Origin: Maribacter sp.
Lineage (GTDB): Bacteria; Bacteroidota; Bacteroidia; Flavobacteriales; Flavobacteriaceae
DNA: 64,000 nucleotides
Assembly (NCBI GenBank): GCA_011050675.1
Contig: DRFI01000015.1
Coordinates: forward strand, 1-64,000
Direction of reading: 5' to 3'
The notes under the pieces were generated by a model. It was not told the origin of the DNA. It did no database searches and saw only the letters and a program-made list of their open reading frames with translations. The position numbers and the translations under genes were made by a program. Positions within the stretch are counted from its first letter, which is position 1, and the number at the start of each line of letters is the position of its first letter. Shown in pieces: positions 1 through 64,000 of the stretch.

Positions 1-3000
1 ATCTGTACCGTCTACTGTTAAAGTAACGGTATCACCTGTATTGAAATCACCGGATACGGTTCCTGTTACGGCAACATCGGCACCAGCTTCCGTTGCGTTC
101 AGGATGTTATCCACGGTTATATCATCTATTTCTAATACTGGAATAGGTGCAATTGCATCATGCTGAATATCACGGGTTGCCTGAACGGCCGTATTCCCTG
201 CAACATTATTTACATCCGCTGTAATGGTTTCCGTAGGATCCAAAGCTTGCGCTTCGGTCGCAGTGATATCAAAGGTCCATGCATTGGAAAGAACCGTAGG
301 CGAGTAGGTAGTTCCGTTAAGAACGACCGTTACCGTTTGTCCATCCTCTACATTTGTTGTGGTACCGGATATGGTCACCGGACTATCATCTTCGGTAGCG
401 TTAATTATATCATCGACTGCAACTACACTAATGGTAACTATTGGAGTGGTCACTACATGCTGAATATCACGAGTTGCCTGTACCGCTACATTCCCTGCAA
501 CATTAGATACATCCGCTGTAATGGTTTCCGTAGGATCCAAAGCTTGCGCTTCGGTCGCAGAGATATCAAAGGTCCATGCATTGGAAAGAACCGTAGGAGA
601 ATAGGTAGTTCCGTTAAGAACGACCGTTACCGTTTGTCCATCCTCTACATTTGTTGTTGTACCGGATATGGTCACCGGACTATCATCCTCGGTAGCGTTT
701 ACGATATCATCAAGGGCGACTACACTAATTGAAATGGTAGGGGTTGGTATTACTGTAACATTTACAGTAGCTGTAGATGCATCCGTATTGGCATCTGTAA
801 TTGTATAAGTAAACGAATCAGCTCCACTATAACCTACTGCCGGAGTATACAATACTGTATCGTCTGTAGGGTCAAGGGGAGTACTGTTATTATCTACAGA
901 AACAGTACCTCCATTAGTTGTTGTTGTACTAGGAAGCGTAATTGCGCCAGTATTTGGACCGTCGCCACCAAAGGAATCAGGACCATTACCATTATTAGCT
1001 AAAACATCAATACTATTGTTGCTTGTGTCTTGAGCGACAGAAACCTCATCATCTTGAGCTGTAGGTAAACTATTAACTCCAACATTTACTGTTACTATAG
1101 CAATGTCACAATTTGCAGAGTTCGTAGCATCACATATTTGATAATTTACGGTATAAGAACCTGTACCTGTATTACTAGCAATATCTACAGATCCGTCAGT
1201 ATTAACTGTTAAAGGCCCATTTGTTACCGGAGTTATGGTAACACTTGCCGGATTAAGAACAGCTCCATTAAATTCGTCATTATCAAATACATTTAATATA
1301 TCCGTAGCTCCAAAAAATCCATCTATCGCTGTTATTCCAGCAGAATCATCTATGGCATCTACATTATTTATAACATTTAAAGTAGCTTGTGCTTCTTCCG
1401 GACAGGAATTATTAGCACTACTAACGAGCACTTTATAAATGTTTCCATCCATTAGTAGTGTGACATCCGCAACGGTTAAACTAGCACTGTTTGCCCCTCC
1501 TATATCAGAGAAGGTAGAACCTGAGTTCGTACTGACCTGCCATTGATAGGTTAAACCTGCATTTGCATTAATATCATATGTAGGGGTTCCCGAAGCATAT
1601 GCAGAAGCATCTAGTGCAGATGCTACAACAGAAAAGACAGCATCATCACCAACACGTTCTTCTTGGTCTGTTGGTGCCGTATCTATACTAGTTTCTGACG
1701 CAGTAGTTACTCCATTTATAGTACCCGTATATGCTGTTATTGCACCTGTTACCTGCCCATTGGCATCATACCCTGAACCATCTACTTCTCCATCATTATC
1801 ATCATCTAAATGCCCTGCTTCAATAGCATCTGCACAACCATCGTTATCACTGTCAATATCCTTATCATCCGTTGTGCCATCTCCATCAGTATCATTACAT
1901 GCTTGCGACAATATTATATTATCTATAAGTACACCTGTACTTCCTGTACCCAATAAACCAGAGCTTTCTATTTCTATAGTAATGGAGGTAGCTGTAGGTG
2001 TCAGTTGTGTTGAAAATGTGCTCCAGACAACAGTTGAAACTCGGTTACCAACTCCGGATGCGCCATTTATAGTTGCTACACTAGAAGGTTGTAATATAGC
2101 TACAAGTGTTCTTCCCGAACCGGAATTTACATAAACACTCGCCTCAAAAGCAGCCTCGGCAGAACTATAATCTAGTGAAAAATCAACCGTTGTACCAGCT
2201 GTAAATCCAGTATATGTTTTTTGGATATTTGATGCCGTTGGCGATCCATATAAATCAATACTCTGCAAGCCATCATTTGCATTAAAAAGGTCATAAATTA
2301 TATCGAACGTTCCCCCATTGGAAACCGTCCAACCTTCTATTGCGGTCTGATTAATAAATAAATCAATCTCACCGTCCAAATCACCATCTGGTTTATTAGG
2401 GGGAGAAGCCGTATCTATTGATAGGTTAGGTGTTTCAAAAGAATCATTATAATAAACTGCAGCACATTCTACCGTATCTAAAATACCGTCATTATCATCA
2501 TCTAAATCACAGAAGTCACCAATGGCATCACCATCACTATCTACGTAAGATGGGTGTGAAGGGTCACATGGACTACACTCATCTGCTTGCAGGGTATCAT
2601 CTGTTGATGTACCTACACCTTGAGATGTACCTGCAGGAATACCATTACCATTTACCGCAGCGATTAATCTTAAATTTGAATCTAAATCTGCATAAGTATT
2701 GCTGCCATCGCCTTCTAAGGCATCTGGACAGCCATCGCCATCACTATCGTTATCTTGAAAATCTGGAGTCCCGTCGTTATCAGTGTCACAACCAGAATCA
2801 TGTCTGTAACGAATATCGTCAAAACGCACTCTATTATCTGTGGCGTCCGAATTTTGTTCATCATATAGATAGTATCTAAAATAGTACGTTGTTCCAGCAA
2901 TTAAAGAAATACTATAGTTGTCAGAAAATGAAACATAATTTGGAGCAACTGATAAATCTCCAATTTGTTTATCTTTAAATATTAGAGTTGAAGTTCCAAA

Positions 3001-6000
3001 AGTTGGACTTGTAGACATTTCTAAAGCTATTTTAAAAAAGCCTAAAGTAGCATCAGGGTCAGAAGGGCCATTTGTGTAAAAACCGCCATCTATAGCTTTT
3101 AATATTACGTTATTTGCTACAGTATAAGACATTTCAACATAATCATTGTTAGCCTTTGCATTCGCATAAGTTAATTGATCAGCATCATCTAATATATAAG
3201 TATAAGAGTAGTTTACAGATTCATCTAAACCTGCCCCAAAAGATATATTTGATGCTGCGCTAAAACTAGAAGTCATTGTTTGGTTATTATCACTACCATA
3301 AGTTGCAAAATCAGAATTACCACTGTCAGCATTATGACTCCATTCTATTGGATGCTCCACAAGGCATTCATCCGTATCTAAAATACCATCATTGTCATCA
3401 TCTAAATCATCACAATAATCTCCATACCCATCACCATCTGTATCTACAAATAAAGGATGGCCAGAATTACACTCATCGCATTCCCCGTTTTTTTGTGAAC
3501 TGTCTTTAGACGTACCTATTCCTTGAGCGGTTCCTGGAAGACCATTTGCATTAGGGGTAGCTGTTAATGCTCCAGAACCGTCTATATCTGTAAAAGTATA
3601 AGTACCGTTACCTTCTAAGGCATCAGGGCATCCGTCACTATCGCTATCATTATCTAAATCATCGGTTATCCCGTCGGAATCGGTATCTATAGCTCCAATA
3701 AGGGTAGGTGGCGTATTCCAAAAATCCTGAGGAATACATGGTGTAAATCCAATTGAGTGATTTGAAATTGAACCATCTGTATTACCTAATCTAAATATTA
3801 CTTTATTGGTTTGAGGGTATAGCCCAGATACATGAGTATTAGGGGTATTCACGATAATTCCATTTTCAAGCACACCATTACTAACATAGGCATTAGAAAA
3901 CCCGCCATTAGTACCTATTCCTGAGTACACATCTTGATCTGTAGGGGTGTCAACATATACTTCATCTACAGAATCTTCGAATGCGATATATTCTCTAATA
4001 TCATTATCTACTGCCGTTACTAGGTAATTAGTTTTTGGAGCAGGGATACTGGTTCCTGTTAGCACAAACTGAATAGAAAACTCAGTATAACCGTCACCTG
4101 TACTATGAGTGATTTGAGGCTGAAAGTGATCCTCTATGCCACTACCGCTAACATCAAAATCTAGTATTTCTGTGTCGGTCGAACTTTCTATTTTAATTAT
4201 AGCATCAATTCCACTGTAAACATTTATATATAAAAAGGAATTTCCTACCAATGGATTTGCTGGGTCAGATCCATTAATAGGGTTAGGGCCTTGGGCAATC
4301 CCAAACAACGGTGTTATGGCATCAACACAGTCTATTTCTCCGTATTCATCGGTATCCAAAATACCATCATTATCATCATCCACATCACAAAAATCCCCAA
4401 TGGTGTCATTATCACTATCTACATAAGAGGGGTGTGTTGGATGACATTCACTACATTCTGCAGATTGTTGTGTTTTATCTTGAGAAGTTCCTAAGGTCTG
4501 AGAGGTTCCTCCGGGAACACCTGTTGCATCTACAGTAGCAGTTAAAGAATTATATTCATCCAGATCATCATAATCGTGGTTTGCGCCACCTTCTATTGCA
4601 TCTGGGCAACCATCGCCATCACTATCTACATCTAAAAAGTTAGGAGTTCCATCATTATCATCATCTATTTGCTTACAGGCAAAAATAATCATCTCAATAA
4701 TATCCTGAGTACCTGTAGTTGGTTCAGCCTTTGGAAATGTTAAAGTAAACGTACTAATGACTCCTTGAATCTGTAAGCTACCCGCAGCCGTACCATCTAT
4801 ATCATTCTGAGTAGATTCTGCACTATAGCCACCTGCCGCAAGAGCCGCGGTTAAACCTGCACCGCCATCTCTAGCCGTGGTCGTGGTTGTTATAAAATCA
4901 TCCGTACCCCCTAATTTACGCCAAGTTAATCCGTCTTGTAAAGTAATTTCAGCAGAATTTTGAGTGGTACCATCAGACTCACCTAATCTATCAAAATGAA
5001 TGGCTGGATTGGTTACTTTAACGGGGTTTCCAGCAGCATCTTCAAAACTTATAATTACGCTTTCCCCAAAGTCGAAACTACCTAAAGCAGAAGGGTCTCC
5101 TGCCAAATTTTCTGACCAGAAACCAGCTCCAGCAGGATTAAAATTATTCAGATTTAAATGTGCGGCTGCGTTAGTAATACGTACCACTACACCATCTAAA
5201 TAATCATAGGTAATATTATTTGTAAAACCACCCCAATTACCTGACTGATTTGGCGTACAAACACCTTCATCCGCATCTAAAATTCCATCATTGTCATTAT
5301 CTAAATCGTTCTCATTGACTATACCGTCACCATCAAAATCTTCTGGGGTACCTCCTCCTAAGGTCCAAGGAGAAAATTCATTAACTCCAGAAACCGTCAC
5401 GGTATTATTGGCTATATCTATAGCGCTGACTCCTTTTGACTCCCATTTATTTAAAGTCGTATTAAATCTATATGAAGAAAGATCATTCTCCCCACCACTA
5501 GGTACTTCGGCATCTGCATAAGAAAATGTTAGGTTAGCCGTGCCAGCACCTGTTTTATCTAACTGCCAAAACCTGTTAATTGACTTATTAATTAAATTGC
5601 TACCATTTGTGGTTTCTGTACTGCTTACAGTCTCAGGCTGAGTTGGAAATGGAGTCATATTCAACCCTGTAGGATAAGTTGAAACCGTAATTTGCCCTAA
5701 ATCCCCAGCTGCTCTTTCAATACTTAATGGAATTTTAGCCCCAGATACTGTACCAAAAGGTACCGTATACATAGCTCCAGTTGGAGATGTTTGCCATAAA
5801 ACCTTACTCTGGTTAAGTACATCTTCACTAATTATATATCCTTCATCGGTAATAATCGCTCCAATTAATGAATTAGATATTTGTAAACTGTTTGAATTTA
5901 GATTTAGGCTTACATCTTTTAAATTTAATACCCCTAAATTAGAACCCGAAACGGATCCACCGACTATAGTATTTACTTCTAATGTAACTTGGTCTACATC

Positions 6001-6324
6001 TAATATAAGATTATAAAAAAGAGTAGTAGTTGTACCACCAATTGTAGTAATATCAGTTGTTTTAGTTAGTGTAACGATCCCTTCTGAATCTGTAGTAAAG
6101 ATTTGACCTGTTGTATTATTATTTAGCCAATTACCATCAACACTAATCTGTGCCTCATTTTTTACTTCAGCGTTTCCTGAAATTCGTAAATCTCCTTTAT
6201 CTATACGAATGGTTGCTCCGGGAGTTATTGAAATATTAGCTCCTGAAATATTCAACCCATCTTGCGCTGATAGCAAAAAGAAATTAAAGATTAGAAATAT
6301 TCCGAGTATATGGGTGGTTTTCAT
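1..6324 (-). CDS. Giant secreted repeat protein with TSP3 and Ig-like repeats (C-terminus outside window)
   Basis: One open frame runs without a stop from the ATG at 6324 to base 1, giving 2108 codons; the C-terminus lies beyond the window. A Sec signal peptide (MKTTHILGIF..., ending LLSAQ) starts it. After an N-terminal region of about 300 residues come Asp-rich calcium-binding thrombospondin type 3 repeats (pattern DxDxDG) near residues 328-355, 554-579, 619-658, 874-902, 946-985, 1179-1204, 1245-1285 and 1472-1509, separated by globular modules. From about residue 1700 there are Ig/cadherin-like repeats, including two almost identical 99-residue units at the left edge. Such proteins in Flavobacteriia are usually secreted by the type IX system and act as cell-surface adhesins or gliding proteins; the sorting domain that would prove this is not in the window. 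It follows a small exported-protein gene by 47 bases, so the two are probably co-transcribed. Confidence 0.85.
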   Translation of the reverse strand, partial: MKTTHILGIFLIFNFFLLSAQDGLNISGANISITPGATIRIDKGDLRISGNAEVKNEAQISVDGNWLNNNTTGQIFTTDSEGIVTLTKTTDITTIGGTTTTLFYNLILDVDQVTLEVNTIVGGSVSGSNLGVLNLKDVSLNLNSNSLQISNSLIGAIITDEGYIISEDVLNQSKVLWQTSPTGAMYTVPFGTVSGAKIPLSIERAAGDLGQITVSTYPTGLNMTPFPTQPETVSSTETTNGSNLINKSINRFWQLDKTGAGTANLTFSYADAEVPSGGENDLSSYRFNTTLNKWESKGVSAIDIANNTVTVSGVNEFSPWTLGGGTPEDFDGDGIVNENDLDNDNDGILDADEGVCTPNQSGNWGGFTNNITYDYLDGVVVRITNAAAHLNLNNFNPAGAGFWSENLAGDPSALGSFDFGESVIISFEDAAGNPVKVTNPAIHFDRLGESDGTTQNSAEITLQDGLTWRKLGGTDDFITTTTTARDGGAGLTAALAAGGYSAESTQNDIDGTAAGSLQIQGVISTFTLTFPKAEPTTGTQDIIEMIIFACKQIDDDNDGTPNFLDVDSDGDGCPDAIEGGANHDYDDLDEYNSLTATVDATGVPGGTSQTLGTSQDKTQQSAECSECHPTHPSYVDSDNDTIGDFCDVDDDNDGILDTDEYGEIDCVDAITPLFGIAQGPNPINGSDPANPLVGNSFLYINVYSGIDAIIKIESSTDTEILDFDVSGSGIEDHFQPQITHSTGDGYTEFSIQFVLTGTSIPAPKTNYLVTAVDNDIREYIAFEDSVDEVYVDTPTDQDVYSGIGTNGGFSNAYVSNGVLENGIIVNTPNTHVSGLYPQTNKVIFRLGNTDGSISNHSIGFTPCIPQDFWNTPPTLIGAIDTDSDGITDDLDNDSDSDGCPDALEGNGTYTFTDIDGSGALTATPNANGLPGTAQGIGTSKDSSQKNGECDECNSGHPLFVDTDGDGYGDYCDDLDDDNDGILDTDECLVEHPIEWSHNADSGNSDFATYGSDNNQTMTSSFSAASNISFGAGLDESVNYSYTYILDDADQLTYANAKANNDYVEMSYTVANNVILKAIDGGFYTNGPSDPDATLGFFKIALEMSTSPTFGTSTLIFKDKQIGDLSVAPNYVSFSDNYSISLIAGTTYYFRYYLYDEQNSDATDNRVRFDDIRYRHDSGCDTDNDGTPDFQDNDSDGDGCPDALEGDGSNTYADLDSNLRLIAAVNGNGIPAGTSQGVGTSTDDTLQADECSPCDPSHPSYVDSDGDAIGDFCDLDDDNDGILDTVECAAVYYNDSFETPNLSIDTASPPNKPDGDLDGEIDLFINQTAIEGWTVSNGGTFDIIYDLFNANDGLQSIDLYGSPTASNIQKTYTGFTAGTTVDFSLDYSSAEAAFEASVYVNSGSGRTLVAILQPSSVATINGASGVGNRVSTVVWSTFSTQLTPTATSITIEIESSGLLGTGSTGVLIDNIILSQACNDTDGDGTTDDKDIDSDNDGCADAIEAGHLDDDNDGEVDGSGYDANGQVTGAITAYTGTINGVTTASETSIDTAPTDQEERVGDDAVFSVVASALDASAYASGTPTYDINANAGLTYQWQVSTNSGSTFSDIGGANSASLTVADVTLLMDGNIYKVLVSSANNSCPEEAQATLNVINNVDAIDDSAGITAIDGFFGATDILNVFDNDEFNGAVLNPASVTITPVTNGPLTVNTDGSVDIASNTGTGSYTVNYQICDATNSANCDIAIVTVNVGVNSLPTAQDDEVSVAQDTSNNSIDVLANNGNGPDSFGGDGPNTGAITLPSTTTTNGGTVSVDNNSTPLDPTDDTVLYTPAVGYSGADSFTYTITDANTDASTATVNVTVIPTPTISISVVALDDIVNATEDDSPVTISGTTTNVEDGQTVTVVLNGTTYSPTVLSNAWTFDISATEAQALDPTETITADVSNVAGNVAVQATRDIQHVVTTPIVTISVVAVDDIINATEDDSPVTISGTTTNVEDGQTVTVVLNGTTYSPTVLSNAWTFDITATEAQALDPTETITADVNNVAGNTAVQATRDIQHDAIAPIPVLEIDDITVDNILNATEAGADVAVTGTVSGDFNTGDTVTLTVDGTD
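159..752 (-). repeat. Tandem 297-bp coding repeat, two copies
   Basis: Copy 1 is 159-455 and copy 2 is 456-752, a period of 297 bases or 99 codons. Over the core (212-402 against 509-699) I count five base differences, while the unit ends are more divergent. Each unit encodes one Ig-like module beginning DDIxNATEDDSPVTISG. A more divergent third unit begins to the left and runs off the window. Confidence 0.9.
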
Positions 6325-6371
6325 AGTTGTATGGTTAATTGTGAAATAAATACTGATAGTCAAATAATCTT

Positions 6372-7082
6372 CTATCTCATTTCTATCATTACTAAACCTA
6401 CGCCTACTTGAGCTACAATACCGCCTTGCGATTGCCCTACTATTCTTAACATTACATCTGCTTGGGCAGCTGCATCAATTGTAGTCCATGGGGTTTTAGC
6501 TAAACCGTTTACAGATATAGATAGTCCAGGTCCAAAACTTGCACTATTTAAAGAATTCCATGTAGCTCCGTCGTCTGTTGAGTATTGTAATAACATGTCT
6601 AAACCTGAAGCTCCGCTTAATGTTAAACCTGTGATGTTGGCAACAAGTCTCATTTCTCGAACATTAGTTAAGTCTAACTGAAATCTATGAATTGCTAAAC
6701 CTAAAAGTTCTACGGGAGATATGGTATCTACACTTAACCACCCTGAAGGTGTAATACCTGATAATATTGTAAATGCTGTAGTAGCTACACGATTATATAA
6801 ATCATAAACAGCACCTTGAACGAACATGACTGTATTTTGTTTATCCGTATCAAAAATCAATAACCCGTCTGCCGGATTCGTAAGAGCTGTAATTTGTGCC
6901 GTTGTCATTCTTGGAATTAACAAGCCTCCTGTAGTGGATTGAATATCCAAGGCTGCAGAGGCGTCAGGGCTCAATGTATTTATTCCTACTGATTGGGCAT
7001 TACCATGTAGTGTTATGGATAATAGAAAAAGAATAAGTAGTTTGGAAATCGATGTCACTTTAATTACACTTAATACTTTCAT
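6372..7082 (-). CDS. Exported protein with Bacteroidota surface-protein N-terminal motif
   Basis: This 236-residue protein has a clear signal peptide ending near HGNAQ. It then shows the segment [18 protein letters not shown] followed by GLLIPRMT, common near the N-terminus of large exported Bacteroidota proteins and resembling phage tail-fibre or collagen-like surface proteins. The rest looks beta-rich and has no catalytic motif I can name. It sits immediately upstream of the giant repeat protein on the same strand, so a shared role at the cell surface, for example as a co-secreted or anchoring partner, is a reasonable inference. No specific function can be assigned. Confidence 0.75.
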
Positions 7083-7737
7083 TATTTTATTTTATTTAAT
7101 TAACATTTATATAATAGTATAAATCAGATCTAAATGTAAGAATAATACTATATTGACAAATGTATTTCTTATTAAATAATTTAGAATAAAATGTTGTGTA
7201 AGTACTTATAACTTGTTGTGAAATCTTAATTATTGTACTTTAATACTATAAAAAGACACAATATTACTAATGAACTACAGTTTTTATTGATAAAAATCAA
7301 CTTTATATATTCTATAAAGTACGTGTAATTTGTAGGAAAAATGATAATTTGTAAGAATTTTTAAATGTAGGAATACTGTAATTTACCAATTAATGAATGT
7401 GGTATTCTAATTTAGAATTAATACCTATAATTAATTTCTGAGGTAAATTGTTAATGAAAATGAGATTGCTTTAGGGAGAAAAACTTTTATCGAATATTGT
7501 AATATGAAGATTTTAAATATAATTTTTTTGCCCAAAATAATTTGGATTTGATAGAATATAAAATTTGAAACTTATTAAGTACGGGTTAAATAACAATAGG
7601 TTCGGATCTAATTAATATTAATTAATTATGATTTTAGGTAACTTGTGTCAATCCCAATGTGCTTGAAAATAATTTGAATTATGAGGGAGTGATAAAGTGA
7701 GTCTACTATCTAATTTAAAAATCAATTAAGCTTACGT
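7083..7737 (-). promoter_or_regulatory. AT-rich intergenic region with candidate promoter box
   Basis: About 650 bases without a gene. On the minus strand TACATTTG (7157-7164) matches the Bacteroidota -7 consensus TAnnTTTG, about 75 bases before the start at 7082. A good TTG at the expected upstream position is missing. I see no RNA gene or repeat in the rest. Confidence 0.3.
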
Positions 7738-9375
7738 TTATTTTATCAAATTTATTTCGGCAATGCTTTTAATTCTATTTCGTTCTAAAAAGGCATCTAT
7801 AGTTTCAAAATGTTCAATAACACGTTGTTCTTTAAATTCAAAAACCTTCTGTGATAAACCTTGAAGAAAATCACGATCGTGAGAGACTAAAATTAATGTT
7901 CCATCATAAGTAGACAATGCTTCTTTGAGGACATCTTTAGATTTTAGGTCTAAGTGATTGGTAGGCTCATCTAAGATTAAAAGATTTACGGGTTCTAACA
8001 ATAATTTCACCATTGCCAGTCTAGTTTTTTCCCCACCAGAAAGCATGCCTACCTTTTTATCGATATCATCACCACTAAACATAAACCGCCCTAGAATATT
8101 CTTTATTTGATTACGGATGTCACCAAAAGCAACTTCATCTACAGTTTGGAAAATAGTAAGTTCTGGGTCTAAAAGAGATGCTTGGTTCTGTGCAAAATAC
8201 CCCACCTTAACATTATGGCCTAATTGGTAAGTACCTTCTACGGGTATCTCACCTAAAATAGCTTTTATCATGGTTGATTTACCTTCACCATTACGACCAA
8301 CAAAAGAGACTTTTTCACCTCTTGCGATCGACATATTCGCATCTTTAAAAACAATATGCTCATCATATGCTTTAGATACATCTTTAACCGTAACGGGATA
8401 ATCGCCTGAACGTGGGGCAGGTGGAAAGCTTAATTTTAATGAAGAAGTATCAATTTCATCGATTTCGATGATTTGAAGCTTTTCTAGCATTCGCTCTCTA
8501 GACGTAACTTGATTTGTTTTGGAATAGGTGCCTTTAAAGCGTTCTATAAACGCCATATTGTCGGCAATAAATTTCTGTTGCTCTTGGTATGCTTTTATTT
8601 GATGAGACCTGCGATCTTCACGTAATTGTAAATAGTGAGAGTAATTAGCTTTATAGTCATATATACGCCCCATAGTAACTTCTATCGTTCTATTGGTGAT
8701 ATTATCAATAAATGCTCTATCGTGAGAAATTACCATTACCGCATTGGCTTTGTTCAATAAGAAATCTTCTAACCAAATAACAGATTCAATATCAATATGG
8801 TTAGTAGGCTCATCTAATAGAATTAAATCGGGCTTTTGTAATAGAATTTTTGCCAACTCTATACGCATACGCCAACCACCACTGAATTCATTAGTTTGTC
8901 TGGTAAAATCTTCCTGTTTAAATCCTAGTCCTTTTAAAGCTTTTTCAACCTCTGCATCGTAATTTACTTCATCTAAGGCATAATATTTTTCACCTAAATC
9001 AGATACTTTTTCAATGATAGACATGTAGGCATCACTCTCATAATCTGTTCTAGTTTCTAACTCCTTGTTTAGCTTCTCCATTTCATCACGCATAGAAAAT
9101 ACGTGTTTAAATGCTTTTGCCGCTTCTTCAAATACAGTGCAGTTGTCTTCTGTAAGTAGATGTTGTGGTAGATATGCAATTACTGCATCTTTAGGTACCC
9201 TAACATTGCCACGGTTGCCCTTTTGCTCGCCTGCAATAATCTTCATCATTGTAGATTTACCGGCTCCGTTTTTACCCATAAGGGCAATTTTATCGGTTGG
9301 ATTTATTACAAATGATACATCACTGAATAGGGTAGTACCACTAAATTCTACGGCTAAGTTATCTACTGAAATCAT
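7738..9375 (-). CDS. ABC-F family ATPase
   Basis: Soluble 545-residue protein with two ATP-binding cassettes and no membrane segments, the hallmark of ABC-F proteins, which act on the ribosome (translation factors or antibiotic-protection proteins). Cassette 1 has Walker A GKNGAGKST (residues 34-42), signature FSGGW and Walker B LILLDEPTNHID. Cassette 2 has GRNGEGKST, signature LSGGEK and LLILDEPTNHLD. The charged linker between them is the P-site tRNA interaction motif region. The long C-terminal coiled coil of Uup is absent, so it is nearer to the EttA/YbiT/YdiF type. A housekeeping translation role is more likely than drug resistance, but sequence alone cannot separate these. Confidence 0.93.
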   Translation of the reverse strand: MISVDNLAVEFSGTTLFSDVSFVINPTDKIALMGKNGAGKSTMMKIIAGEQKGNRGNVRVPKDAVIAYLPQHLLTEDNCTVFEEAAKAFKHVFSMRDEMEKLNKELETRTDYESDAYMSIIEKVSDLGEKYYALDEVNYDAEVEKALKGLGFKQEDFTRQTNEFSGGWRMRIELAKILLQKPDLILLDEPTNHIDIESVIWLEDFLLNKANAVMVISHDRAFIDNITNRTIEVTMGRIYDYKANYSHYLQLREDRRSHQIKAYQEQQKFIADNMAFIERFKGTYSKTNQVTSRERMLEKLQIIEIDEIDTSSLKLSFPPAPRSGDYPVTVKDVSKAYDEHIVFKDANMSIARGEKVSFVGRNGEGKSTMIKAILGEIPVEGTYQLGHNVKVGYFAQNQASLLDPELTIFQTVDEVAFGDIRNQIKNILGRFMFSGDDIDKKVGMLSGGEKTRLAMVKLLLEPVNLLILDEPTNHLDLKSKDVLKEALSTYDGTLILVSHDRDFLQGLSQKVFEFKEQRVIEHFETIDAFLERNRIKSIAEINLIK

Positions 9376-9497
9376 ACTATAAATTTAAAAATGCAAAACT
9401 AGTAATAAGAAGTGATGCTTGTTACTAACTGCAATAAAAACTTATAGATGTTTTAGGAGGATAATCTTGAAAAACTATCAATTAAGATGGTCTTTAG

Positions 9498-9656
9498 TTA
9501 AGTACTTTTTTTATTACTTAACCAATTGTATATCAGTAATACCACAGCTAATAATAATAATAAATGAATTAAAGCTCCTAGAATTTTAAAAACTAAAAAA
9601 CCTAAAACCCAGCTTACGATAAGTACTATAATTAATATATAGATAATCTTTTTCAT
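9498..9656 (-). CDS. Small lmo0937/DUF5670-like membrane protein
   Basis: A 52-residue protein starting MKKIIYILIIVLIVSWVLG, with two hydrophobic stretches separated by a short FKILGALIH turn and ending LSNKKST. This pattern fits the lmo0937 (DUF5670) family of tiny membrane proteins, often found with general-stress genes. Its start lies two bases after the stop codon of the CsbD-like gene, so the pair is almost certainly one operon. The molecular role is unknown; membrane stress adaptation is an inference from the neighbour. Confidence 0.75.
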   Translation of the reverse strand: MKKIIYILIIVLIVSWVLGFLVFKILGALIHLLLLLAVVLLIYNWLSNKKST

Positions 9657-9658
9657 AA

Positions 9659-10003
9659 TTACTTTTTTGCAGTCCAGTTTATAATTTCATCTTTAATTTC
9701 CTGTATTGTTTTCTGTCTTTTATTGGCAATATCTGTAATTAGGGATTTTATATTGTTTTGCTCGTAATCAATGGCCATATCTTTAGTTTCTGGAAAATGG
9801 GACAAGTATTCGTCTCGTATTGCTAGCCACTGCTCTTCTAGATGTAAATCATTTTTGGCAACTGCAACGCCACCATTATTTACAGGATTTCCTATTTCTT
9901 CATTGGAATCTTTTTCTTTAGCATTTACTTGACTCTTTAGGTCTTTATTTGAAAGCTTATCTGAGGACATTGATTTCACATTACTTTTATCTTCTGTAAT
10001 CAT
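9659..10003 (-). CDS. CsbD-like putative stress protein
   Basis: 114 residues. The first ~50 are low-complexity, charged and Ser/Asn/Lys-rich. Residues 55-114 form a compact domain (LEEQWLAIRDEYLSHFPE, then about 20 residues, then KTIQEIKDEIINW) whose Trp and helix pattern resembles the CsbD-like general stress fold of Bacteroidota. No signal peptide is visible. It is the first gene of a two-gene unit with the lmo0937-like membrane protein. The family call rests on pattern similarity only; it could be an unrelated small helical protein. Confidence 0.55.
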   Translation of the reverse strand: MITEDKSNVKSMSSDKLSNKDLKSQVNAKEKDSNEEIGNPVNNGGVAVAKNDLHLEEQWLAIRDEYLSHFPETKDMAIDYEQNNIKSLITDIANKRQKTIQEIKDEIINWTAKK

Positions 10004-10138
10004 CTGTTTTGTTTTAGATATTAATTCTTATAAGAACAAGGTAATAAGACCAACAATTTTAGAGTTGCTCTAATATTACTTTAATTGACCTAATAAAATT
10101 TATAATTTAGAAATATGGGAAAGTATGTAAAGGCTTGA

Positions 10139-11305
10139 CTATGTGATGGCTGCCTTTTTCTTTGCTTTAAACATTTTTGCGGCAGAGGTATAACCGCCTT
10201 CTGTGCCATCTACAAAGTGAGAATGAGTGGTTTTTTTGTCCAAAACATAACAAGACATTACAGAAGCATGGGTTACATGTATGCCATATATAAGCTTGTT
10301 GTCGTTTTCTAGCTCATCTAGAAAAGATATGAAATTATCTATTTTACTCTGCTCAGCGGTGAAAACTGTATTAATCATACCATCTAGCATAAATGTATGT
10401 GAAAGTTGACCTATTTGCTTGAGGTATTGTTTTCCGCTTCTTGTTAGCTTAAGGTATATTTTACCGAAATTAGTTTTAAGCCAACTTTTTAAGAAGTACA
10501 TCCAATTGTTCGATACAAGACTGATTTTCATCTCTGCCAAAACCTTTTTTGGGTTTGCGTCTAATTTTAGCATCGTATTTTTTATTGGTTGTCTATTTTC
10601 AAAGTTTCCAAAGTCTTTTTCCATTTGAGTAAGAACTCGCTTGTAGATGTCACTTTGAAAAGCTTCTTCAGAAACATCTAATAATAGGCAGACCACTTTT
10701 GCCTGACTCTTATCCGGACTTATTTCATCCCACCTACATTCCATTCCTTCTAAATTTAAAAGGGATTCATCGAACGATGTGGTATTTTTTTCCTTGAACG
10801 AAGATTTTATAAGGTGCTCGGCAACCTTTAAACCATTTCCTAGAACAATGGGAATAGAAAGTTTTTCGGTTAGTTGATGTTTTGCAATTTTCAGTTGTAC
10901 ATTTTGTTCCACTAAATCTTTTACGGGAATTTGACCTACCCTTAAAACTAGATTAACCTTTCTTTTAATATGTATTCTGTAATTGTTTAATACCTGAACT
11001 ATTTTATCTAAAAGTGAAAATGGAACTATAAAAGTAGCCCCGTCACCTCCAAAGAAATAAGGTATTTCTACATTTCCCTTAAATTTTCTAACCGTATTTA
11101 AAACAGAAATAATGGCACCTGTAGCTGTTAAGTTCACTTGATGGTGATTACCTTCTTTCACCGCATTCGTTGAATTTTGAATATCAACAACTACGACGTG
11201 CCAACTACCTGGCACATTTTTAAAATCTGCCTCGTTATCTAATAAATCTATTAGCGATTCTTTAGACTGTTTAATTTTTTTATAGAATTTTATATCTTCC
11301 ATCAA
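10139..11305 (-). CDS. DUF3095 family protein, class III cyclase-like
   Basis: 388 residues, no signal peptide or membrane segment. The N-terminal half has two features of class III nucleotide cyclases: VVVVDIQNST with Asp41 in the first metal-binding position, and YFFGGDGATF with Asp88 in the GGDGA loop of the second. The C-terminal half contains DUF3095-type conserved stretches (HASVMSCYV, FVDGTEGGYTSAA). DUF3095 proteins are annotated as adenylate cyclase-like, but activity is not generally established. The gene lies 29 bases behind the alginate lyase gene on the same strand and may be co-transcribed. Inferred role: cytoplasmic nucleotide signalling. Confidence 0.75.
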   Translation of the reverse strand: MMEDIKFYKKIKQSKESLIDLLDNEADFKNVPGSWHVVVVDIQNSTNAVKEGNHHQVNLTATGAIISVLNTVRKFKGNVEIPYFFGGDGATFIVPFSLLDKIVQVLNNYRIHIKRKVNLVLRVGQIPVKDLVEQNVQLKIAKHQLTEKLSIPIVLGNGLKVAEHLIKSSFKEKNTTSFDESLLNLEGMECRWDEISPDKSQAKVVCLLLDVSEEAFQSDIYKRVLTQMEKDFGNFENRQPIKNTMLKLDANPKKVLAEMKISLVSNNWMYFLKSWLKTNFGKIYLKLTRSGKQYLKQIGQLSHTFMLDGMINTVFTAEQSKIDNFISFLDELENDNKLIYGIHVTHASVMSCYVLDKKTTHSHFVDGTEGGYTSAAKMFKAKKKAAIT

Positions 11306-11334
11306 CTAAAATAGATGTTGGCTAAAAAGGTGTA

Positions 11335-12396
11335 TTAATTTAAAGGCGCTGTTCCTTCACCAACGGTTGCTTCTTTAAACCATACTTCTGTATAGCATCC
11401 GTTAGCGTACTGCTTGTTTATATCACCATCATATGTTTCTGAACCAGTGTGCCATACTATATTCTCTTCAGGATCCTTACCATTGGTTTGATTGTAAGCT
11501 CCTTGTTTAAAATTTTGTAATTCGCCAGCATAGGCATTTTCACGCTCTACACCATCACGACCTATTGATGCGTATAATGTCAATATTTGTTTTGGAATAT
11601 CTGTTGATTTTCCAAAATCTGTTTTAATTAAACTCTTGGCGAATTTTTTAGTTTCATGACCTTCGCTTTTAAAGGTTAAATACATAATACCTTTAAACAC
11701 GTTTACTTCATAGCTAAATTCTTCTCCAAGGGCAATACCATCTTCTGGTTCTGCAGGATAGGTAGTCGGTGTATCTCCGATAACAGACATATCATTTCCC
11801 CAAACTGCAGATGAATAATCCCATCTTTTAGAGTTATCGCCTTCGGTATTTATTTCATAGTTCCAAAAAACAGAACCTTTAGTATGCCCAGGAAATTTTT
11901 TGTAAAAGATTTTTAAAGGCTCGTTTTCATGACCTTCAGTACCATGAATTTGACCAACTACAACAGCATAAGAAGCAGCTACCCTTGCATCACCAGAAGT
12001 AGAAACATGTTTCACTTTTAAGGTCCCTGTTAGTTTTCCGCCAGTATTTGGTTTCCATTCCTTTTTTTGTCCTAGTTCTGTTCTGGTATTACTAGATGTT
12101 CTAGACGTTACTCCAGAATTGGGTGCTTTATAAACTACCCAATCAGTTTTGCCATCATTCTCTACATAGAAGAAATCGTCATGTTTAGTATCTAACAGGT
12201 CGCTAAAACTTTTGCCATCTCCACAAAGAATTTTCCAATCATCCATAAATGGGATTACATCACTTGGGTAAGTTACAATGTCTTGTTCAACGGTTGTTGT
12301 GGTTGATTTTGACTTGTTCTTACAGCTACTTATAGTTAATGCAAAACATAATATTACTACTGCAGGTCTTAGGATTTTTGAAAACTGTGTAATCAT
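11335..12396 (-). CDS. Alginate lyase, PL7 family lipoprotein
   Basis: 353 residues with a lipoprotein signal (lipobox TISSC, Cys25), so anchored in a membrane, probably the outer membrane. The three conserved PL7 blocks are visible: RTELG (105-109, the R(T/S)EL region), QIHG (149-152, catalytic Gln and His) and FKQGAYNQ (296-303, the YFKAGxYNQ block with the catalytic Tyr). PL7 enzymes cleave alginate by beta-elimination into unsaturated oligosaccharides. The fourth position of the usual RTELR is Gly here. There is no SusC/SusD pair next to it; its neighbours are a DUF3095 gene downstream and a divergent LytS/LytTR pair upstream. Subfamily and endo/exo mode cannot be read from the sequence. 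Confidence 0.88.
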   Translation of the reverse strand: MITQFSKILRPAVVILCFALTISSCKNKSKSTTTTVEQDIVTYPSDVIPFMDDWKILCGDGKSFSDLLDTKHDDFFYVENDGKTDWVVYKAPNSGVTSRTSSNTRTELGQKKEWKPNTGGKLTGTLKVKHVSTSGDARVAASYAVVVGQIHGTEGHENEPLKIFYKKFPGHTKGSVFWNYEINTEGDNSKRWDYSSAVWGNDMSVIGDTPTTYPAEPEDGIALGEEFSYEVNVFKGIMYLTFKSEGHETKKFAKSLIKTDFGKSTDIPKQILTLYASIGRDGVERENAYAGELQNFKQGAYNQTNGKDPEENIVWHTGSETYDGDINKQYANGCYTEVWFKEATVGEGTAPLN

Positions 12397-12541
12397 GAGA
12401 ATCTATTTATACTTGAATATATGATTTTAAAGATACACAGACCAATTGTTTATTCTTTTAGGTATCTATTTATAATGCAAATATGTATGTAAATAACTAT
12501 AAATTTAAAACAGTTAAATTTTTCTTTTTCAAGAAAAGAGC

Positions 12542-12614
12542 AGGCTAAACGCGTTTATTTTATATAGATGATTCCTTACTTTAGCCTATTCAAACAACTT
12601 CCATCTTAGCCTAT
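12542..12614. promoter_or_regulatory. Repeated TTAGCCT words in divergent promoter region
   Basis: In the spacer between the alginate lyase (minus) and the sensor kinase (plus), TTAGCCTAT occurs at 12581-12589 and again at 12606-12614, 25 bases apart, the second copy touching the ATG. An inverted copy of TTAGCCT lies at 12542-12548. LytTR regulators usually bind paired direct repeats, and a LytTR regulator is encoded just downstream, so autoregulation is possible. Confidence 0.3.
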
Positions 12615-14465
12615 ATGATTTTAAAATACAAGAGCCTAAAACAATTAGGTTTTTATGCTTTTATTTTTTTAACGTTTTTTGCCTGCACAAAACAAGATAC
12701 TATTCGCCCAAGTATAGAGAAAAGTTTGCTAGCAATAGATAGTTTAACCTTAACGCAACCAGAGCGATCTATATTAAAGTTAGATAGTTTATTGCAAAAC
12801 AGTACCCATTTAACCACATTAGAAACAGCCATATTATTGTTCAATAAAGGAGAGGCATTATATCTGAACGATAAGTATCAAGAAGCATTTAATACCCATT
12901 TAAAGTGTAACGAATTATTCGCTGAATTAAACGATACGTATAATGAAAGTAGAAGTTTAATTTCATTAAGTGGTGCAGCGCTACATATGGGAGATATAGA
13001 ATCTGCACAGAAATATGCGTTAAAAGCATTGAGCTTGGCACAATTAATTGGAGATAAGCGTATAGAAGGTAAAGCCTATAATCAATTATTTAAGCTTCAT
13101 TTTAAACTAAAAGACTACGACAATGCCTTAGTCTATATATCAGCAACCGATAATTTATTCTCTAAAGGTATTGACACCACTTCTATTATAGCTATAAAGG
13201 GTAATAAAGCCAGTGTATACTTAAAATTAAAAGAGTATAATAAGGCTTTGTCTAGTTATTCAGAGGCAATGGCGCTAAGTCAATCGCAAAGGGATCCTAA
13301 AACATTGGTTAGTATTCTAAATAATATTGGCTACACTTATATTGAAGCTGGAGATTATGAAAGTGCAGAAAAGTTTCTGAGAGGTTCTGCTACCTTAAAT
13401 AAAAATATAAAAGCTATTAACGCAGCTCCGTATAAAGGATTGGGTAATTTATTTTTATTGAAAGCAGAAAATGATTCGGCAGAAGTAAACTATAAGAAAG
13501 CATTAGAAATCTACATTGCCAATAGCAATTTTAAAGAGGAAATAGAGGTAAGAGATAAACTCGTAGCCTTAGCGATTATGTCTGGAGATTACACTACGGC
13601 TTTAGATAACCAAATGGCTAGAGATAGCTTGCAGTTAAATGTAAGTAGCTTAGAAAAGGACAGGCTCTTAAACTTCGCCAATGTTAACTATGAGGTTAAA
13701 CAAAAGGAGACCGAGATAAATCATCAAAAAGAAATCAATAATAGAAATCAGTTGCTATTAATTAGTACGATAATGGTTTTCGTTTTCTTATTCATTGCAA
13801 CAGCGTTTTATATATATAACACCAAATTAAAAGCAGTTAATAAAGCATCGAAATTAGAACAAAGTCTACTGCGTGTGCAAATGAATCCTCATTTTATATT
13901 CAATACGCTAGCTGCTATTCAGAATATAACCTTAGAAGGGAACCCTATAAAATCATCAAACTATATTGCTAGATTTTCTAAGTTGATTCGACAAAATTTC
14001 GACTACGTTAGAAAGGAGTCCATTACACTGGACAAAGAGGTTTCTATGATTTCTAATTATATAGAAACGCAGCAATTACGTTTCAATAATATTTTTTCAT
14101 ATAAAATTGAAATAGAAGATTCTTTAGACGTACACGCCATAAACGTACCCCCAATGTTATTGCAGCCTTTTGTAGAGAATGCCATTGAGTATGGTTTAAA
14201 AGAGAAGAAAGTAGGAGGAGAGCTTTTTGTGAAAATAGATAGCAATTCAAATGGGTTATCGTTCGTTATTTTAGATAATGGTTTAGGTCGATCTGCAAAA
14301 GCAAAAAAAGAAAAGTTAACGGAAGAGTTACATGCAACAACTATCTTTTTAGAACGTTTAAAAATGAGGAAAAAAGGGGAAGAGAAATCTTTTGTTATAG
14401 AAGATTTATTCGACGATAATAATACCCCTATTGGAACAAAAGTATTTTTTAAATTGAAACTTTAA
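12615..14465 (+). CDS. TPR-containing LytS-type sensor histidine kinase
   Basis: 616 residues. An N-terminal signal with a lipobox-like FFAC is followed by tetratricopeptide helices over about residues 35-340, predicted periplasmic. A membrane segment follows near residues 378-400 (LLLISTIMVFVFLFI). The cytoplasmic C-terminus is a His_kinase (LytS/YehU) domain with the phospho-acceptor motif MNPHFIFNT (His426), then an ATPase domain with the N-box QPFVENAIEYG and the DNGLG motif. It would sense an envelope signal through the TPRs and phosphorylate the LytTR regulator, whose ATG overlaps this stop codon (TAATG, translational coupling). The signal is unknown. Confidence 0.92.
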   Translation: MILKYKSLKQLGFYAFIFLTFFACTKQDTIRPSIEKSLLAIDSLTLTQPERSILKLDSLLQNSTHLTTLETAILLFNKGEALYLNDKYQEAFNTHLKCNELFAELNDTYNESRSLISLSGAALHMGDIESAQKYALKALSLAQLIGDKRIEGKAYNQLFKLHFKLKDYDNALVYISATDNLFSKGIDTTSIIAIKGNKASVYLKLKEYNKALSSYSEAMALSQSQRDPKTLVSILNNIGYTYIEAGDYESAEKFLRGSATLNKNIKAINAAPYKGLGNLFLLKAENDSAEVNYKKALEIYIANSNFKEEIEVRDKLVALAIMSGDYTTALDNQMARDSLQLNVSSLEKDRLLNFANVNYEVKQKETEINHQKEINNRNQLLLISTIMVFVFLFIATAFYIYNTKLKAVNKASKLEQSLLRVQMNPHFIFNTLAAIQNITLEGNPIKSSNYIARFSKLIRQNFDYVRKESITLDKEVSMISNYIETQQLRFNNIFSYKIEIEDSLDVHAINVPPMLLQPFVENAIEYGLKEKKVGGELFVKIDSNSNGLSFVILDNGLGRSAKAKKEKLTEELHATTIFLERLKMRKKGEEKSFVIEDLFDDNNTPIGTKVFFKLKL

Positions 14466-15202
14466 TGATAAAAGCAATTATAGTAGAAGATGAGTTTAAT
14501 GCTCTTAATACTTTAGATAAACTTATTGCATACACGCAAAAGGATATTGAAGTTATTGCCAAGATAGATAATGTCGAAGATGCTATTTCATTTTTAAAAG
14601 AGAATACTCCTGATCTTGTTTTCTTAGATATTGAACTTATTGGTGGTAATGCATTTCAAATTCTAGAGGCTTTAGATAGTATTGCTTTTAAAATAATCTT
14701 TACTACAGCTTATGATGAATTTGCTATAAAAGCAATTAAGTTCGATACGGTAGATTACTTATTAAAACCTATAGATTCAGATGAATTATCTAACTGTATC
14801 GATAGGTTTAGAGTCAGTTTTAAAAAAGAGCAAGTTTACAAAAATGCGGTAGAGAAAGTTTCTGAAATTAATGATAAAGAGATTCAGAAAACATTATTGA
14901 TTAAAACTGCAGATGCTCAATATTTTCTTCAAATTACAGATATTGTTCGTTGCCAATCAGACGGGGCGTATACTACTTTCCACACCCTAGATAAAAAAAT
15001 CATGAGTGCTCGTAATTTAAAGTACTATGAAAATATATTAAGTGAGCACACTTTTGTACGTGTACATCAATCTCATTTGGTGAACATTAAATATATTAAA
15101 ACAGTTAATTCTAATAATACTGTTCGCTTAACTAATGATGAGACAATACCTGTTGCAACACGTAAGAAAACTTACCTAAAACAGATTTTAGAAACACTTT
15201 AG
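14465..15202 (+). CDS. LytTR family response regulator
   Basis: 245 residues: receiver domain (1-120) with the acidic pocket VEDE, phospho-acceptor Asp55 in LVFLDIEL and Lys in YLLKPID, then a LytTR DNA-binding domain from about 146 to the end, including the conserved FVRVHQSHLVNI segment. It is the partner of the preceding kinase, with a one-base overlap. Targets are unknown; candidates in the sequence are its own upstream region, with TTAGCCTAT repeats, and the five-gene cluster that begins 106 bases downstream. Confidence 0.93.
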   Translation: MIKAIIVEDEFNALNTLDKLIAYTQKDIEVIAKIDNVEDAISFLKENTPDLVFLDIELIGGNAFQILEALDSIAFKIIFTTAYDEFAIKAIKFDTVDYLLKPIDSDELSNCIDRFRVSFKKEQVYKNAVEKVSEINDKEIQKTLLIKTADAQYFLQITDIVRCQSDGAYTTFHTLDKKIMSARNLKYYENILSEHTFVRVHQSHLVNIKYIKTVNSNNTVRLTNDETIPVATRKKTYLKQILETL

Positions 15203-15264
15203 GCGCAAATACAAAACGAAATCGGCAAATTTAAAACGGTTTCAAGATCACGCTATCCATGCTA

Positions 15265-15272
15265 TAGTTTTG
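15265..15272 (+). promoter_or_regulatory. Candidate -7 box of the M48/TerB cluster
   Basis: TAGTTTTG matches TAnnTTTG and lies 36 bases before the first ATG of the five-gene cluster. No clear TTG is present at the -33 position, so support is partial. Confidence 0.3.
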
Positions 15273-15308
15273 AGGTAAATAAACAAATAACCCTTAAAAT
15301 TAAAGATC

Positions 15309-15719
15309 ATGGGATTAAAAGAAAATCGATTTACAAAAACTTTTCAAGAAGAACAATTTCCACAGTTAAAGGGGCAAATAAATGAAGCCGCTGGTTTTGA
15401 TGTGCCTTTGAACATTGAATGGGAAAAATTATTTGAAGATCGCTTTATGCATCTTTATAATGATTCGTACCCAAAAATATATTTCTTCCCAATTATAGAA
15501 GCTTTCAAGTCAATAGCTACAGACGATATGGGAAAAGAAGCTCTTAAGGATAGCCTAAAAGAAATACGTATAACCAATACAGTAGACCACCATAACCCAA
15601 GTAACGCATATTCATTTGTAGATGGAGTGCTAACATTTGATCATAGCCCAATAATTAATGCCGAAGATGTTGATAGACGAACAAGTGTTCTTATAGAATT
15701 ATTAGAGAATAATCTATAA
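15309..15719 (+). CDS. Hypothetical protein; stand-alone copy of the N-terminal domain of the 17436-18596 product
   Basis: 136 residues, cytosolic by appearance, family not recognised. It aligns end to end, at roughly half identical positions, with the first ~137 residues of the fourth gene of this cluster. Shared blocks include the MGLKE start, INxAAG, EDRFxHLYN, PKIYF, DDMG and the HSPxINA segment. This is the first gene of a plus-strand cluster ending in an M48-TerB protein. Having the domain both alone and fused suggests that the copies pair or compete. Function unknown. Confidence 0.75.
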   Translation: MGLKENRFTKTFQEEQFPQLKGQINEAAGFDVPLNIEWEKLFEDRFMHLYNDSYPKIYFFPIIEAFKSIATDDMGKEALKDSLKEIRITNTVDHHNPSNAYSFVDGVLTFDHSPIINAEDVDRRTSVLIELLENNL

Positions 15720-15761
15720 GCTACCATTTAAACTGAAGTGTAATAGGTTATAAATATTGAT

Positions 15762-16733
15762 ATGTTCAAATTCATTTTTTACTTTGTCCTGATAATAATT
15801 TTACTGTTTGTCGCTGGTTTTGGTTTTTCTAATTTGAAAGCTAAAAGAGACTTTGTAGCGCATTTAAATAAGTATCATCATAATAAATATGATATACTAA
15901 CATTTAAAAGAAATTTTAATGCAGCTAACATGAACCCTAATCTATACCGGGTAGAGTTAGCGCTCAAAGAAAACAGAGACATTATTATCAACTTTGAATG
16001 GAATGCAAAAAGTAAAGATTTACATTTTTCATTTCACAGCAGTAGAGACAGGGGTATTGAAGCATTAACACGCTATGAAGAGCAAGTAATTGTATTACGT
16101 AAAGAAATGCATGAATTGTTGCGTGCAGATTTATATAATTTGGATGTCAATGTTTATAGCCACACTATAGATATAAGTTTAAAAGCAGAACCTACGCTAC
16201 AAGATTTTCAATTTTTTTCTGATAAGATATGTAGCTTATTGGTGGATTACCCAGATACATGGATGCAAGAAGCTCATGTTAGTTTTAAAATTATAGAAGA
16301 AACAAAAGGGTTCTATGAGCTTATTGTAAAGCCTAGCACAATTGATGATAGTAACGATTCATTTAGATATAGACACAATGCTATTGTTACTAATAATTAT
16401 GGTTCAGAAAAAGCTGAGCGTATTGGTGCTATCGTTCAAAAAGAATTTTCCAAAACAGATTCTCCTGCTTACTTAAATAATATTTGGGTCCATCAATCTC
16501 AACTAGACTCTCTTTACATCGCTTTTGAAAAACATGAATACCTAAAAGAATCTGAGGGTAATGTCAATTTAACAAAGGGTGTTGGAATGGGTTTTGTAAA
16601 AATGAACTATCCCAAATTAGAGAAGGAAACTTATACTTATTATGATTACAAGACCACACCTAGTGATGGCATTTATATGTACCTAATTAGTCAATTGCCA
16701 GAAGATTACCAATATCTCATAGCAGATTCTTAA
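15762..16733 (+). CDS. Hypothetical membrane-anchored protein in the M48/TerB cluster
   Basis: 323 residues, not recognised. A single hydrophobic N-terminal segment (FIFYFVLIIILLFVAGFGF, residues 4-22) followed by a basic stretch reads as a signal anchor. The remainder is a soluble alpha/beta-looking region with no catalytic motif that I can identify. It is the only membrane-attached product in the cluster and could tether the system to the membrane (inference). It starts 42 bases after the preceding gene and ends 14 bases before the next. Confidence 0.7.
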   Translation: MFKFIFYFVLIIILLFVAGFGFSNLKAKRDFVAHLNKYHHNKYDILTFKRNFNAANMNPNLYRVELALKENRDIIINFEWNAKSKDLHFSFHSSRDRGIEALTRYEEQVIVLRKEMHELLRADLYNLDVNVYSHTIDISLKAEPTLQDFQFFSDKICSLLVDYPDTWMQEAHVSFKIIEETKGFYELIVKPSTIDDSNDSFRYRHNAIVTNNYGSEKAERIGAIVQKEFSKTDSPAYLNNIWVHQSQLDSLYIAFEKHEYLKESEGNVNLTKGVGMGFVKMNYPKLEKETYTYYDYKTTPSDGIYMYLISQLPEDYQYLIADS

Positions 16734-16747
16734 AACCACCTAAAATC

Positions 16748-17401
16748 ATGGAAAAATCATTTTATAAAGCGTTTGTAGCTCAAACGCCAGAGGAAGTATT
16801 GCATACTGTTTTTAAGAAAGAGGAAGACATTTTAATAGCGATTTCATTAAATAATGGAGCATATTTAGAAGGTGTAATTCTAGATATTACTAAAGATAAT
16901 GATCACCAAAAATCTGTGTGTATGTTATCTCTAGAAGAACAAGTTTACTTTTTCAATATTCACACTATTTCCCTTGTTACTATAAAACAACCTAAAAAAA
17001 TGGTTGTTGAATTATCTAAAGGAGCTATTAGTAGACCAATTTCATCAGATAATGAAAACCTTACTGTTTTACAACTTAAACGTTGGTTAAGTGCTGAGAA
17101 AAGTACGCTAGGAAATCAAATTCAAGTATTCAATATTGAAGCTGTTTCTACTGAAGAATTAAATGACAGACTAAACATACAAGATGTCTTTTCGGCTCTA
17201 AAGAGTGTAGTTAGTATAATAACTAAAGACGAATTAGGTAAAGAGGCTTGGAGCGGTATTGATACTGTGGTTTTACAGCAAGCCGACACATTAGAGCTCA
17301 ATATTAAAGAAAATACATTGACTATTTCAATTGCTATAGATAAGGCTTTACCTGCAAAACTATCTGAAGTTTTAGAAAAAAAACTTCTTCGAATATTATA
17401 A
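16748..17401 (+). CDS. Hypothetical protein in the M48/TerB cluster
   Basis: 217 residues, no signal peptide or membrane segment, family not recognised. It is rich in short hydrophobic beta-like stretches (ILIAISLNNGAYLEGVILD near 27-45) and has a charged helical middle (VLQLKRWLSAEKSTLG). No metal-binding or nucleotide-binding motif is visible. It is placed third in the cluster with small gaps on both sides, so co-expression is likely. Function unknown. Confidence 0.7.
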   Translation: MEKSFYKAFVAQTPEEVLHTVFKKEEDILIAISLNNGAYLEGVILDITKDNDHQKSVCMLSLEEQVYFFNIHTISLVTIKQPKKMVVELSKGAISRPISSDNENLTVLQLKRWLSAEKSTLGNQIQVFNIEAVSTEELNDRLNIQDVFSALKSVVSIITKDELGKEAWSGIDTVVLQQADTLELNIKENTLTISIAIDKALPAKLSEVLEKKLLRIL

Positions 17402-17435
17402 ATAAATAAAATATAATTTTTTAAATAAAACCAAA

Positions 17436-18596
17436 ATGGGACTTAAAGAAAAAAGAATAATTAAAGCATTTGAAAACGATTTATATCCAGCATTAGAGAC
17501 CGAAATTAATGGAGCAGCAGGTTACACTGTAGCAATTGAGATTATGTGGGACACTTTAATGGAAGATCGCTTTTCTCATTTATATAACGAAACCTTTCCA
17601 AAAATCTATTTTCTACCATTAATAGAAGGTTTTAAAGCTATTTGTTTAGATGATATGGGTATTGATCTTTTAAAAGCAGGATTAAAAAAAGTAATCATTG
17701 TTAATGAAAATGATGAGCATAACATAGAACGAGCTATAACTTTTGAGGATGGTGTGTTAAAGATAAATCACAGTCCGGTAATTAATGCGGATAAGGTTGA
17801 GGACAGAACAGCAAGAATCGTGTCTTTACTAGAAGATAAATTGGAAGATTTTGCTGAAAACAAAAGAGAGACGGCAACTACTGAATCAGCTAGTAATAAT
17901 GAGAATACTGCTGACACTCCAAATACGCTAGACATAAATGAATTGTACAACCAGTCGTTCGTTACATCTGTAGAAAAACAAGAGATTTTTAATGAAATCG
18001 TTGAAGGCTTAGGCTGGAGCTGCGATATGTTAGAAGGTAAATTAACCTTTGGGGAAGACAAAGTTTTTGATATTCAAATTCTTGGAACCTATTCAGAGAA
18101 CGAGAAAAGTTGGTTATGGGCTTGGGCAAATACACAGAGTGGTATTCCAGAGAAATTTTTACAAACATCATTAGCGGTAAAAGCATTGGGCGAAGCTTAT
18201 AAAGTTGAAGATTTTACTACTCCTAAAATGGAGGTTGAATCTGATCCAGGTGTGTTTTTCTCTACTATAGCCTCTGTTATGACAGGAGAAAGCTGCTATG
18301 TTCCTTTAACGTTTAAAGGCATAATAGTATATGTGACCATTACTTCTAAAGAAGCAGATAGTAAGGCTAGAACATCACCAGCTTTAATCTGTTCTCATTT
18401 TTCTCAAGTAGCTGCCAATTACACATTTCCACATAAATACAGTTTGTTCTTTTATTTAAAAGCCAAAGGTTACGAAGTAGAATTACCTGGTAACAATGTA
18501 GTAGCCAAAAATGGAGAAGATCAAATTTTAGGAATATTTGATTTAAAAGGCAGACTAATGAAAATTTCTAACTCAAAATTAACCGTTCAAGCTTAA
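17436..18596 (+). CDS. Two-domain protein: cluster-specific N-terminal domain plus DUF6882-like domain
   Basis: 386 residues. Residues 1-137 are a paralogue of the 136-residue first gene of the cluster. An Asn/Thr/Glu-rich linker (about 140-170) follows. The C-terminal part contains a DUF6882-like signature, SWLWAWANTQSG, with the following helix of alanine-rich residues. DUF6882 has no established function. No signal peptide is present, so it is cytosolic. It ends four bases before the ATG of the M48-TerB gene, suggesting tight coupling of the two products. Confidence 0.7.
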   Translation: MGLKEKRIIKAFENDLYPALETEINGAAGYTVAIEIMWDTLMEDRFSHLYNETFPKIYFLPLIEGFKAICLDDMGIDLLKAGLKKVIIVNENDEHNIERAITFEDGVLKINHSPVINADKVEDRTARIVSLLEDKLEDFAENKRETATTESASNNENTADTPNTLDINELYNQSFVTSVEKQEIFNEIVEGLGWSCDMLEGKLTFGEDKVFDIQILGTYSENEKSWLWAWANTQSGIPEKFLQTSLAVKALGEAYKVEDFTTPKMEVESDPGVFFSTIASVMTGESCYVPLTFKGIIVYVTITSKEADSKARTSPALICSHFSQVAANYTFPHKYSLFFYLKAKGYEVELPGNNVVAKNGEDQILGIFDLKGRLMKISNSKLTVQA

Positions 18597-18600
18597 AATT

Positions 18601-20097
18601 ATGTCAACATACACATCACAAACATTATCAGATTTAGAAAAAGAACATCAAGCAGCTATTAATACAGCTCAAGAAAAAATGTTAACCGAATTAAATGATG
18701 CTCAAGCATCTGGTAATTTAGAAAAAATACAAGAAGCCAGTGTTGTCTTTCAAAACATAACAACAGAATTGGCAAAAGAATACACTACTAAAATAGAGGA
18801 AATTAATGCCTTAAACCATAAGGCGACCGTAGCCGATGAACCTCAAATATATACTACTAAACGTGCCGATGTAGATTTAAATTTATTGGTCTACGACGGA
18901 GATAGAGACTATGTTATCGCTTTTCAGCAAGATGAATTAATACAAGGGACTTTAGAAAAAATAAACAAGAACAGCGGTAAATTTAAGTCTAGGAAACATT
19001 TACTAAAATCTAGTCTAAGGTTGACAAAAACTTTGGCGCCAATGCTTCATGAAATTGGAGAGCATTGTAAGAGCACATTAAAACTTAAAGCCGATATAGA
19101 GTTTTTTGTATACCAAAGCGATATGTTCAATGCCTCTTGTTATCCGCCAGATGAAAATAAATTATATATAATTCTATCTTCTGGAATCTTAGAGCGTTTT
19201 TCTAAAGATGAATTAACTTTTGTGGTTGGTCATGAAATTGGTCATGTTCTTTTTGAGCATTTCGATTATCCTGTTAGACAAATTTTGGACGCGGGAGAAA
19301 ATGAATTAGCACCAATACATGCAATGAAGTTATATGCTTGGAACAGAAATGCAGAAATAAGTGCGGATAGAGCAGGACTATTATGTTGTCAAAATTTTGA
19401 AGCGGTAGGTCGTACGTTCTTTAAATTATCTTCTGGTGTAACGACAGACTCTTTAGATTTTCAATTGAATTCTTACATTGAACAGTTTGTAGATTTAGAA
19501 GAGGTGTTGAATGATGCAAACCATGACCCTTCAGATTGGTATAGCAGTCATCCTTTTAGTCCGTTACGAATTAAAGCTTTGGAGCTTTTTAATAAAAGTG
19601 AAACCTATGCGGCTTTTAATGACACCATAACCGGTGAAATTACAGAAGAAGCAATGGAGGTAGAGATTAAACGTATTATGTCTTTAATGGAACCAGAAAA
19701 CTTAGACGAAGAAGGTGAACATTCAGAAAAAATACAACGCCTAATGTTTTTAGGAGGCTATTTAATATCCAATGCAGATGGTGTTGTTGATGATTCTGAA
19801 ATACAAGCTTTAAGTAGTATTGTTGCTCCAAAAGTTTTTGCTAATTGTATGATGACAATTAAGGGGCTTACGGAAGATGAAATGATTAGCGAAGTACAGC
19901 AGCTAACCCATGACCTACATATTGTACTTTCTGTAATGCAAAAGTTGAATATACTTAGAGACTTATCTATTATATCTTATGCAGATGGACATATAGACGA
20001 TAGCGAGGTAAATGTATTGTACAATTTAGCTAGGCTCTTATATATCAACACAGATTTTATTGATCGTGTTATTAGTGATGCTCAAGGCATAGAGTAA
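18601..20097 (+). CDS. Cytosolic M48 metallopeptidase fused to TerB-like domain
   Basis: 498 residues with no signal peptide or membrane segment, unlike the usual HtpX, Ste24 and BepA branches of M48. Residues 1-90 are helical and likely coiled coil. The peptidase core has the zinc motif HEIGH (His211, Glu212, His215) and the third ligand in AEISADRAG (Glu252), typical of M48. Residues ~380-498 form a TerB-like all-helical domain with two acidic repeats (YLISNADGVVDDSE and IISYADGHIDDSE), a likely divalent metal site. TerB domains occur in Ter-dependent stress and conflict systems. This is the last gene of the cluster; a hairpin terminator follows. Inferred role: a metal-responsive intracellular protease acting with its neighbours. 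Confidence 0.85.
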   Translation: MSTYTSQTLSDLEKEHQAAINTAQEKMLTELNDAQASGNLEKIQEASVVFQNITTELAKEYTTKIEEINALNHKATVADEPQIYTTKRADVDLNLLVYDGDRDYVIAFQQDELIQGTLEKINKNSGKFKSRKHLLKSSLRLTKTLAPMLHEIGEHCKSTLKLKADIEFFVYQSDMFNASCYPPDENKLYIILSSGILERFSKDELTFVVGHEIGHVLFEHFDYPVRQILDAGENELAPIHAMKLYAWNRNAEISADRAGLLCCQNFEAVGRTFFKLSSGVTTDSLDFQLNSYIEQFVDLEEVLNDANHDPSDWYSSHPFSPLRIKALELFNKSETYAAFNDTITGEITEEAMEVEIKRIMSLMEPENLDEEGEHSEKIQRLMFLGGYLISNADGVVDDSEIQALSSIVAPKVFANCMMTIKGLTEDEMISEVQQLTHDLHIVLSVMQKLNILRDLSIISYADGHIDDSEVNVLYNLARLLYINTDFIDRVISDAQGIE

Positions 20098-20117
20098 TGT
20101 TTGTTTATTTTAAGTTC

Positions 20118-20150
20118 AAGGGTAGCAATTTTAAATTGCTACCCTTTTCT
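20118..20150. terminator. Bidirectional hairpin terminator
   Basis: AAGGGTAGCAATTT pairs with AAATTGCTACCCTT around a very short loop, flanked by A and T runs. It lies between the convergent M48-TerB and MORN-like genes and can serve both. Confidence 0.8.
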
Positions 20151-20175
20151 AGATTCTATAATTGGGTCAAAATTA

Positions 20176-20784
20176 TTAAAACCCTAATGCCTCTAAAACT
20201 TCAATTTTCGGTAATTCTTTACTTAACACGCTATCAATGAAAATTCCAGATTTATAAGTTCCATTTCTAAAATAAATGATACCGTATCCATTCCATATTC
20301 CATCTTTGTATTCGCCAATGAATTTTATGACATTTTCATAATTTTCATTAGTAAATGGTTTATAGTTAGACCATTTGGTAATACCAAAACCATTCTTCTC
20401 TTTATTTTCATAAGTACCTAAAAAACTATAGTCTAGGCTTTGTGATAAAGTCATTCCATTTGGGCTCGTGTTTTCCCACTTGCTAAAGATATAAGCATTG
20501 TCCTTAGGCTTGTACTGAATGCCGAATCCGCTATACTCACTATTTCTACCTTGCCCTGTATACCAACCGCCATCTTCTAGTTCCCAATTTACTATAGGGT
20601 GTTCATCGTTATTAGGTTTGCTATTAGAAGGACCAAATAACCAATACCACGAATTGGTATAGCGATTAAGAAACTGTTGGTTTTGGTGATAAGCTTCTGC
20701 TTGTTGTATTTGATTTTCCGTTTGTCCCATTAAAGTATGTGAGCATATACACAGTACTATTAATACAAATAATCGACTCTTCAT
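20176..20784 (-). CDS. Exported MORN-repeat-like protein
   Basis: 202 residues with a signal peptide (LIVLCICSHTLMGQ). Short repeats of the MORN type are visible: GFGIQYKPKD, FLGTYENKEKNGFGITKW, and FIGEYKDGIWNGYGIIYF with GTYKSGIF. MORN repeats form beta-hairpin rods used in protein or membrane contact. The protein is predicted periplasmic or surface located. It is convergent with the M48-TerB cluster and co-directional with the Nudix gene, 65 bases away, so operon membership is uncertain. Specific role unknown. Confidence 0.7.
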   Translation of the reverse strand: MKSRLFVLIVLCICSHTLMGQTENQIQQAEAYHQNQQFLNRYTNSWYWLFGPSNSKPNNDEHPIVNWELEDGGWYTGQGRNSEYSGFGIQYKPKDNAYIFSKWENTSPNGMTLSQSLDYSFLGTYENKEKNGFGITKWSNYKPFTNENYENVIKFIGEYKDGIWNGYGIIYFRNGTYKSGIFIDSVLSKELPKIEVLEALGF

Positions 20785-20849
20785 TTTTCTTAATTGCTAA
20801 ATGGTTTGGGGTATATGAATAATGGTTCTAGAATGGAAATTTAGAACCT

Positions 20850-21374
20850 TTATTTTTTCGCTATACTTTCTGCTAAAAGTTCTAAAAGAAAAGTTTCCCT
20901 TTCAATAGACATTCCTTTTTTATCACTATTAAACATTGTTTTCTTATTATGGTTAATGGCTTCATAAATATTGACCCACTTGGCTGTCATTCCATTTTTG
21001 ATCTCGTAATGCTCCATTTTAGATGTACCTAACTCTTTGTTGATTTCACATGTGTAGCAATAAGAAATCATATGTTGCACATCAAAATCGGGTTTGAACC
21101 ATGGTCTGTATTCTTCGTAAATGCCAAAGGGCTTAATGTTTCTTATGTCTTGGGCTCCGGTTTCTTCCATAAGTTCCCTTTTCATTCCCTCTATTTTATC
21201 TTCTCCTAAATCCAATCCTCCACCAGGCAGGCTGTAATCTTGATATCTCTCTGTATAAAGGAGCAGAATGTTAGATTCTTGTATTGCAATACTTCTGGTA
21301 GCTAACCTTGTGAAAATAGACTTGTTTTCTAAATTTTCTATCGCTGGGTGGTAATGGATTTTTAAATTCTGCAT
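20850..21374 (-). CDS. Nudix hydrolase
   Basis: 174 residues containing a good Nudix box (GGGLDLGED, then REL and EETG within the expected 23-residue span), the Mg2+-binding loop-helix-loop that hydrolyses nucleoside diphosphates linked to another moiety. The substrate cannot be told from the sequence. It is cytosolic and divergent from the large outer-membrane gene at 21624. Confidence 0.88.
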   Translation of the reverse strand: MQNLKIHYHPAIENLENKSIFTRLATRSIAIQESNILLLYTERYQDYSLPGGGLDLGEDKIEGMKRELMEETGAQDIRNIKPFGIYEEYRPWFKPDFDVQHMISYCYTCEINKELGTSKMEHYEIKNGMTAKWVNIYEAINHNKKTMFNSDKKGMSIERETFLLELLAESIAKK

Positions 21375-21536
21375 TTGAAAAGTCTAACCTCTAATCGTGT
21401 TTTTTTAATTCTTTTTTTGGTGTAACTGAAGCTTCAAAAATACGTAAACCATTGGCAAAATTATTGGTATAACGGCAGTTGATTTTTATAGCTATTTATA
21501 ATACCTATTGAGTTAAATGAACGTGCAGTACATATC

Positions 21537-21544
21537 TAACTTTG
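21537..21544 (+). promoter_or_regulatory. Candidate -7 box for the 21624 gene
   Basis: TAACTTTG fits TAnnTTTG exactly, 79 bases before the ATG. A TTG at 21508-21510 precedes it at a 26-base spacing, longer than the usual 17-23, so support is moderate. Confidence 0.3.
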
Positions 21545-21623
21545 TCTTTATATTTTTTCAATTGAAATAGGAATACAATCTATCCTTCTAACTTCATCAA
21601 CACGTAATATAAAATACTAATAC

Positions 21624-24600
21624 ATGCGTTCAATATTCTTTACCCATGCCTTTCTCCTTTGTTGTAGTACAGTTGTTTCTCAAAACGTAGAAGCTAACAA
21701 TTTAGGGAAGGAAAAAGAGATTTCACATTCATTCTATATTACATCTAACGTTGGTAATGTTTCTTTTACTGATGCAAAAATTATTTTGGAGGAGATTAAT
21801 TTGGCATCTAATAATGATAAAGATGCAACGTTATTGTTATTAGGGAATGTAGTAAACAAAGATGGTTTTTCTTCAAACAATGAAATGCAAGAAAAAGGAA
21901 AGTCTTACCTAAGACCTTTAATGAGTATATGGGATAAGTTTAATGGTAATGTCATCTTAACCCCGGGAGAGAACGAATGGTTAAAGGATGCTCCTCAAAG
22001 TATAGATGATCTAGAATCTTTTTTACAGGATAACAGTAAAGCTAAGTTTTGGCCAAATGACGGTTGTCCTATAGAGCGTGAAACAATTAATGATGATGTG
22101 GTACTAGAAATGGTAGATTCTCAATGGTTTTTAGAAGATTGGGATGATCACCCATACATAAACGAAAAGTGTGAGCATAAAACTAGGGGTCAGTTTTTGG
22201 CAGAGTTTAAAGATGATTTAAAGGATAGCCAAGGTAAAACCGTAATCGTTGCTGTGTACCAACCCGTAATGAGTAATTCCAAAATTTCCATGATTGATAA
22301 AATGGGAGGATTTACACCAGAATCATATCAGAATAAAGAAAATAGAATTTTACGAGGTAAGTTAGAGACTATAGCTAGTCAGTTTGAAGATGTCATATTT
22401 GTATCTGGCAAGGACCGTAATCTACAATATTTAGAAGATGATGGTATTCCACAAATTATTAGTGGAGCAGTTGGTAAAACTGAAAAAGCAAGAGCACCTA
22501 AAGAAGAACATTTTGAATCTACCAATAATGGTTATGCAAAATTGATTGTATATAAAGACGGTAGTTCTAAGGTTGATTTAATTGAAGTTAAAAATGGAGG
22601 CTCTAAAGTTGCTTTTACTCAAAAGATAAAAAGGGAACGACTTTTTATAGAAGATGTTTCCTTCCCTAAAGAATATGTTGGGTCAACTGCGAAGGCATCT
22701 ATATATACGAAAGAAGAAACGGATAAAAGCGGATTTTATAAATGGGTATGGGGAGATCACTTTAGAAATCTTTATAGTAAAGAAATAGAAGCACCGGTTT
22801 TAAAAATAAATGAACTCCCCAATAATGTTAGACCAATTTCAGAGGGTGGTGGAACACAATCAAGATCTCTTAGACTAATAGATGATAATGAACATGAATA
22901 TACTTTAAGAGCTCTGCGAAAGAGTGCAGTACGTTTTCTGCAAACAAACGCTGTAGAGCATCATTATGTTGAAGACTATCTTAAAAACACCGTTGCAGAG
23001 CGTTATGTTCTCGATTTCTATACTACAGCTCATCCATATGCTCAATTCGCAATGAACGAACTGTCGGAATCCATTAATGTGTTGCATGCAAACCCAAATG
23101 TCTATTATGTACCTAGGCAAAAAGGATTAGGTATTTATAATGAAGATTATGGCGATGCACTTTTTATGTTAGAGGAACATGTAGGAGACGAAAACAAAAA
23201 TTTTGAAACCTTTGGCAATCCAGATGATATTATTAGCACTACAGATCTTCGTTTAGAGCTTATGGAGTCTAAAGATTCATACGTAGACGAACCAAGTTTT
23301 ATTCGCGCACGATTGTTTGATATGTTGGTGGGTAATTGGGATAGACACCAAGACCAGTGGCGTTGGGCTCAGTTTAAAACTGAAGATGGAAAAAAAAGAT
23401 ATGAAGCTATACCTAGAGATTGGGATCAAGTTTTTCCTAAATACGACGGTCCCATCATTGGTATGTTGAAATTTGCTTTTCCATTGCTTCGAAAAATGGA
23501 AACTTTTGATGACGATATTAAGAATGAGAAGTGGTTTAATTTATCGGGTTATCCTTTAGATAAGGCGTTTATAAAAAATGCTGATTGGGATGATTGGAAA
23601 GCGCAAGTAGACTTTATTCAAGAAAATTTGTCTGATGAAGATATAAGCCTAGCCTTTAAATCTTTACCCGAAGCTGCACAAGATAGTAGTATAGAGGAGA
23701 TAAAAAAGAACTTGCAATCTAGACGAGATAAACTACAGAGTATTGCACGAACCTATTATGATTATTTAAATAATTTTGAGGTAGTTATAGGAACGGAAGA
23801 TAATGATGAATTCTTAATTACCAGAAAGCCTAACGGAGATACTTATATCTCTATATCAAAAGATACCATAGTCTTTAATAATACCTACAATTCTAAAGAG
23901 ACTAAAGAAATATGGGTTTACGGATTAGATGGTAATGATACGTTTACGGTTAATGGGGAAGGAGATAAGCTTGTTGACATTAAAATTATAGGAGGTAAGA
24001 AAGATGATACTTATGATTTTAATTCAACAAAAAAAGTAAAGCTGTATGATTATAAGAGTAAGAACAATACTATTATTAATCCTAAATCAAAGAAATGGTT
24101 AACAGATTCATATGACATCAATACGTATGATTACCAAAAGAGAAAGTACAATGAAAATATAATTTTTCCGAGTTTGGGTTACGATGGCGATTCAGGATTT
24201 AGAATCGGTTTAAAAAATCGTTTTACAACTTATGGCTTGGCTAATAATCCTTTTAAGGCGCAACATACCATAGGAGGGGAGTATTTCTTTGCAACCAACG
24301 GATATGCAATTGACTATAATGCAGAATTTGCTCATGTATTCTATAACTGGAACTTAGGTTTCGATTTACGATATGCCAGTCCAAATTTTACAACGAACTA
24401 TTTTGGTGAGGGTAACGATACTTCATATGACAATGAGATAGACAGAGATTTTAATCGAGTTCGTATAAGACAATGGAAAGTTTCTCCTTATTTGGTCCAT
24501 ACCGATGCCGGTAGTAGTTACCATTTTAGGTCAGCGTTAGAATCTTTTGATGTTTCTAATGATGATGACCGCTTTATTGGGCAATCTTTTTCCATAGATA

Positions 24601-25187
24601 ATGATGTTTATGAAAAACAATTATATGCTACTGCTGAGGTTGGGTACAAATACAAGAATGAAAATGACCCGGCTTTTCCAAATCGGGCTATGCAAGCAGA
24701 TATTGTAACAGGGTATACTTCTACTATTAATGGATATGATAATAGTTTTGGATATGTAAAACCATCACTATCATTAACTTACCCTTTACACCCAAGTGGT
24801 ATAGCTGTTATTGCCACTAAAATTGCTGGTGAAACAATTATTGGTGATAATTACGAATTTTACCATGGTGCGGTTATAGGGGGTAATCAAAGTTTACGAG
24901 CATATAGAAATGAACGGTTTAATGGTAAGACTTCCTTTTACCAAAGTACAGATCTAAGAGTTGGTGTTACTAGATTTAGAACAAATTTTGTACCCATACA
25001 ATTGGGAGTTAGTGCAGGATTTGATTATGGTCGTGTTTGGACAGATGATGATAATTCTACCAAATGGCATAATGATTTTGGTGGCTCTGTATGGATTTCA
25101 GGTTTCAGCGCATTAACAGGAAATCTAGGTTTTTATCACGGAAGAGATGGTAATCGTTTTCTATTTAGTGTAGGTTTTAATTTTTAA
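21624..25187 (+). CDS. Outer-membrane protein: degenerate metallophosphoesterase, kinase-like segment and Omp85-type barrel
   Basis: 1187 residues with a signal peptide (ends VVSQ). Residues ~35-320 follow the layout of the calcineurin-like phosphoesterases fused to barrels in Bacteroidota, but the metal ligands look lost: GNVVN (74-78) where GDNxY is expected, GENEW (115-119) for GNHDW, YQPVM (212-216) for HHP, and SGKDRNLQ (261-268) for SGHEHNLQ. The middle (about 405-610) has a glycine loop GGGTQSRS, a possible acidic hinge EEH (517-519) and GNWDRHQDQ (570-578) with IPRDWDQVF (596-604), recalling catalytic loops of Fam20/HipA-type kinases. The C-terminus is a surface-antigen/Omp85 barrel (GGNQSLRAYRNERF, final VGFNF). 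Function unknown; an enzymatic role of the middle part is inference. Confidence 0.8.
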   Translation: MRSIFFTHAFLLCCSTVVSQNVEANNLGKEKEISHSFYITSNVGNVSFTDAKIILEEINLASNNDKDATLLLLGNVVNKDGFSSNNEMQEKGKSYLRPLMSIWDKFNGNVILTPGENEWLKDAPQSIDDLESFLQDNSKAKFWPNDGCPIERETINDDVVLEMVDSQWFLEDWDDHPYINEKCEHKTRGQFLAEFKDDLKDSQGKTVIVAVYQPVMSNSKISMIDKMGGFTPESYQNKENRILRGKLETIASQFEDVIFVSGKDRNLQYLEDDGIPQIISGAVGKTEKARAPKEEHFESTNNGYAKLIVYKDGSSKVDLIEVKNGGSKVAFTQKIKRERLFIEDVSFPKEYVGSTAKASIYTKEETDKSGFYKWVWGDHFRNLYSKEIEAPVLKINELPNNVRPISEGGGTQSRSLRLIDDNEHEYTLRALRKSAVRFLQTNAVEHHYVEDYLKNTVAERYVLDFYTTAHPYAQFAMNELSESINVLHANPNVYYVPRQKGLGIYNEDYGDALFMLEEHVGDENKNFETFGNPDDIISTTDLRLELMESKDSYVDEPSFIRARLFDMLVGNWDRHQDQWRWAQFKTEDGKKRYEAIPRDWDQVFPKYDGPIIGMLKFAFPLLRKMETFDDDIKNEKWFNLSGYPLDKAFIKNADWDDWKAQVDFIQENLSDEDISLAFKSLPEAAQDSSIEEIKKNLQSRRDKLQSIARTYYDYLNNFEVVIGTEDNDEFLITRKPNGDTYISISKDTIVFNNTYNSKETKEIWVYGLDGNDTFTVNGEGDKLVDIKIIGGKKDDTYDFNSTKKVKLYDYKSKNNTIINPKSKKWLTDSYDINTYDYQKRKYNENIIFPSLGYDGDSGFRIGLKNRFTTYGLANNPFKAQHTIGGEYFFATNGYAIDYNAEFAHVFYNWNLGFDLRYASPNFTTNYFGEGNDTSYDNEIDRDFNRVRIRQWKVSPYLVHTDAGSSYHFRSALESFDVSNDDDRFIGQSFSIDNDVYEKQLYATAEVGYKYKNENDPAFPNRAMQADIVTGYTSTINGYDNSFGYVKPSLSLTYPLHPSGIAVIATKIAGETIIGDNYEFYHGAVIGGNQSLRAYRNERFNGKTSFYQSTDLRVGVTRFRTNFVPIQLGVSAGFDYGRVWTDDDNSTKWHNDFGGSVWISGFSALTGNLGFYHGRDGNRFLFSVGFNF

Positions 25188-25356
25188 TCTTTTAGCCAAG
25201 TGTCATAGATTAAGTTTCCCCGATTAGATTAAAATCAACTTTTTTAGTATTAAAGAATTTACTTTAAATTTTATAACTTATCGTAAGTTGATTATAAAAT
25301 ATCAGTTGTGTGGTTTAGTTGTTAATGGTTAGTGTTAAATTAATACAGCTGAGAAT

Positions 25357-25386
25357 GGGTTCCTTTTTTTAAGGAACCCTTTTTTT
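25357..25386 (+). terminator. Rho-independent terminator
   Basis: GGGTTCCTT and AAGGAACCC form a perfect 9-bp stem around a TTTTT loop, followed by seven T. It ends the transcript of the Omp85-type gene. Confidence 0.9.
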
Positions 25387-25510
25387 AAATTTATAATCGC
25401 GGAATATGAAAATTGACTATGGATGAAATTTATCGTAATAGTTAATACTAAATAACTGTTTTAGTGTATATTTAATTTTAGTAGATTAAGAAGGATATAA
25501 AAACAAATTG

Positions 25511-25894
25511 ATGGGTAAAGTGTTTCTGGTGATTGATGATGATATGGTGTCACAATTTACTGCTAGGTATGCCGTGCAGCAATCTAATTTTGATGCGCAA
25601 ATTTATGTCTGTGACAGTGCAACCGAAGCCCTAAATTTATTAACTGAATTAAAGGAAGAGAATAAACCTATACCCGATTATATTTTACTTGATTTAATAA
25701 TGCCAGAAATGACTGGATGGGAGTTTATTGATGAACTACAAAACCATAACGGCAGTTTAAACCAAATGAAAATTTTTATTATGTCTGCATTTACTAATGC
25801 TAAAGACAGAGAAAGAGCTAAGAACCATATAGCAATAGATGGGTACTATGAAAAACCTATTTCTAGAAATATGATTCAAGCGATTACAAAATAA
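25511..25894 (+). CDS. Single-domain response regulator
   Basis: 127 residues from the ATG at 25511; a TTG three bases upstream could extend it by one codon, but ATG is preferred. It is only a receiver domain: acidic triad IDDD (residues 8-11), phospho-acceptor Asp61 in YILLDLIMPEMTGW, conserved Ser in IMSAF and Lys in YEKPIS. There is no output domain, as in CheY- or Rcp1-like proteins that relay phosphate or act by binding. No kinase is adjacent. A second, different single-domain regulator follows 260 bases downstream. Confidence 0.9.
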   Translation: MGKVFLVIDDDMVSQFTARYAVQQSNFDAQIYVCDSATEALNLLTELKEENKPIPDYILLDLIMPEMTGWEFIDELQNHNGSLNQMKIFIMSAFTNAKDRERAKNHIAIDGYYEKPISRNMIQAITK

Positions 25895-26153
25895 CTTACC
25901 TATTCTAATATCCTTTATATTCCTTTAATTGGCTCCTAATCAGCTATTAAGTTGAGGTTGATAATTACCTCATATTTAAATGTAAAGTCATTCTATCACT
26001 CAAGCATTCATGTCCATTAATTAGATGGGAATATCCAATAGCTTAATTTAATGATTAGTTCTGTTTTCATTTGAGTTAATATTCAATTTTATTGACGAAT
26101 ACTTTTAAATGATTTCCTCATAATTTTAGAGGATGTATTGATATAAAGAACTA

Positions 26154-26573
26154 ATGAAAGATTTAAATATTTATATAGCGGATGATGATTTAGATGATTT
26201 AAGCTTTTTTAAGGAAGCTTTAGAAGATATTCCTATAAATACCCATGTAACTCATTTTGATAATGGAGTAGATTTAATGGATAGGCTATTTTCAGACCAT
26301 ACATTGCCAGAAGTTATATTTTTAGATTTATACATGCCCATTATGGATGGATTCGAATGTTTAATGGATATTCGAAATTTTAAGAAGTTTAAGAATATTT
26401 ACATCATAGCGTATTCATCAATATATAGGGAAAGAGAGGTGAATCAGCTAAAACAAGATGGCGCCAATCAATTCTTGAAAAAGTCATCTTCTTTTAAGGA
26501 ACTTAAAAAACTATTATTAGATTCTTTATCGAAAGTGAAGACTAAGAGCAATGACTTTATTGTGTTAACGTGA
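26154..26573 (+). CDS. Single-domain response regulator
   Basis: 139 residues, receiver domain only: acidic pocket ADDD (residues 9-12), phospho-acceptor Asp58 in VIFLDLYMPIMDGF, switch residues in YIIAYSS, Lys in FLKKSS. A short charged tail follows. It shares general layout but not close sequence with the regulator at 25511. It resembles Rcp1-type regulators paired with phytochrome-like or hybrid kinases; no partner kinase is in the window. Confidence 0.88.
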   Translation: MKDLNIYIADDDLDDLSFFKEALEDIPINTHVTHFDNGVDLMDRLFSDHTLPEVIFLDLYMPIMDGFECLMDIRNFKKFKNIYIIAYSSIYREREVNQLKQDGANQFLKKSSSFKELKKLLLDSLSKVKTKSNDFIVLT

Positions 26574-26720
26574 ATTCGTACACCAGCGTAAAAGCCTATT
26601 ATTAAGGTTAATCGAATTCCCTAACACCTCTATTGTAAATAGAATTTAATTTTTAGAGAAGCATTTTTGTTGTAAACTTTACTTTTTTTTGTTTTAAGCT
26701 TAGCTTGATGTATTCATTAT

Positions 26721-27104
26721 CTATGCTATAGATAGTTTATAGACCAACTTAATTGGCTCATCTTCATTTATACCTAAACTATCATTTTGTACTTCATTGT
26801 TAGAATGCTGCGACATTTTTATGGATTTAATGTTTTTTCGTAAAGCGGTTTTGTCTAATTTTTCAGTAGCCTTTTTATATAATTCCAAACATTAAGAGTT
26901 TCTTTTTCTGAAACAAGTTTGATCTAACAGTGTATATTTTTAAAACTAGATTGTCTTCGCCAGTACAAGGGTGTTTTCGATTATTTTACTCCATTTTCCC
27001 TTTCTATCGGTGGTTAGCGAAATACCGAACAAGTCTCCTTTTAGTGTTACTATTTTTTTTAAGTCAGTTGATGGTCCTTCTATTAAACCTTGATTTTTAA
27101 TCTG
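26721..27104 (-). pseudogene. Decayed gene, several frameshifts
   Basis: The 887-base gap 26574-27460 holds coding-like fragments on the minus strand in shifting frames: one reads GPSTDLKKIVTLKGDLFG and continues to a TAG at 26946; a second frame continues with GEDNLVLKIYTVRSNL; a third holds SEKETLNVWNYIK; a last one reads KKATEKLDKTALRKN and ends at TAG 26721-26723. Strung together they look like one small soluble protein broken by at least two or three indels. Family not recognised. Confidence 0.5.
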
Positions 27105-27475
27105 TTTAAAGTCTGAATATTATCTGTATTATTTTAATTAAAATATTAGTATTTATCAGAAATCTATATCTTATTCTAGATTTATTTTAATAATTAAGAT
27201 TATTTTAATTAAATTCAACACAGTTTCTTTTTACATTTTAGTATTGTATTTCAATTAGTTATAACTATTGTGTAATCTTACTTACATAATAGCTACTGGT
27301 TTGGATGAGCTTTTATGGAACTAGTATTTAAATAGAATTCTTCGGTATTCTATTTAAATGTTTCTACTTTATACAGGTGATTATCTTAGCTTTTAGTACC
27401 GATCATAGGTTTGTTTGTTTATTGTATAATTTAAATCAATCTGTTCTCAGAATTTGATTTTTGAAAATTACTAGT
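27105..27475 (+). promoter_or_regulatory. Intergenic region upstream of the sigma factor, with candidate -7 box
   Basis: Very AT-rich. TAGGTTTG at 27406-27413 fits TAnnTTTG and lies 63 bases before the ATG of the sigma-factor gene. No clear -33 TTG. Faint coding-like sequence at the left edge may be the upstream end of the decayed gene. Confidence 0.3.
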
Positions 27476-28030
27476 ATGGACAATAACAACTACATGAATG
27501 AGAAGTTTCTTTTAGAAGGACTAATAAAAGGGTCTGAAGTTGCTTATGCTTACTTTTTCAATAATTATTATAAAGACCTTTGTAATTATTTATTAGCTAT
27601 TTCCGGTGATTCTGAATTAACTGAGGAAATTGCGCAACAAGCTTTTGTAAAACTCTGGGACAAAAGAGAATCATTATCAATTCAAGATAATGCATTAAAA
27701 CCTTACTTCTTCAGAATGGCTTATAACCTCTTCATAGATGCCAAACGAAAAGAGAAGAAAAATCATAAACTACTAGAACATCTTAAAGTTGAAGCTTATA
27801 CAAATTTGGTGGACATAGATAACAGCCTATACGAACAAAAACTTAAATTAATAGAAGCTGAAATAGAAAACTTACCGGATCAATGTAAAAGAGTTTTTAT
27901 TCTAGGTAAAAAGGACGGGTTAAAGTATCAAGAAATTTCTGAAAAGCTTCATATATCAATAAAGACAGTCGAAGTACATATGTCTAAGGCATTAAAAAGA
28001 TTACGTACTCAATTGACTATTTTCCTGTAA
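27476..28030 (+). CDS. ECF sigma factor, FecI-like
   Basis: 184 residues from the ATG at 27476; an in-frame TTG at 27461 would add five codons and ATG 27494 would remove six. Sigma70 region 2 covers about residues 20-90 (DLCNYLLAISGDSELTEEIA, AFVKLWDKRE, and the FFRMAYNLFIDAKR segment) and region 4 about 130-180 (LPDQCKRVF, YQEISEKLHISIKTVEVH). There is no further domain. Followed by a FecR-type anti-sigma factor and a SusC with an STN domain, this is the standard trans-envelope switch in which substrate binding to SusC releases the sigma factor to transcribe PUL 1. Confidence 0.93.
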   Translation: MDNNNYMNEKFLLEGLIKGSEVAYAYFFNNYYKDLCNYLLAISGDSELTEEIAQQAFVKLWDKRESLSIQDNALKPYFFRMAYNLFIDAKRKEKKNHKLLEHLKVEAYTNLVDIDNSLYEQKLKLIEAEIENLPDQCKRVFILGKKDGLKYQEISEKLHISIKTVEVHMSKALKRLRTQLTIFL

Positions 28031-28077
28031 TTAAAATAGATTTTCTACAAGTAAATTGGTGTACATATGTACTTATC

Positions 28078-28100
28078 ATAATAATAATAATAATAATAAT
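28078..28100. repeat. ATA trinucleotide run
   Basis: An uninterrupted ATA repeat of about 23 bases between the sigma and anti-sigma genes, close behind the 12-base palindrome GTACATATGTAC (28061-28072). Slippage here could change expression of the anti-sigma gene, but nothing shows that it does. Confidence 0.8.
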
Positions 28101-28176
28101 GTTAAAAATTTGGGTTTTAAGTAAGGGTATTTAAAAAAATGTGCGTCTCTAGTAAAAAGACACTTAATTTTTTTAA

Positions 28177-29340
28177 ATGACTAACCTCGATATAAAAATT
28201 ATTATTACCAGATACCTTAGAGAAGAAGCTACTGAGGAAGAAATAGCCATTTTATTTGAATGGGTAAAAAAAGATGGGAATCAAGATACTTTCAAAAAAT
28301 TGGTCCAAGCCGATTATTTAGTTAGATATAAAAAAGAATCCTGGGATTCAGAAGAAGCATTTCAAGAATTTCTAAAAAGTATTAAGGATAAGGAAGAATC
28401 TAAAATCATTCCTTTTAATGCAAGCAATAATATTCTAAAATATGCTGCTGCTATAATTGTACTTATTGCTTCAAGTACCTATTACATACTTAATAACAAG
28501 TCTACAGAATCAATTCAATCGAATTTAAATTATAATGAAATTACTCTTCAATTAAATAATGGGGAAACTATAAATCTTAATCCAAACTATGATACCATTA
28601 TAAATGTAGGAAATGGATTAGCTAGCATTCAATTAAAAAACGGAATATTGAAACAAAACGGCTTAGTTAAAAATACCGTTAATGCTAGAAATAATATTTT
28701 AAAAGTTCCTTACGGAAAAACTTTGTCTGTAACACTGGATGATGGCTCAGTTATAAAGTTAAATTCAGGCTCAGAACTATCGTATCCTTCTAGTTTTGCT
28801 AATTTGAATACAAGAAAAGTTATTCTTAAAGGTGAAGCTTTTTTTGAAATCACCAAAAACCCATTAAAACCATTTGTTGTCCAGACAGATGAAACATTTA
28901 CCCAGGTTTACGGAACTGTATTCAATATATCATCATATGAAGACGATGATGATATTGAAGTGGTTTTGGTAGAAGGTTCTGTTGGTGTAGGTGATAAGCT
29001 CAGATTTAGAGATAAAAATTTAACGATGCTTAAACCTTCTCAGAAAATTACTAATTCTAATAATTCATTTATTGTAGAAAACGTTGATATCACCCCATAT
29101 GTATCATGGGTGGAGGGAATTATTTCTTTTCAAAATGCGAATATGTCTCAAATTATAAAAAAATTAGAGCGTCAGTTCGATGTTCAGATAATTAATGAAA
29201 ATAACACTCTAGAAGAACGTCAATTTACTGGTGCATTCGATAAAGAAAATATTGAATCCATTTTAAAGACGATTCAAACTCACACAAATTTTAAGTACAT
29301 AAAAAAAGGAAAAATAATAACTATTAAAAAAACAGAATAG
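28177..29340 (+). CDS. FecR family anti-sigma factor
   Basis: 387 residues. The N-terminal cytoplasmic helices (1-85) bind the sigma factor. One membrane segment lies near 88-108 (LKYAAAIIVLIASSTYYIL). The periplasmic FecR domain spans roughly 170-280 (LDDGSVIKLNSGSELSYP, GEAFFEITKNPLKPFVV, TVFNISSYEDD). The C-terminal DUF4974 domain (VSWVEGIISFQNANMSQI to the end) contacts the STN domain of the transporter. It lies between its sigma factor and its SusC, as expected for a FecI/FecR-controlled PUL. Confidence 0.93.
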   Translation: MTNLDIKIIITRYLREEATEEEIAILFEWVKKDGNQDTFKKLVQADYLVRYKKESWDSEEAFQEFLKSIKDKEESKIIPFNASNNILKYAAAIIVLIASSTYYILNNKSTESIQSNLNYNEITLQLNNGETINLNPNYDTIINVGNGLASIQLKNGILKQNGLVKNTVNARNNILKVPYGKTLSVTLDDGSVIKLNSGSELSYPSSFANLNTRKVILKGEAFFEITKNPLKPFVVQTDETFTQVYGTVFNISSYEDDDDIEVVLVEGSVGVGDKLRFRDKNLTMLKPSQKITNSNNSFIVENVDITPYVSWVEGIISFQNANMSQIIKKLERQFDVQIINENNTLEERQFTGAFDKENIESILKTIQTHTNFKYIKKGKIITIKKTE

Positions 29341-29404
29341 CCTATGGTTTGAATCAATTCTAAGTAAAAAGAAACTAAACTAAACTAACTAGACCGAATG
29401 AATT

Positions 29405-32400
29405 ATGAAAAAAAAGAAAACCATTTATACTGTGGCCGCTAAGGCTCGGAGAAAATTTATCTTTCTTCTATGTATGTCACTATCTTTTAGCTACGCAATT
29501 GCAAATAGCAGTAAGCAAGAAGATACCGTGGCGGCAAATTTCAAAAATAAAAATTTAGGAGATGTTTTTGAATCTATAACCAATTCAACAGGGCATAAAT
29601 TTTTTTATGAAGCTACCGAAGTTGATTTGAGTCGTAAAGTAACAGTTTCAAAAAAAGCTCTTCCTATTGAAGAATTACTTGATGAAGTTTTTAAAGGAAC
29701 AGATTTAGACTATGAAATAATTTCAAATCAAATTGTCGTAAAACGAAAAGGGAAGACTGTTTATAGTGGTAAAATACCAGAAAAAAGTGTTGAGATATCA
29801 AATTTTCAAACAAGTCTTAATGGTAAGGTTTTAGATGAATCGGGTATACCATTACCGGGAGCAACTGTTATAGCAAAAGGAACTACTGTTGGTACTACAA
29901 CTGATTTTGATGGTAATTTTGAAATTACATTACCTATAGGTGTAACGTTAATTGAAGTATCATATTTAGGATATCGCTCAAAACAAGTAGATGTTTCAGG
30001 TAAAGAATCTATTTCTGTTAGTTTAGAGCCAGATGCCGCTGCCTTAGAAGAGGTAATAGTAGTAGGGTATGGAACATTGGCGAAAACAAAAGTTACCGGT
30101 TCAGTAGTATCGATAGATACTGAAACAATTGTAAGAGTTCCGGCAATGACTGCAGAAGGTGCTTTAATTGGTCAAGTAGCAGGGGTACAGGTTCAAGAAG
30201 TATCTGGAGAGCCGGGTGCTGCCCCTAATATTAGAATTAGAGGCTCAGGCTCGATTTCAGCAGGTAATGATCCTTTATTTGTAGTAGATGGTATTCCTAT
30301 TACTAGAAACTTAACATCTTCTAGTCAATTAGGTGGTGTAGCTAATCGCCGAGCTTCTTTTCAACCACCAACAATTAATCCATTGGCTACCTTGAATCCT
30401 AACGATATAGAATCTATACAGGTTTTAAAAGATGCCAGTGCAGCTGCGATATATGGTTCAAGAGGAGGAAATGGAGTTCTATTGATTACTACGAAAAAGG
30501 GTTCTAATTCTGACGAAGGTGTTTATTCTTTTGATACTTATGCAAGTATGCAATCTGTAGCAAACAAATTAGACTTAATGAATGCTAGGGAGCTTATAGA
30601 TTATACAACTGACGCTAGAAATAATAATTATTTAGCTTCTGTACCTGGTGCATCAATCAATGATCCAATTTCTCCTGGTGACCGTGGTAATGTTAATTAC
30701 GAATTACCAGAATCCTTTGTTAATTGGGACGGTACTGATACTGATTGGCAAGATTTAATTTTTAAGACAGGTATAGTGCAGAGTTATAATTTTTCATATG
30801 CATCACCTGTTAGAAACAATACCAGTTTTTATGCCTCTACAGGCTATTTTTCTCAAACAGGGGTTATTGAAAAGTCTAAGTTTGAAAGATATTCTGTGTT
30901 ATTAAATTTAAATTCACAATTGTCTGAGAAATTGAATTTAGATTTAAGGTTAGCTCCTACGGTAACAGAAAATCAAAGGGTACCAGCATCCTCCCCATAT
31001 TTTGCGACACCTCCGGGTATTGTTTATTCGGGTATCGTTCACTCACCAACTGTGAGTCCTTATAATGCTGACGGTACAATAAATCAATTAAACAATCAAT
31101 CTTACTTAGGTGGTGGTACAACAACTGCAAGTAACCCATTGGCAATTATACAAGCTGTTGATGATCAGTTGTTTCAGTTTCAAAATAGAGGTACCTTAAG
31201 TTTAACGTACGATATATCGCCAGAATTGAGTTTTAAAACTTTAGGTGGTGTGTACATCAATGTTTACAATCAAGATTTCTATAGGTCCAATACGTTGTTG
31301 TACAGAGATTCTGCAGATGGTAATCCTTATGGTCAAGCATCTTCTTCTACAGAAACGAATTGGCTTTGGGAAAATACCTTGAGCTGGAAGAAAGAATTTG
31401 GTGATCATTATTTAGATGCGGTTCTTGGTTATACAGCTCAAAAAGATAACTTGACGTTAAAACAAGTTCTTGCTAATAATTATCCTGATGACTTAGTGCC
31501 AACAATTAGTGGTGGCCAGGTGTTTGGGGGTAATTCAGTAAAAGAGCAATGGTCTTTATTATCTTCTCTTTTAAGAGTAAACTATAGTTATAAAGACAAG
31601 TATTTGTTTACCGGGACATTTAGATCCGATAAATCATCAAGATTTGGAAAAAATAACCAAACTGGTTACTTCCCTTCCTTTTCTGCAGGATGGAGATTAA
31701 GCCAAGAAAACTTCTTAGCTGATTCAGAATTTATATCAGAATTAAAGCTTAGAGCAAGTTGGGGACAAACAGGGAACTTTGAAATTCCGAACTACGGTGC
31801 GGTTGGTCTATTGTCTCCTCAGAATTATAACTTAGGCGGAAATGAGATTAATGGACTTGTACAGGCTACAATACCGAATCCTAATTTAACTTGGGAAAAA
31901 TCTGAACAAGTAGATGTAGGGTTAGAAGTTGGTTTGTTCGATAACAGAGTTTTCGTTTTAGCAGACTACTACGATTCTACAACAAGAGATCTTTTACTTA
32001 ATGTTGCAATTTCATCTGTATCTGGTTTTGAAACAACCTTAAGAAATCTTGGGGAAGTACAGAATAAAGGATTTGAATTGGCTTTGAGAACTAAGAACTT
32101 TATTGGAGATTTTACATGGGGTACCGATATAAACTTCTCTACCAATAAAAATGAGGTTATTTCTCTTAATGAGGGTAATGAACCAATATATTCATCTGGT
32201 AGTGCTGGAGTAAGGCATGTTACTAGAGTAGGTGATCCTATAGGAAGTTATTATGGTTATGTTACAGATGGTATTTATCAGACACAGGCAGAAATAGATG
32301 CTGCCCCGGTAGATACACAAGCACCAAATGCTGGACCTGGAGATATTAGATTTAAAGATATAAACGGTGATGGTGAAATTACGCCAGATGATAGAACAGT

Positions 32401-32929
32401 AACCGGTAGTTATTTTCCAGATTTCACATGGGGTATCAACAATACATTTACCTATAAAAATGTTGACTTCAGCTTTTTAATTCAAGGTGTTGAAGGTAAT
32501 GAGATTTTAAATTTAACATCTAGACATTTAAAAAATGGAGAAGCGAATTTTAATTCCTATGCTATTTTTAATGAAAGATGGAGGTCAGCTGAAAATCCAG
32601 GAAATGGATATATGCCAAGAGCTGATAGGGAGTCTGGTAATCATGGTAACAATAGTAGACCTTCTTCTTTTCAAGTTGAAGATGGATCTTATTGGAGACT
32701 TAGAAATGTTACTTTGGGTTATACCCTACCTATAGACAACCTATTCGGAGGCTCTATTAATAGACTTAGATTCTATATAACGGGAACTAACCTATTTACT
32801 GTGACAGATTATCTTGGTTACAATCCTGAGGTGAGTAGTATTACTACAAACAGTTTAACTCCAGGAGAAGATTATGGTGCATTTCCATTAACGAAGTCTT
32901 TCACCATGGGCGTTAATTTAAAGTTCTAA
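29405..32929 (+). CDS. SusC/RagA-like TonB-dependent transporter with STN domain (PUL 1)
   Basis: 1174 residues. A long basic N-terminus precedes the signal peptide. The STN (secretin/TonB N-terminal) signalling domain covers about 45-115 (NLGDVFESITNSTG, IEELLDEVFKGT). A carboxypeptidase-D-like beta-sandwich follows (LNGKVLDESGIPLPGATV), then the TonB-box region EEVIVVGYGT, the plug, and a 22-strand barrel ending in MGVNLKF. It imports oligosaccharides across the outer membrane with the SusD encoded 16 bases downstream. The STN domain agrees with the adjacent FecI/FecR pair: this transporter is also the signal receptor. Confidence 0.95.
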   Translation: MKKKKTIYTVAAKARRKFIFLLCMSLSFSYAIANSSKQEDTVAANFKNKNLGDVFESITNSTGHKFFYEATEVDLSRKVTVSKKALPIEELLDEVFKGTDLDYEIISNQIVVKRKGKTVYSGKIPEKSVEISNFQTSLNGKVLDESGIPLPGATVIAKGTTVGTTTDFDGNFEITLPIGVTLIEVSYLGYRSKQVDVSGKESISVSLEPDAAALEEVIVVGYGTLAKTKVTGSVVSIDTETIVRVPAMTAEGALIGQVAGVQVQEVSGEPGAAPNIRIRGSGSISAGNDPLFVVDGIPITRNLTSSSQLGGVANRRASFQPPTINPLATLNPNDIESIQVLKDASAAAIYGSRGGNGVLLITTKKGSNSDEGVYSFDTYASMQSVANKLDLMNARELIDYTTDARNNNYLASVPGASINDPISPGDRGNVNYELPESFVNWDGTDTDWQDLIFKTGIVQSYNFSYASPVRNNTSFYASTGYFSQTGVIEKSKFERYSVLLNLNSQLSEKLNLDLRLAPTVTENQRVPASSPYFATPPGIVYSGIVHSPTVSPYNADGTINQLNNQSYLGGGTTTASNPLAIIQAVDDQLFQFQNRGTLSLTYDISPELSFKTLGGVYINVYNQDFYRSNTLLYRDSADGNPYGQASSSTETNWLWENTLSWKKEFGDHYLDAVLGYTAQKDNLTLKQVLANNYPDDLVPTISGGQVFGGNSVKEQWSLLSSLLRVNYSYKDKYLFTGTFRSDKSSRFGKNNQTGYFPSFSAGWRLSQENFLADSEFISELKLRASWGQTGNFEIPNYGAVGLLSPQNYNLGGNEINGLVQATIPNPNLTWEKSEQVDVGLEVGLFDNRVFVLADYYDSTTRDLLLNVAISSVSGFETTLRNLGEVQNKGFELALRTKNFIGDFTWGTDINFSTNKNEVISLNEGNEPIYSSGSAGVRHVTRVGDPIGSYYGYVTDGIYQTQAEIDAAPVDTQAPNAGPGDIRFKDINGDGEITPDDRTVTGSYFPDFTWGINNTFTYKNVDFSFLIQGVEGNEILNLTSRHLKNGEANFNSYAIFNERWRSAENPGNGYMPRADRESGNHGNNSRPSSFQVEDGSYWRLRNVTLGYTLPIDNLFGGSINRLRFYITGTNLFTVTDYLGYNPEVSSITTNSLTPGEDYGAFPLTKSFTMGVNLKF

Positions 32930-32945
32930 CCTAAAATCGAAAAAA

Positions 32946-34325
32946 ATGAAACGAATTCTATATATAATATTTTTCACTGCTTGTTTTAATTCATGTAGTG
33001 ATGATTTCACAGATCTCGCACCAATTTCTAATCGTAATGAGGCGGACTTTTATAATACCTCTGCTGATTTTGAAGTAGCTATAAATGCAAGTTATTCAGG
33101 TTTACAAAGTACTGGAGTTTATGGTAGGGGGTATTGGACAATGTTCGAAATGAGAAGTGATAACACTGATCAAGGACCAGATGCTACTGGTTTGGCACGT
33201 CAATACACTGAAATAAATTCTTTTACTGAAGATGCATTGAATGAGCAGGTTTCCTCTGTATGGAGTGAATCATATAAAGTAATTTCTAACTGTAACGTTA
33301 TCCTAGCGCGTATAGATGACGTTGAGATGGATTCAGGTTTAAAGAGTAGAATAACTGGAGAGGCATTATTTATAAGGTCTTTAATGTTTTATCATTTGGC
33401 AGTAGCTTATGGTAATATTCCATTACAATTAACACCCTTTGTGTCAGGCGATGAGCTTTCACAAGTAGATCAATCAACTGTATTAAATCAGTTAATTTTA
33501 GATTTAACAGATGCAGAAGCTGGCTTACCAGTCGCTTATTCTGGTAATAATGTAGGTAGGATCACCAAAGGTGCTGCTGCAACTTTGTTAGCAAAAGTAT
33601 TATTATCTACGGGCGATGATACAGCAGCTGCAACAGTATTACGTCGAATAATTTCAGATTACGGTTATGAATTGCTTGATGATTATGCAGATTTATGGGG
33701 AATAGGTAATGAGAATAATGCTGAATCTATATTTGAAATACAATATATCAGTGGAGGTATTGGTCAAGGTAGCCTTTTTACCAATGATTTTTCTCCTAGT
33801 ACAGATTTACAAACAGGTTCTGGTTTTGCTAGAAATAGACCAACTATTTCTTTAATGGAAGCATATGAAGATGAAGATCTAAGGTATGATGTTTCTATGG
33901 GAGACACTTATGTTAATTTGGAAGGTGAAACGATAGAATCTAGGTATGTGAAAAAGTACTGGTCAGACCCGGCAATAGAAAATGATTCTGATATCAATTT
34001 TGTTGTCTTTCGCTATGCTGATGTATTATTAATGTTAGCAGAAGCATTAGGTGAAACTAGTGAAAGCTATGATCTTATAAACGATGTAAGAGAAAGAGCT
34101 GGTCTTGATGCTATTGACGTTACTACGCCAGGAACATTTAGTGATAAACTGTTGAATGAAAGGAGATTAGAGCTAGCTTTTGAGAACCATAGGTGGCCAG
34201 ACTTAAAAAGATTTGACTCTGATAGTAAAATACAAGAGGCAGAACCATTTATAACAGGAACTAGAGAATTCTTTTTTATCCCTCAGAGAGAGATTGATAT
34301 TAATCCAAATTTCGTGCAAAATTAA
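32946..34325 (+). CDS. SusD/RagB-like substrate-binding lipoprotein (PUL 1)
   Basis: 459 residues, lipoprotein signal with Cys in CFNSCSDD. SusD features: N-terminal NRNEADFYNTSADFEVAINASY, TPR-like helices (ALFIRSLMFYHLAVAYGNIPL) and the C-terminal block NERRLELAFENHRWPDLKRF with FFIPQREIDINPN. It forms the hinged lid over the SusC channel. The gene lies directly behind its SusC; a 171-base gap with a hairpin separates it from the catabolic genes. Substrate not deducible. Confidence 0.95.
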   Translation: MKRILYIIFFTACFNSCSDDFTDLAPISNRNEADFYNTSADFEVAINASYSGLQSTGVYGRGYWTMFEMRSDNTDQGPDATGLARQYTEINSFTEDALNEQVSSVWSESYKVISNCNVILARIDDVEMDSGLKSRITGEALFIRSLMFYHLAVAYGNIPLQLTPFVSGDELSQVDQSTVLNQLILDLTDAEAGLPVAYSGNNVGRITKGAAATLLAKVLLSTGDDTAAATVLRRIISDYGYELLDDYADLWGIGNENNAESIFEIQYISGGIGQGSLFTNDFSPSTDLQTGSGFARNRPTISLMEAYEDEDLRYDVSMGDTYVNLEGETIESRYVKKYWSDPAIENDSDINFVVFRYADVLLMLAEALGETSESYDLINDVRERAGLDAIDVTTPGTFSDKLLNERRLELAFENHRWPDLKRFDSDSKIQEAEPFITGTREFFFIPQREIDINPNFVQN

Positions 34326-34439
34326 AAACTTGTTAGTTTAATTATTTGAGTTGTTTGCAGTTGACCCAATATCATGAATCGCCTACTTGTTGGCTGTGGA
34401 CACATAAATAATTAGCTATTCAAATTTATTCATATTCTT

Positions 34440-34460
34440 TTCACCTTCCTTGAAGGTGAA
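34440..34460. promoter_or_regulatory. Perfect inverted repeat upstream of the deacetylase gene
   Basis: TTCACCTTC and GAAGGTGAA are separated by CTT, 36 bases before the ATG at 34497. No T run follows, so it is not a normal terminator. It may be an operator, or an mRNA hairpin that sets the ratio between SusCD and the downstream genes. Confidence 0.45.
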
Positions 34461-34496
34461 CCAAACTACTAATGTCAAATTTTAAATAAAAGTGTA

Positions 34497-35384
34497 ATGA
34501 GAAAAATTGTATCCTTAATCTGCTTAAGTTTTGTCTTTTTGACAACGCAGGCACAAGAGAAAAAAGTATTAAATATTCTGGCGATTGGAGCTCACCCAGA
34601 CGATTGTGATTCGAAGTTCGGTGGCACAGCTGCGTTATTTGCTAAAATGGGACATAATGTTAAATTTTTAGCGCTTACCAATGGCGATGCCGGTCACCAG
34701 AGTAAGGGTGGTGGTCCTTTAGCTAAAATACGTAGGCAAGAGGCAAAAGACGCAGCAAAAGCATTAGGTATAGCTGAGTACGAAGTCTTAGATAATCATG
34801 ATGGTGAATTGTTTCCAACATTAAACGTAAGATTAGAGGTTATAAGAAGAATTAGAAATTGGGATGCAGATATCGTTTTAGGCCTTAGACCTAACGATTA
34901 TCATCCAGATCATAGAAATGCTGGGTCTGTTGTTCAAGATGCAGCTTATATGAATATTGTACCAAATGTAGCTCCAGATACACCTCCATTACAGAAGAAT
35001 CCTGTTTTTCTTTATATGAGTGATCATTTCAAAAAACCTTATCCTTTTCAAAAAGATATTGCAGTTATCATTGATGATGTAATAGATACAAAAGTAAAAG
35101 GTTTAGCGGCACATAAATCTCAAATGTTCGAATGGCTTCCTTGGACCAATGGCACAGATTTATCTACAATCCCTACAGGTGAAAAAGAACGTTTAGCTTG
35201 GTTGAAAGATAAATGGATGAATAGAAAACCAGATGCGGCTACTTTAGAAACTGTAAAGAAGTGGTATCCGAATGTAGATGTTTCAAAGGTTAAGCAAGTT
35301 GAATTTTTTGAGATTTGTGAGTATGGTAAGCAGCCAACCGATGCGGAAATAAAAGAAATGTTTCCAATGTTAGGGAGTAAATAA
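34497..35384 (+). CDS. PIG-L family deacetylase, exported
   Basis: 295 residues with a signal peptide (LSFVFLTTQAQ). The PIG-L/LmbE zinc motif is intact: AIGAHPDDCD near residue 25 and the distal YHPDHRN near 138, plus the TNGDAGHQ loop. Family members remove N-acetyl groups from amino sugars such as GlcNAc conjugates. Its place right after SusCD suggests that the PUL 1 glycan carries an N-acetylated sugar (inference). The signal peptide places it in the periplasm or on the surface, unlike the cytosolic BshB and MshB enzymes. Confidence 0.9.
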   Translation: MRKIVSLICLSFVFLTTQAQEKKVLNILAIGAHPDDCDSKFGGTAALFAKMGHNVKFLALTNGDAGHQSKGGGPLAKIRRQEAKDAAKALGIAEYEVLDNHDGELFPTLNVRLEVIRRIRNWDADIVLGLRPNDYHPDHRNAGSVVQDAAYMNIVPNVAPDTPPLQKNPVFLYMSDHFKKPYPFQKDIAVIIDDVIDTKVKGLAAHKSQMFEWLPWTNGTDLSTIPTGEKERLAWLKDKWMNRKPDAATLETVKKWYPNVDVSKVKQVEFFEICEYGKQPTDAEIKEMFPMLGSK

Positions 35385-35418
35385 GCACTAATTAATTTAA
35401 ATAACCAACCAACCTTCC

Positions 35419-36681
35419 ATGGAGAAAAGTAAGCCTACCACCAAAAGATATTATCACATAATAGGTTTAGTAATGCTTGTATTCTTTGTAATATCATTCA
35501 TTACCAATATTCTAAACTCAATAATAGTAGATGTAAAAGATAGTTTTGATTTAAGTCTTATATCTACAGGTTTTTTACCTTTTACTTTCTTTATTGCCTA
35601 TGGTATAATGTCTATACCAGCAGGATTTCTTTCAGAAAAGTATAGTGAAAAATCATTATTGTCAATATCATTTTTGGTGATGGGGCTTGCCTCTTTGGGT
35701 TTTGCTATTTTTCCTAGTTATGGAGTGTTTAGCATAACCCTTTTTACCCTTGGTTGTTGTATGGCAGTACTACAAGTAATTATTAACCCTATGTTAAGAG
35801 TTGCAGGTGGTGAAGAGCATTTTGCTTTTAATTCTGTACTTGCGCAACTGGTTTTTGGGGCAGCATCTTTTCTTAGTCCATACCTCTATAAGTATTTAGT
35901 CAATACTGAAGGTAATAGTAATGACGCACTAGCTGAAACTTTACGTGGATGGGTGCCAGCTAATTTACCATGGGCTTCGTTATATATTGTTTTTGCCTTA
36001 ATCGCATTTGTTCTATTTATTTATGTTTTCTTAAATAAATATCCAAAATTCGATAAAAATGAAGATGAAAAAGCTGGGGATAAAAGTTCTTATTTGGACT
36101 TGCTAAAGAATAAATGGACCATTTTATATTTTTTGGGAATATTCTGTTACGTAGGCGCTGAGCAGGGAGTTGGTAATTGGATTTCACAATTCTTATACCA
36201 ATATCATGATTTAAATCCACAAACAATTGGTGCAGATACCGTATCCTATTTTTGGGCTATGCTCACCGTAGGTTGTTTACTTGGCTTATTACTTTTAAAA
36301 TTCTTTGATAGTCGTAAAATTCTAATTTCAGCTACTGCGATTACTATTCTTGCTTTAATTTTTTCATTAACTGGGTCAAAAGAAATGGCATTGGTAGGAT
36401 TCCCATTAATAGGATTCTTTATTTCTGTTATGTATTCCGTTATTTTTTCCTTAGCACTAAATTCTGTTAAGGAGCATCATGGTTCACTATCTGGAATTTT
36501 ATGCACAGGGATAGCGGGTGGTGCGGTAATTCCATTTATAGTTGGTGGATTAGGAGAATTAATGACACTCAAGTCTGGTATGTTCTTTTTAATTATTCCA
36601 CTGGGTTTTATTCTATCAATAGGTTTTTGGGCTAAGCCGTTAGTCAATAATAAAACTATAAGTCTAAAGAAAGACAAATGA
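35419..36681 (+). CDS. Sugar MFS transporter, FucP-like
   Basis: 420 residues, about twelve hydrophobic segments with a central cytoplasmic loop (FLNKYPKFDKNEDEKAGDKSS). Its arrangement resembles the FucP/glucose-galactose branch of the major facilitator superfamily, sugar:proton symporters of the inner membrane. The stop overlaps the start of the ROK kinase gene (ATGA), so import and phosphorylation are translationally coupled. The imported sugar is unknown. Confidence 0.88.
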   Translation: MEKSKPTTKRYYHIIGLVMLVFFVISFITNILNSIIVDVKDSFDLSLISTGFLPFTFFIAYGIMSIPAGFLSEKYSEKSLLSISFLVMGLASLGFAIFPSYGVFSITLFTLGCCMAVLQVIINPMLRVAGGEEHFAFNSVLAQLVFGAASFLSPYLYKYLVNTEGNSNDALAETLRGWVPANLPWASLYIVFALIAFVLFIYVFLNKYPKFDKNEDEKAGDKSSYLDLLKNKWTILYFLGIFCYVGAEQGVGNWISQFLYQYHDLNPQTIGADTVSYFWAMLTVGCLLGLLLLKFFDSRKILISATAITILALIFSLTGSKEMALVGFPLIGFFISVMYSVIFSLALNSVKEHHGSLSGILCTGIAGGAVIPFIVGGLGELMTLKSGMFFLIIPLGFILSIGFWAKPLVNNKTISLKKDK

Positions 36682-37523
36682 GCATTTTACTAGATGAAAT
36701 TTTAGGCGTTGACATAGGAGGTACTAATATTAAAATAGGAAGAGTCGTAAACGGAAAGGTTTTGCAGAAGTGCAAAATTCCAGTAAATCGAGATGATCTT
36801 GAGCAAGTTACGCTAGATAATCTTTATAAAGGGTTGAAGGCTTTAATGACAGATTCAGTAAAGGTAATCGGCATAGGTGTTCCTGCTGTGGTTGACATAG
36901 AATCAGGAACGATATTCGATGTTCAAAATATTCCATCGTGGACTAATGTAGCTTTAAAGAATTTAGTTGAAGAGAAATTTAATGTACCTGTTTACATTAA
37001 TAATGATGCCAATTGTTTTGCAATTGGAGAAAAGCAATTTGGAAAAATACGAGAATTTAAAAACTGTGTAGCACTTTCATTAGGTACAGGCATGGGAATG
37101 GGAATCATAATAGATGAAAAATTATATAATGGAGTTCTTTGTGGTGCCGGTGAAATAGGGATGGTGCCATATTTAGATGGCATTCTTGAGCATTATACCG
37201 GTAGCTTCTTTTTTGAAAGAGAATATAAAAATTCGGCATTAGTACTATACAATAAAGCACTAGAGGGAAATGAGAATGCTTTAAGGGCATTTAAGGAATA
37301 TGGTATCCATTTGGCAGAAGCTATTAAGATTATTCTTTATATGTATGCACCAGAGGCTATCATTCTTGGTGGATCTATTAGTAATTCGTTTCAATTTTTT
37401 GAAAAATCACTAAGAACAGGTCTGGAATCTTTTGCCTATCAAAAACAGATTGAAAATTTAAAAATTCAAACTTCAGATTTAGTCGATTCTCCAATTCTTG
37501 GAGCTGCGGCCCTTTGTCTGTAA
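36678..37523 (+). CDS. ROK family sugar kinase
   Basis: 281 residues, a little shorter than most ROK proteins. The phosphate-binding loop VDIGGTNIKIGRV (11-23) and catalytic NNDAN (Asp110) are intact, followed by LSLGTGMGMGIII. The usual ROK zinc-finger loop (GHxxxxxxxxxCxCGxxGCxE) is missing: GAGEIGM leads directly to DGILEHYTGS. No helix-turn-helix is present, so it is a kinase rather than a repressor. It presumably phosphorylates the sugar brought in by the coupled MFS transporter. Confidence 0.88.
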   Translation: MSILLDEILGVDIGGTNIKIGRVVNGKVLQKCKIPVNRDDLEQVTLDNLYKGLKALMTDSVKVIGIGVPAVVDIESGTIFDVQNIPSWTNVALKNLVEEKFNVPVYINNDANCFAIGEKQFGKIREFKNCVALSLGTGMGMGIIIDEKLYNGVLCGAGEIGMVPYLDGILEHYTGSFFFEREYKNSALVLYNKALEGNENALRAFKEYGIHLAEAIKIILYMYAPEAIILGGSISNSFQFFEKSLRTGLESFAYQKQIENLKIQTSDLVDSPILGAAALCL

Positions 37524-37539
37524 TAAAATAACTAATTAA

Positions 37540-40194
37540 ATGAGATTAACTATAATAACATTACTCGGGATATTACTTCTGAATTCTTGTTCTGAAAAAG
37601 AAATTGCTATTGGTAAACAAATCAATATCACAGTTGAGAATAATAAAGTAGGAGCACCTGTTACTTTAGGAATCCCTTTTCCAAAAGGAGAACTTAAATC
37701 TGTGGATCATTTACGTTTAATGACTTCAGATGGGGTTGAGATTCCATGCCAGACTACAGAAGTTGCTAATTGGGGTCCATTAGATGATAGTATAAAATGG
37801 GCTTGGGTATTCTTCTTTTCTGAGGAAGGAACCGAGTATACTTTAGAATATGGAGATAATATTATCCCTATTAGATCTAAAGAAAAAATTGTATCAACAA
37901 ATAATATGAGACCACAAGGGGGAATCGATGTAAATACAGGTCCTCTTTCTTTTGCCATACATAAAATGGGTAATGGATTTCTAGATGAAGTTTTTTTAGA
38001 TTCTAATGGCAATGGTGAATTTGAGGAAACGGAACTTATAGGTTCTTCGCAAGGTGAGAATAGGGGGTCATTTTTAGATATTTTAGATGATGCAGGTATT
38101 GATAAATCAAAAGCTGTAATTCACGAAGTATTTAGGGAAAAGGGTTCTGGACCAATGCATAATATATTTAGAATTGAAGGTACTTATACCTACAGTAGAA
38201 AAGATAATAACATTTCACCTTTCACAATGTGGTTGCATGTATATGCAGGTAAAAGCTATGTAAAAGTACTACACACATTAACCTATACCGGTATACCTGA
38301 CAAACATAAAATTGTAGAGGGCGAACATTATAATATTGCAACGCAAGATGAAAATATTCTATCAGAAAATACTGTAGAAGATATTGGATGGACACAACCT
38401 AATGATGAAATAGCGGCTAGTGGTATTCAATTAAAATATCACTTAAGCGATAACGTAAATATTTCTATTCCTATGATGGAAGGTAGTTGGCAAGATGATG
38501 ATGCTAAACTGAGTATTCAAAAAATAAAATCAAATGATAAGAACGTTGTAAGATTATTACAACAAGGCCCTGAGAGAGTTAAAAGCACAAGTTTAAGAAG
38601 CTTGTATGTCAACGGATTTAAAAAAGACGGTAATGAAGAAGAAAAGAAAGATTATAATTTTGAGGCAACTATTTTTGATGGTGATGAGAATATCGCAAAA
38701 AGTCAAAGAGCAAAAGGTTGGATTAATATAGCAGATACAAAACGAGGTGTTGGTGTTGGTATCAAAAATTTCCTAAAAGAATATCCAAAAGGTGTTCAAG
38801 TAGATCCTATTACAAAGTCTTTAACAGGCAGTATTTGGCCGTTAGAAAATGGTCCAATGAATTTCGCAAGACATAACACAGAACCTGATGGTGGTATGTT
38901 AGCGAATTTTGCTCAAGGTATTACTAAGACAACTGAATTCATTTATTATTTTCATGATAATGTAGACACAGACGAGGTGGGTCAGAAAATGGACTATGTC
39001 TTAGATAGTCCTGTGGCACATGCATCACCAGAATGGTATACAAACTCAAAGGTTTATGGTAATATGGCACCAAAGTCTACCAAACATCCTGAATTTGAAA
39101 ATGCCTTACAATATAGGTACGATTGGTGGGCTTATAACCAAAAGCATGAGCCATGGTACGGTATGTTTAATTATGGTGATGGTAAAAGTTATTTTTTCAA
39201 TGATCGTTGGGTGCAATGGACTAATAATGAACCCACTGTAGATTTTATGTTTTGGACTAACTTTATGAGAACAGGTGATCCAAAATACTTCAATCTTGCA
39301 CAATCCATGAGTAGACATACAATGGATGTAGATAATGTTCATTGGCCTAAGAAAAGAACCTATTATGGTGAAATTAACGATGCAATAGATTTTTGGAATT
39401 ATCAAAAAGAACCAGAATCTACCCCATATTTAGGTATTGGAAGAAGACATGCAAATGAACATTGGTATGCATTATTAAGTGCTCATGTTTGGATCCAAGG
39501 TTGGATTGCATCCTACTATATTTCTGCAGATCATAGAGCACTTGAGGTTGCAAAAATGACAGGTGATACTTATTTAAATAGAATTTGGGGGGATCACGAT
39601 TTAAGAGGGAGAAGGTTGTATTTGTCTGTGCTTAATTTGGTTGAATTATATGATGCCACCAAACTCGATAAGTATAAAAAAGAATTAGATGAGCGTGTAA
39701 GTTTAATGCTTGAATTTCAAGAAAGACAAGGGGGTAATTTGTTGTTAGATAGATATGGCTATAGCCAAACATATGTAGCTCAAGGTTTATATAAATACCA
39801 ACAAATAACTGGTGATGAAAAAGTAAGAAAAGCGTTACTAGAACATGCTAGATGGGTTAGAGATGTACCACCATTAAATCATGAAATGGAATCTTATTTG
39901 GCAACTATTTATCCATTGGTTCTTGGATATGAAATTAGTGGAGAAAAAGGGTATTTAGATGAGGCATTGGCACGGGCTGAATATCTGAAGATAGGTGAGT
40001 TGAAAAAATCATCTGATGAATATGATAATACAAAGGAGTATAGTGCCGATTTGTTAGAAATATCTAACCTGCCAAATAGTAAAAAGAAATTTACCAATTG
40101 GCAGACAAACCAGGGATTAAGGGTTTTTGGATGGACACATGCTTATAATATTCCTTATTTGCTATACGCAATGGAGCAAGAGAATATGGAGTAA
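37540..40194 (+). CDS. PcRGLX/YetA-like lyase lipoprotein (RIFT barrel)
   Basis: 884 residues with a lipoprotein signal (LLLNSCSEK). The N-terminus matches the RIFT-barrel domain of the exo-rhamnogalacturonan lyase family (PL26, PcRGLX/YetA): APVTLGIPFPKGEL, LRLMTSDGVEIPCQT and DSIKWAW are typical. A large middle domain and a C-terminal alpha/alpha-type domain (HWYALLSAHVWIQGWIASYY, RQGGNLLLDRYGYSQTY) follow. It is the only obvious polysaccharide-cleaving enzyme of PUL 1. The founding enzyme acts on rhamnogalacturonan I, but the family is broad and the neighbouring deacetylase points to a different, amino-sugar-containing substrate. Confidence 0.8.
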   Translation: MRLTIITLLGILLLNSCSEKEIAIGKQINITVENNKVGAPVTLGIPFPKGELKSVDHLRLMTSDGVEIPCQTTEVANWGPLDDSIKWAWVFFFSEEGTEYTLEYGDNIIPIRSKEKIVSTNNMRPQGGIDVNTGPLSFAIHKMGNGFLDEVFLDSNGNGEFEETELIGSSQGENRGSFLDILDDAGIDKSKAVIHEVFREKGSGPMHNIFRIEGTYTYSRKDNNISPFTMWLHVYAGKSYVKVLHTLTYTGIPDKHKIVEGEHYNIATQDENILSENTVEDIGWTQPNDEIAASGIQLKYHLSDNVNISIPMMEGSWQDDDAKLSIQKIKSNDKNVVRLLQQGPERVKSTSLRSLYVNGFKKDGNEEEKKDYNFEATIFDGDENIAKSQRAKGWINIADTKRGVGVGIKNFLKEYPKGVQVDPITKSLTGSIWPLENGPMNFARHNTEPDGGMLANFAQGITKTTEFIYYFHDNVDTDEVGQKMDYVLDSPVAHASPEWYTNSKVYGNMAPKSTKHPEFENALQYRYDWWAYNQKHEPWYGMFNYGDGKSYFFNDRWVQWTNNEPTVDFMFWTNFMRTGDPKYFNLAQSMSRHTMDVDNVHWPKKRTYYGEINDAIDFWNYQKEPESTPYLGIGRRHANEHWYALLSAHVWIQGWIASYYISADHRALEVAKMTGDTYLNRIWGDHDLRGRRLYLSVLNLVELYDATKLDKYKKELDERVSLMLEFQERQGGNLLLDRYGYSQTYVAQGLYKYQQITGDEKVRKALLEHARWVRDVPPLNHEMESYLATIYPLVLGYEISGEKGYLDEALARAEYLKIGELKKSSDEYDNTKEYSADLLEISNLPNSKKKFTNWQTNQGLRVFGWTHAYNIPYLLYAMEQENME

Positions 40195-40212
40195 CAATTT
40201 TGAATTGGTTAG

Positions 40213-40248
40213 GGGGCAGTTTACATTTTTTGTAGCTGCTCCTTTTTT
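40213..40248 (+). terminator. Rho-independent terminator after the PUL 1 lyase
   Basis: GGGGCAGTTTACA pairs, with one bulge, with TGTAGCTGCTCC across a short T-rich loop, followed by six T. It lies between the lyase and SLC13 genes, so the latter may need its own promoter. Confidence 0.75.
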
Positions 40249-40274
40249 ATCGTATTAATTTGAATTCAGCTTAA

Positions 40275-41045
40275 ATGACACTAACCAAAAGAATTGGACT
40301 TATACTTGGTCCTTTATTTTTTATACTCATACATTTATATTTTGACGGGGATGGTTTATCTGGACAAGGACGAGATATTCTAGCCATAACAGTTTGGATT
40401 GGTATATGGTGGGTTTTAGAAGTTTTACCCATAGCTGTTACTGCATTACTTCCCATAGTACTATTTCCATTATTAGATACTATTAGCCTAGGTGAGACTA
40501 CAGCTAGTTACGGGCACAAATATGTCTTTTTATATATGGGTGGTTTTATGTTGGCTATGGCTATTGAAAAATGGGGACTACATAAAAGAATTGCGCTTTT
40601 GATTATTAAAGCAATAGGTACTAATATGTACACTATTGTTTTAGGTTTTATGGTTGCTACAGCATTTCTTTCCATGTGGATATCTAATACGGCAACGAGC
40701 GTAATGGTATTGCCCATGGCGATTTCAATAATTAAGCAATTAGAAGATAATCCTAATAGCATTAGTTCCGTCAATAAATCATTCAGCAAATTATTAATGT
40801 TGTCAATTGCATATTCGGCCTCTATTGGTGGTATGGCTACATTAATTGGAACTCCACCTAATCTGGTATTTGCAGGCTTTGTTCAAAAGACTTACGGTAT
40901 AGACATTAGCTTTTGGCAATGGATGAAATTTGGTCTACCTGTGGCTACTTTATTACTGATTATATCATGGTATTATTTAACTCGTATTGCATATCCGCAA
41001 AAGGAAAAGAGGTTCCCTGGTGGAAAAAAGGAAATCAATAGATAA
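40275..41045 (+). CDS. SLC13 (DASS) transporter, N-terminal half of a gene interrupted by TAA
   Basis: 256 residues, about six membrane segments. It holds the first half-site of divalent anion:sodium symporters: MWISNTATSVMVLP (SNT motif) and GGMATLIGTPPNLVF. It stops at TAA 41043-41045 after FPGGKKEINR, and the same reading frame continues without a shift as LRELGPMKAEEKRV into the second half. In intact homologues this is the cytoplasmic loop joining the two inverted repeats. Either a recent nonsense mutation, a base-call error, or a gene now made as two chains. Typical substrates are dicarboxylates or sulfate. Confidence 0.85.
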   Translation: MTLTKRIGLILGPLFFILIHLYFDGDGLSGQGRDILAITVWIGIWWVLEVLPIAVTALLPIVLFPLLDTISLGETTASYGHKYVFLYMGGFMLAMAIEKWGLHKRIALLIIKAIGTNMYTIVLGFMVATAFLSMWISNTATSVMVLPMAISIIKQLEDNPNSISSVNKSFSKLLMLSIAYSASIGGMATLIGTPPNLVFAGFVQKTYGIDISFWQWMKFGLPVATLLLIISWYYLTRIAYPQKEKRFPGGKKEINR

Positions 41046-41063
41046 TTAAGAGAGTTAGGTCCG

Positions 41064-41735
41064 ATGAAGGCAGAGGAGAAAAGAGTTTTAATTGTTTTTA
41101 TATTGACTGCTTTCTGTTGGATTACTCGTTCATTTTTATTGCAGTCATTCTTACCTAAAATTGATGATACCATTATAGCAATAGGAGCAGTGATTCTCTT
41201 ATTTATAATACCAGCATTTTCTCAAAAAAGGTCATTATTACTATGGAGTGAAGCTGTTCGTATTCCATGGGGAATAATATTATTATTTGGCGGTGGAATG
41301 GCAATTGCTAAAGGTTTTGATGAAACTGGTCTAGCGAGCTACTTGGGGTCTAGAATGTTCTTTTTTGAAGGGTTGCCTTTATTCATAATATTATTATTAA
41401 TAATTACCTGTGTAAATTTCCTTACAGAGGTAACCTCTAATTTAGCAACTACCGCCATGATGCTTCCAGTAATGGCTCCTTTGGCGCTTAGCTTAGATGT
41501 AAATCCATTTTTATTATTAGTTGCGTGCACTACTGCTGCATCTTGTGCTTTTATGCTTCCCGTTGCAACACCACCAAATGCGGTAGTCTTTGGTTCTGGC
41601 TATTTACGTATACCAGATATGTTACGCTCAGGTTTTTTAATGAATATAATATCTATTTTAATTATTAGTGCTATCATTTATTTCTTTTTACCCTTACTAT
41701 GGAATATAGATGATATTATAATTAATGGGGTATAA
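41064..41735 (+). CDS. SLC13 (DASS) transporter, C-terminal half
   Basis: 223 residues from ATG 41064, in frame with and 18 bases after the stop of the first half. It carries the second half-site TEVTSNLATTAMMLPV and the LPVATPPNAVVFGSGYLRI segment, and about five membrane segments. The second SNT motif reads SNL here. Separate translation from this ATG is possible (GAGAGTTAGG lies upstream) and would give two complementary halves; otherwise the gene is a pseudogene of about 486 codons. Confidence 0.8.
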   Translation: MKAEEKRVLIVFILTAFCWITRSFLLQSFLPKIDDTIIAIGAVILLFIIPAFSQKRSLLLWSEAVRIPWGIILLFGGGMAIAKGFDETGLASYLGSRMFFFEGLPLFIILLLIITCVNFLTEVTSNLATTAMMLPVMAPLALSLDVNPFLLLVACTTAASCAFMLPVATPPNAVVFGSGYLRIPDMLRSGFLMNIISILIISAIIYFFLPLLWNIDDIIINGV

Positions 41736-41834
41736 TTGGTAAGGGTAGTTTTCATTTTTTTCTAATGTTGAGCTTATGGTAATCTATAGTTACTAGTAGC
41801 GCTTTTAATGTAATGAGTTGATAAATATTAGATA

Positions 41835-42755
41835 TTATTTTTTTGATGAATTAATTCTAAGTGGAAATTCAGTTTCCCTACCATAGAGCTTTATCTCTTG
41901 TATATCAGCTGGCATGTAATAACCTGCCGATTCTAACTCTTCTTTTACATTTCGCACTACATTTCCTTTAGTTATTAGTGCCATTCTCCTAAAATCTTTG
42001 GTGTCGACCCAAAAAAACACTTTTAAATTAACAGTGCTAGTAGCAAGTTCATCTTCAATTACAAAATTCTCATGTTCTTTATCCTCAATAACATTTGGTT
42101 CTTTTTTTAAAGCCTTTAATACTGTCTGTTTTGCCCCTTCAATATTGTCCTCATATGCAATTCCAATAGTGAAATCCCATCTAAAAAAACCATCTTCGGT
42201 GTAATTCGTAACTGGTTTAGTCAATACATCACTGTTTGGTATGTACACATCCTTACCATCAAAACTTTTAAGTTTTGTATATCTAAATTCTAAAGCTTTA
42301 ACCTTACCAAAATTGTCATCTATTTGAACGGTATCATCAACGTCAAAAGGTCTGCTAAACGCCATAATGATTCCTGCAATAAAGTTTTGACCAATATCCT
42401 TAAAGGCAAACCCTAATACCACTGCACTAGCTCCCGCTGCGGTCAATATTCCTGTAGCTATTGAACCAAGACCAGAGGCTTCTAAAGCCAGCATAACAGC
42501 GATAATCACCAATATGTATTTAATAGCTTGTCCTAGAAATTTACTCATTAGGGGATCTCCAGTCTTTATTGAAAGTCTTCTTTTAACGAAACCTCCAATC
42601 CAGGATCCAATTAGCAATCCTAAAATCACAAGTAATATTCCCATCCCAATACCAGGTAATTGTTCTATGAATTGATTATAAAATAATGTAATGGATTCGG
42701 TAATTGTAGTTGTGTTATTTTGCATGAATTTAAAAATTAAGTTTGTATTCCACAT
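41835..42755 (-). CDS. MscS-type mechanosensitive channel
   Basis: 306 residues; an internal ATG at 42725 (MQNNTTTITES) is an equally good start and would remove ten residues. Three N-terminal membrane helices, the third being the Ala/Gly-rich pore helix (GILTAAGASAVVLGFAFKD), are followed by the beta domain (NFIAGIIMAFSRPFDVDDTV, VYIPNSDV) and an alpha/beta C-terminus ending in a short tail. It opens under hypo-osmotic membrane tension. It is convergent with the SLC13 gene and unrelated to the PULs. Confidence 0.92.
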   Translation of the reverse strand: MWNTNLIFKFMQNNTTTITESITLFYNQFIEQLPGIGMGILLVILGLLIGSWIGGFVKRRLSIKTGDPLMSKFLGQAIKYILVIIAVMLALEASGLGSIATGILTAAGASAVVLGFAFKDIGQNFIAGIIMAFSRPFDVDDTVQIDDNFGKVKALEFRYTKLKSFDGKDVYIPNSDVLTKPVTNYTEDGFFRWDFTIGIAYEDNIEGAKQTVLKALKKEPNVIEDKEHENFVIEDELATSTVNLKVFFWVDTKDFRRMALITKGNVVRNVKEELESAGYYMPADIQEIKLYGRETEFPLRINSSKK

Positions 42756-42993
42756 ACTTGTAGGTTGTTGTAATTTATAAAAGCTCTTTTAATACGGCTT
42801 GTCCTAACTGATTTAATATTGACTGTAAAGATTATGGAGTTTACTTTTAATCAGATCATCTTGATAAGATTCGAGCTATTTCAGTTAATAATTTAATTAA
42901 TATCATTAATGTCAATATCTGAATTTATGAATATTGCTTAAGTTTTTGAATGCACTTCATTTTAATTGAAGGGTTTGCTATTTCAGTTTAGTT

Positions 42994-43022
42994 AGCCATC
43001 TCACTACAGAGATGGCTTTTTT
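42994..43022 (+). terminator. Rightward hairpin terminator with no gene before it
   Basis: AGCCATCTC and GAGATGGCT form a perfect 9-bp stem around ACTACA, followed by six T on the plus strand. The only neighbour on the left is the start of the minus-strand MscS gene, so no known plus-strand transcript ends here; a small RNA in 42756-42993 is possible. Confidence 0.7.
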
Positions 43023-43598
43023 AAATTCTAATCAATTTCACGTTATATATTTTAATGATATAACTTGGAATTGATATCAGAGTAATATTCAAAACTGTAC
43101 TGAGAAATTACCATATTAAGTCCTTAAAGGAACTCATTTGGAGATTGGTCAAGAAAGATATAATTGTGCTTTAAAGGATTGTGGATTATATGAAAGCAGA
43201 TTTCTCTCAACGGGTGTTTTTTTATAAAATTTGAGACTGACACACAGAACGTGAACTTTTATTATAAATACCCATTTCTGATAGTTTGTTATATAATGGC
43301 AGTACTTGGATTTTGAAACGTACCAATTAATAGCTAGGGGTATGGGAAAGAAATAATGAAAGGAATCCAATTAATGATTGAATTGGATAAGCATTTAATA
43401 TAGAATTTTGATAGTAACTATAGGGTAAAAAGGCTAACGCAAACGTTTTACTAGAAAGCCGTTTTCATTTTCGTGTTCAATTAATAATATTAAATTCTAA
43501 TAATGACCTCTTTATTTCTATAAATAAATTGTAGAACTAATGGATGGCATGATAACCAAGATTAAATAATACCAGTTTACAGATTCTATAAAGAATAT
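43023..43598. other. Intergenic region without a supported gene
   Basis: About 575 bases downstream of the sulfatase gene. Short plus-strand coding-like stretches occur near 43137-43230 (reading EIGQERYNCALKDCGLYES) and 43253-43315, but no start or continuous frame supports a gene; a decayed gene is possible. Confidence 0.4.
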
Positions 43599-45236
43599 TT
43601 AGTGAAATGCTGGGACACCTCTTAACCTCTTAAATTGATTGTATGCTTTGTTCACTTTCTCTTTAGGTGCTTTTGTGAATTCAGTATTAGTAATTTCATA
43701 TACTTTTTGAACACTATCCAGCTTATGGTGCATTACTGATAAGGTTTTTTGATAATTAGTGTCGAGGATAACATTGTTTTTCTCGTTTGGATCTTTTTTT
43801 AAATCATAGAGCTCCCAAGTATCTATATCATCGTAAAAGTGAATAAGTTTAAATCGCTCAGTTCTAATTCCATAATGTTTCTTTACCATGTGAAAAGCAG
43901 GAAAGTCGTAATAATGATAATATACTACATCACGAAAATCTTCTTCTTTTTCCGTTCCGTTTAATAAACCTAAAAAAGATTCACCTTGCATATTAGAACT
44001 TAAATCGGACAATCCCGATAGATCTAAAAAAGTAGGAGCAAAATCAAGATTCTGGACTAATGCATCAATTTCACTTGAAGGTTTTATAGTTCCAGGTAAT
44101 TGCATTAATAGTGGAGTTTTAAAAGATTCTTCGTACATAAAACGTTTATCGAACCAACCATTTTCGCCCATCCAAAAACCTTGGTCAGAAGTATAAACAA
44201 CCAATGTATTTTTATCTAAGCCACTCTTTTCTAAATAATCAAGAATTTTACCTACACCTTCATCAACAGCAGCAATAGTTGCCATATAGTCTTGTAAATA
44301 TCGTTGCCCTTTCCAAATAGCCAATTCTTTACCAGTTAATTTTGATTTATGAAAAGCGTTGTTTTTGGATAGGTAAGCTGCATTCCAAGTCCTACGTTGC
44401 TTAGATGTCATTCTATCAAAGTCAGTTGTCCATGGGTTATTGGCAAGTTCTGTTTTTCCATAAGCTGTCGACATTTTTAAGTCATGACCTTCATACATAT
44501 CTCTATATATAGTTTGAAGTTGCTCTTTGGCGGCCCATTGCTTGTTAAATTCAGGAAAATAGCTATCTGGTAATGGGAATAATACCGAATCGTACAAATT
44601 GGTATGGCGTAGTGCCGGCATCCAATTTCTATGAGGTGCTTTATGTTGTACCATTAAGAAAAAAGGAAGAGAATCAGTTCTTTTATATTTTATCCAATTC
44701 AACGCATCTTCAGTAATAATATCAGTCGCATAACCCTCAATACGAGTAGTATCTCCATTTTCAATAAAGTCGGGATTATAATAGTTTCCTTGATCTACAA
44801 TTATTTTCCAGTGGTCAAAACCTTCAGGATAATCATGTAAATGCCATTTACCAACTACAGCGGTTTCATATCCCGATTGCTGAAGCATTTTTGGCAATGT
44901 GGGCTGGCTGCCATCAAAATGATCTCCATTTTGTCTAAATCCATTTATATGACTATGTTTTCCTGTTAATATGACGGCTCTGCTTGGTCCGCAAATAGAA
45001 TTGGTGACAAAACTGTTATTAAAAATTACGCCATTTTTAGCAAGTCTATCAATATTAGGGGTAGGTGCAAGTTTACTGATAGGATGTCCATAGGCACTAA
45101 TCGCTTGTATCGCATGATCATCGGCCATAATAAATAAAATATTTGGCTTTTGATCTGCTTTGTTCTTAGGCTTTAAGGATGTTTTACAATTAAGGTTCAA
45201 GAACCCAATCATTAACACTAGAATTCCTAAACGCAT
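43599..45236 (-). CDS. Type I sulfatase lipoprotein (S1 family)
   Basis: 545 residues, lipoprotein signal (LNLNC). The formylglycine motif is CGPSR (Cys82 to Arg86) followed by AVILTGK. Metal ligands MADD (Asp39, Asp40) and GKWHLHDYPEG are present, so it should be active once matured by an anaerobic or FGE-type enzyme encoded elsewhere. It resembles the N-acetylglucosamine-6-sulfatase-like branch, but the subfamily is not certain. It is the last gene of PUL 2, 42 bases after the beta-glucosidase, which is odd because bacterial beta-1,2-glucan is not known to be sulfated. Confidence 0.9.
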   Translation of the reverse strand: MRLGILVLMIGFLNLNCKTSLKPKNKADQKPNILFIMADDHAIQAISAYGHPISKLAPTPNIDRLAKNGVIFNNSFVTNSICGPSRAVILTGKHSHINGFRQNGDHFDGSQPTLPKMLQQSGYETAVVGKWHLHDYPEGFDHWKIIVDQGNYYNPDFIENGDTTRIEGYATDIITEDALNWIKYKRTDSLPFFLMVQHKAPHRNWMPALRHTNLYDSVLFPLPDSYFPEFNKQWAAKEQLQTIYRDMYEGHDLKMSTAYGKTELANNPWTTDFDRMTSKQRRTWNAAYLSKNNAFHKSKLTGKELAIWKGQRYLQDYMATIAAVDEGVGKILDYLEKSGLDKNTLVVYTSDQGFWMGENGWFDKRFMYEESFKTPLLMQLPGTIKPSSEIDALVQNLDFAPTFLDLSGLSDLSSNMQGESFLGLLNGTEKEEDFRDVVYYHYYDFPAFHMVKKHYGIRTERFKLIHFYDDIDTWELYDLKKDPNEKNNVILDTNYQKTLSVMHHKLDSVQKVYEITNTEFTKAPKEKVNKAYNQFKRLRGVPAFH

Positions 45237-45278
45237 AGATATTTTAATTTTTATTCTTAAACAATAATGTTTAGGAGA

Positions 45279-47549
45279 CTATTCCAATTCAAATTCAGCA
45301 GACATTTCTGCAGTTGAGTCACTACCAACAAACACTACAAATTTCCCGGGCTCTGATACAAATTGAAGGTTACTGTTGTAGAATTTTAAATCATTTGCAT
45401 AAAGTGTTAAAGAAACGGTTTTTGTCTCTCCTTTTTTTAGGAATATTTTTTTGAATCCCTTTAACTCTCTTACAGGTGGGGTAATACTACGAACCTCATC
45501 TTTTAAGTACAATTGCACTACTTCTTCGCCATCGTAATCTCCCGTATTTTTTACAGTTACCGAGATATTGACGAGTTCATCTTGCGTAATTTTTTTCTTT
45601 TCTACAACAAGGTCACTATACTCAAAAGTCGTATAACTTAGACCGTAGCCAAATGGGAATAGTGGTGAAATCTCACTATCTAAATAATTAGATTTAAATT
45701 TTTCAAATCGGTTTGTAGGCGCTGGTCTCCCTGTATTTTTCATACTATGATAAATAGGAATTTGACCAACATTTCTAGGCCAACTAGCTGTTAGCTTCCC
45801 AGATGGGTTATAATCGCCGAAGATTACATCGGCAATTGCATTACCAGCTTCAACGCCAGGATTCCAAACTTGTAGAATACTTACTGGTAAGGTAAATTCA
45901 TCAGATATCGTTAAAGGTCTACCGCTAAATAGCACCAGTACAACTGGTTTGCCGGTTTCGACTAAAGCTTTGATTAATTTTTTTTGACTTGGTGGTATAG
46001 ATATTTCCGTTCTGCTTGCTGCTTCCCCTGCAAATTCAGAAGCTTCCCCAACTACTGCTACTATAATATCAGCATTTTCACTGTTTTGTAAAGCTTCCGA
46101 TAACATTGCTTCGGGTGTTCGGGTATCGATATCTACTCGTAATCCGAATACATTTACACGTTTTGCAAACTCACCATCATTGGTGATATTAGCACCTTTG
46201 GTGTAGCTTATTCTAGCTTTAGGGGCTACATTTTTTAATCCTTCTAAAACAGGAATCGAAAGTTGTGGGTCGCCTGTAGGTGCCCATGTACCCAACATAT
46301 TATTTTTGTCGTTTGCCAAAGGACCAACTAATGCGATTTTAGCATCCTTTTTTAATGGAAGTACGTTGTTTTCGTTTTTAAGTAATACAAAAGATTGGGT
46401 AGCAATTTTTCTTGCAGCTTCTCTATTTTCGGTTGTAAGAATGTCTTTTTCAGGTCTCGATGTATCCGAATACCTATAAGGATCATCAAACAAACCCAGT
46501 TGATGCTTGGCGGTTAAAATTCTTCTACAGGCTATGGTTATTGCTTCTTCGGTTACTTTGCCTTCTTTTACGGATTTCTTAAGTGTGGTTAAAAAACCTT
46601 CACCTACCATGTCCATGTCAAGTCCCGCATTAAGGGCTTGAGCGGATACGGCTTGTAAATCTCCCAACCCGTGAGCTGTCATTTCATTCACAGAAGTATA
46701 ATCTGAAACTACAAAACCTTTAAAACCCCATTGTTTTCTTAGCAAATCGGTAATTAACCATTTGTTGCCTGTTGCAGGTATGCCGTCAATATCATTGAAT
46801 GAGGTCATTGCGCTACCTACACCAGCATCTACAGCAGCTTGGTAGGGTGGTAGGTATTGGTTGTACATTTTTACCTTACTCATATCAACGGAATTATAAT
46901 CACGCCCAGCTTCCACAGCACCATAAAGGGCAAGGTGTTTTACGGTTGCCATCATAGTCTGTGAATTACTCAGATCATTACCCTGGTAGCCTTTTACCAT
47001 TGCAGTTGCGATAGCTGATCCTAAGTAAGGGTCTTCACCCGAGCCTTCAGAAATTCTTCCCCATCTGGCATCACGAGATATATCAACCATTGGTGAGAAG
47101 TTCCAGTTGATACCATCTGCAGTAGCTTCTTTTGCGGCCATCTTTGCAGCACTTTCAATTAATTCCATATTCCAACTAGAAGCAACGCCAAGTGGAATAG
47201 GGTAGGTGGTTTTATACCCGTGAATAATATCTGAACCTATTAATAATGGTATTTTTAATCTAGAATTCTTAATAGCAATTTCTTGTGCCTGCCTTACTTT
47301 TTCAGGTCCAGAAACACCAAATAACCCACCTACTTGGCCTTCTTTGATTTTTAACTCTACATTTTTACTAACTACAGAACCTGTGGCTATACCGCCGCCG
47401 GGAGTCAATAAGTTTAATTGTCCTATTTTCTCATCTAAGGTCATTTTATTTAATAGCGCTTCAACCTCAGGTATAGCCTCTTGTGCTGTAATATTGAAGA
47501 CAGCAAAAGTTAGTAGAAGTATAGAAAATATGTTTTTCTTAATAGTCAT
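45279..47549 (-). CDS. bglX: Periplasmic GH3 beta-glucosidase, BglX-like
   Basis: 756 residues, close to the usual BglX length, with a signal peptide ending NITAQ. The N-terminal TIM barrel holds IGSDIIHGYKT, KHLALYGAVEAG and the nucleophile in GFVVSDYTSVNEM (Asp283). The second domain has GEASEFAGEAASRTEI, probably carrying the acid/base Glu. A fibronectin III-like C-terminal domain (VTVKNTGDYDGEEVVQLYL) closes it. It releases glucose from beta-gluco-oligosaccharides; with two GH144 genes in the same operon, sophorose and longer beta-1,2-oligosaccharides are the likely substrates. Confidence 0.93.
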   Translation of the reverse strand: MTIKKNIFSILLLTFAVFNITAQEAIPEVEALLNKMTLDEKIGQLNLLTPGGGIATGSVVSKNVELKIKEGQVGGLFGVSGPEKVRQAQEIAIKNSRLKIPLLIGSDIIHGYKTTYPIPLGVASSWNMELIESAAKMAAKEATADGINWNFSPMVDISRDARWGRISEGSGEDPYLGSAIATAMVKGYQGNDLSNSQTMMATVKHLALYGAVEAGRDYNSVDMSKVKMYNQYLPPYQAAVDAGVGSAMTSFNDIDGIPATGNKWLITDLLRKQWGFKGFVVSDYTSVNEMTAHGLGDLQAVSAQALNAGLDMDMVGEGFLTTLKKSVKEGKVTEEAITIACRRILTAKHQLGLFDDPYRYSDTSRPEKDILTTENREAARKIATQSFVLLKNENNVLPLKKDAKIALVGPLANDKNNMLGTWAPTGDPQLSIPVLEGLKNVAPKARISYTKGANITNDGEFAKRVNVFGLRVDIDTRTPEAMLSEALQNSENADIIVAVVGEASEFAGEAASRTEISIPPSQKKLIKALVETGKPVVLVLFSGRPLTISDEFTLPVSILQVWNPGVEAGNAIADVIFGDYNPSGKLTASWPRNVGQIPIYHSMKNTGRPAPTNRFEKFKSNYLDSEISPLFPFGYGLSYTTFEYSDLVVEKKKITQDELVNISVTVKNTGDYDGEEVVQLYLKDEVRSITPPVRELKGFKKIFLKKGETKTVSLTLYANDLKFYNSNLQFVSEPGKFVVFVGSDSTAEMSAEFELE

Positions 47550-47593
47550 TTATGTTAGCTTTAATTTAAATGAGTTACAGTGTAGCTGCGGGT

Positions 47594-48391
47594 TTATTTC
47601 TCTTCGTTTAAGGTATTAGAGAAAAGCCATTGTAATAATTCTGGTTCTGCAAAAGCAGGGTCCCAACTATTATGGTTGGCAAAATCATATAAGGTAAGCC
47701 GAGGGAACGCTCCCTCATTCAATAATGCCGAAACCATTTTCATAGACTGTAAAGGATCAACTACGTTATCTTTTGCTCCGTGAAATGCCCAAACTGGTAT
47801 TTTTTTGGCATAGTTATTTACATACTTAGGATCCCCCGCACCACATATAGCAATGGCAGCGGCAAAACGATTAGGGTTTCTAGCCAGTAATTCATATGTA
47901 CCCATGCCACCCATAGAAAGACCCATTACGTACGTTCGATTTTTATTGACGAAAGTTTCTTCTTTAAACTTATCTAATAAACTTAATACCAAACCCATTG
48001 CTTTGGTAGGACCATTTTTAAACTGAAAATCTAACTTTACAGGGTAATTGTTGCGATTAACATCTACTTGTGCCCAGTAGTCGTTTGTAGCACATTGAGG
48101 CATAAGTACAATTGCAGGAAATTCGGTTCTGTTGTTTTGGTCAAGAAATAAAGAACTACCATGAGTTAGTTGCTTTTGGTTATCATTGCCTCTTTCACCT
48201 GCACCATGTAAAAAAAGTACTAGGGGATAAGATTTTTTTGTATCAAAATTTTCAGGATATAGAATTCTATATCGCAACGTATCAGCTGCAACAATCAATT
48301 CTTTTTTTTCAAATAAATTGACATCTTGCGCTGTGGTTATGAAATTGCAAACAAGAAGTAAAGCAAGAATAAAAAAGTGTTTATTTTTCAT
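47594..48391 (-). CDS. Secreted alpha/beta-hydrolase esterase
   Basis: 265 residues from the ATG at 48391, chosen because a clean signal peptide (KNKHFFILALLLVCNFITTAQ) starts there; an upstream ATG at 48433 would put 14 residues before it. Catalytic elements: oxyanion region LFLHGAGERG, nucleophile elbow GLSMGGMG (Ser159), Asp in HGAKDNVVDP and His in FANHNSWD. It resembles prolyl-oligopeptidase/PHB-depolymerase-like carbohydrate esterases. The start overlaps the end of the GH144 gene by 11 bases. In a beta-1,2-glucan operon it could remove acyl groups such as succinyl or acetyl (inference). Confidence 0.85.
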   Translation of the reverse strand: MKNKHFFILALLLVCNFITTAQDVNLFEKKELIVAADTLRYRILYPENFDTKKSYPLVLFLHGAGERGNDNQKQLTHGSSLFLDQNNRTEFPAIVLMPQCATNDYWAQVDVNRNNYPVKLDFQFKNGPTKAMGLVLSLLDKFKEETFVNKNRTYVMGLSMGGMGTYELLARNPNRFAAAIAICGAGDPKYVNNYAKKIPVWAFHGAKDNVVDPLQSMKMVSALLNEGAFPRLTLYDFANHNSWDPAFAEPELLQWLFSNTLNEEK

Positions 48392-49811
48392 AGGTATAAC
48401 CGAGTTTGTCAAGACCGTTTTGAATGTCTTCATTTTGCATAAAAAGATTCCAAAGGAGACCAGTTCTGTAATTTTCTATCATTACAATTTCAGGACCTTG
48501 GTCAATTGCTAAGTATGCTTCTGCCACCCAAAAATTGTTTTGCGGACTAAAAGCATCATAAAACCCTGCAGGACCTAATAATTGATCTTTGTACTGATAA
48601 AAATAACGTAATGCTTTTATAGATTCTTCGGGGGTGTAAGGAATGGAACTTATAGCTGCCGTTGGTGAAATTACGCCAGTATCATTGCTTGGGCTATGAG
48701 CATTGTAGCCTAAAGTGCCATCTGTATTTCTAGAATAGCTAGCGGTTAATCCCCAACAATTTTCGCCATAATCAGCATATTTTTTTGGGTTTTCAACACA
48801 ATACAAATAATTGATTTTTGAATGATTTACTGCGGCATCCCAATAGTTTACATAACCATCGTTCAAGTTTTTTGGGTTAAGTCCTAAGTATGAATAATGA
48901 GCCCAAAATAATGGTCCGCCTTTAGGGGAGTTTCCTGCGTGATCTACAATTAACGGAATGTTGTAGGCGCTGGTAGCATCTGTAATTGCTCCGTTTGACG
49001 CCCAACCATTAGTGTAGACCTCTTTCTCAATGGAATATTCTGGTGAAGCAGCTGCCATCACGTAAGTAATCAGCACTTCATTATACCCTTTGAGTTCTAA
49101 GTTGATATCAAAACCAAAATTAGGACTCCAATGCCAGTAGAGGCTATTCTTATCTTGTGTGTACCAGTTCCACTCAACACCTTTCCAAAGTTCATCTGCT
49201 TTATCGGCTATAGATTTTTCGGTGTCGGTCCCATCTTTAAAATACTCTTTAATACAAATTAAACCTTGTGCTAAAAAAGCTGTTTCAACAAGGTCACCTC
49301 CATTATCTAGATTACTAAAGGGTTTAACATTCCCATTTGTACCGTCTAACCAATGTGGCCAAGCACCGTGAAAGCGATCAGCAGATGCTAAGAAATTTAA
49401 AATTTGATCAATACGTTCTACGGATTGTTGACGTGTAATGAAACCTCGTTCTACGCCAACCAATAACGCCATTAAACCAAAACCTGTTCCACCAATAGTT
49501 ACGGTATTAGGATCGTTCGATGGTTCATTAGGATGATAACGTTCACGAGCAGCACCGGAATTAACCTCGGCAAAATCCCAAAAATACTTGAAGGTTTCTT
49601 GTTGAGTTAGATCTAAAAGTTCTTCATCTGAAATATCGGAAACTTCAGGTTCTGGTGTCGAGGGTGTTTCGGGCAGTTCAGATTCTCCAGTTGGGGCATT
49701 AGGTTCTGATGATGAACATGCCAATAAAAATATAGTTAAGAATCCCAAGAAAACAGCGATCGTCTTTTGGAATATTTGCTTTTTGTACCTAATTCGATTT
49801 TTGCCTTTCAT
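48381..49811 (-). CDS. GH144-type endo-beta-1,2-glucanase lipoprotein (second copy)
   Basis: 476 residues, lipoprotein signal (FLLACSSSE) followed by a Pro/Glu/Ser-rich linker (to about residue 55) that would hold the enzyme away from the membrane. The glycoamylase-like (PF10091) domain shows ETFKYFWDFAE, TIGGTGFGLMALLVG, DRFHGAWPHWL, NGGDLVETAFL and YLAIDQGPEIVMIENYRTG. GH144 enzymes cut linear beta-1,2-glucan to sophoro-oligosaccharides; PF10091 also covers GH162, so the family call carries some risk. Its ATG overlaps the stop of the upstream paralogue by four bases. Confidence 0.87.
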   Translation of the reverse strand: MKGKNRIRYKKQIFQKTIAVFLGFLTIFLLACSSSEPNAPTGESELPETPSTPEPEVSDISDEELLDLTQQETFKYFWDFAEVNSGAARERYHPNEPSNDPNTVTIGGTGFGLMALLVGVERGFITRQQSVERIDQILNFLASADRFHGAWPHWLDGTNGNVKPFSNLDNGGDLVETAFLAQGLICIKEYFKDGTDTEKSIADKADELWKGVEWNWYTQDKNSLYWHWSPNFGFDINLELKGYNEVLITYVMAAASPEYSIEKEVYTNGWASNGAITDATSAYNIPLIVDHAGNSPKGGPLFWAHYSYLGLNPKNLNDGYVNYWDAAVNHSKINYLYCVENPKKYADYGENCWGLTASYSRNTDGTLGYNAHSPSNDTGVISPTAAISSIPYTPEESIKALRYFYQYKDQLLGPAGFYDAFSPQNNFWVAEAYLAIDQGPEIVMIENYRTGLLWNLFMQNEDIQNGLDKLGYTYEK

Positions 49812-51166
49812 TGCGGTGCTGTTATTGAAAATCCTAATTTATCTAAGCCTTTGATTACATCTTTATTAGTCATAAATAACATCCAGAATAAACCACTTCT
49901 ATGATTTTCTATCATTACCGGAATAGGACCTTGATCGATGGCCAAATATCTTGGTAAAACCCAATTTTCTTCTAAACTAAAAGCATCATAGGGTCCGTAT
50001 TTTCCAATTAGCGTATCATGCTTAGTGTATAGATTTCTTAAGAATGCCATGCTCTCTTTTGGAGCATACGGCATAGAAGATAGTGCTGCTGTAGGTGAAA
50101 TAACACTAATGTCTCTATCTGGTCTATGACCTGCGTAACCATTTATAGAATAACTTGATGTTAGTCCCCATAAATCTTCGCCATATCCTTTAAAGTTCTT
50201 AGGATTATCAACGGCATACTTATATTGTATCATGGTATGGTTGCGATTCAACTCCCAATAATCGGCATATTGATCTTTTAGGCCTTTCGGGTTTAAACCG
50301 GTAAAAGAATAATGTGCCCAGAACATTGGCCCGACGGGTGATGCATCACTTTCATAATGATCTAAAATAGTAGGTAGACCATAAAATGTAGTGTCTTTAG
50401 TAATAGCGCCGTTTCTTGCCCAACCTTGCTCGTAAACCTCTTTTTTAATAGGGTGCGTTGGAGATGCTGCTGCCAGAATGTACATGATTAATGCTTCATT
50501 GTATCCGCCTACAGGAAAATTCATATCCCATTCATATTCTGGAGACCAGTGCCAGTATAAAACATTTTCACCTTTTGTGTACCAATCCCATTCTACTTCC
50601 TCCCATAGTTTTTGAATGCGTTGTGCTAGTTTTTTCTCTCTTTCATTACCATCTTCAAAGTATTCTTTAACGGTTAACAAACCTTCAATAAGAAATGCAG
50701 TTTCTACAAGATCTCCGCCATTATCCTTTTTGCTAAATGGAGTCATTTTACCATTTGGAGTAAGCCAATGTGGCCATGCACCATGAAAACGATCGGCATT
50801 GTCAAGGAAGTCAACTGCTTTTTCTAGTCGTGCAAGACCTTTTTCACGTGTTATAAAATCCCTTTCAATACCAACTAAAATTGCCATTACACCAAAACCA
50901 GATCCACCAATGGTAATTATGTCCTTATCATGTGTTGGATAAATATCATCTAAATGAATTCTTTCTCTTGCCAGCCCTGAAGTAGGTTCTGCACCTTCCC
51001 AGAAATAATTGAACGTCTGTTTTTGTACAGAATCCAACAATTGTTCATCCGTAATCTTAATTTTTTCTACACTCTCTCCTTGATCTCTAAGTTTGGACTT
51101 AGAGGAATGACCATTACAACCCACTAACAAAGTTGTAATGGCCATTGAAAACAAAAATAACCTCAT
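49808..51166 (-). CDS. GH144-type endo-beta-1,2-glucanase lipoprotein (first copy)
   Basis: 452 residues, lipoprotein signal (TTLLVGCNG) with only a short linker, in contrast to its downstream paralogue. The same blocks are present: QTFNYFWEGAEP, TIGGSGFGVMAILVG, DRFHGAWPHWL, NGGDLVETAFL, YWHWSPEYEWDM, ISPTAALSSMPYAP and YLAIDQGPIPVMIENHRSG. The two copies are clearly homologous but well diverged, suggesting separate tasks, for example surface endo-cleavage against periplasmic trimming. It follows the LamG surface protein by 45 bases. Confidence 0.87.
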   Translation of the reverse strand: MRLFLFSMAITTLLVGCNGHSSKSKLRDQGESVEKIKITDEQLLDSVQKQTFNYFWEGAEPTSGLARERIHLDDIYPTHDKDIITIGGSGFGVMAILVGIERDFITREKGLARLEKAVDFLDNADRFHGAWPHWLTPNGKMTPFSKKDNGGDLVETAFLIEGLLTVKEYFEDGNEREKKLAQRIQKLWEEVEWDWYTKGENVLYWHWSPEYEWDMNFPVGGYNEALIMYILAAASPTHPIKKEVYEQGWARNGAITKDTTFYGLPTILDHYESDASPVGPMFWAHYSFTGLNPKGLKDQYADYWELNRNHTMIQYKYAVDNPKNFKGYGEDLWGLTSSYSINGYAGHRPDRDISVISPTAALSSMPYAPKESMAFLRNLYTKHDTLIGKYGPYDAFSLEENWVLPRYLAIDQGPIPVMIENHRSGLFWMLFMTNKDVIKGLDKLGFSITAPQ

Positions 51167-51211
51167 AAATAACTACTGCATTAACTCAATTAAACTAAAC
51201 TACTATCGTGC

Positions 51212-53011
51212 TTAAAGACCTGATTGTCTTATCTCTTGAATTTCTTGCTGGCTCAATGCTTTGTTGTATAATCTAAGTTCATCAATAAAACTTAAATCAA
51301 AACCGTGTCCCCATTCTGTAAATCGTGGAGCACCTGAACCGATGGATAGCATGTCGCATCCTGTCCAATCTACACCCGTGAAATCTCCTTGGGCAACAAC
51401 TTCGCCATCAATATAGACTACACACTCGGTGCCAGAAATGGTAAATGCAAGATGTACCCAATCAGTGATTGAAGGATCTAACGCTGCGGCATCACCACCA
51501 TCAAACCATGAATCAGCTTCTCCATTACCTACATTTAATTTAAAAACTTGACGTGTGGCATCACCTTCCCTAAAGAATCGGAAACCGTTGGTGCGTTTGT
51601 TCTGTACATCTGGATATCCTGCATTATCTACATCTTCGGGACCCATTACCAAAATGGCACCTCTTGTTGGGTTAGCGTTTAGCTTATACCATAAAGTAGT
51701 GCTAAACTCGTCTGTGGTAATAGCCCCAGATTCATTCGCTGGAAAAGTCAAGTAAGAATCGGTAGCGCCTGCATATGCATTATCACCTTCTACACTTTCA
51801 TCTGCAAAAGTAGGAGTACCGACTTCGGTAGCATCGACATTTCTAAAACGTTCATTGTAGCTGCCATCAAAAGGCATATAGAACATTTCTCCGTCGAAAG
51901 TAGGAGGGTAGGAAGAAACAAATAGACCAGAATCATCTGCCATTATTTGTTGAATTTCCTGTTGAGTTATTGCTCTGTTAAAAATACGCAACTCGTCTAA
52001 TAGGCTCTCATCCGATAAGTGATTCCAAGCTGTAAAATTAGGAGCTCCAGACATAATCGATAAAACATTTGCTCCAGTCCAATCTATACCGGCTAAATCT
52101 CCCTCTTTAACTATTTGACCGTCTATGTAAACAGTGGCTTCAGAGCCTGTAATGGTAAATGCTAAATTTACCCATTCGTTGGTAGTAGGATCTACATCTG
52201 CAGCTTCACCACCATCGAACCAAGTGCCATCTGTACCGGTACCAACGTTTAATTTAAAGCGTTGCATTCCATTTGCATTTTCACGGAAAAATCTAAATCC
52301 TTTAGAAAGATCATTATCTGTGCCATCGATTAATGGTGGACTTAAAGTTAAAATACCTGCACGGTCTGGTGTACTATTTACTTTCATCCAAAAAATAGCA
52401 CTGAATTCTGTATTTTTAAAACGCTCTGAATCTAAGGTCAAATATGTATCTGCAGCGCCAGCATATGATCCGTCGCCAGCAATATTTTCTTCACTGATGG
52501 ATGGGTTTCCAAATTCTTGGGCTTCTTCAAAACTGATAAGATCCACGTAAGCTCCATCAAAGGGCATGTATAGTATCTCTCCAGGGTATTTGGAAATATA
52601 AGCGGGTTCTTTTGTGAAGTTAACACTGCTATTAGTTGTTTTACCATCTAAATCAGTTGCAGATATAGTTAATACATGTTCACCATCGGCAAGTTTATCA
52701 TACATTAAATCATCAACTATGAGTCTTCTGTAATCTAAAAAGTCCGTATATTTTTTAATTGAGGACCCATCTAACAAAACACCAACAGATTCCAATTCTA
52801 TATCATCTACAGCTTCAAATTTTATTGTAATTGTAGCTAATTCTTCATTTACTTTTACTGCCAAACCTTCGGTAGGTGAAGTAATAGTGATATTAGGTGC
52901 AGTTTCATCTGCACCTGGATCAACCTCGGTAAGTGAATCAATACCATCTTCACAGGCAACCAAAAGAAGGGTAGCTAACAGGACGGTAATTATGTTTTTA
53001 AAATTATTCAT
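51212..53011 (-). CDS. Surface lipoprotein with two LamG/concanavalin-like domains (PUL 2)
   Basis: 599 residues. A lipoprotein signal (LLLVACEDG) is followed by an Ig-like module (about 35-140, PNITITSPTEG) and two tandem LamG-like lectin domains (about 148-365 and 372-599), each opening with YMPFDGxY and sharing FRFFRE and FKLNVGxG blocks, ending in an ELRxxNxAxxQQEIQ helix. This architecture, in the third position after SusCD, fits a surface glycan-binding protein that captures the polysaccharide; no catalytic site is evident. The two lectin domains are a recent internal duplication by the look of their shared segments. Confidence 0.85.
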   Translation of the reverse strand: MNNFKNIITVLLATLLLVACEDGIDSLTEVDPGADETAPNITITSPTEGLAVKVNEELATITIKFEAVDDIELESVGVLLDGSSIKKYTDFLDYRRLIVDDLMYDKLADGEHVLTISATDLDGKTTNSSVNFTKEPAYISKYPGEILYMPFDGAYVDLISFEEAQEFGNPSISEENIAGDGSYAGAADTYLTLDSERFKNTEFSAIFWMKVNSTPDRAGILTLSPPLIDGTDNDLSKGFRFFRENANGMQRFKLNVGTGTDGTWFDGGEAADVDPTTNEWVNLAFTITGSEATVYIDGQIVKEGDLAGIDWTGANVLSIMSGAPNFTAWNHLSDESLLDELRIFNRAITQQEIQQIMADDSGLFVSSYPPTFDGEMFYMPFDGSYNERFRNVDATEVGTPTFADESVEGDNAYAGATDSYLTFPANESGAITTDEFSTTLWYKLNANPTRGAILVMGPEDVDNAGYPDVQNKRTNGFRFFREGDATRQVFKLNVGNGEADSWFDGGDAAALDPSITDWVHLAFTISGTECVVYIDGEVVAQGDFTGVDWTGCDMLSIGSGAPRFTEWGHGFDLSFIDELRLYNKALSQQEIQEIRQSGL

Positions 53012-53023
53012 TGTTGTAATTTT

Positions 53024-54571
53024 TTAGTTTGCTATTTCACCCAATATTGGAAACTCGTCAATTTGATCTTGATGATAGGTTACAAAAGCCTTGTCTTCGG
53101 TAAATGTTCTACCATCAAAACTTAATTCATCATATCTGCCTAAGCGAACCATATCAAAAAAGCGTTTACCCCATTCCATTGAAAGCTCTGCATATTTTTC
53201 GTCTACAATCTGATCAAGGGTAACTCCGCTTAACGGAGGCATGTTTGCCCTTGTGCGAACTACGTTCACCGCTTCATCTGCTGTCATTGCTGAATTGCTA
53301 GCACCTTGTACTAATGCCTCTGCGTACATTAATAAAGTTTCGGAATATCTAAAAACGATATTATTTTTATTACTACCATAAGCCGTACGACCAGGAATTA
53401 ATTGATTGGTTGGTAAGTAGTGCTTCCCACTTGAAAATATAGAACGTACTGTAGACGTATTTTCATCACCATCTCTAGTAATAGGAGATACAAAAGACGG
53501 TAAGGTTTCCACTGAATACGAAGTAGTAGTAATTAAACTATCGATACCTCTTTGGCTAAAGAAAACAGAAGTTTCTAAACGTTCGGTTTCACCTCTGTCC
53601 AACATGAATTCAACAAATTTTAAGCTTGGTTCAAAAAATCCCCAACCATTACTGGACCCATCAATTTCTGGATTCCATGAGTTTGGACCATAAGGAGCAT
53701 ATAAATGGCTAACTCTATCACCTTCACCATTTCCAAAATCGGAATATTGAAATTCAAATAAGTTTTCATTGCTCAATTTTCCTGGAGTTTTAAACAACTC
53801 GTAATAATCAGGAAACAAACTGAATTTTCCAGATGCGATAATCTCACCTGCAGCATCTGCAACAGCTTGATAATTTTCTAATTCTTGATTTGCTTCCGCT
53901 TTAATCATCAAAGCAGTGTATTTTGTAACTCCGCCAGGTAAATCTGTACGTTCGTTTGGTCTTAAATCAAGCAAAAATGGAATTGCCTCGTCCATTTGGT
54001 CAGAGATATGTTGCATTACTTCATTTTTGCTCGGTACTGACGTAACTTCTGCAAAATCATTAAGGTCTGAGGAGGTAGGAATAAATACCGAACCGTAAAC
54101 TTGTGATAATTGAAAAAGTAGAACAGCTCTTAATACTTTTGCTTCGGCGATATATTGATTTCCTAAAGCTATCCCCTCATCATCTGCGAACTCCATATAT
54201 CTTTCTATCTGTTCCATTCCCGTATGTGCACCAATTATATCACCATAATAGGTTTCCCATAATGTTCTAGAACCAAAGAAAGAATTGTCATAAACATAAC
54301 GGTCTTGATTTTTTAGACCTTGTTGATCACCAGCGGCATTTACATCATCACCTCTAGTAGCAACTACTAAAGGCTGTTCCCAACCTCTATCGGCAACTGA
54401 TTGATAAACTCCAATTAGAGAGAATATCATATCATCTGTTTGCGAGAAGTCTGTTCCTCCTGCAAAATTATTATTCAATTCAGGTTGGTCTAGTTCATCG
54501 GAGCAACCAATTAGTACAGTACCTAGAAAGGCTAAAAGCACTGTCAGTTTATTTACTTTTATATATTTCAT
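53024..54571 (-). CDS. SusD/RagB-like substrate-binding lipoprotein (PUL 2)
   Basis: 515 residues from the ATG at 54571, chosen because the lipoprotein signal (KYIKVNKLTVLLAFLGTVL then IGCSDE) starts there; an upstream ATG at 54649 lies inside the SusC gene. SusD blocks: LDQPELNNNF, AEAKVLRAVLLFQLSQVYG, VRTRANMPPL, and a C-terminal EYLAELSMEWGKRFFDMV-like segment (residues YAELSMEWGKRFFDMVRL). It pairs with the SusC ten bases upstream as the beta-1,2-glucan oligosaccharide receptor (substrate inferred from the GH144 genes). Confidence 0.94.
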   Translation of the reverse strand: MKYIKVNKLTVLLAFLGTVLIGCSDELDQPELNNNFAGGTDFSQTDDMIFSLIGVYQSVADRGWEQPLVVATRGDDVNAAGDQQGLKNQDRYVYDNSFFGSRTLWETYYGDIIGAHTGMEQIERYMEFADDEGIALGNQYIAEAKVLRAVLLFQLSQVYGSVFIPTSSDLNDFAEVTSVPSKNEVMQHISDQMDEAIPFLLDLRPNERTDLPGGVTKYTALMIKAEANQELENYQAVADAAGEIIASGKFSLFPDYYELFKTPGKLSNENLFEFQYSDFGNGEGDRVSHLYAPYGPNSWNPEIDGSSNGWGFFEPSLKFVEFMLDRGETERLETSVFFSQRGIDSLITTTSYSVETLPSFVSPITRDGDENTSTVRSIFSSGKHYLPTNQLIPGRTAYGSNKNNIVFRYSETLLMYAEALVQGASNSAMTADEAVNVVRTRANMPPLSGVTLDQIVDEKYAELSMEWGKRFFDMVRLGRYDELSFDGRTFTEDKAFVTYHQDQIDEFPILGEIAN

Positions 54572-54581
54572 AGCTGTATTT

Positions 54582-57500
54582 TTAAATTTTAATATTGACA
54601 CCAAATGTGTAAACACCAGGTATAGGATATGTTTGATTATCTCTACCATCAGAAACCTCAGGAGTAAAACCGTTGTAATTAAAGAATGTTAATGGACGTT
54701 CTGCTGTGATGTAGAATCTAATATCTGGATTGAATTTTCCATTTAGTTTAGGCAGGGTATATCCTAAAGTTACATTCTGTAGTCTTACAAAATCTCCTTT
54801 TTCAACAAAGAAACTATTTAAGAACTGGTTGCTCCAAGGATTTCTAATGCCCCTTGCAGAAGGGTAGCTATTAGTACTTCCTGCACCGTTCCATCTATTT
54901 ATTGCAAAATCTCTGTCAATATTAGCATCTGGTGTTTGGCGTATGGCAAAACGTTTTTGATTAGCTATAACATTGCCACCTTGTCCTATGACATTTAAAT
55001 TAAAATCCCACGCCTTGTAATTCATTCCAAAGTTAAATCCAAAAGAATATGTTGGTAGGTAAGAACCAAGATCAACTCTATCTTGAGCGTCTATTATCAT
55101 ATCCCCATTTTGATCAATAAATTTAAAATCACCAGGAGCTACTGTTAAGCCATCTGCTATAGCGGCTTGTGCTGCAGGATCTGTTTGTATTTCTTCAGGA
55201 GTCTGATAAACCCCATCAACTTTTAAACCGTAGAATGGACTGATAGTTCCACCCACAACAGTACGTTGTGCGGTATCTCCACCAGAAGTAAGATTTTCTT
55301 GTCCAGCCAAATCTAAAACTTCATTGTCAAGGGTGGAAAAGTTACCTCCAACACTAAAACTAAAATTTTCTGATACTTTTTGGTTCCAGTTGGCAACTAC
55401 TTCAAAACCGGTATTCCTTATAACACCTACATTTTGTCTAGTTTCTCCTGGCACTAACAATCGGGATACCGGTATAACAGCATCTCTAGTTTCTCTAATA
55501 TAGTAATCAGAATCAATTGTTAATTTATTGTCAAATAATTTAGCTGTTAAACCAACATTGGTTTCAGCTGTAACTTCCCATTTTAGTGCTTCAAAATCAC
55601 TACTTGTAATTAGACCTGGATAGCGAACATCTCCAAATGTGGCGTCTACTTCAGTTGAAGTAATTCCTCCAGTACTGGCTGCTACGTTGGCATTACCTAA
55701 TTCACCCCAACTAGCTCTTAATTTCAAGAAATTAATTACGTTACTATTCTCAAGAAAAGTTTCTTCAGATAATACCCATCCAATTCCTACTGTTGGGAAA
55801 TAGCCCCATTTTTCTTGATACTTACTTGTGCCATCTGCTCTAAACGTTCCGTAAAGAAGATATTTACTATCAAAATTATATGCAATACGACCAAAATATG
55901 AAAAGAAATATTGTCTAAGGCCATTATCACCAACGCCATCTACATCTATAGTTTTAGCTAAGTCTAAGTAATATGATTCATCTCCGATACCAGGACCATT
56001 TGGAAAATTAAGTCCTTTTGCTTCTAATTGCTCAAAAGAGCGATCTCTATATGAAGTACCTACTAATGCGGTAAGGTTATGTTTACCAAAACTATCGTTG
56101 AAAGTTAATGTGTTATCCCAAGTCTGCTCTGAAAATGTTTCATTTCGCTTAATCAATTCAGCATTCTCTCTAAACGCATTTCCATTTCCAAAAAAGTAAG
56201 GAAGACGTACTTCTCTAGTTTCAAGGGTTTCAAAATTGTGATAAAAAGCTGTTTTAAGCGTAAGTTTATCTGGAATTAATTGATAATTCAAATCAACCGT
56301 AGTTAGTGTATTCCTTATCTTATTCCTGTTTTCAGTATTTTCCATTACGGGAAATGGATTTTGAGTACCTCTATAACCTAAATCTTGTGCATTTGCATAT
56401 GGTCTAGGGTAAGCATCAGTTTTAGAAGGGTCAAGAACTGGCATCGTTGGCACAGCGTAGTAGGCCAATGCAAAAGCAGTATCCTCAGGACGGTATCTTG
56501 TTGCATTACTGAATAGGGTGGATACACCAATGTTTAATCTATCTGTAATATCAACTGCTACTTTAGAACGTATATTAAATCTTTCATACTCATTCTTCAT
56601 ATTTAAAACACCTTCTTGCTCGAAGTAGTTTAAACCTAATGAGTATGTAACGTTTTCAGTACCACCTGCTACACCAATACTATGATTTTGTTGTAACGCA
56701 TGTCGTAGAATTAAATCGTACCAATCTGTATTTACATCAGGAACATTAGGGTTAATTCTACTTCTTCCATAACGCTGTAAGGCATTGTCTATAGACTGTG
56801 ACTCGGCGTCGGAACCTGATTCTCTAGCCAATGTTGCAAATTGCTCGGAGTTTGAAAGTTTTACCACATTTTGTGCTATCTGAACACCCTGATATCCATT
56901 ATAGGTTATTTGTGGTTTCTGATTGATTTTACCAGATTTAGTTTCTATAAGTACGACTCCATTTGCTGCTCTTACACCGTAGATAGCAGAGGCAGATGCA
57001 TCTTTTAGTACTGAAATTGTTTCGATATCTTCTGTATTTAAAAAATCGATATCATCGAAAAAGGTACCGTCAACTACATATAGCGGGTCAGAAGCCCCAC
57101 CTACGTAAGAACCTATACCACGCACTCTAATAGTTGGTCCCGTACCAGGAGCACCACTACTAACTACTTGTAGACCTGCTACCTTACCTTGTAAGGATTG
57201 CATGGCTGCACTAGTTGGCGTTCTTGTTATGTCCTCGGTTTTAATTGTTGTAATTGATCCGGTAAGATCTGCCTTTTTCTGAGTACCATAACCTACAACT
57301 ACAACTTCGTCTAAAGATTGAGTGTCTTCAGCCAGCGAAACATTAATTGTAGTTTGGTTGTTTACCATAACCTCTTTTGCAGAAAAACCAATGTAACTGA
57401 TAACTAATGTTCCACTACTTGGAACATCGTTTAATACATAAATGCCATCAAAATCTGTTTGGACACCTGTTGTAGTACCCTTTATTATAATACTGGCGCC

Positions 57501-57620
57501 TGGTAATGGTTGACCGACTTCGTCAACGATTGTACCAGAAACGGAAATCCCATCTTGCGCAAAAACCGCCACATGGGTCAATAAAATGCAGAATGTTAAA
57601 AATTTGATTCCTATTTTCAT
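54582..57620 (-). CDS. SusC/RagA-like TonB-dependent transporter (PUL 2)
   Basis: 1012 residues, signal peptide ending VAVFAQ, then directly the carboxypeptidase-D-like sandwich (SVSGTIVDEVGQPLPGAS), the DEVVVVGYGTQKKADLTGS region, the plug (VRGIGSYVGG, DPLYVVDG, IYGVRAANGVVLIET) and the barrel ending FGVNIKI. No STN domain is present, so signalling does not run through this transporter, in contrast to the SusC of PUL 1. It heads the eight-gene operon. The 263-base spacer before it (57621-57883), between it and the regulator gene, should hold the operon promoter; I did not find a convincing TAnnTTTG box there. Confidence 0.95.
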   Translation of the reverse strand: MKIGIKFLTFCILLTHVAVFAQDGISVSGTIVDEVGQPLPGASIIIKGTTTGVQTDFDGIYVLNDVPSSGTLVISYIGFSAKEVMVNNQTTINVSLAEDTQSLDEVVVVGYGTQKKADLTGSITTIKTEDITRTPTSAAMQSLQGKVAGLQVVSSGAPGTGPTIRVRGIGSYVGGASDPLYVVDGTFFDDIDFLNTEDIETISVLKDASASAIYGVRAANGVVLIETKSGKINQKPQITYNGYQGVQIAQNVVKLSNSEQFATLARESGSDAESQSIDNALQRYGRSRINPNVPDVNTDWYDLILRHALQQNHSIGVAGGTENVTYSLGLNYFEQEGVLNMKNEYERFNIRSKVAVDITDRLNIGVSTLFSNATRYRPEDTAFALAYYAVPTMPVLDPSKTDAYPRPYANAQDLGYRGTQNPFPVMENTENRNKIRNTLTTVDLNYQLIPDKLTLKTAFYHNFETLETREVRLPYFFGNGNAFRENAELIKRNETFSEQTWDNTLTFNDSFGKHNLTALVGTSYRDRSFEQLEAKGLNFPNGPGIGDESYYLDLAKTIDVDGVGDNGLRQYFFSYFGRIAYNFDSKYLLYGTFRADGTSKYQEKWGYFPTVGIGWVLSEETFLENSNVINFLKLRASWGELGNANVAASTGGITSTEVDATFGDVRYPGLITSSDFEALKWEVTAETNVGLTAKLFDNKLTIDSDYYIRETRDAVIPVSRLLVPGETRQNVGVIRNTGFEVVANWNQKVSENFSFSVGGNFSTLDNEVLDLAGQENLTSGGDTAQRTVVGGTISPFYGLKVDGVYQTPEEIQTDPAAQAAIADGLTVAPGDFKFIDQNGDMIIDAQDRVDLGSYLPTYSFGFNFGMNYKAWDFNLNVIGQGGNVIANQKRFAIRQTPDANIDRDFAINRWNGAGSTNSYPSARGIRNPWSNQFLNSFFVEKGDFVRLQNVTLGYTLPKLNGKFNPDIRFYITAERPLTFFNYNGFTPEVSDGRDNQTYPIPGVYTFGVNIKI

Positions 57621-57883
57621 AATTGTTTAATAATTGAGTTGTAAAATTATCAAGTTGTTAATTTCAACAGCAAGTTATCAAAACAAGAAAGGGAAGAAAG
57701 TTATAAGACTACATAATAATTACATCATAATCATGAGTAGCTTAAAAACCCATGTACACAAGGTTTTGCAGTAGTGCTTTTGTTAATTTAAAGGTAATTT
57801 TTAACGTATTGATGTAGTATTGATGTATCTAATTAACCCTTTTTTAATATTTGAAGTAAGTAAATAAGTGAAGTAATGTTGTT

Positions 57884-60640
57884 TTACTTAAAGGTTATTA
57901 GATAATTTGATAAATTTTGACTGTTATCTATGTTTAATTTTTTGCGAAGACGGTACCTATGTATTTCAACTCCTCTTATAGATATACCCATTAAAGGAGC
58001 TATTTCTTTGGTTGTATGATTCATTTTTAGATAGGCACATAATCTAAGATCTTTAGGACTTAATTTAGGGTATTTTTTTAGAAGATTCTCAAAGAAATCT
58101 TCATGTAATTCCTTAAAACTTAGCTCGAAATGTTTCCAATCTTGATCTTCGTTCATTGAATTATCAAGTTTTTTAGTTAGGGATCTATAGCGTTGTTTAT
58201 TAGAAAAAGCATCTTGGTTTAAAGAGATAAGCTCTTTTAATTCAATAATTAATTCATTTTTCTTGGCAACACTCATAGTTGTTCTCGCCAGCTCGGTTTG
58301 TTTTCTTTTAATTTCTTTCTCTAGTTTTTCTTTCTCTATTAGAGCCAAACGCTCTTCTTGCTCTCTTTGCAATTTAATTTTTAATAGATTGTGCTTTTTA
58401 GCTAACTTTTGTCTGTTGTACCAACGTACTAAAAGAATACTTACAGTAAATAATAATAAGTAACCGAGTAAGCTCCAGTTAGAAAAGTACCATGGTCTTA
58501 ATATTTCAAATTCAATGATTTTAGGATTTGAGAGTTCATTACCTATGCCTACTGTATATATTTTTAAAGCATAAGATCCAAAGGGCAAATTTTGAAGAAT
58601 AATAGTGCCATAATCTAAATAGCTAGATTGTTTTACGGTGCCAGTAAGTTCATAATAATAAGTATACTGCTTAAAACTGCCTGCAGAAACAGCTATTTTA
58701 ATGTTTTTGGATTTATTAAATGGTATTTTAAATAGATTTTCATTTAATGAATGGGTTTCATTTTCATCTATAAAAGAACTTATTCTTGGTGCGGGTAATT
58801 CTACATTTTGAAGCTCTTTCTCAAATTTTTTAAGGTTTAGTTTCCCAAAGCCGTCGGTAAGGGTAAAATAATATATAGAATCATTGTAATTTACAATGGT
58901 TTCTGTTTCTATGGCCAATCTTTTTCTAAGTTGCTCATCATCTAAAGTAAATTGATTAACACCAAGATCGGTATGGATGATTTTCTTTTGATTATCATTA
59001 TCAAAAAACCAATAATTTGTGGAATTGTAATTTACCAAGTCCATATTTTTATAATCTTCGAATTCTTTAAATTTCGAAATTACATCTGAAATGGGGTCAT
59101 ATTTATACCAATTACCTTCACTAGATAATATTATTTGATTTTTAATATTGTATAGTTTTATATTGTAGGTGTTGGGAATTACACCTGTTTCTATTTCTTT
59201 AATGTCCAATACCTTGGTGTGTAGATTATTCATTTTTATTTTGAAAAGACCCTTGTATGGATGTGCCGCCCATATTGTATTTGAATTTTCAAAGCATAAT
59301 TGCTTTACGGGAAAATCAATACCAATAACTCGTCTTGTTAGCCAATTGCCATTAGCATCCTTCTCGAAATTGGCTAAACCTGTGTATGTACCTTGAATAT
59401 AGGAAGATTGGGTTTCAGGGACTTTGACCATTTGATATCCTCCAGAAATATCAGATACCTTGTTAAGTTCACCATTTTTCAATATAAACGTACCGGTATT
59501 ATGTCCACAAAAGAGATCACCGTCAATAACTTCCAAATCCCAAACATGACCTTGTGATCCTGGTACAAAATGTAATAAGTTATTTTTAAAATAATAGATG
59601 CCAGTGTTGCTCCCCAAGTAGAGTTCGCCTTTATAATCCACAAGGTCATACACCGTACCTAAGACTCCCGAATAATCAGTATAATAGGTGATAGGGTTGT
59701 TTAGTTGAATCTTGTCTATACCATTATCTAGACCTAGCCATAGTTGCTCTTTATATTGTAGCATAGCTAAGACTGTATTGTTTTGTAGCCCTAGTGCCTT
59801 GTTGAGATTCTTAAATGAATTGGATTTAATATTATAGGTATAGACTCCGTTTTTTATTGTTCCAAATGCAATGGTATTTTTATCTAGCGATAAAACCTTA
59901 TTTAATTGATGTTCTTTTAACTCTTTGTTAATGGAGTCGTCTAATAGTTCAACTTGTCCATCAATAAGTAAAAAACATCCATTTAGTTTGGTCCCAATAA
60001 TTAAGTTATCTCCAAAAGGGACCATGTCAACAATAGTCTTACCTTCTAAGATTTCTTGTGAATCTAATGGTGTTAGAGAATTATTTTTAATCCAAAATAA
60101 TCTTCGTTGTTCACCTGCAACTATAATTTGATTCTTATACTTGGCTATATTGGTAACTACAAAAGGGACATCTATTATTGTTATTTCATTGTCCTTATAA
60201 ATGTATACTGTTGAAAAAGATCTAAAAATAATCGCATCATTAAGTTGTATGATTTGCCAGAATTCTTCATTTGTAAACTCGTGATTTTTAATTAAATGAG
60301 TTAATGACGTATACACTAAAGATCCGTAATCATTCATCTCCCAGAACCCGAATTCTTCATAAGAGCCAGTAAATATTTTTCCATTTACAAATGCTACTGA
60401 ACGAACAATTGTTTTATTAGGTAATTTGTTTAGGCTCCAATTCTCACCATTAAAATGTAGCAATCCATTATTATTGGCAGCATATAATTCACCATTATTA
60501 TCGATGGCAAGTCCCCAGTTTTTACTTGCGGCATTATATTCATAACTACTGTAATTTTGAATAGGAGGTAATAAGTTTTGCCCTAAAATCCATTGCGGGA
60601 TTGCAGATAAGAAGAATATGATAATTAATTTGTATTTCAT
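57884..60640 (-). CDS. Membrane-spanning PUL regulator: propeller, Y_Y_Y and LuxR-type HTH
   Basis: 918 residues. A signal peptide (FFLSAIPQWILGQ) is followed by two-component-regulator-type beta-propeller repeats over about 30-620, a Y_Y_Y (triple tyrosine) domain near 640-730, and one membrane segment near 735-757 (NWSLLGYLLLFTVSILLV). A basic coiled coil follows, then a LuxR-type helix-turn-helix at the C-terminus (YPKLSPKDLRLCAYL, MGISIRGVEIHRYRLRKKL). There is no histidine kinase or receiver domain, so DNA binding would take place from the membrane, in a single protein. It lies upstream of and co-directional with SusC of PUL 2, and presumably activates it on sensing glucan fragments in the periplasm. 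Confidence 0.88.
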   Translation of the reverse strand: MKYKLIIIFFLSAIPQWILGQNLLPPIQNYSSYEYNAASKNWGLAIDNNGELYAANNNGLLHFNGENWSLNKLPNKTIVRSVAFVNGKIFTGSYEEFGFWEMNDYGSLVYTSLTHLIKNHEFTNEEFWQIIQLNDAIIFRSFSTVYIYKDNEITIIDVPFVVTNIAKYKNQIIVAGEQRRLFWIKNNSLTPLDSQEILEGKTIVDMVPFGDNLIIGTKLNGCFLLIDGQVELLDDSINKELKEHQLNKVLSLDKNTIAFGTIKNGVYTYNIKSNSFKNLNKALGLQNNTVLAMLQYKEQLWLGLDNGIDKIQLNNPITYYTDYSGVLGTVYDLVDYKGELYLGSNTGIYYFKNNLLHFVPGSQGHVWDLEVIDGDLFCGHNTGTFILKNGELNKVSDISGGYQMVKVPETQSSYIQGTYTGLANFEKDANGNWLTRRVIGIDFPVKQLCFENSNTIWAAHPYKGLFKIKMNNLHTKVLDIKEIETGVIPNTYNIKLYNIKNQIILSSEGNWYKYDPISDVISKFKEFEDYKNMDLVNYNSTNYWFFDNDNQKKIIHTDLGVNQFTLDDEQLRKRLAIETETIVNYNDSIYYFTLTDGFGKLNLKKFEKELQNVELPAPRISSFIDENETHSLNENLFKIPFNKSKNIKIAVSAGSFKQYTYYYELTGTVKQSSYLDYGTIILQNLPFGSYALKIYTVGIGNELSNPKIIEFEILRPWYFSNWSLLGYLLLFTVSILLVRWYNRQKLAKKHNLLKIKLQREQEERLALIEKEKLEKEIKRKQTELARTTMSVAKKNELIIELKELISLNQDAFSNKQRYRSLTKKLDNSMNEDQDWKHFELSFKELHEDFFENLLKKYPKLSPKDLRLCAYLKMNHTTKEIAPLMGISIRGVEIHRYRLRKKLNIDNSQNLSNYLITFK

Positions 60641-60845
60641 TTATCAATGCAGGTATAGGAATTCTACTGTTATGATAAAGATAGTTGAATCATGAGGTAT
60701 GCAAAACTATCGATTGTTAAATCATATTAACTTTTAAATACCTTCCATTATTGAAGGAATTTTGTAGTATATTTTATAATCAGAAAGAATAGAAGAGAGA
60801 CATAACAAAACAGTAAAGACCTTTGATTTAACTTAAAACTAGCTA

Positions 60846-61211
60846 TTATTTTAAACGGTATTGTACGTTCGTATTTTTTAAGCTCAACACTTTATTCATT
60901 ACCAAGTTTTCATAGGTATTAGATTCAATTGGATAAACTACATTAACTATTGAAACATCACCTTGCCTTTCATAAAATGAAATTGCTCTCTCATTATTAA
61001 TATATACTTCAAGATTAAATTCTGCGTATCCATTTTTAAGTATTTCTTTCTCCGCTTTATTCATAAGATTGTACCCAATTACTTTCCCGTAAAACCTTTC
61101 CAATAGATATAACTTACTTAATTCGGTAATAGCTATTTTACTAATAAGACAAGTGTTGTCATAGATTTCAACAACTCCAATTATATTTCCATTCTGATAA
61201 GCAATTATCAA
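60846..61211 (-). CDS. GNAT acetyltransferase, 5' end unclear
   Basis: 121 residues from a TTG at 61211. GNAT features: the acetyl-CoA-binding stretch YGKVIGYNLMNKAEKEIL and the C-terminal VYINNERAISFYERQG. Frame and homology-like sequence continue upstream to about 61361 (GITFEFANFITKRFS) without an ATG, GTG or TTG, so either a rare start is used or the 5' end has been lost. As it stands the first beta strands of the fold are partly missing. Substrate unknown. Confidence 0.65.
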   Translation of the reverse strand: MIIAYQNGNIIGVVEIYDNTCLISKIAITELSKLYLLERFYGKVIGYNLMNKAEKEILKNGYAEFNLEVYINNERAISFYERQGDVSIVNVVYPIESNTYENLVMNKVLSLKNTNVQYRLK

Positions 61212-61569
61212 TCGGTTTGGGTTTTCGTTAATTATATTTTCAATGTTGTCGGTAGAGAACCTTTTTGTAATAAAATTCGCGAATTCAAAAGTTATTCCGT
61301 TAACTGCGTATGTCTGTATACTGTTTTGAGTAAAACAGATATTCTTAAAGTGTCTGAAAGCTTAGCTTTTCTAAATTAAATCCTGTCCGTTTTCACTTTA
61401 GATTATTTTTTGATTTTCGATATTTTGTATGATCTACAACGGTTTGATAAGAATAGTAGCCGAATTCTTGCCTTTTTTTTTAAGTTACAAAAAAGTTGAA
61501 ATGAGCTTTATCCTTATTTTTACTATAGTCTTTTAGCTATTATTTTTACACATTATTATAGGCTGATTT

Positions 61570-63189
61570 TTAATATTTCTTGATATATTCATCGGCAAAT
61601 CTTTGCCCCATTAATCTTTGTCCTGCTGAATTAAAATGCAATTTGTCACCTTTGTCAATTAAATCGGAAGTCTTTATAAGTATTAAATCATTAGTTAAGG
61701 CATAATTCCTGATATGATTATTTATACTTTTAAAATATTTGTTCTTAGAGAATGCCCCAAGTTCTCCTAATAGAATGGGTAATTCAAGATCTCCTGAAAT
61801 CGCCCGAAAATTTGTAAACAGCTCAGACAGTCTGTCTTCATATTCTAAGAAATTATTCTTATTTGCATCACTTTCGCCTTGATGCCACAATATTCCTTTC
61901 AATATTCCCATACTTTTTCCAAATTCAACTTTATCTTTAAAGTTTGATAATAAAGATACATCTCGATGTATTGAATCGCCTAGCCACTGATTTATTGAAC
62001 TGCCACCAACAGCTGTAGGAAGTATTAATACGGATATGCTATCAGGTATTTGTTCAATTAATCTTTTTCCGAATGAGAGACCGCAATCTAGCCCTTTGAA
62101 CGAGGGTTCATAAATATTAAGAGGTGCTTTTGCAAGGATAATTTCCTTGTTTTTATTTATTGTAAAAACTCTTTTCGATGGAATAGTGTCCTTCGGTTCT
62201 ACAAATCCACGACCAGCCATGTTCGATTGTCCGGCCATAATAAATACCCATAAATTTTTATTTTTGGGTGTCAAATTCACATGAATTGTTGATTTTGGAA
62301 AATTATGGGTCCATACCTTCTTGTTAATTGATTTAAGAGTCATATTTAACCAGACCTCAGCTAACGAAGGCCATGTTTTGGCTGCAATATTACCGGGTCG
62401 CATACCGTATCCATGTCCACCATCTTGTAATAAATGAAGTTCAATAGGCGTTTGATTATCCCTAAGCGCTTGAGAAAACACTAGTGAACTATTTCCATGG
62501 CTATCATCAGAGGTTCCAAAAATAAAAAATGGAGGTACATCTTTGCTCAAAACCAACTCAGGTGTAATGCTTCTATCTTCTCCATTATCCAGATAAGCTG
62601 GATATACAAGCATAGAAAAATTCGGTTTACATGATAATGTATCAATAGTATCTACTTTCGGGTATGAATCTATTGCAAACTGGGTTGATGCTCTGGCACA
62701 AAGACTTCCTCCAGCCGAAAAGCCAATAACACCTATTTTCTCGGGATTTAGGCTATACTTATTTGTTTCATTCCGTACAATCCTAATAGCTCTTTGAATA
62801 TCATTCAATGCACCTAATTGATTGTTTGGCACTCGATATTGTAGAACAAAAGCTGTATAGCCGAGCTTATTTAGCCATTCTGCTATTTCGTAACCTTCCT
62901 TATCGATAGCTAATTTTTTATATGAACCTCCAGGACAAACAATTACCCCAACTCCTAAATTATTTGAATCTTTAGGTTCAAAAACAACTAAAGCAGGATT
63001 TGTTATATCTGTGATTCTGGTGACATCCCCTGTTGTATTATCCGTTTGTACAGGTGGATGTTTTTCCATTCTTTCATTAGGAACTTTATCTGGCCACAAA
63101 TATATTGTATCTCTTATTTGAGACTGAAGTATTGTAGTAAAAAGAAGAAAGGCAATCGTTTGAAATATTAATCGCATATTTTTATTCAT
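61570..63189 (-). CDS. Bimodular esterase: alpha/beta hydrolase plus SASA/CE6 domain
   Basis: 539 residues from the ATG at 63189; ATG at 63219 or 63177 are alternatives, but the signal peptide (MRLIFQTIAFLLFTTIL) begins near 63177. Domain 1 (about 50-290) is a BD-FAE/axe-like alpha/beta hydrolase: CPGGSYKKL, nucleophile GFSAGGSL, and DGGHGYGM with the catalytic His. Domain 2 (about 310-539) is a SASA/CE6 SGNH-type esterase: MAGQSNMAGRG (Ser), WHQGESD, and DKLHFNSAGQ (Asp and His). Both probably deacetylate glycans, xylan or sialic-type sugars. Standing alone and just upstream of PUL 2, it may serve another glycan. Confidence 0.88.
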   Translation of the reverse strand: MNKNMRLIFQTIAFLLFTTILQSQIRDTIYLWPDKVPNERMEKHPPVQTDNTTGDVTRITDITNPALVVFEPKDSNNLGVGVIVCPGGSYKKLAIDKEGYEIAEWLNKLGYTAFVLQYRVPNNQLGALNDIQRAIRIVRNETNKYSLNPEKIGVIGFSAGGSLCARASTQFAIDSYPKVDTIDTLSCKPNFSMLVYPAYLDNGEDRSITPELVLSKDVPPFFIFGTSDDSHGNSSLVFSQALRDNQTPIELHLLQDGGHGYGMRPGNIAAKTWPSLAEVWLNMTLKSINKKVWTHNFPKSTIHVNLTPKNKNLWVFIMAGQSNMAGRGFVEPKDTIPSKRVFTINKNKEIILAKAPLNIYEPSFKGLDCGLSFGKRLIEQIPDSISVLILPTAVGGSSINQWLGDSIHRDVSLLSNFKDKVEFGKSMGILKGILWHQGESDANKNNFLEYEDRLSELFTNFRAISGDLELPILLGELGAFSKNKYFKSINNHIRNYALTNDLILIKTSDLIDKGDKLHFNSAGQRLMGQRFADEYIKKY

Positions 63190-63410
63190 CCTTTGTTTTA
63201 GTTTTCCTATAATGTACATTATAAAATATGTAGGGAAGGGGATTAGTACTTTCGTTTCGGTTTATGACTTAGCTAAATATAAAATTTTAACTATTTTTTT
63301 TCTCCTTGTAAACGCTAAAATTTATATTTAGCGACATTTTAAATATGCCCATACTTTGCGCTTTTACCCTAAACGCCGGATTAAGTTTAGGTTTTGTTGT
63401 GCTTTCGTTA

Positions 63411-64000
63411 TCATTTATGCTTTTCTATTTCTAACTCAATATCAATTAACAATTTGTCTATTTCTGAAATAGAATACTCACAAAGCCCTTCATAATTATC
63501 AGCTAACATTACCATAAGAGACAAAACATTTGAATATTCTTCAGAACTTAATAATCTTTTATAGTCAGTTGGTTTAAAACCAATAGGTGTTACTTTAAAA
63601 TATTTAAACATAATTGGTTGTATACTATTTGTAAGTAAATTGGAAGTTTTAATCTCTTGGTCTCTTGAGTTAGCAAAAACTTCATCATATAGGTTTATTA
63701 TTTTTAACCTTAATTCAGAATTGGAAACAATATCAAACCCTTGACTTTTTATATTTTCATAAGTCGAATATGATATTTGAAAAGAGAAATCTGTCGTTGG
63801 TATAGTAAAATAGCTTTGTAAAGAGTCGTTATAAGCTAGGTTATTGCTCAAATGTACCTCAAGTAGTTTACCTTCAATACTGACGTTCTTGAAATTGTCA
63901 GAGCGATAATTTAATTTTTCTTTATTTAAGTTTAATGCGCTTTGTAACTCTGTTAATAGAATTAATTCCTTTTCAGATGTTTTTCTGCGTTCATTCCAGT
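63411..64000 (-). CDS. DUF6090 family protein, 5' end outside the window
   Basis: The frame is open from 63411 to the right edge (about 196 codons). The visible part begins WNERRKTSEKELILLTELQ, the segment that follows the single N-terminal membrane helix in DUF6090 proteins of Flavobacteriia, and continues with SFQISYSTYENIKSQGF and SNSELRLKIINLYD, both typical. The start and membrane helix lie beyond the edge; the TTG at 63851 is not a real start. Function unknown. Confidence 0.75.
   Translation of the reverse strand, partial: WNERRKTSEKELILLTELQSALNLNKEKLNYRSDNFKNVSIEGKLLEVHLSNNLAYNDSLQSYFTIPTTDFSFQISYSTYENIKSQGFDIVSNSELRLKIINLYDEVFANSRDQEIKTSNLLTNSIQPIMFKYFKVTPIGFKPTDYKRLLSSEEYSNVLSLMVMLADNYEGLCEYSISEIDKLLIDIELEIEKHK

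Follow-up and report, generated by a model that had tools for sequence, protein, structure and literature searches.

Background

LytTR response regulators of the AgrA, YpdB and AlgR type recognize paired direct repeats that lie about two helical turns apart. Peptidases of family M48, including the membrane enzyme HtpX and LoiP, have an HEXXH motif and a downstream glutamate ligand, and TerB domains occur together with TerC and TerD in Ter (tellurite/stress) systems. Here we describe a Maribacter sp. locus that carries elements of each. The window analyzed is a stretch of 64,000 nucleotides (contig DRFI01000015.1, positions 1 to 64,000, forward strand), in which five plus-strand genes had been proposed to form an unnamed sensor/protease module, perhaps for stress or defence. 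No description of such a module was found in the open-access literature searched.

A seven-gene module

The five genes (A to E) are the output half of a seven-gene unit, H-R-A-(B)-C-D-E. The kinase (H) and regulator (R) genes upstream are also members:

12615..14465, plus strand: gene H, sensor histidine kinase (Pfam TPR_12, 4.4e-22; His_kinase, 5.8e-20)
14465..15202, plus strand: gene R, response regulator with a LytTR DNA-binding domain (Response_reg, 3e-16; LytTR, 2.7e-19)
15309..15719, plus strand: gene A, stand-alone 136-residue "A domain", paralogue of the gene D N-terminus
15762..16733, plus strand: gene B, membrane-anchored protein
16748..17401, plus strand: gene C, with a predicted barrel of Sm/Hfq-like type (about 16787-16984), then a predicted diverged A domain (about 17066-17398)
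17436..18596, plus strand: gene D, A domain (17436-17855), DUF6882 domain (17940-18344) and a small C-terminal part
18601..20097, plus strand: gene E, M48 domain (19039-19584) with HEIGH motif (19231-19245) and C-terminal TerB domain (19762-20055)

The five predicted genes and their gaps of 42, 14, 34 and 4 bases match the open reading frame coordinates exactly. The module order is conserved on one strand among 29 related loci, not all of them complete, with a variant, H-R-C-D-A-E, in L035 and L036. This linkage in conserved order rules out chance or mis-called reading frames. Six or seven module genes are retained in 25 of the 29 loci, which are akin, so that counts among them are not independent (Tenacibaculum contributes 10 of the 27 loci from the protease-query search). 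A TPR kinase and LytTR regulator lie directly 5' of the protease genes in 26 of the 29 loci, as they do in the window. E is present in all 29, but this carries little weight, as 28 of them were retrieved with E as the key. The query of the protease search combined short peptide patterns with four proteases taken from modules and so favours the module. Two loci are reduced: L033 lacks the two-component pair and C, and L034 lacks C and D. Pairwise distances of the kinase, regulator, C, D and E proteins correlate strongly (r = 0.91-0.97, 300-325 pairs).

The original prediction of a sensor/protease module therefore stands as far as the genes co-occur in conserved order, but the main sensor is the upstream two-component pair, outside the five genes. 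Its own counterexample, a lone protease with variable neighbours, is true of just 2 of the 29 related loci (L025 and L038). The neighbours of both unlinked E genes are alike, and the two may represent one event. Both genomes have an A-C pair elsewhere, whereas an A domain of any kind is present in 15 of 299 family genomes, at least five of which carry E.

Candidate regulatory sites

Three noncoding features accompany the genes:

15206-15217 and 15226-15237, plus strand: candidate operator, 12-base direct repeats, a conserved pair between the regulator gene and gene A
15265..15272, plus strand: TAGTTTTG, a promoter-like -7 box of the Bacteroidota type (TAnnTTTG), conserved in the spacer
20118..20146, plus strand: terminator-like hairpin 3' of gene E with a 13-bp stem

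The repeat spacing is 20 bases in the window and 21 in 25 relatives other than L014. With a degenerate pattern, the pair is present in the spacer between the regulator and the first gene of all 27 loci inspected. Scored on both strands with matrices trained without each locus's own clade, it ranks above every other site of the whole stretch in all 26 loci tested. Columns of the repeat block, whose boundaries were chosen by eye, have a mean identity of 0.93 versus 0.69 in the remaining spacer, and none of 105 rotations is as high. A looser pattern gives 24 matches, 19 of them in this spacer, compared with 4 in the reversed control; a stricter one gives no true site and one match elsewhere. The repeat pair plus the -7 box, as a pattern derived from the window site itself, occurs once in its own genome and not at all in the reversed control. 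The repeat pair scores low in L035 and L036 (2.0 and 2.6, against at most 1.3 and -1.6 in the reversed sequences), and both loci lack the TAnnTTTG box. We infer that the repeat pair is a candidate operator bound by the LytTR regulator of the module. Autoregulation of the kinase gene through the same repeats was considered and rejected, as most loci lack such a site; only L030, L031 and L037 have a second match, placed between the kinase gene and one that diverges from it.

The Bacteroidota -7 promoter consensus is TAnnTTTG. A box of this form is found in 25 of the 27 spacers and TAGTTTTG itself in 23, which bears out the promoter box predicted before the first gene. The hairpin predicted after the last gene is likewise present (-17.8 kcal/mol, z = -4.98, with none of 200 shuffles as good). 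Its stem is trailed by four T only, and a pattern scan did not list it.

Module proteins

The kinase has an N-terminal lipobox-like anchor, TPR repeats, a transmembrane segment at about residues 376-404 and a His_kinase domain (hydropathy and Pfam). Gene A matches no Pfam family, and its product is 51% identical to the N-terminus of gene D. The predicted membrane anchor in one product is the single N-terminal hydrophobic stretch of gene B by hydropathy. This gene is the variable member of the set; it is labelled in 11 of the 29 related loci and is lipoprotein-like in most labelled relatives. The DUF6882-like domain that had been noticed is a clear match in gene D (5.3e-28, Pfam), for which none of 249 PDB matches reaches E <= 0.001 in a fold comparison.

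Gene C is predicted from its AlphaFold model to begin with an Sm/Hfq-like fold, a helix followed by a five-strand barrel. Foldseek gives 4 of 1216 matches at E <= 0.001 with a modest best E of 5.4e-4, and 49 of the best 50 PDB matches are entries titled Hfq, the other being YaeO. By sequence, the best match has E = 0.98. The C-terminal part of gene C is predicted to be a diverged A domain (hhalign E = 4.2e-5, with a probability of only 69.5). The original prediction had overlooked this putative copy, the paralogy of A with the D N-terminus and the membership of the kinase and regulator (12615-15202).

Gene E matches Peptidase_M48 (5.1e-18; 66 bits versus a cut-off of 20.3) and TerB (PF05099, 9e-10; 39.3 bits versus a cut-off of 24.4), in agreement with the protease and TerB-like parts assigned to it earlier. 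HEIGH (residues 211-215) and Glu252 are kept without change in all 16 sequences aligned, that of the window among them. Hydropathy gives no hydrophobic stretch, membrane segment or signal peptide, so the protein is, by sequence, cytosolic as predicted.

Distribution and genomic context

A full-length E is found in 4 of 120 family genomes, a patchy distribution. The module occurs in marine Bacteroidota and reaches Flammeovirga and Saccharicrinis. Of 21 loci that have A but not E, 14 also have C beside A, and 7 have a TPR kinase and a LuxR-type regulator close to A. L077 was not counted as a kinase pair, since its TPR proteins have no kinase domain.

Phage or plasmid cargo was rejected: the searches of plasmids, viral contigs and phages gave nothing full-length, and 8 plasmids have M48-domain matches only, covering up to 41% of E. 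A link to type VI secretion is unsupported in the case of the window. It was suggested by weak TssD-like genes that separate A from C in L122, L124 and L126, but the genome of the window has no TssD. TssD is present in 4 of 9 E-carrying genomes tested (G001, G011, G511 and G513) and absent in 5; VipB was found in 0 of 18, even in genomes with TssD arrays, so that search was uninformative.

Proposed mechanism and alternatives

Building on the linkage of the genes, the conserved repeat pair, the intact catalytic motif and the domain common to A and D, we consider it probable that the locus is a portable two-component response module in which an envelope signal leads through the regulator and A-E to proteolysis by E. 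The membrane-bound TPR kinase would sense an envelope change and phosphorylate the LytTR regulator, which would bind the paired repeats 5' of gene A and switch on A-B-C-D-E. The products of A, C and D, with their common domain, probably assemble into one complex. Within it, the Hfq-like barrel of C may be a ring-forming or nucleic-acid-binding piece and DUF6882 a recognition part, while B could act at the envelope. The complex would direct or restrain the TerB-bearing cytosolic protease, and the output would be cleavage of target proteins by E. A further extension is speculative: an A-domain scaffold, one member of which bears an Sm/Hfq-like ring and is perhaps gated by nucleic acid, might activate E on kinase command, and related A-C scaffolds without the protease might serve other TPR-kinase outputs across Bacteroidota.

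It is possible, but less likely than proteolysis as the response, that this two-component-controlled operon acts mainly through A, B and C, with an RNA- or protein-binding Sm ring among them, and that the task of E is to process A, C or D or to turn them over. The 14 of 21 E-less loci that keep A with C imply that A and C have a function of their own. However, among the five proteins compared, E changes most slowly (its mean distance is 0.40 of that of C, 0.56 of D, 0.58 of the kinase and 0.82 of the regulator), and its active site is fully kept, which suggests a main role for E.

A defence or conflict module, in which invasion or attack would be detected and E would halt the invader or the cell itself by cutting an inhibitor or essential proteins, appears unlikely. 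Such a role would suit the patchy distribution and lateral movement. It would also suit the LRR_5 repeats, which interrupt gene D in three Tenacibaculum loci and occur in a gene after E in L035 and L036, and a weak PADLOC match (PDC-M03A, 18.5 bits at best over about 30 residues) in the 1187-residue window gene at 21624-25187. In L086, a distant M48-TerB protein lies near vWA and Tubulin_2 genes, a set that resembles the GTPase/tubulin/vWA conflict loci described in PMC7159879; an M48-TerB protein in such company is found in just one genome out of 395 in the phylum sample and in 1 of 32 of its family. Against these points, none of the five proteins matches PADLOC-DB 2.0.0, even with the limit relaxed to E <= 1. 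Five further genes that flank the module in the window gave no match either, and the searches of viral contigs and phages confirmed no relative. A scan of 10 flanking genes from 6 loci placed 8 in Pfam families that serve metabolism or RNA modification or have no known function; the other 2 match no family. A TPR kinase in the envelope would also be better suited to a signal from outside than to an invader within the cell. The defence role suggested at first is neither borne out nor refuted by these results.

That E is a solitary housekeeping protease whose neighbours are there by chance is most improbable: it stands alone in L025 and L038, but six or seven genes are kept together in 25 of 29 loci, and E is not housekeeping because 116 of 120 family genomes have no full-length match.

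In the proteolytic response that we favour, an orphan sensor kinase, its likely DNA site and a cytosolic M48 protease that is likewise an orphan would become parts of a single circuit open to testing. Its signal could be screened with a reporter because the likely operator and the output form one unit. DUF6882 and three unnamed families gain a common context, and a predicted Sm-like protein is added in a group that is not known to have canonical Hfq.

Comparison with known systems

Like Ter systems, the module has a TerB domain. TerC and TerD have no Pfam match among its seven proteins, and nothing beyond TerB remains of the proposed Ter link. Gene C has in common with Hfq and Sm-like proteins the predicted helix and five-strand barrel. 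The conserved RNA-binding histidine is an Hfq motif; in gene C, however, the Hfq-type histidine is not conserved, there is no Hfq family match in Pfam, and an A domain is predicted to trail the barrel. In the L086 protein, too, M48 is combined with TerB, and the match spans profile positions 90-494, but no A, B, C or D profile matches within its 20-kb stretch.

With family M48 (HtpX, LoiP and relatives), E shares HEXXH, the downstream glutamate ligand and a Pfam score well above cut-off. It differs from HtpX and LoiP by carrying TerB and having no membrane segment or signal peptide, and it scores far below their NCBIfam cut-offs (24.2 versus 245 bits for the HtpX equivalog and 18.6 versus 365 for LoiP). 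LytTR two-component systems of the AgrA, YpdB and AlgR type differ from the module in that its kinase carries TPR repeats and its presumed target is a protease operon, of which none is described for these systems in the open-access literature searched. They share with it a LytTR regulator that adjoins its kinase and, 5' of the presumed target, a pair of direct repeats spaced by about two turns of the helix.

Extent and gene order of the module

The original prediction described a five-gene cluster, and its open reading frames, gaps, domains and motifs were all found where it had placed them. The hairpin at the cluster end is also real. All five genes are present, but the unit is bigger, with two upstream genes that belong to it:

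12615-14465, plus strand, TPR histidine kinase, immediately upstream of the five genes
14465-15202, plus strand, LytTR response regulator, immediately upstream of the five genes
15309-20097, plus strand, genes A to E

The kinase (H) and regulator (R) reading frames share one base. Scanning 84,980 species genomes by pattern turned up 27 loci that encode a relative of the E protease, and L010 (found via the protease) and L118 (via the A domain) bring the set to 29. By profile labelling, 27 of these loci have A, 26 have D, 25 have C and 11 have B. The kinase and regulator lie directly upstream in 26 of the 29; the raw regulator count of 28 includes unrelated regulators 4.0 kb (L038) and 5.6 kb (L025) from E. 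Wherever any of the genes are linked (27 loci), they share a single strand, and E stands alone in L025 and L038. The gene set is A-D-E in L033 and H-R-A-B-E in L034. The Flammeovirga (L035) and Saccharicrinis (L036) loci have the order H-R-C-D-A-E and a protease without its first ~80 residues. The closest protease relative (98% identity) is that of Maribacter stanieri (L014), so the window is probably Maribacter-like.

A candidate operator upstream of the first gene

The spacer between the regulator and the first gene is likely a control site. It measures 82-107 bases by raw ORF calls in 21 of 26 loci, 33 (L118) and 64 (L039) where starts are called early, 183 in L035 and L036, and 226 in L016. 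Gene A of this last locus, from Algibacter lectus (6686-7093), is interrupted by an in-frame stop; its other module ORFs are open. The window spacer contains two direct repeats, CAAATACAAAAC and CAAATTTAAAAC, at a distance of 20 bases here and in L014 and of 21 in the 25 other loci. A TAnnTTTG box follows the repeats in 25 of 27 loci.

Since the repeat pattern was derived from these very sites, the independent test is to score both strands of each stretch (12-64 kb) using matrices whose training left out the clade under test (L118 was used for training only). In all 26 loci scored, no other position in the stretch scores as high as the spacer site. Scores are 10.5-16.9 versus reversed-sequence maxima of at most 6.9, except at the weak sites of L035 (2.0 versus 1.3) and L036 (2.6 versus -1.6). 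In an alignment of 24 spacers, reduced to 12 clade representatives, mean column identity is 0.93 within the blocks, themselves chosen by eye in this alignment, versus 0.69 elsewhere, and none of 105 rotations is as high. The repeat pair with its box occurs once in the 4.7-Mb genome of origin and not at all in the reversed control.

LytTR proteins bind such repeats, and we infer that the module's regulator binds this candidate pair. The link from two-component system to operon is the firmest step of the proposed mechanism. In L030 (~3649, minus strand), and likewise in L031 and L037, the repeat pair is found a second time, ahead of a divergent 270-aa gene. This gene, which matches no Pfam family in L030, is a possible further regulon member.

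A domain common to A and D and probably to C

The first 136 residues of D are paralogous to A (51% identity), and C seems to carry a further copy of this domain in its second half. In several relatives, but not in all, the C profile also picks up A-type ORFs (E = 5e-4 to 2e-10), hhalign aligns C with the A domain (E = 4.2e-5, probability 69.5), and the modelled secondary structures of the A-type domains agree in order (helix-helix-strand-strand-strand-helix). Three products of the operon thus appear to have a domain in common, which suggests that A, C and D may form a mixed complex.

The model of C gives its N-terminal part one helix and five strands (pLDDT 81-95 for the block at residues 11-80; whole-protein pTM 0.52, 13 sequences). 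Among the best 50 PDB matches to this model, the titles of 49 name Hfq and the remaining entry is YaeO (E = 5.4e-4 to 3.4e-3); a sequence search returns SmD1 chains only (E = 0.98 to 1.5). The Hfq-type histidine differs among relatives, so RNA binding by C is only a possibility. The D model has no PDB match at E <= 0.001, and no paper of the open-access literature searched names DUF6882. In three Tenacibaculum loci, gene D (8116-9951 in each) carries a BspA-type leucine-rich block between the A domain and DUF6882 (LRR_5 matches of 7.1e-37 in L030, 6e-38 in L031 and 1.8e-37 in L037).

The protease and the membrane-anchored protein

HEIGH and Glu252 of E are invariant in 16 of 16 sequences, and E contains no signal or membrane stretch; by sequence it is therefore a predicted cytosolic zinc protease. 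E also changes more slowly than the four proteins it was compared with, the kinase, the regulator, C and D. Because the active site is intact, proteolysis is the probable output of the module.

B, which has an N-terminal anchor, is the variable member of the set. Among its 11 labelled relatives, five pass a strict lipobox pattern and four are Ser-Cys near misses. The lipobox cysteine is missing from the two nearest the window and from the window's own B. A lipobox-like pattern is found in 16 of 26 kinases too.

A and C without the protease

The A domain occurs in 15 of 299 family genomes, at least five of which carry E (G000, G001, G011, G021 and G533); the match in genome G634 has coordinates identical to those in the L034 genome. 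We read 21 stretches that have A and no E match within the stretch (L076-L085, L095-L097 and L119-L126; L082 ends shortly past A). C adjoins A or stands one gene away in 14, and for seven of these (L081, L121-L126) the label came from a broadened C profile, built with L081 among its sequences, for the other seven from the original profile. A B-like gene is present in five (L080, L122, L124, L125, L126). Seven (L080, L097, L120, L122, L124, L125, L126; all Pfam-checked) have a TPR histidine kinase and a LuxR-type regulator within a few genes, so A and C accompany TPR kinases even with another regulator type and without the protease. Both genomes with a lone E have an A-C pair elsewhere.

Weak TssD/Hcp-like genes lie between A and C in L124 (5410-5811, 28.3 bits), L122 (4333-4725, 28.9 bits) and L126 (5723-6127, 31.2 bits; cut-off 25.8), each the sole such match in its genome. 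DUF1266 genes stand beside large TPR proteins a few genes from the A-C pairs of L079 (6925-7602) and L080 (3210-3872).

Distribution and probable lateral transfer

Full-length E is present in 4 of 120 family genomes, own genome counted, with three further weak, M48-only matches. The phylum sample has it in 2 of 395, again with the own genome counted, plus one distant M48-TerB protein. E is absent from the same-genus genome G075. Eight of ten flanking genes scanned from six loci have a Pfam match: aconitase, leucyl/phenylalanyl-tRNA transferase, pseudouridine synthase, PfkB kinase, a beta-lactamase-family protein, a TPM-domain protein and two DUFs.

In the E tree, the sequences from Flammeovirga and Saccharicrinis, two genera of separate families, group as sisters (100/100, path ~0.10). 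Immediately past the protease, both loci have a free-standing LRR_5 gene and then a DUF7691 gene. Together these observations point to lateral transfer. Kinase, regulator, C, D and E have correlated pairwise distances (r = 0.91-0.97, 300-325 non-independent pairs), the pattern to be expected of a unit that moves as a whole.

Comparison with known systems

The suggestion that the module might serve defence found no positive match and now seems unlikely: PADLOC, a set of anti-phage system models, has no match to the five proteins, and no relative was confirmed in viral contigs or phages. One point in its favour is a distant M48-TerB relative with vWA and Tubulin_2 genes nearby, a set that resembles conflict systems (PMC7159879, in which M48 occurs 0 times). 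This arrangement lies at 2386-10300 of L086, in a genome of another family, where the distant protein occurs in 1 of 32 genomes. Separately, a 1187-aa protein at 21624-25187 of the window weakly matches the PADLOC candidate model PDC-M03A (at most 18.5 bits over ~30 residues). Searches of open-access literature did not find the combination of genes, in keeping with the expectation that the module has not been described under a name, and every one of its parts is either of a known kind or a member of an unnamed family.
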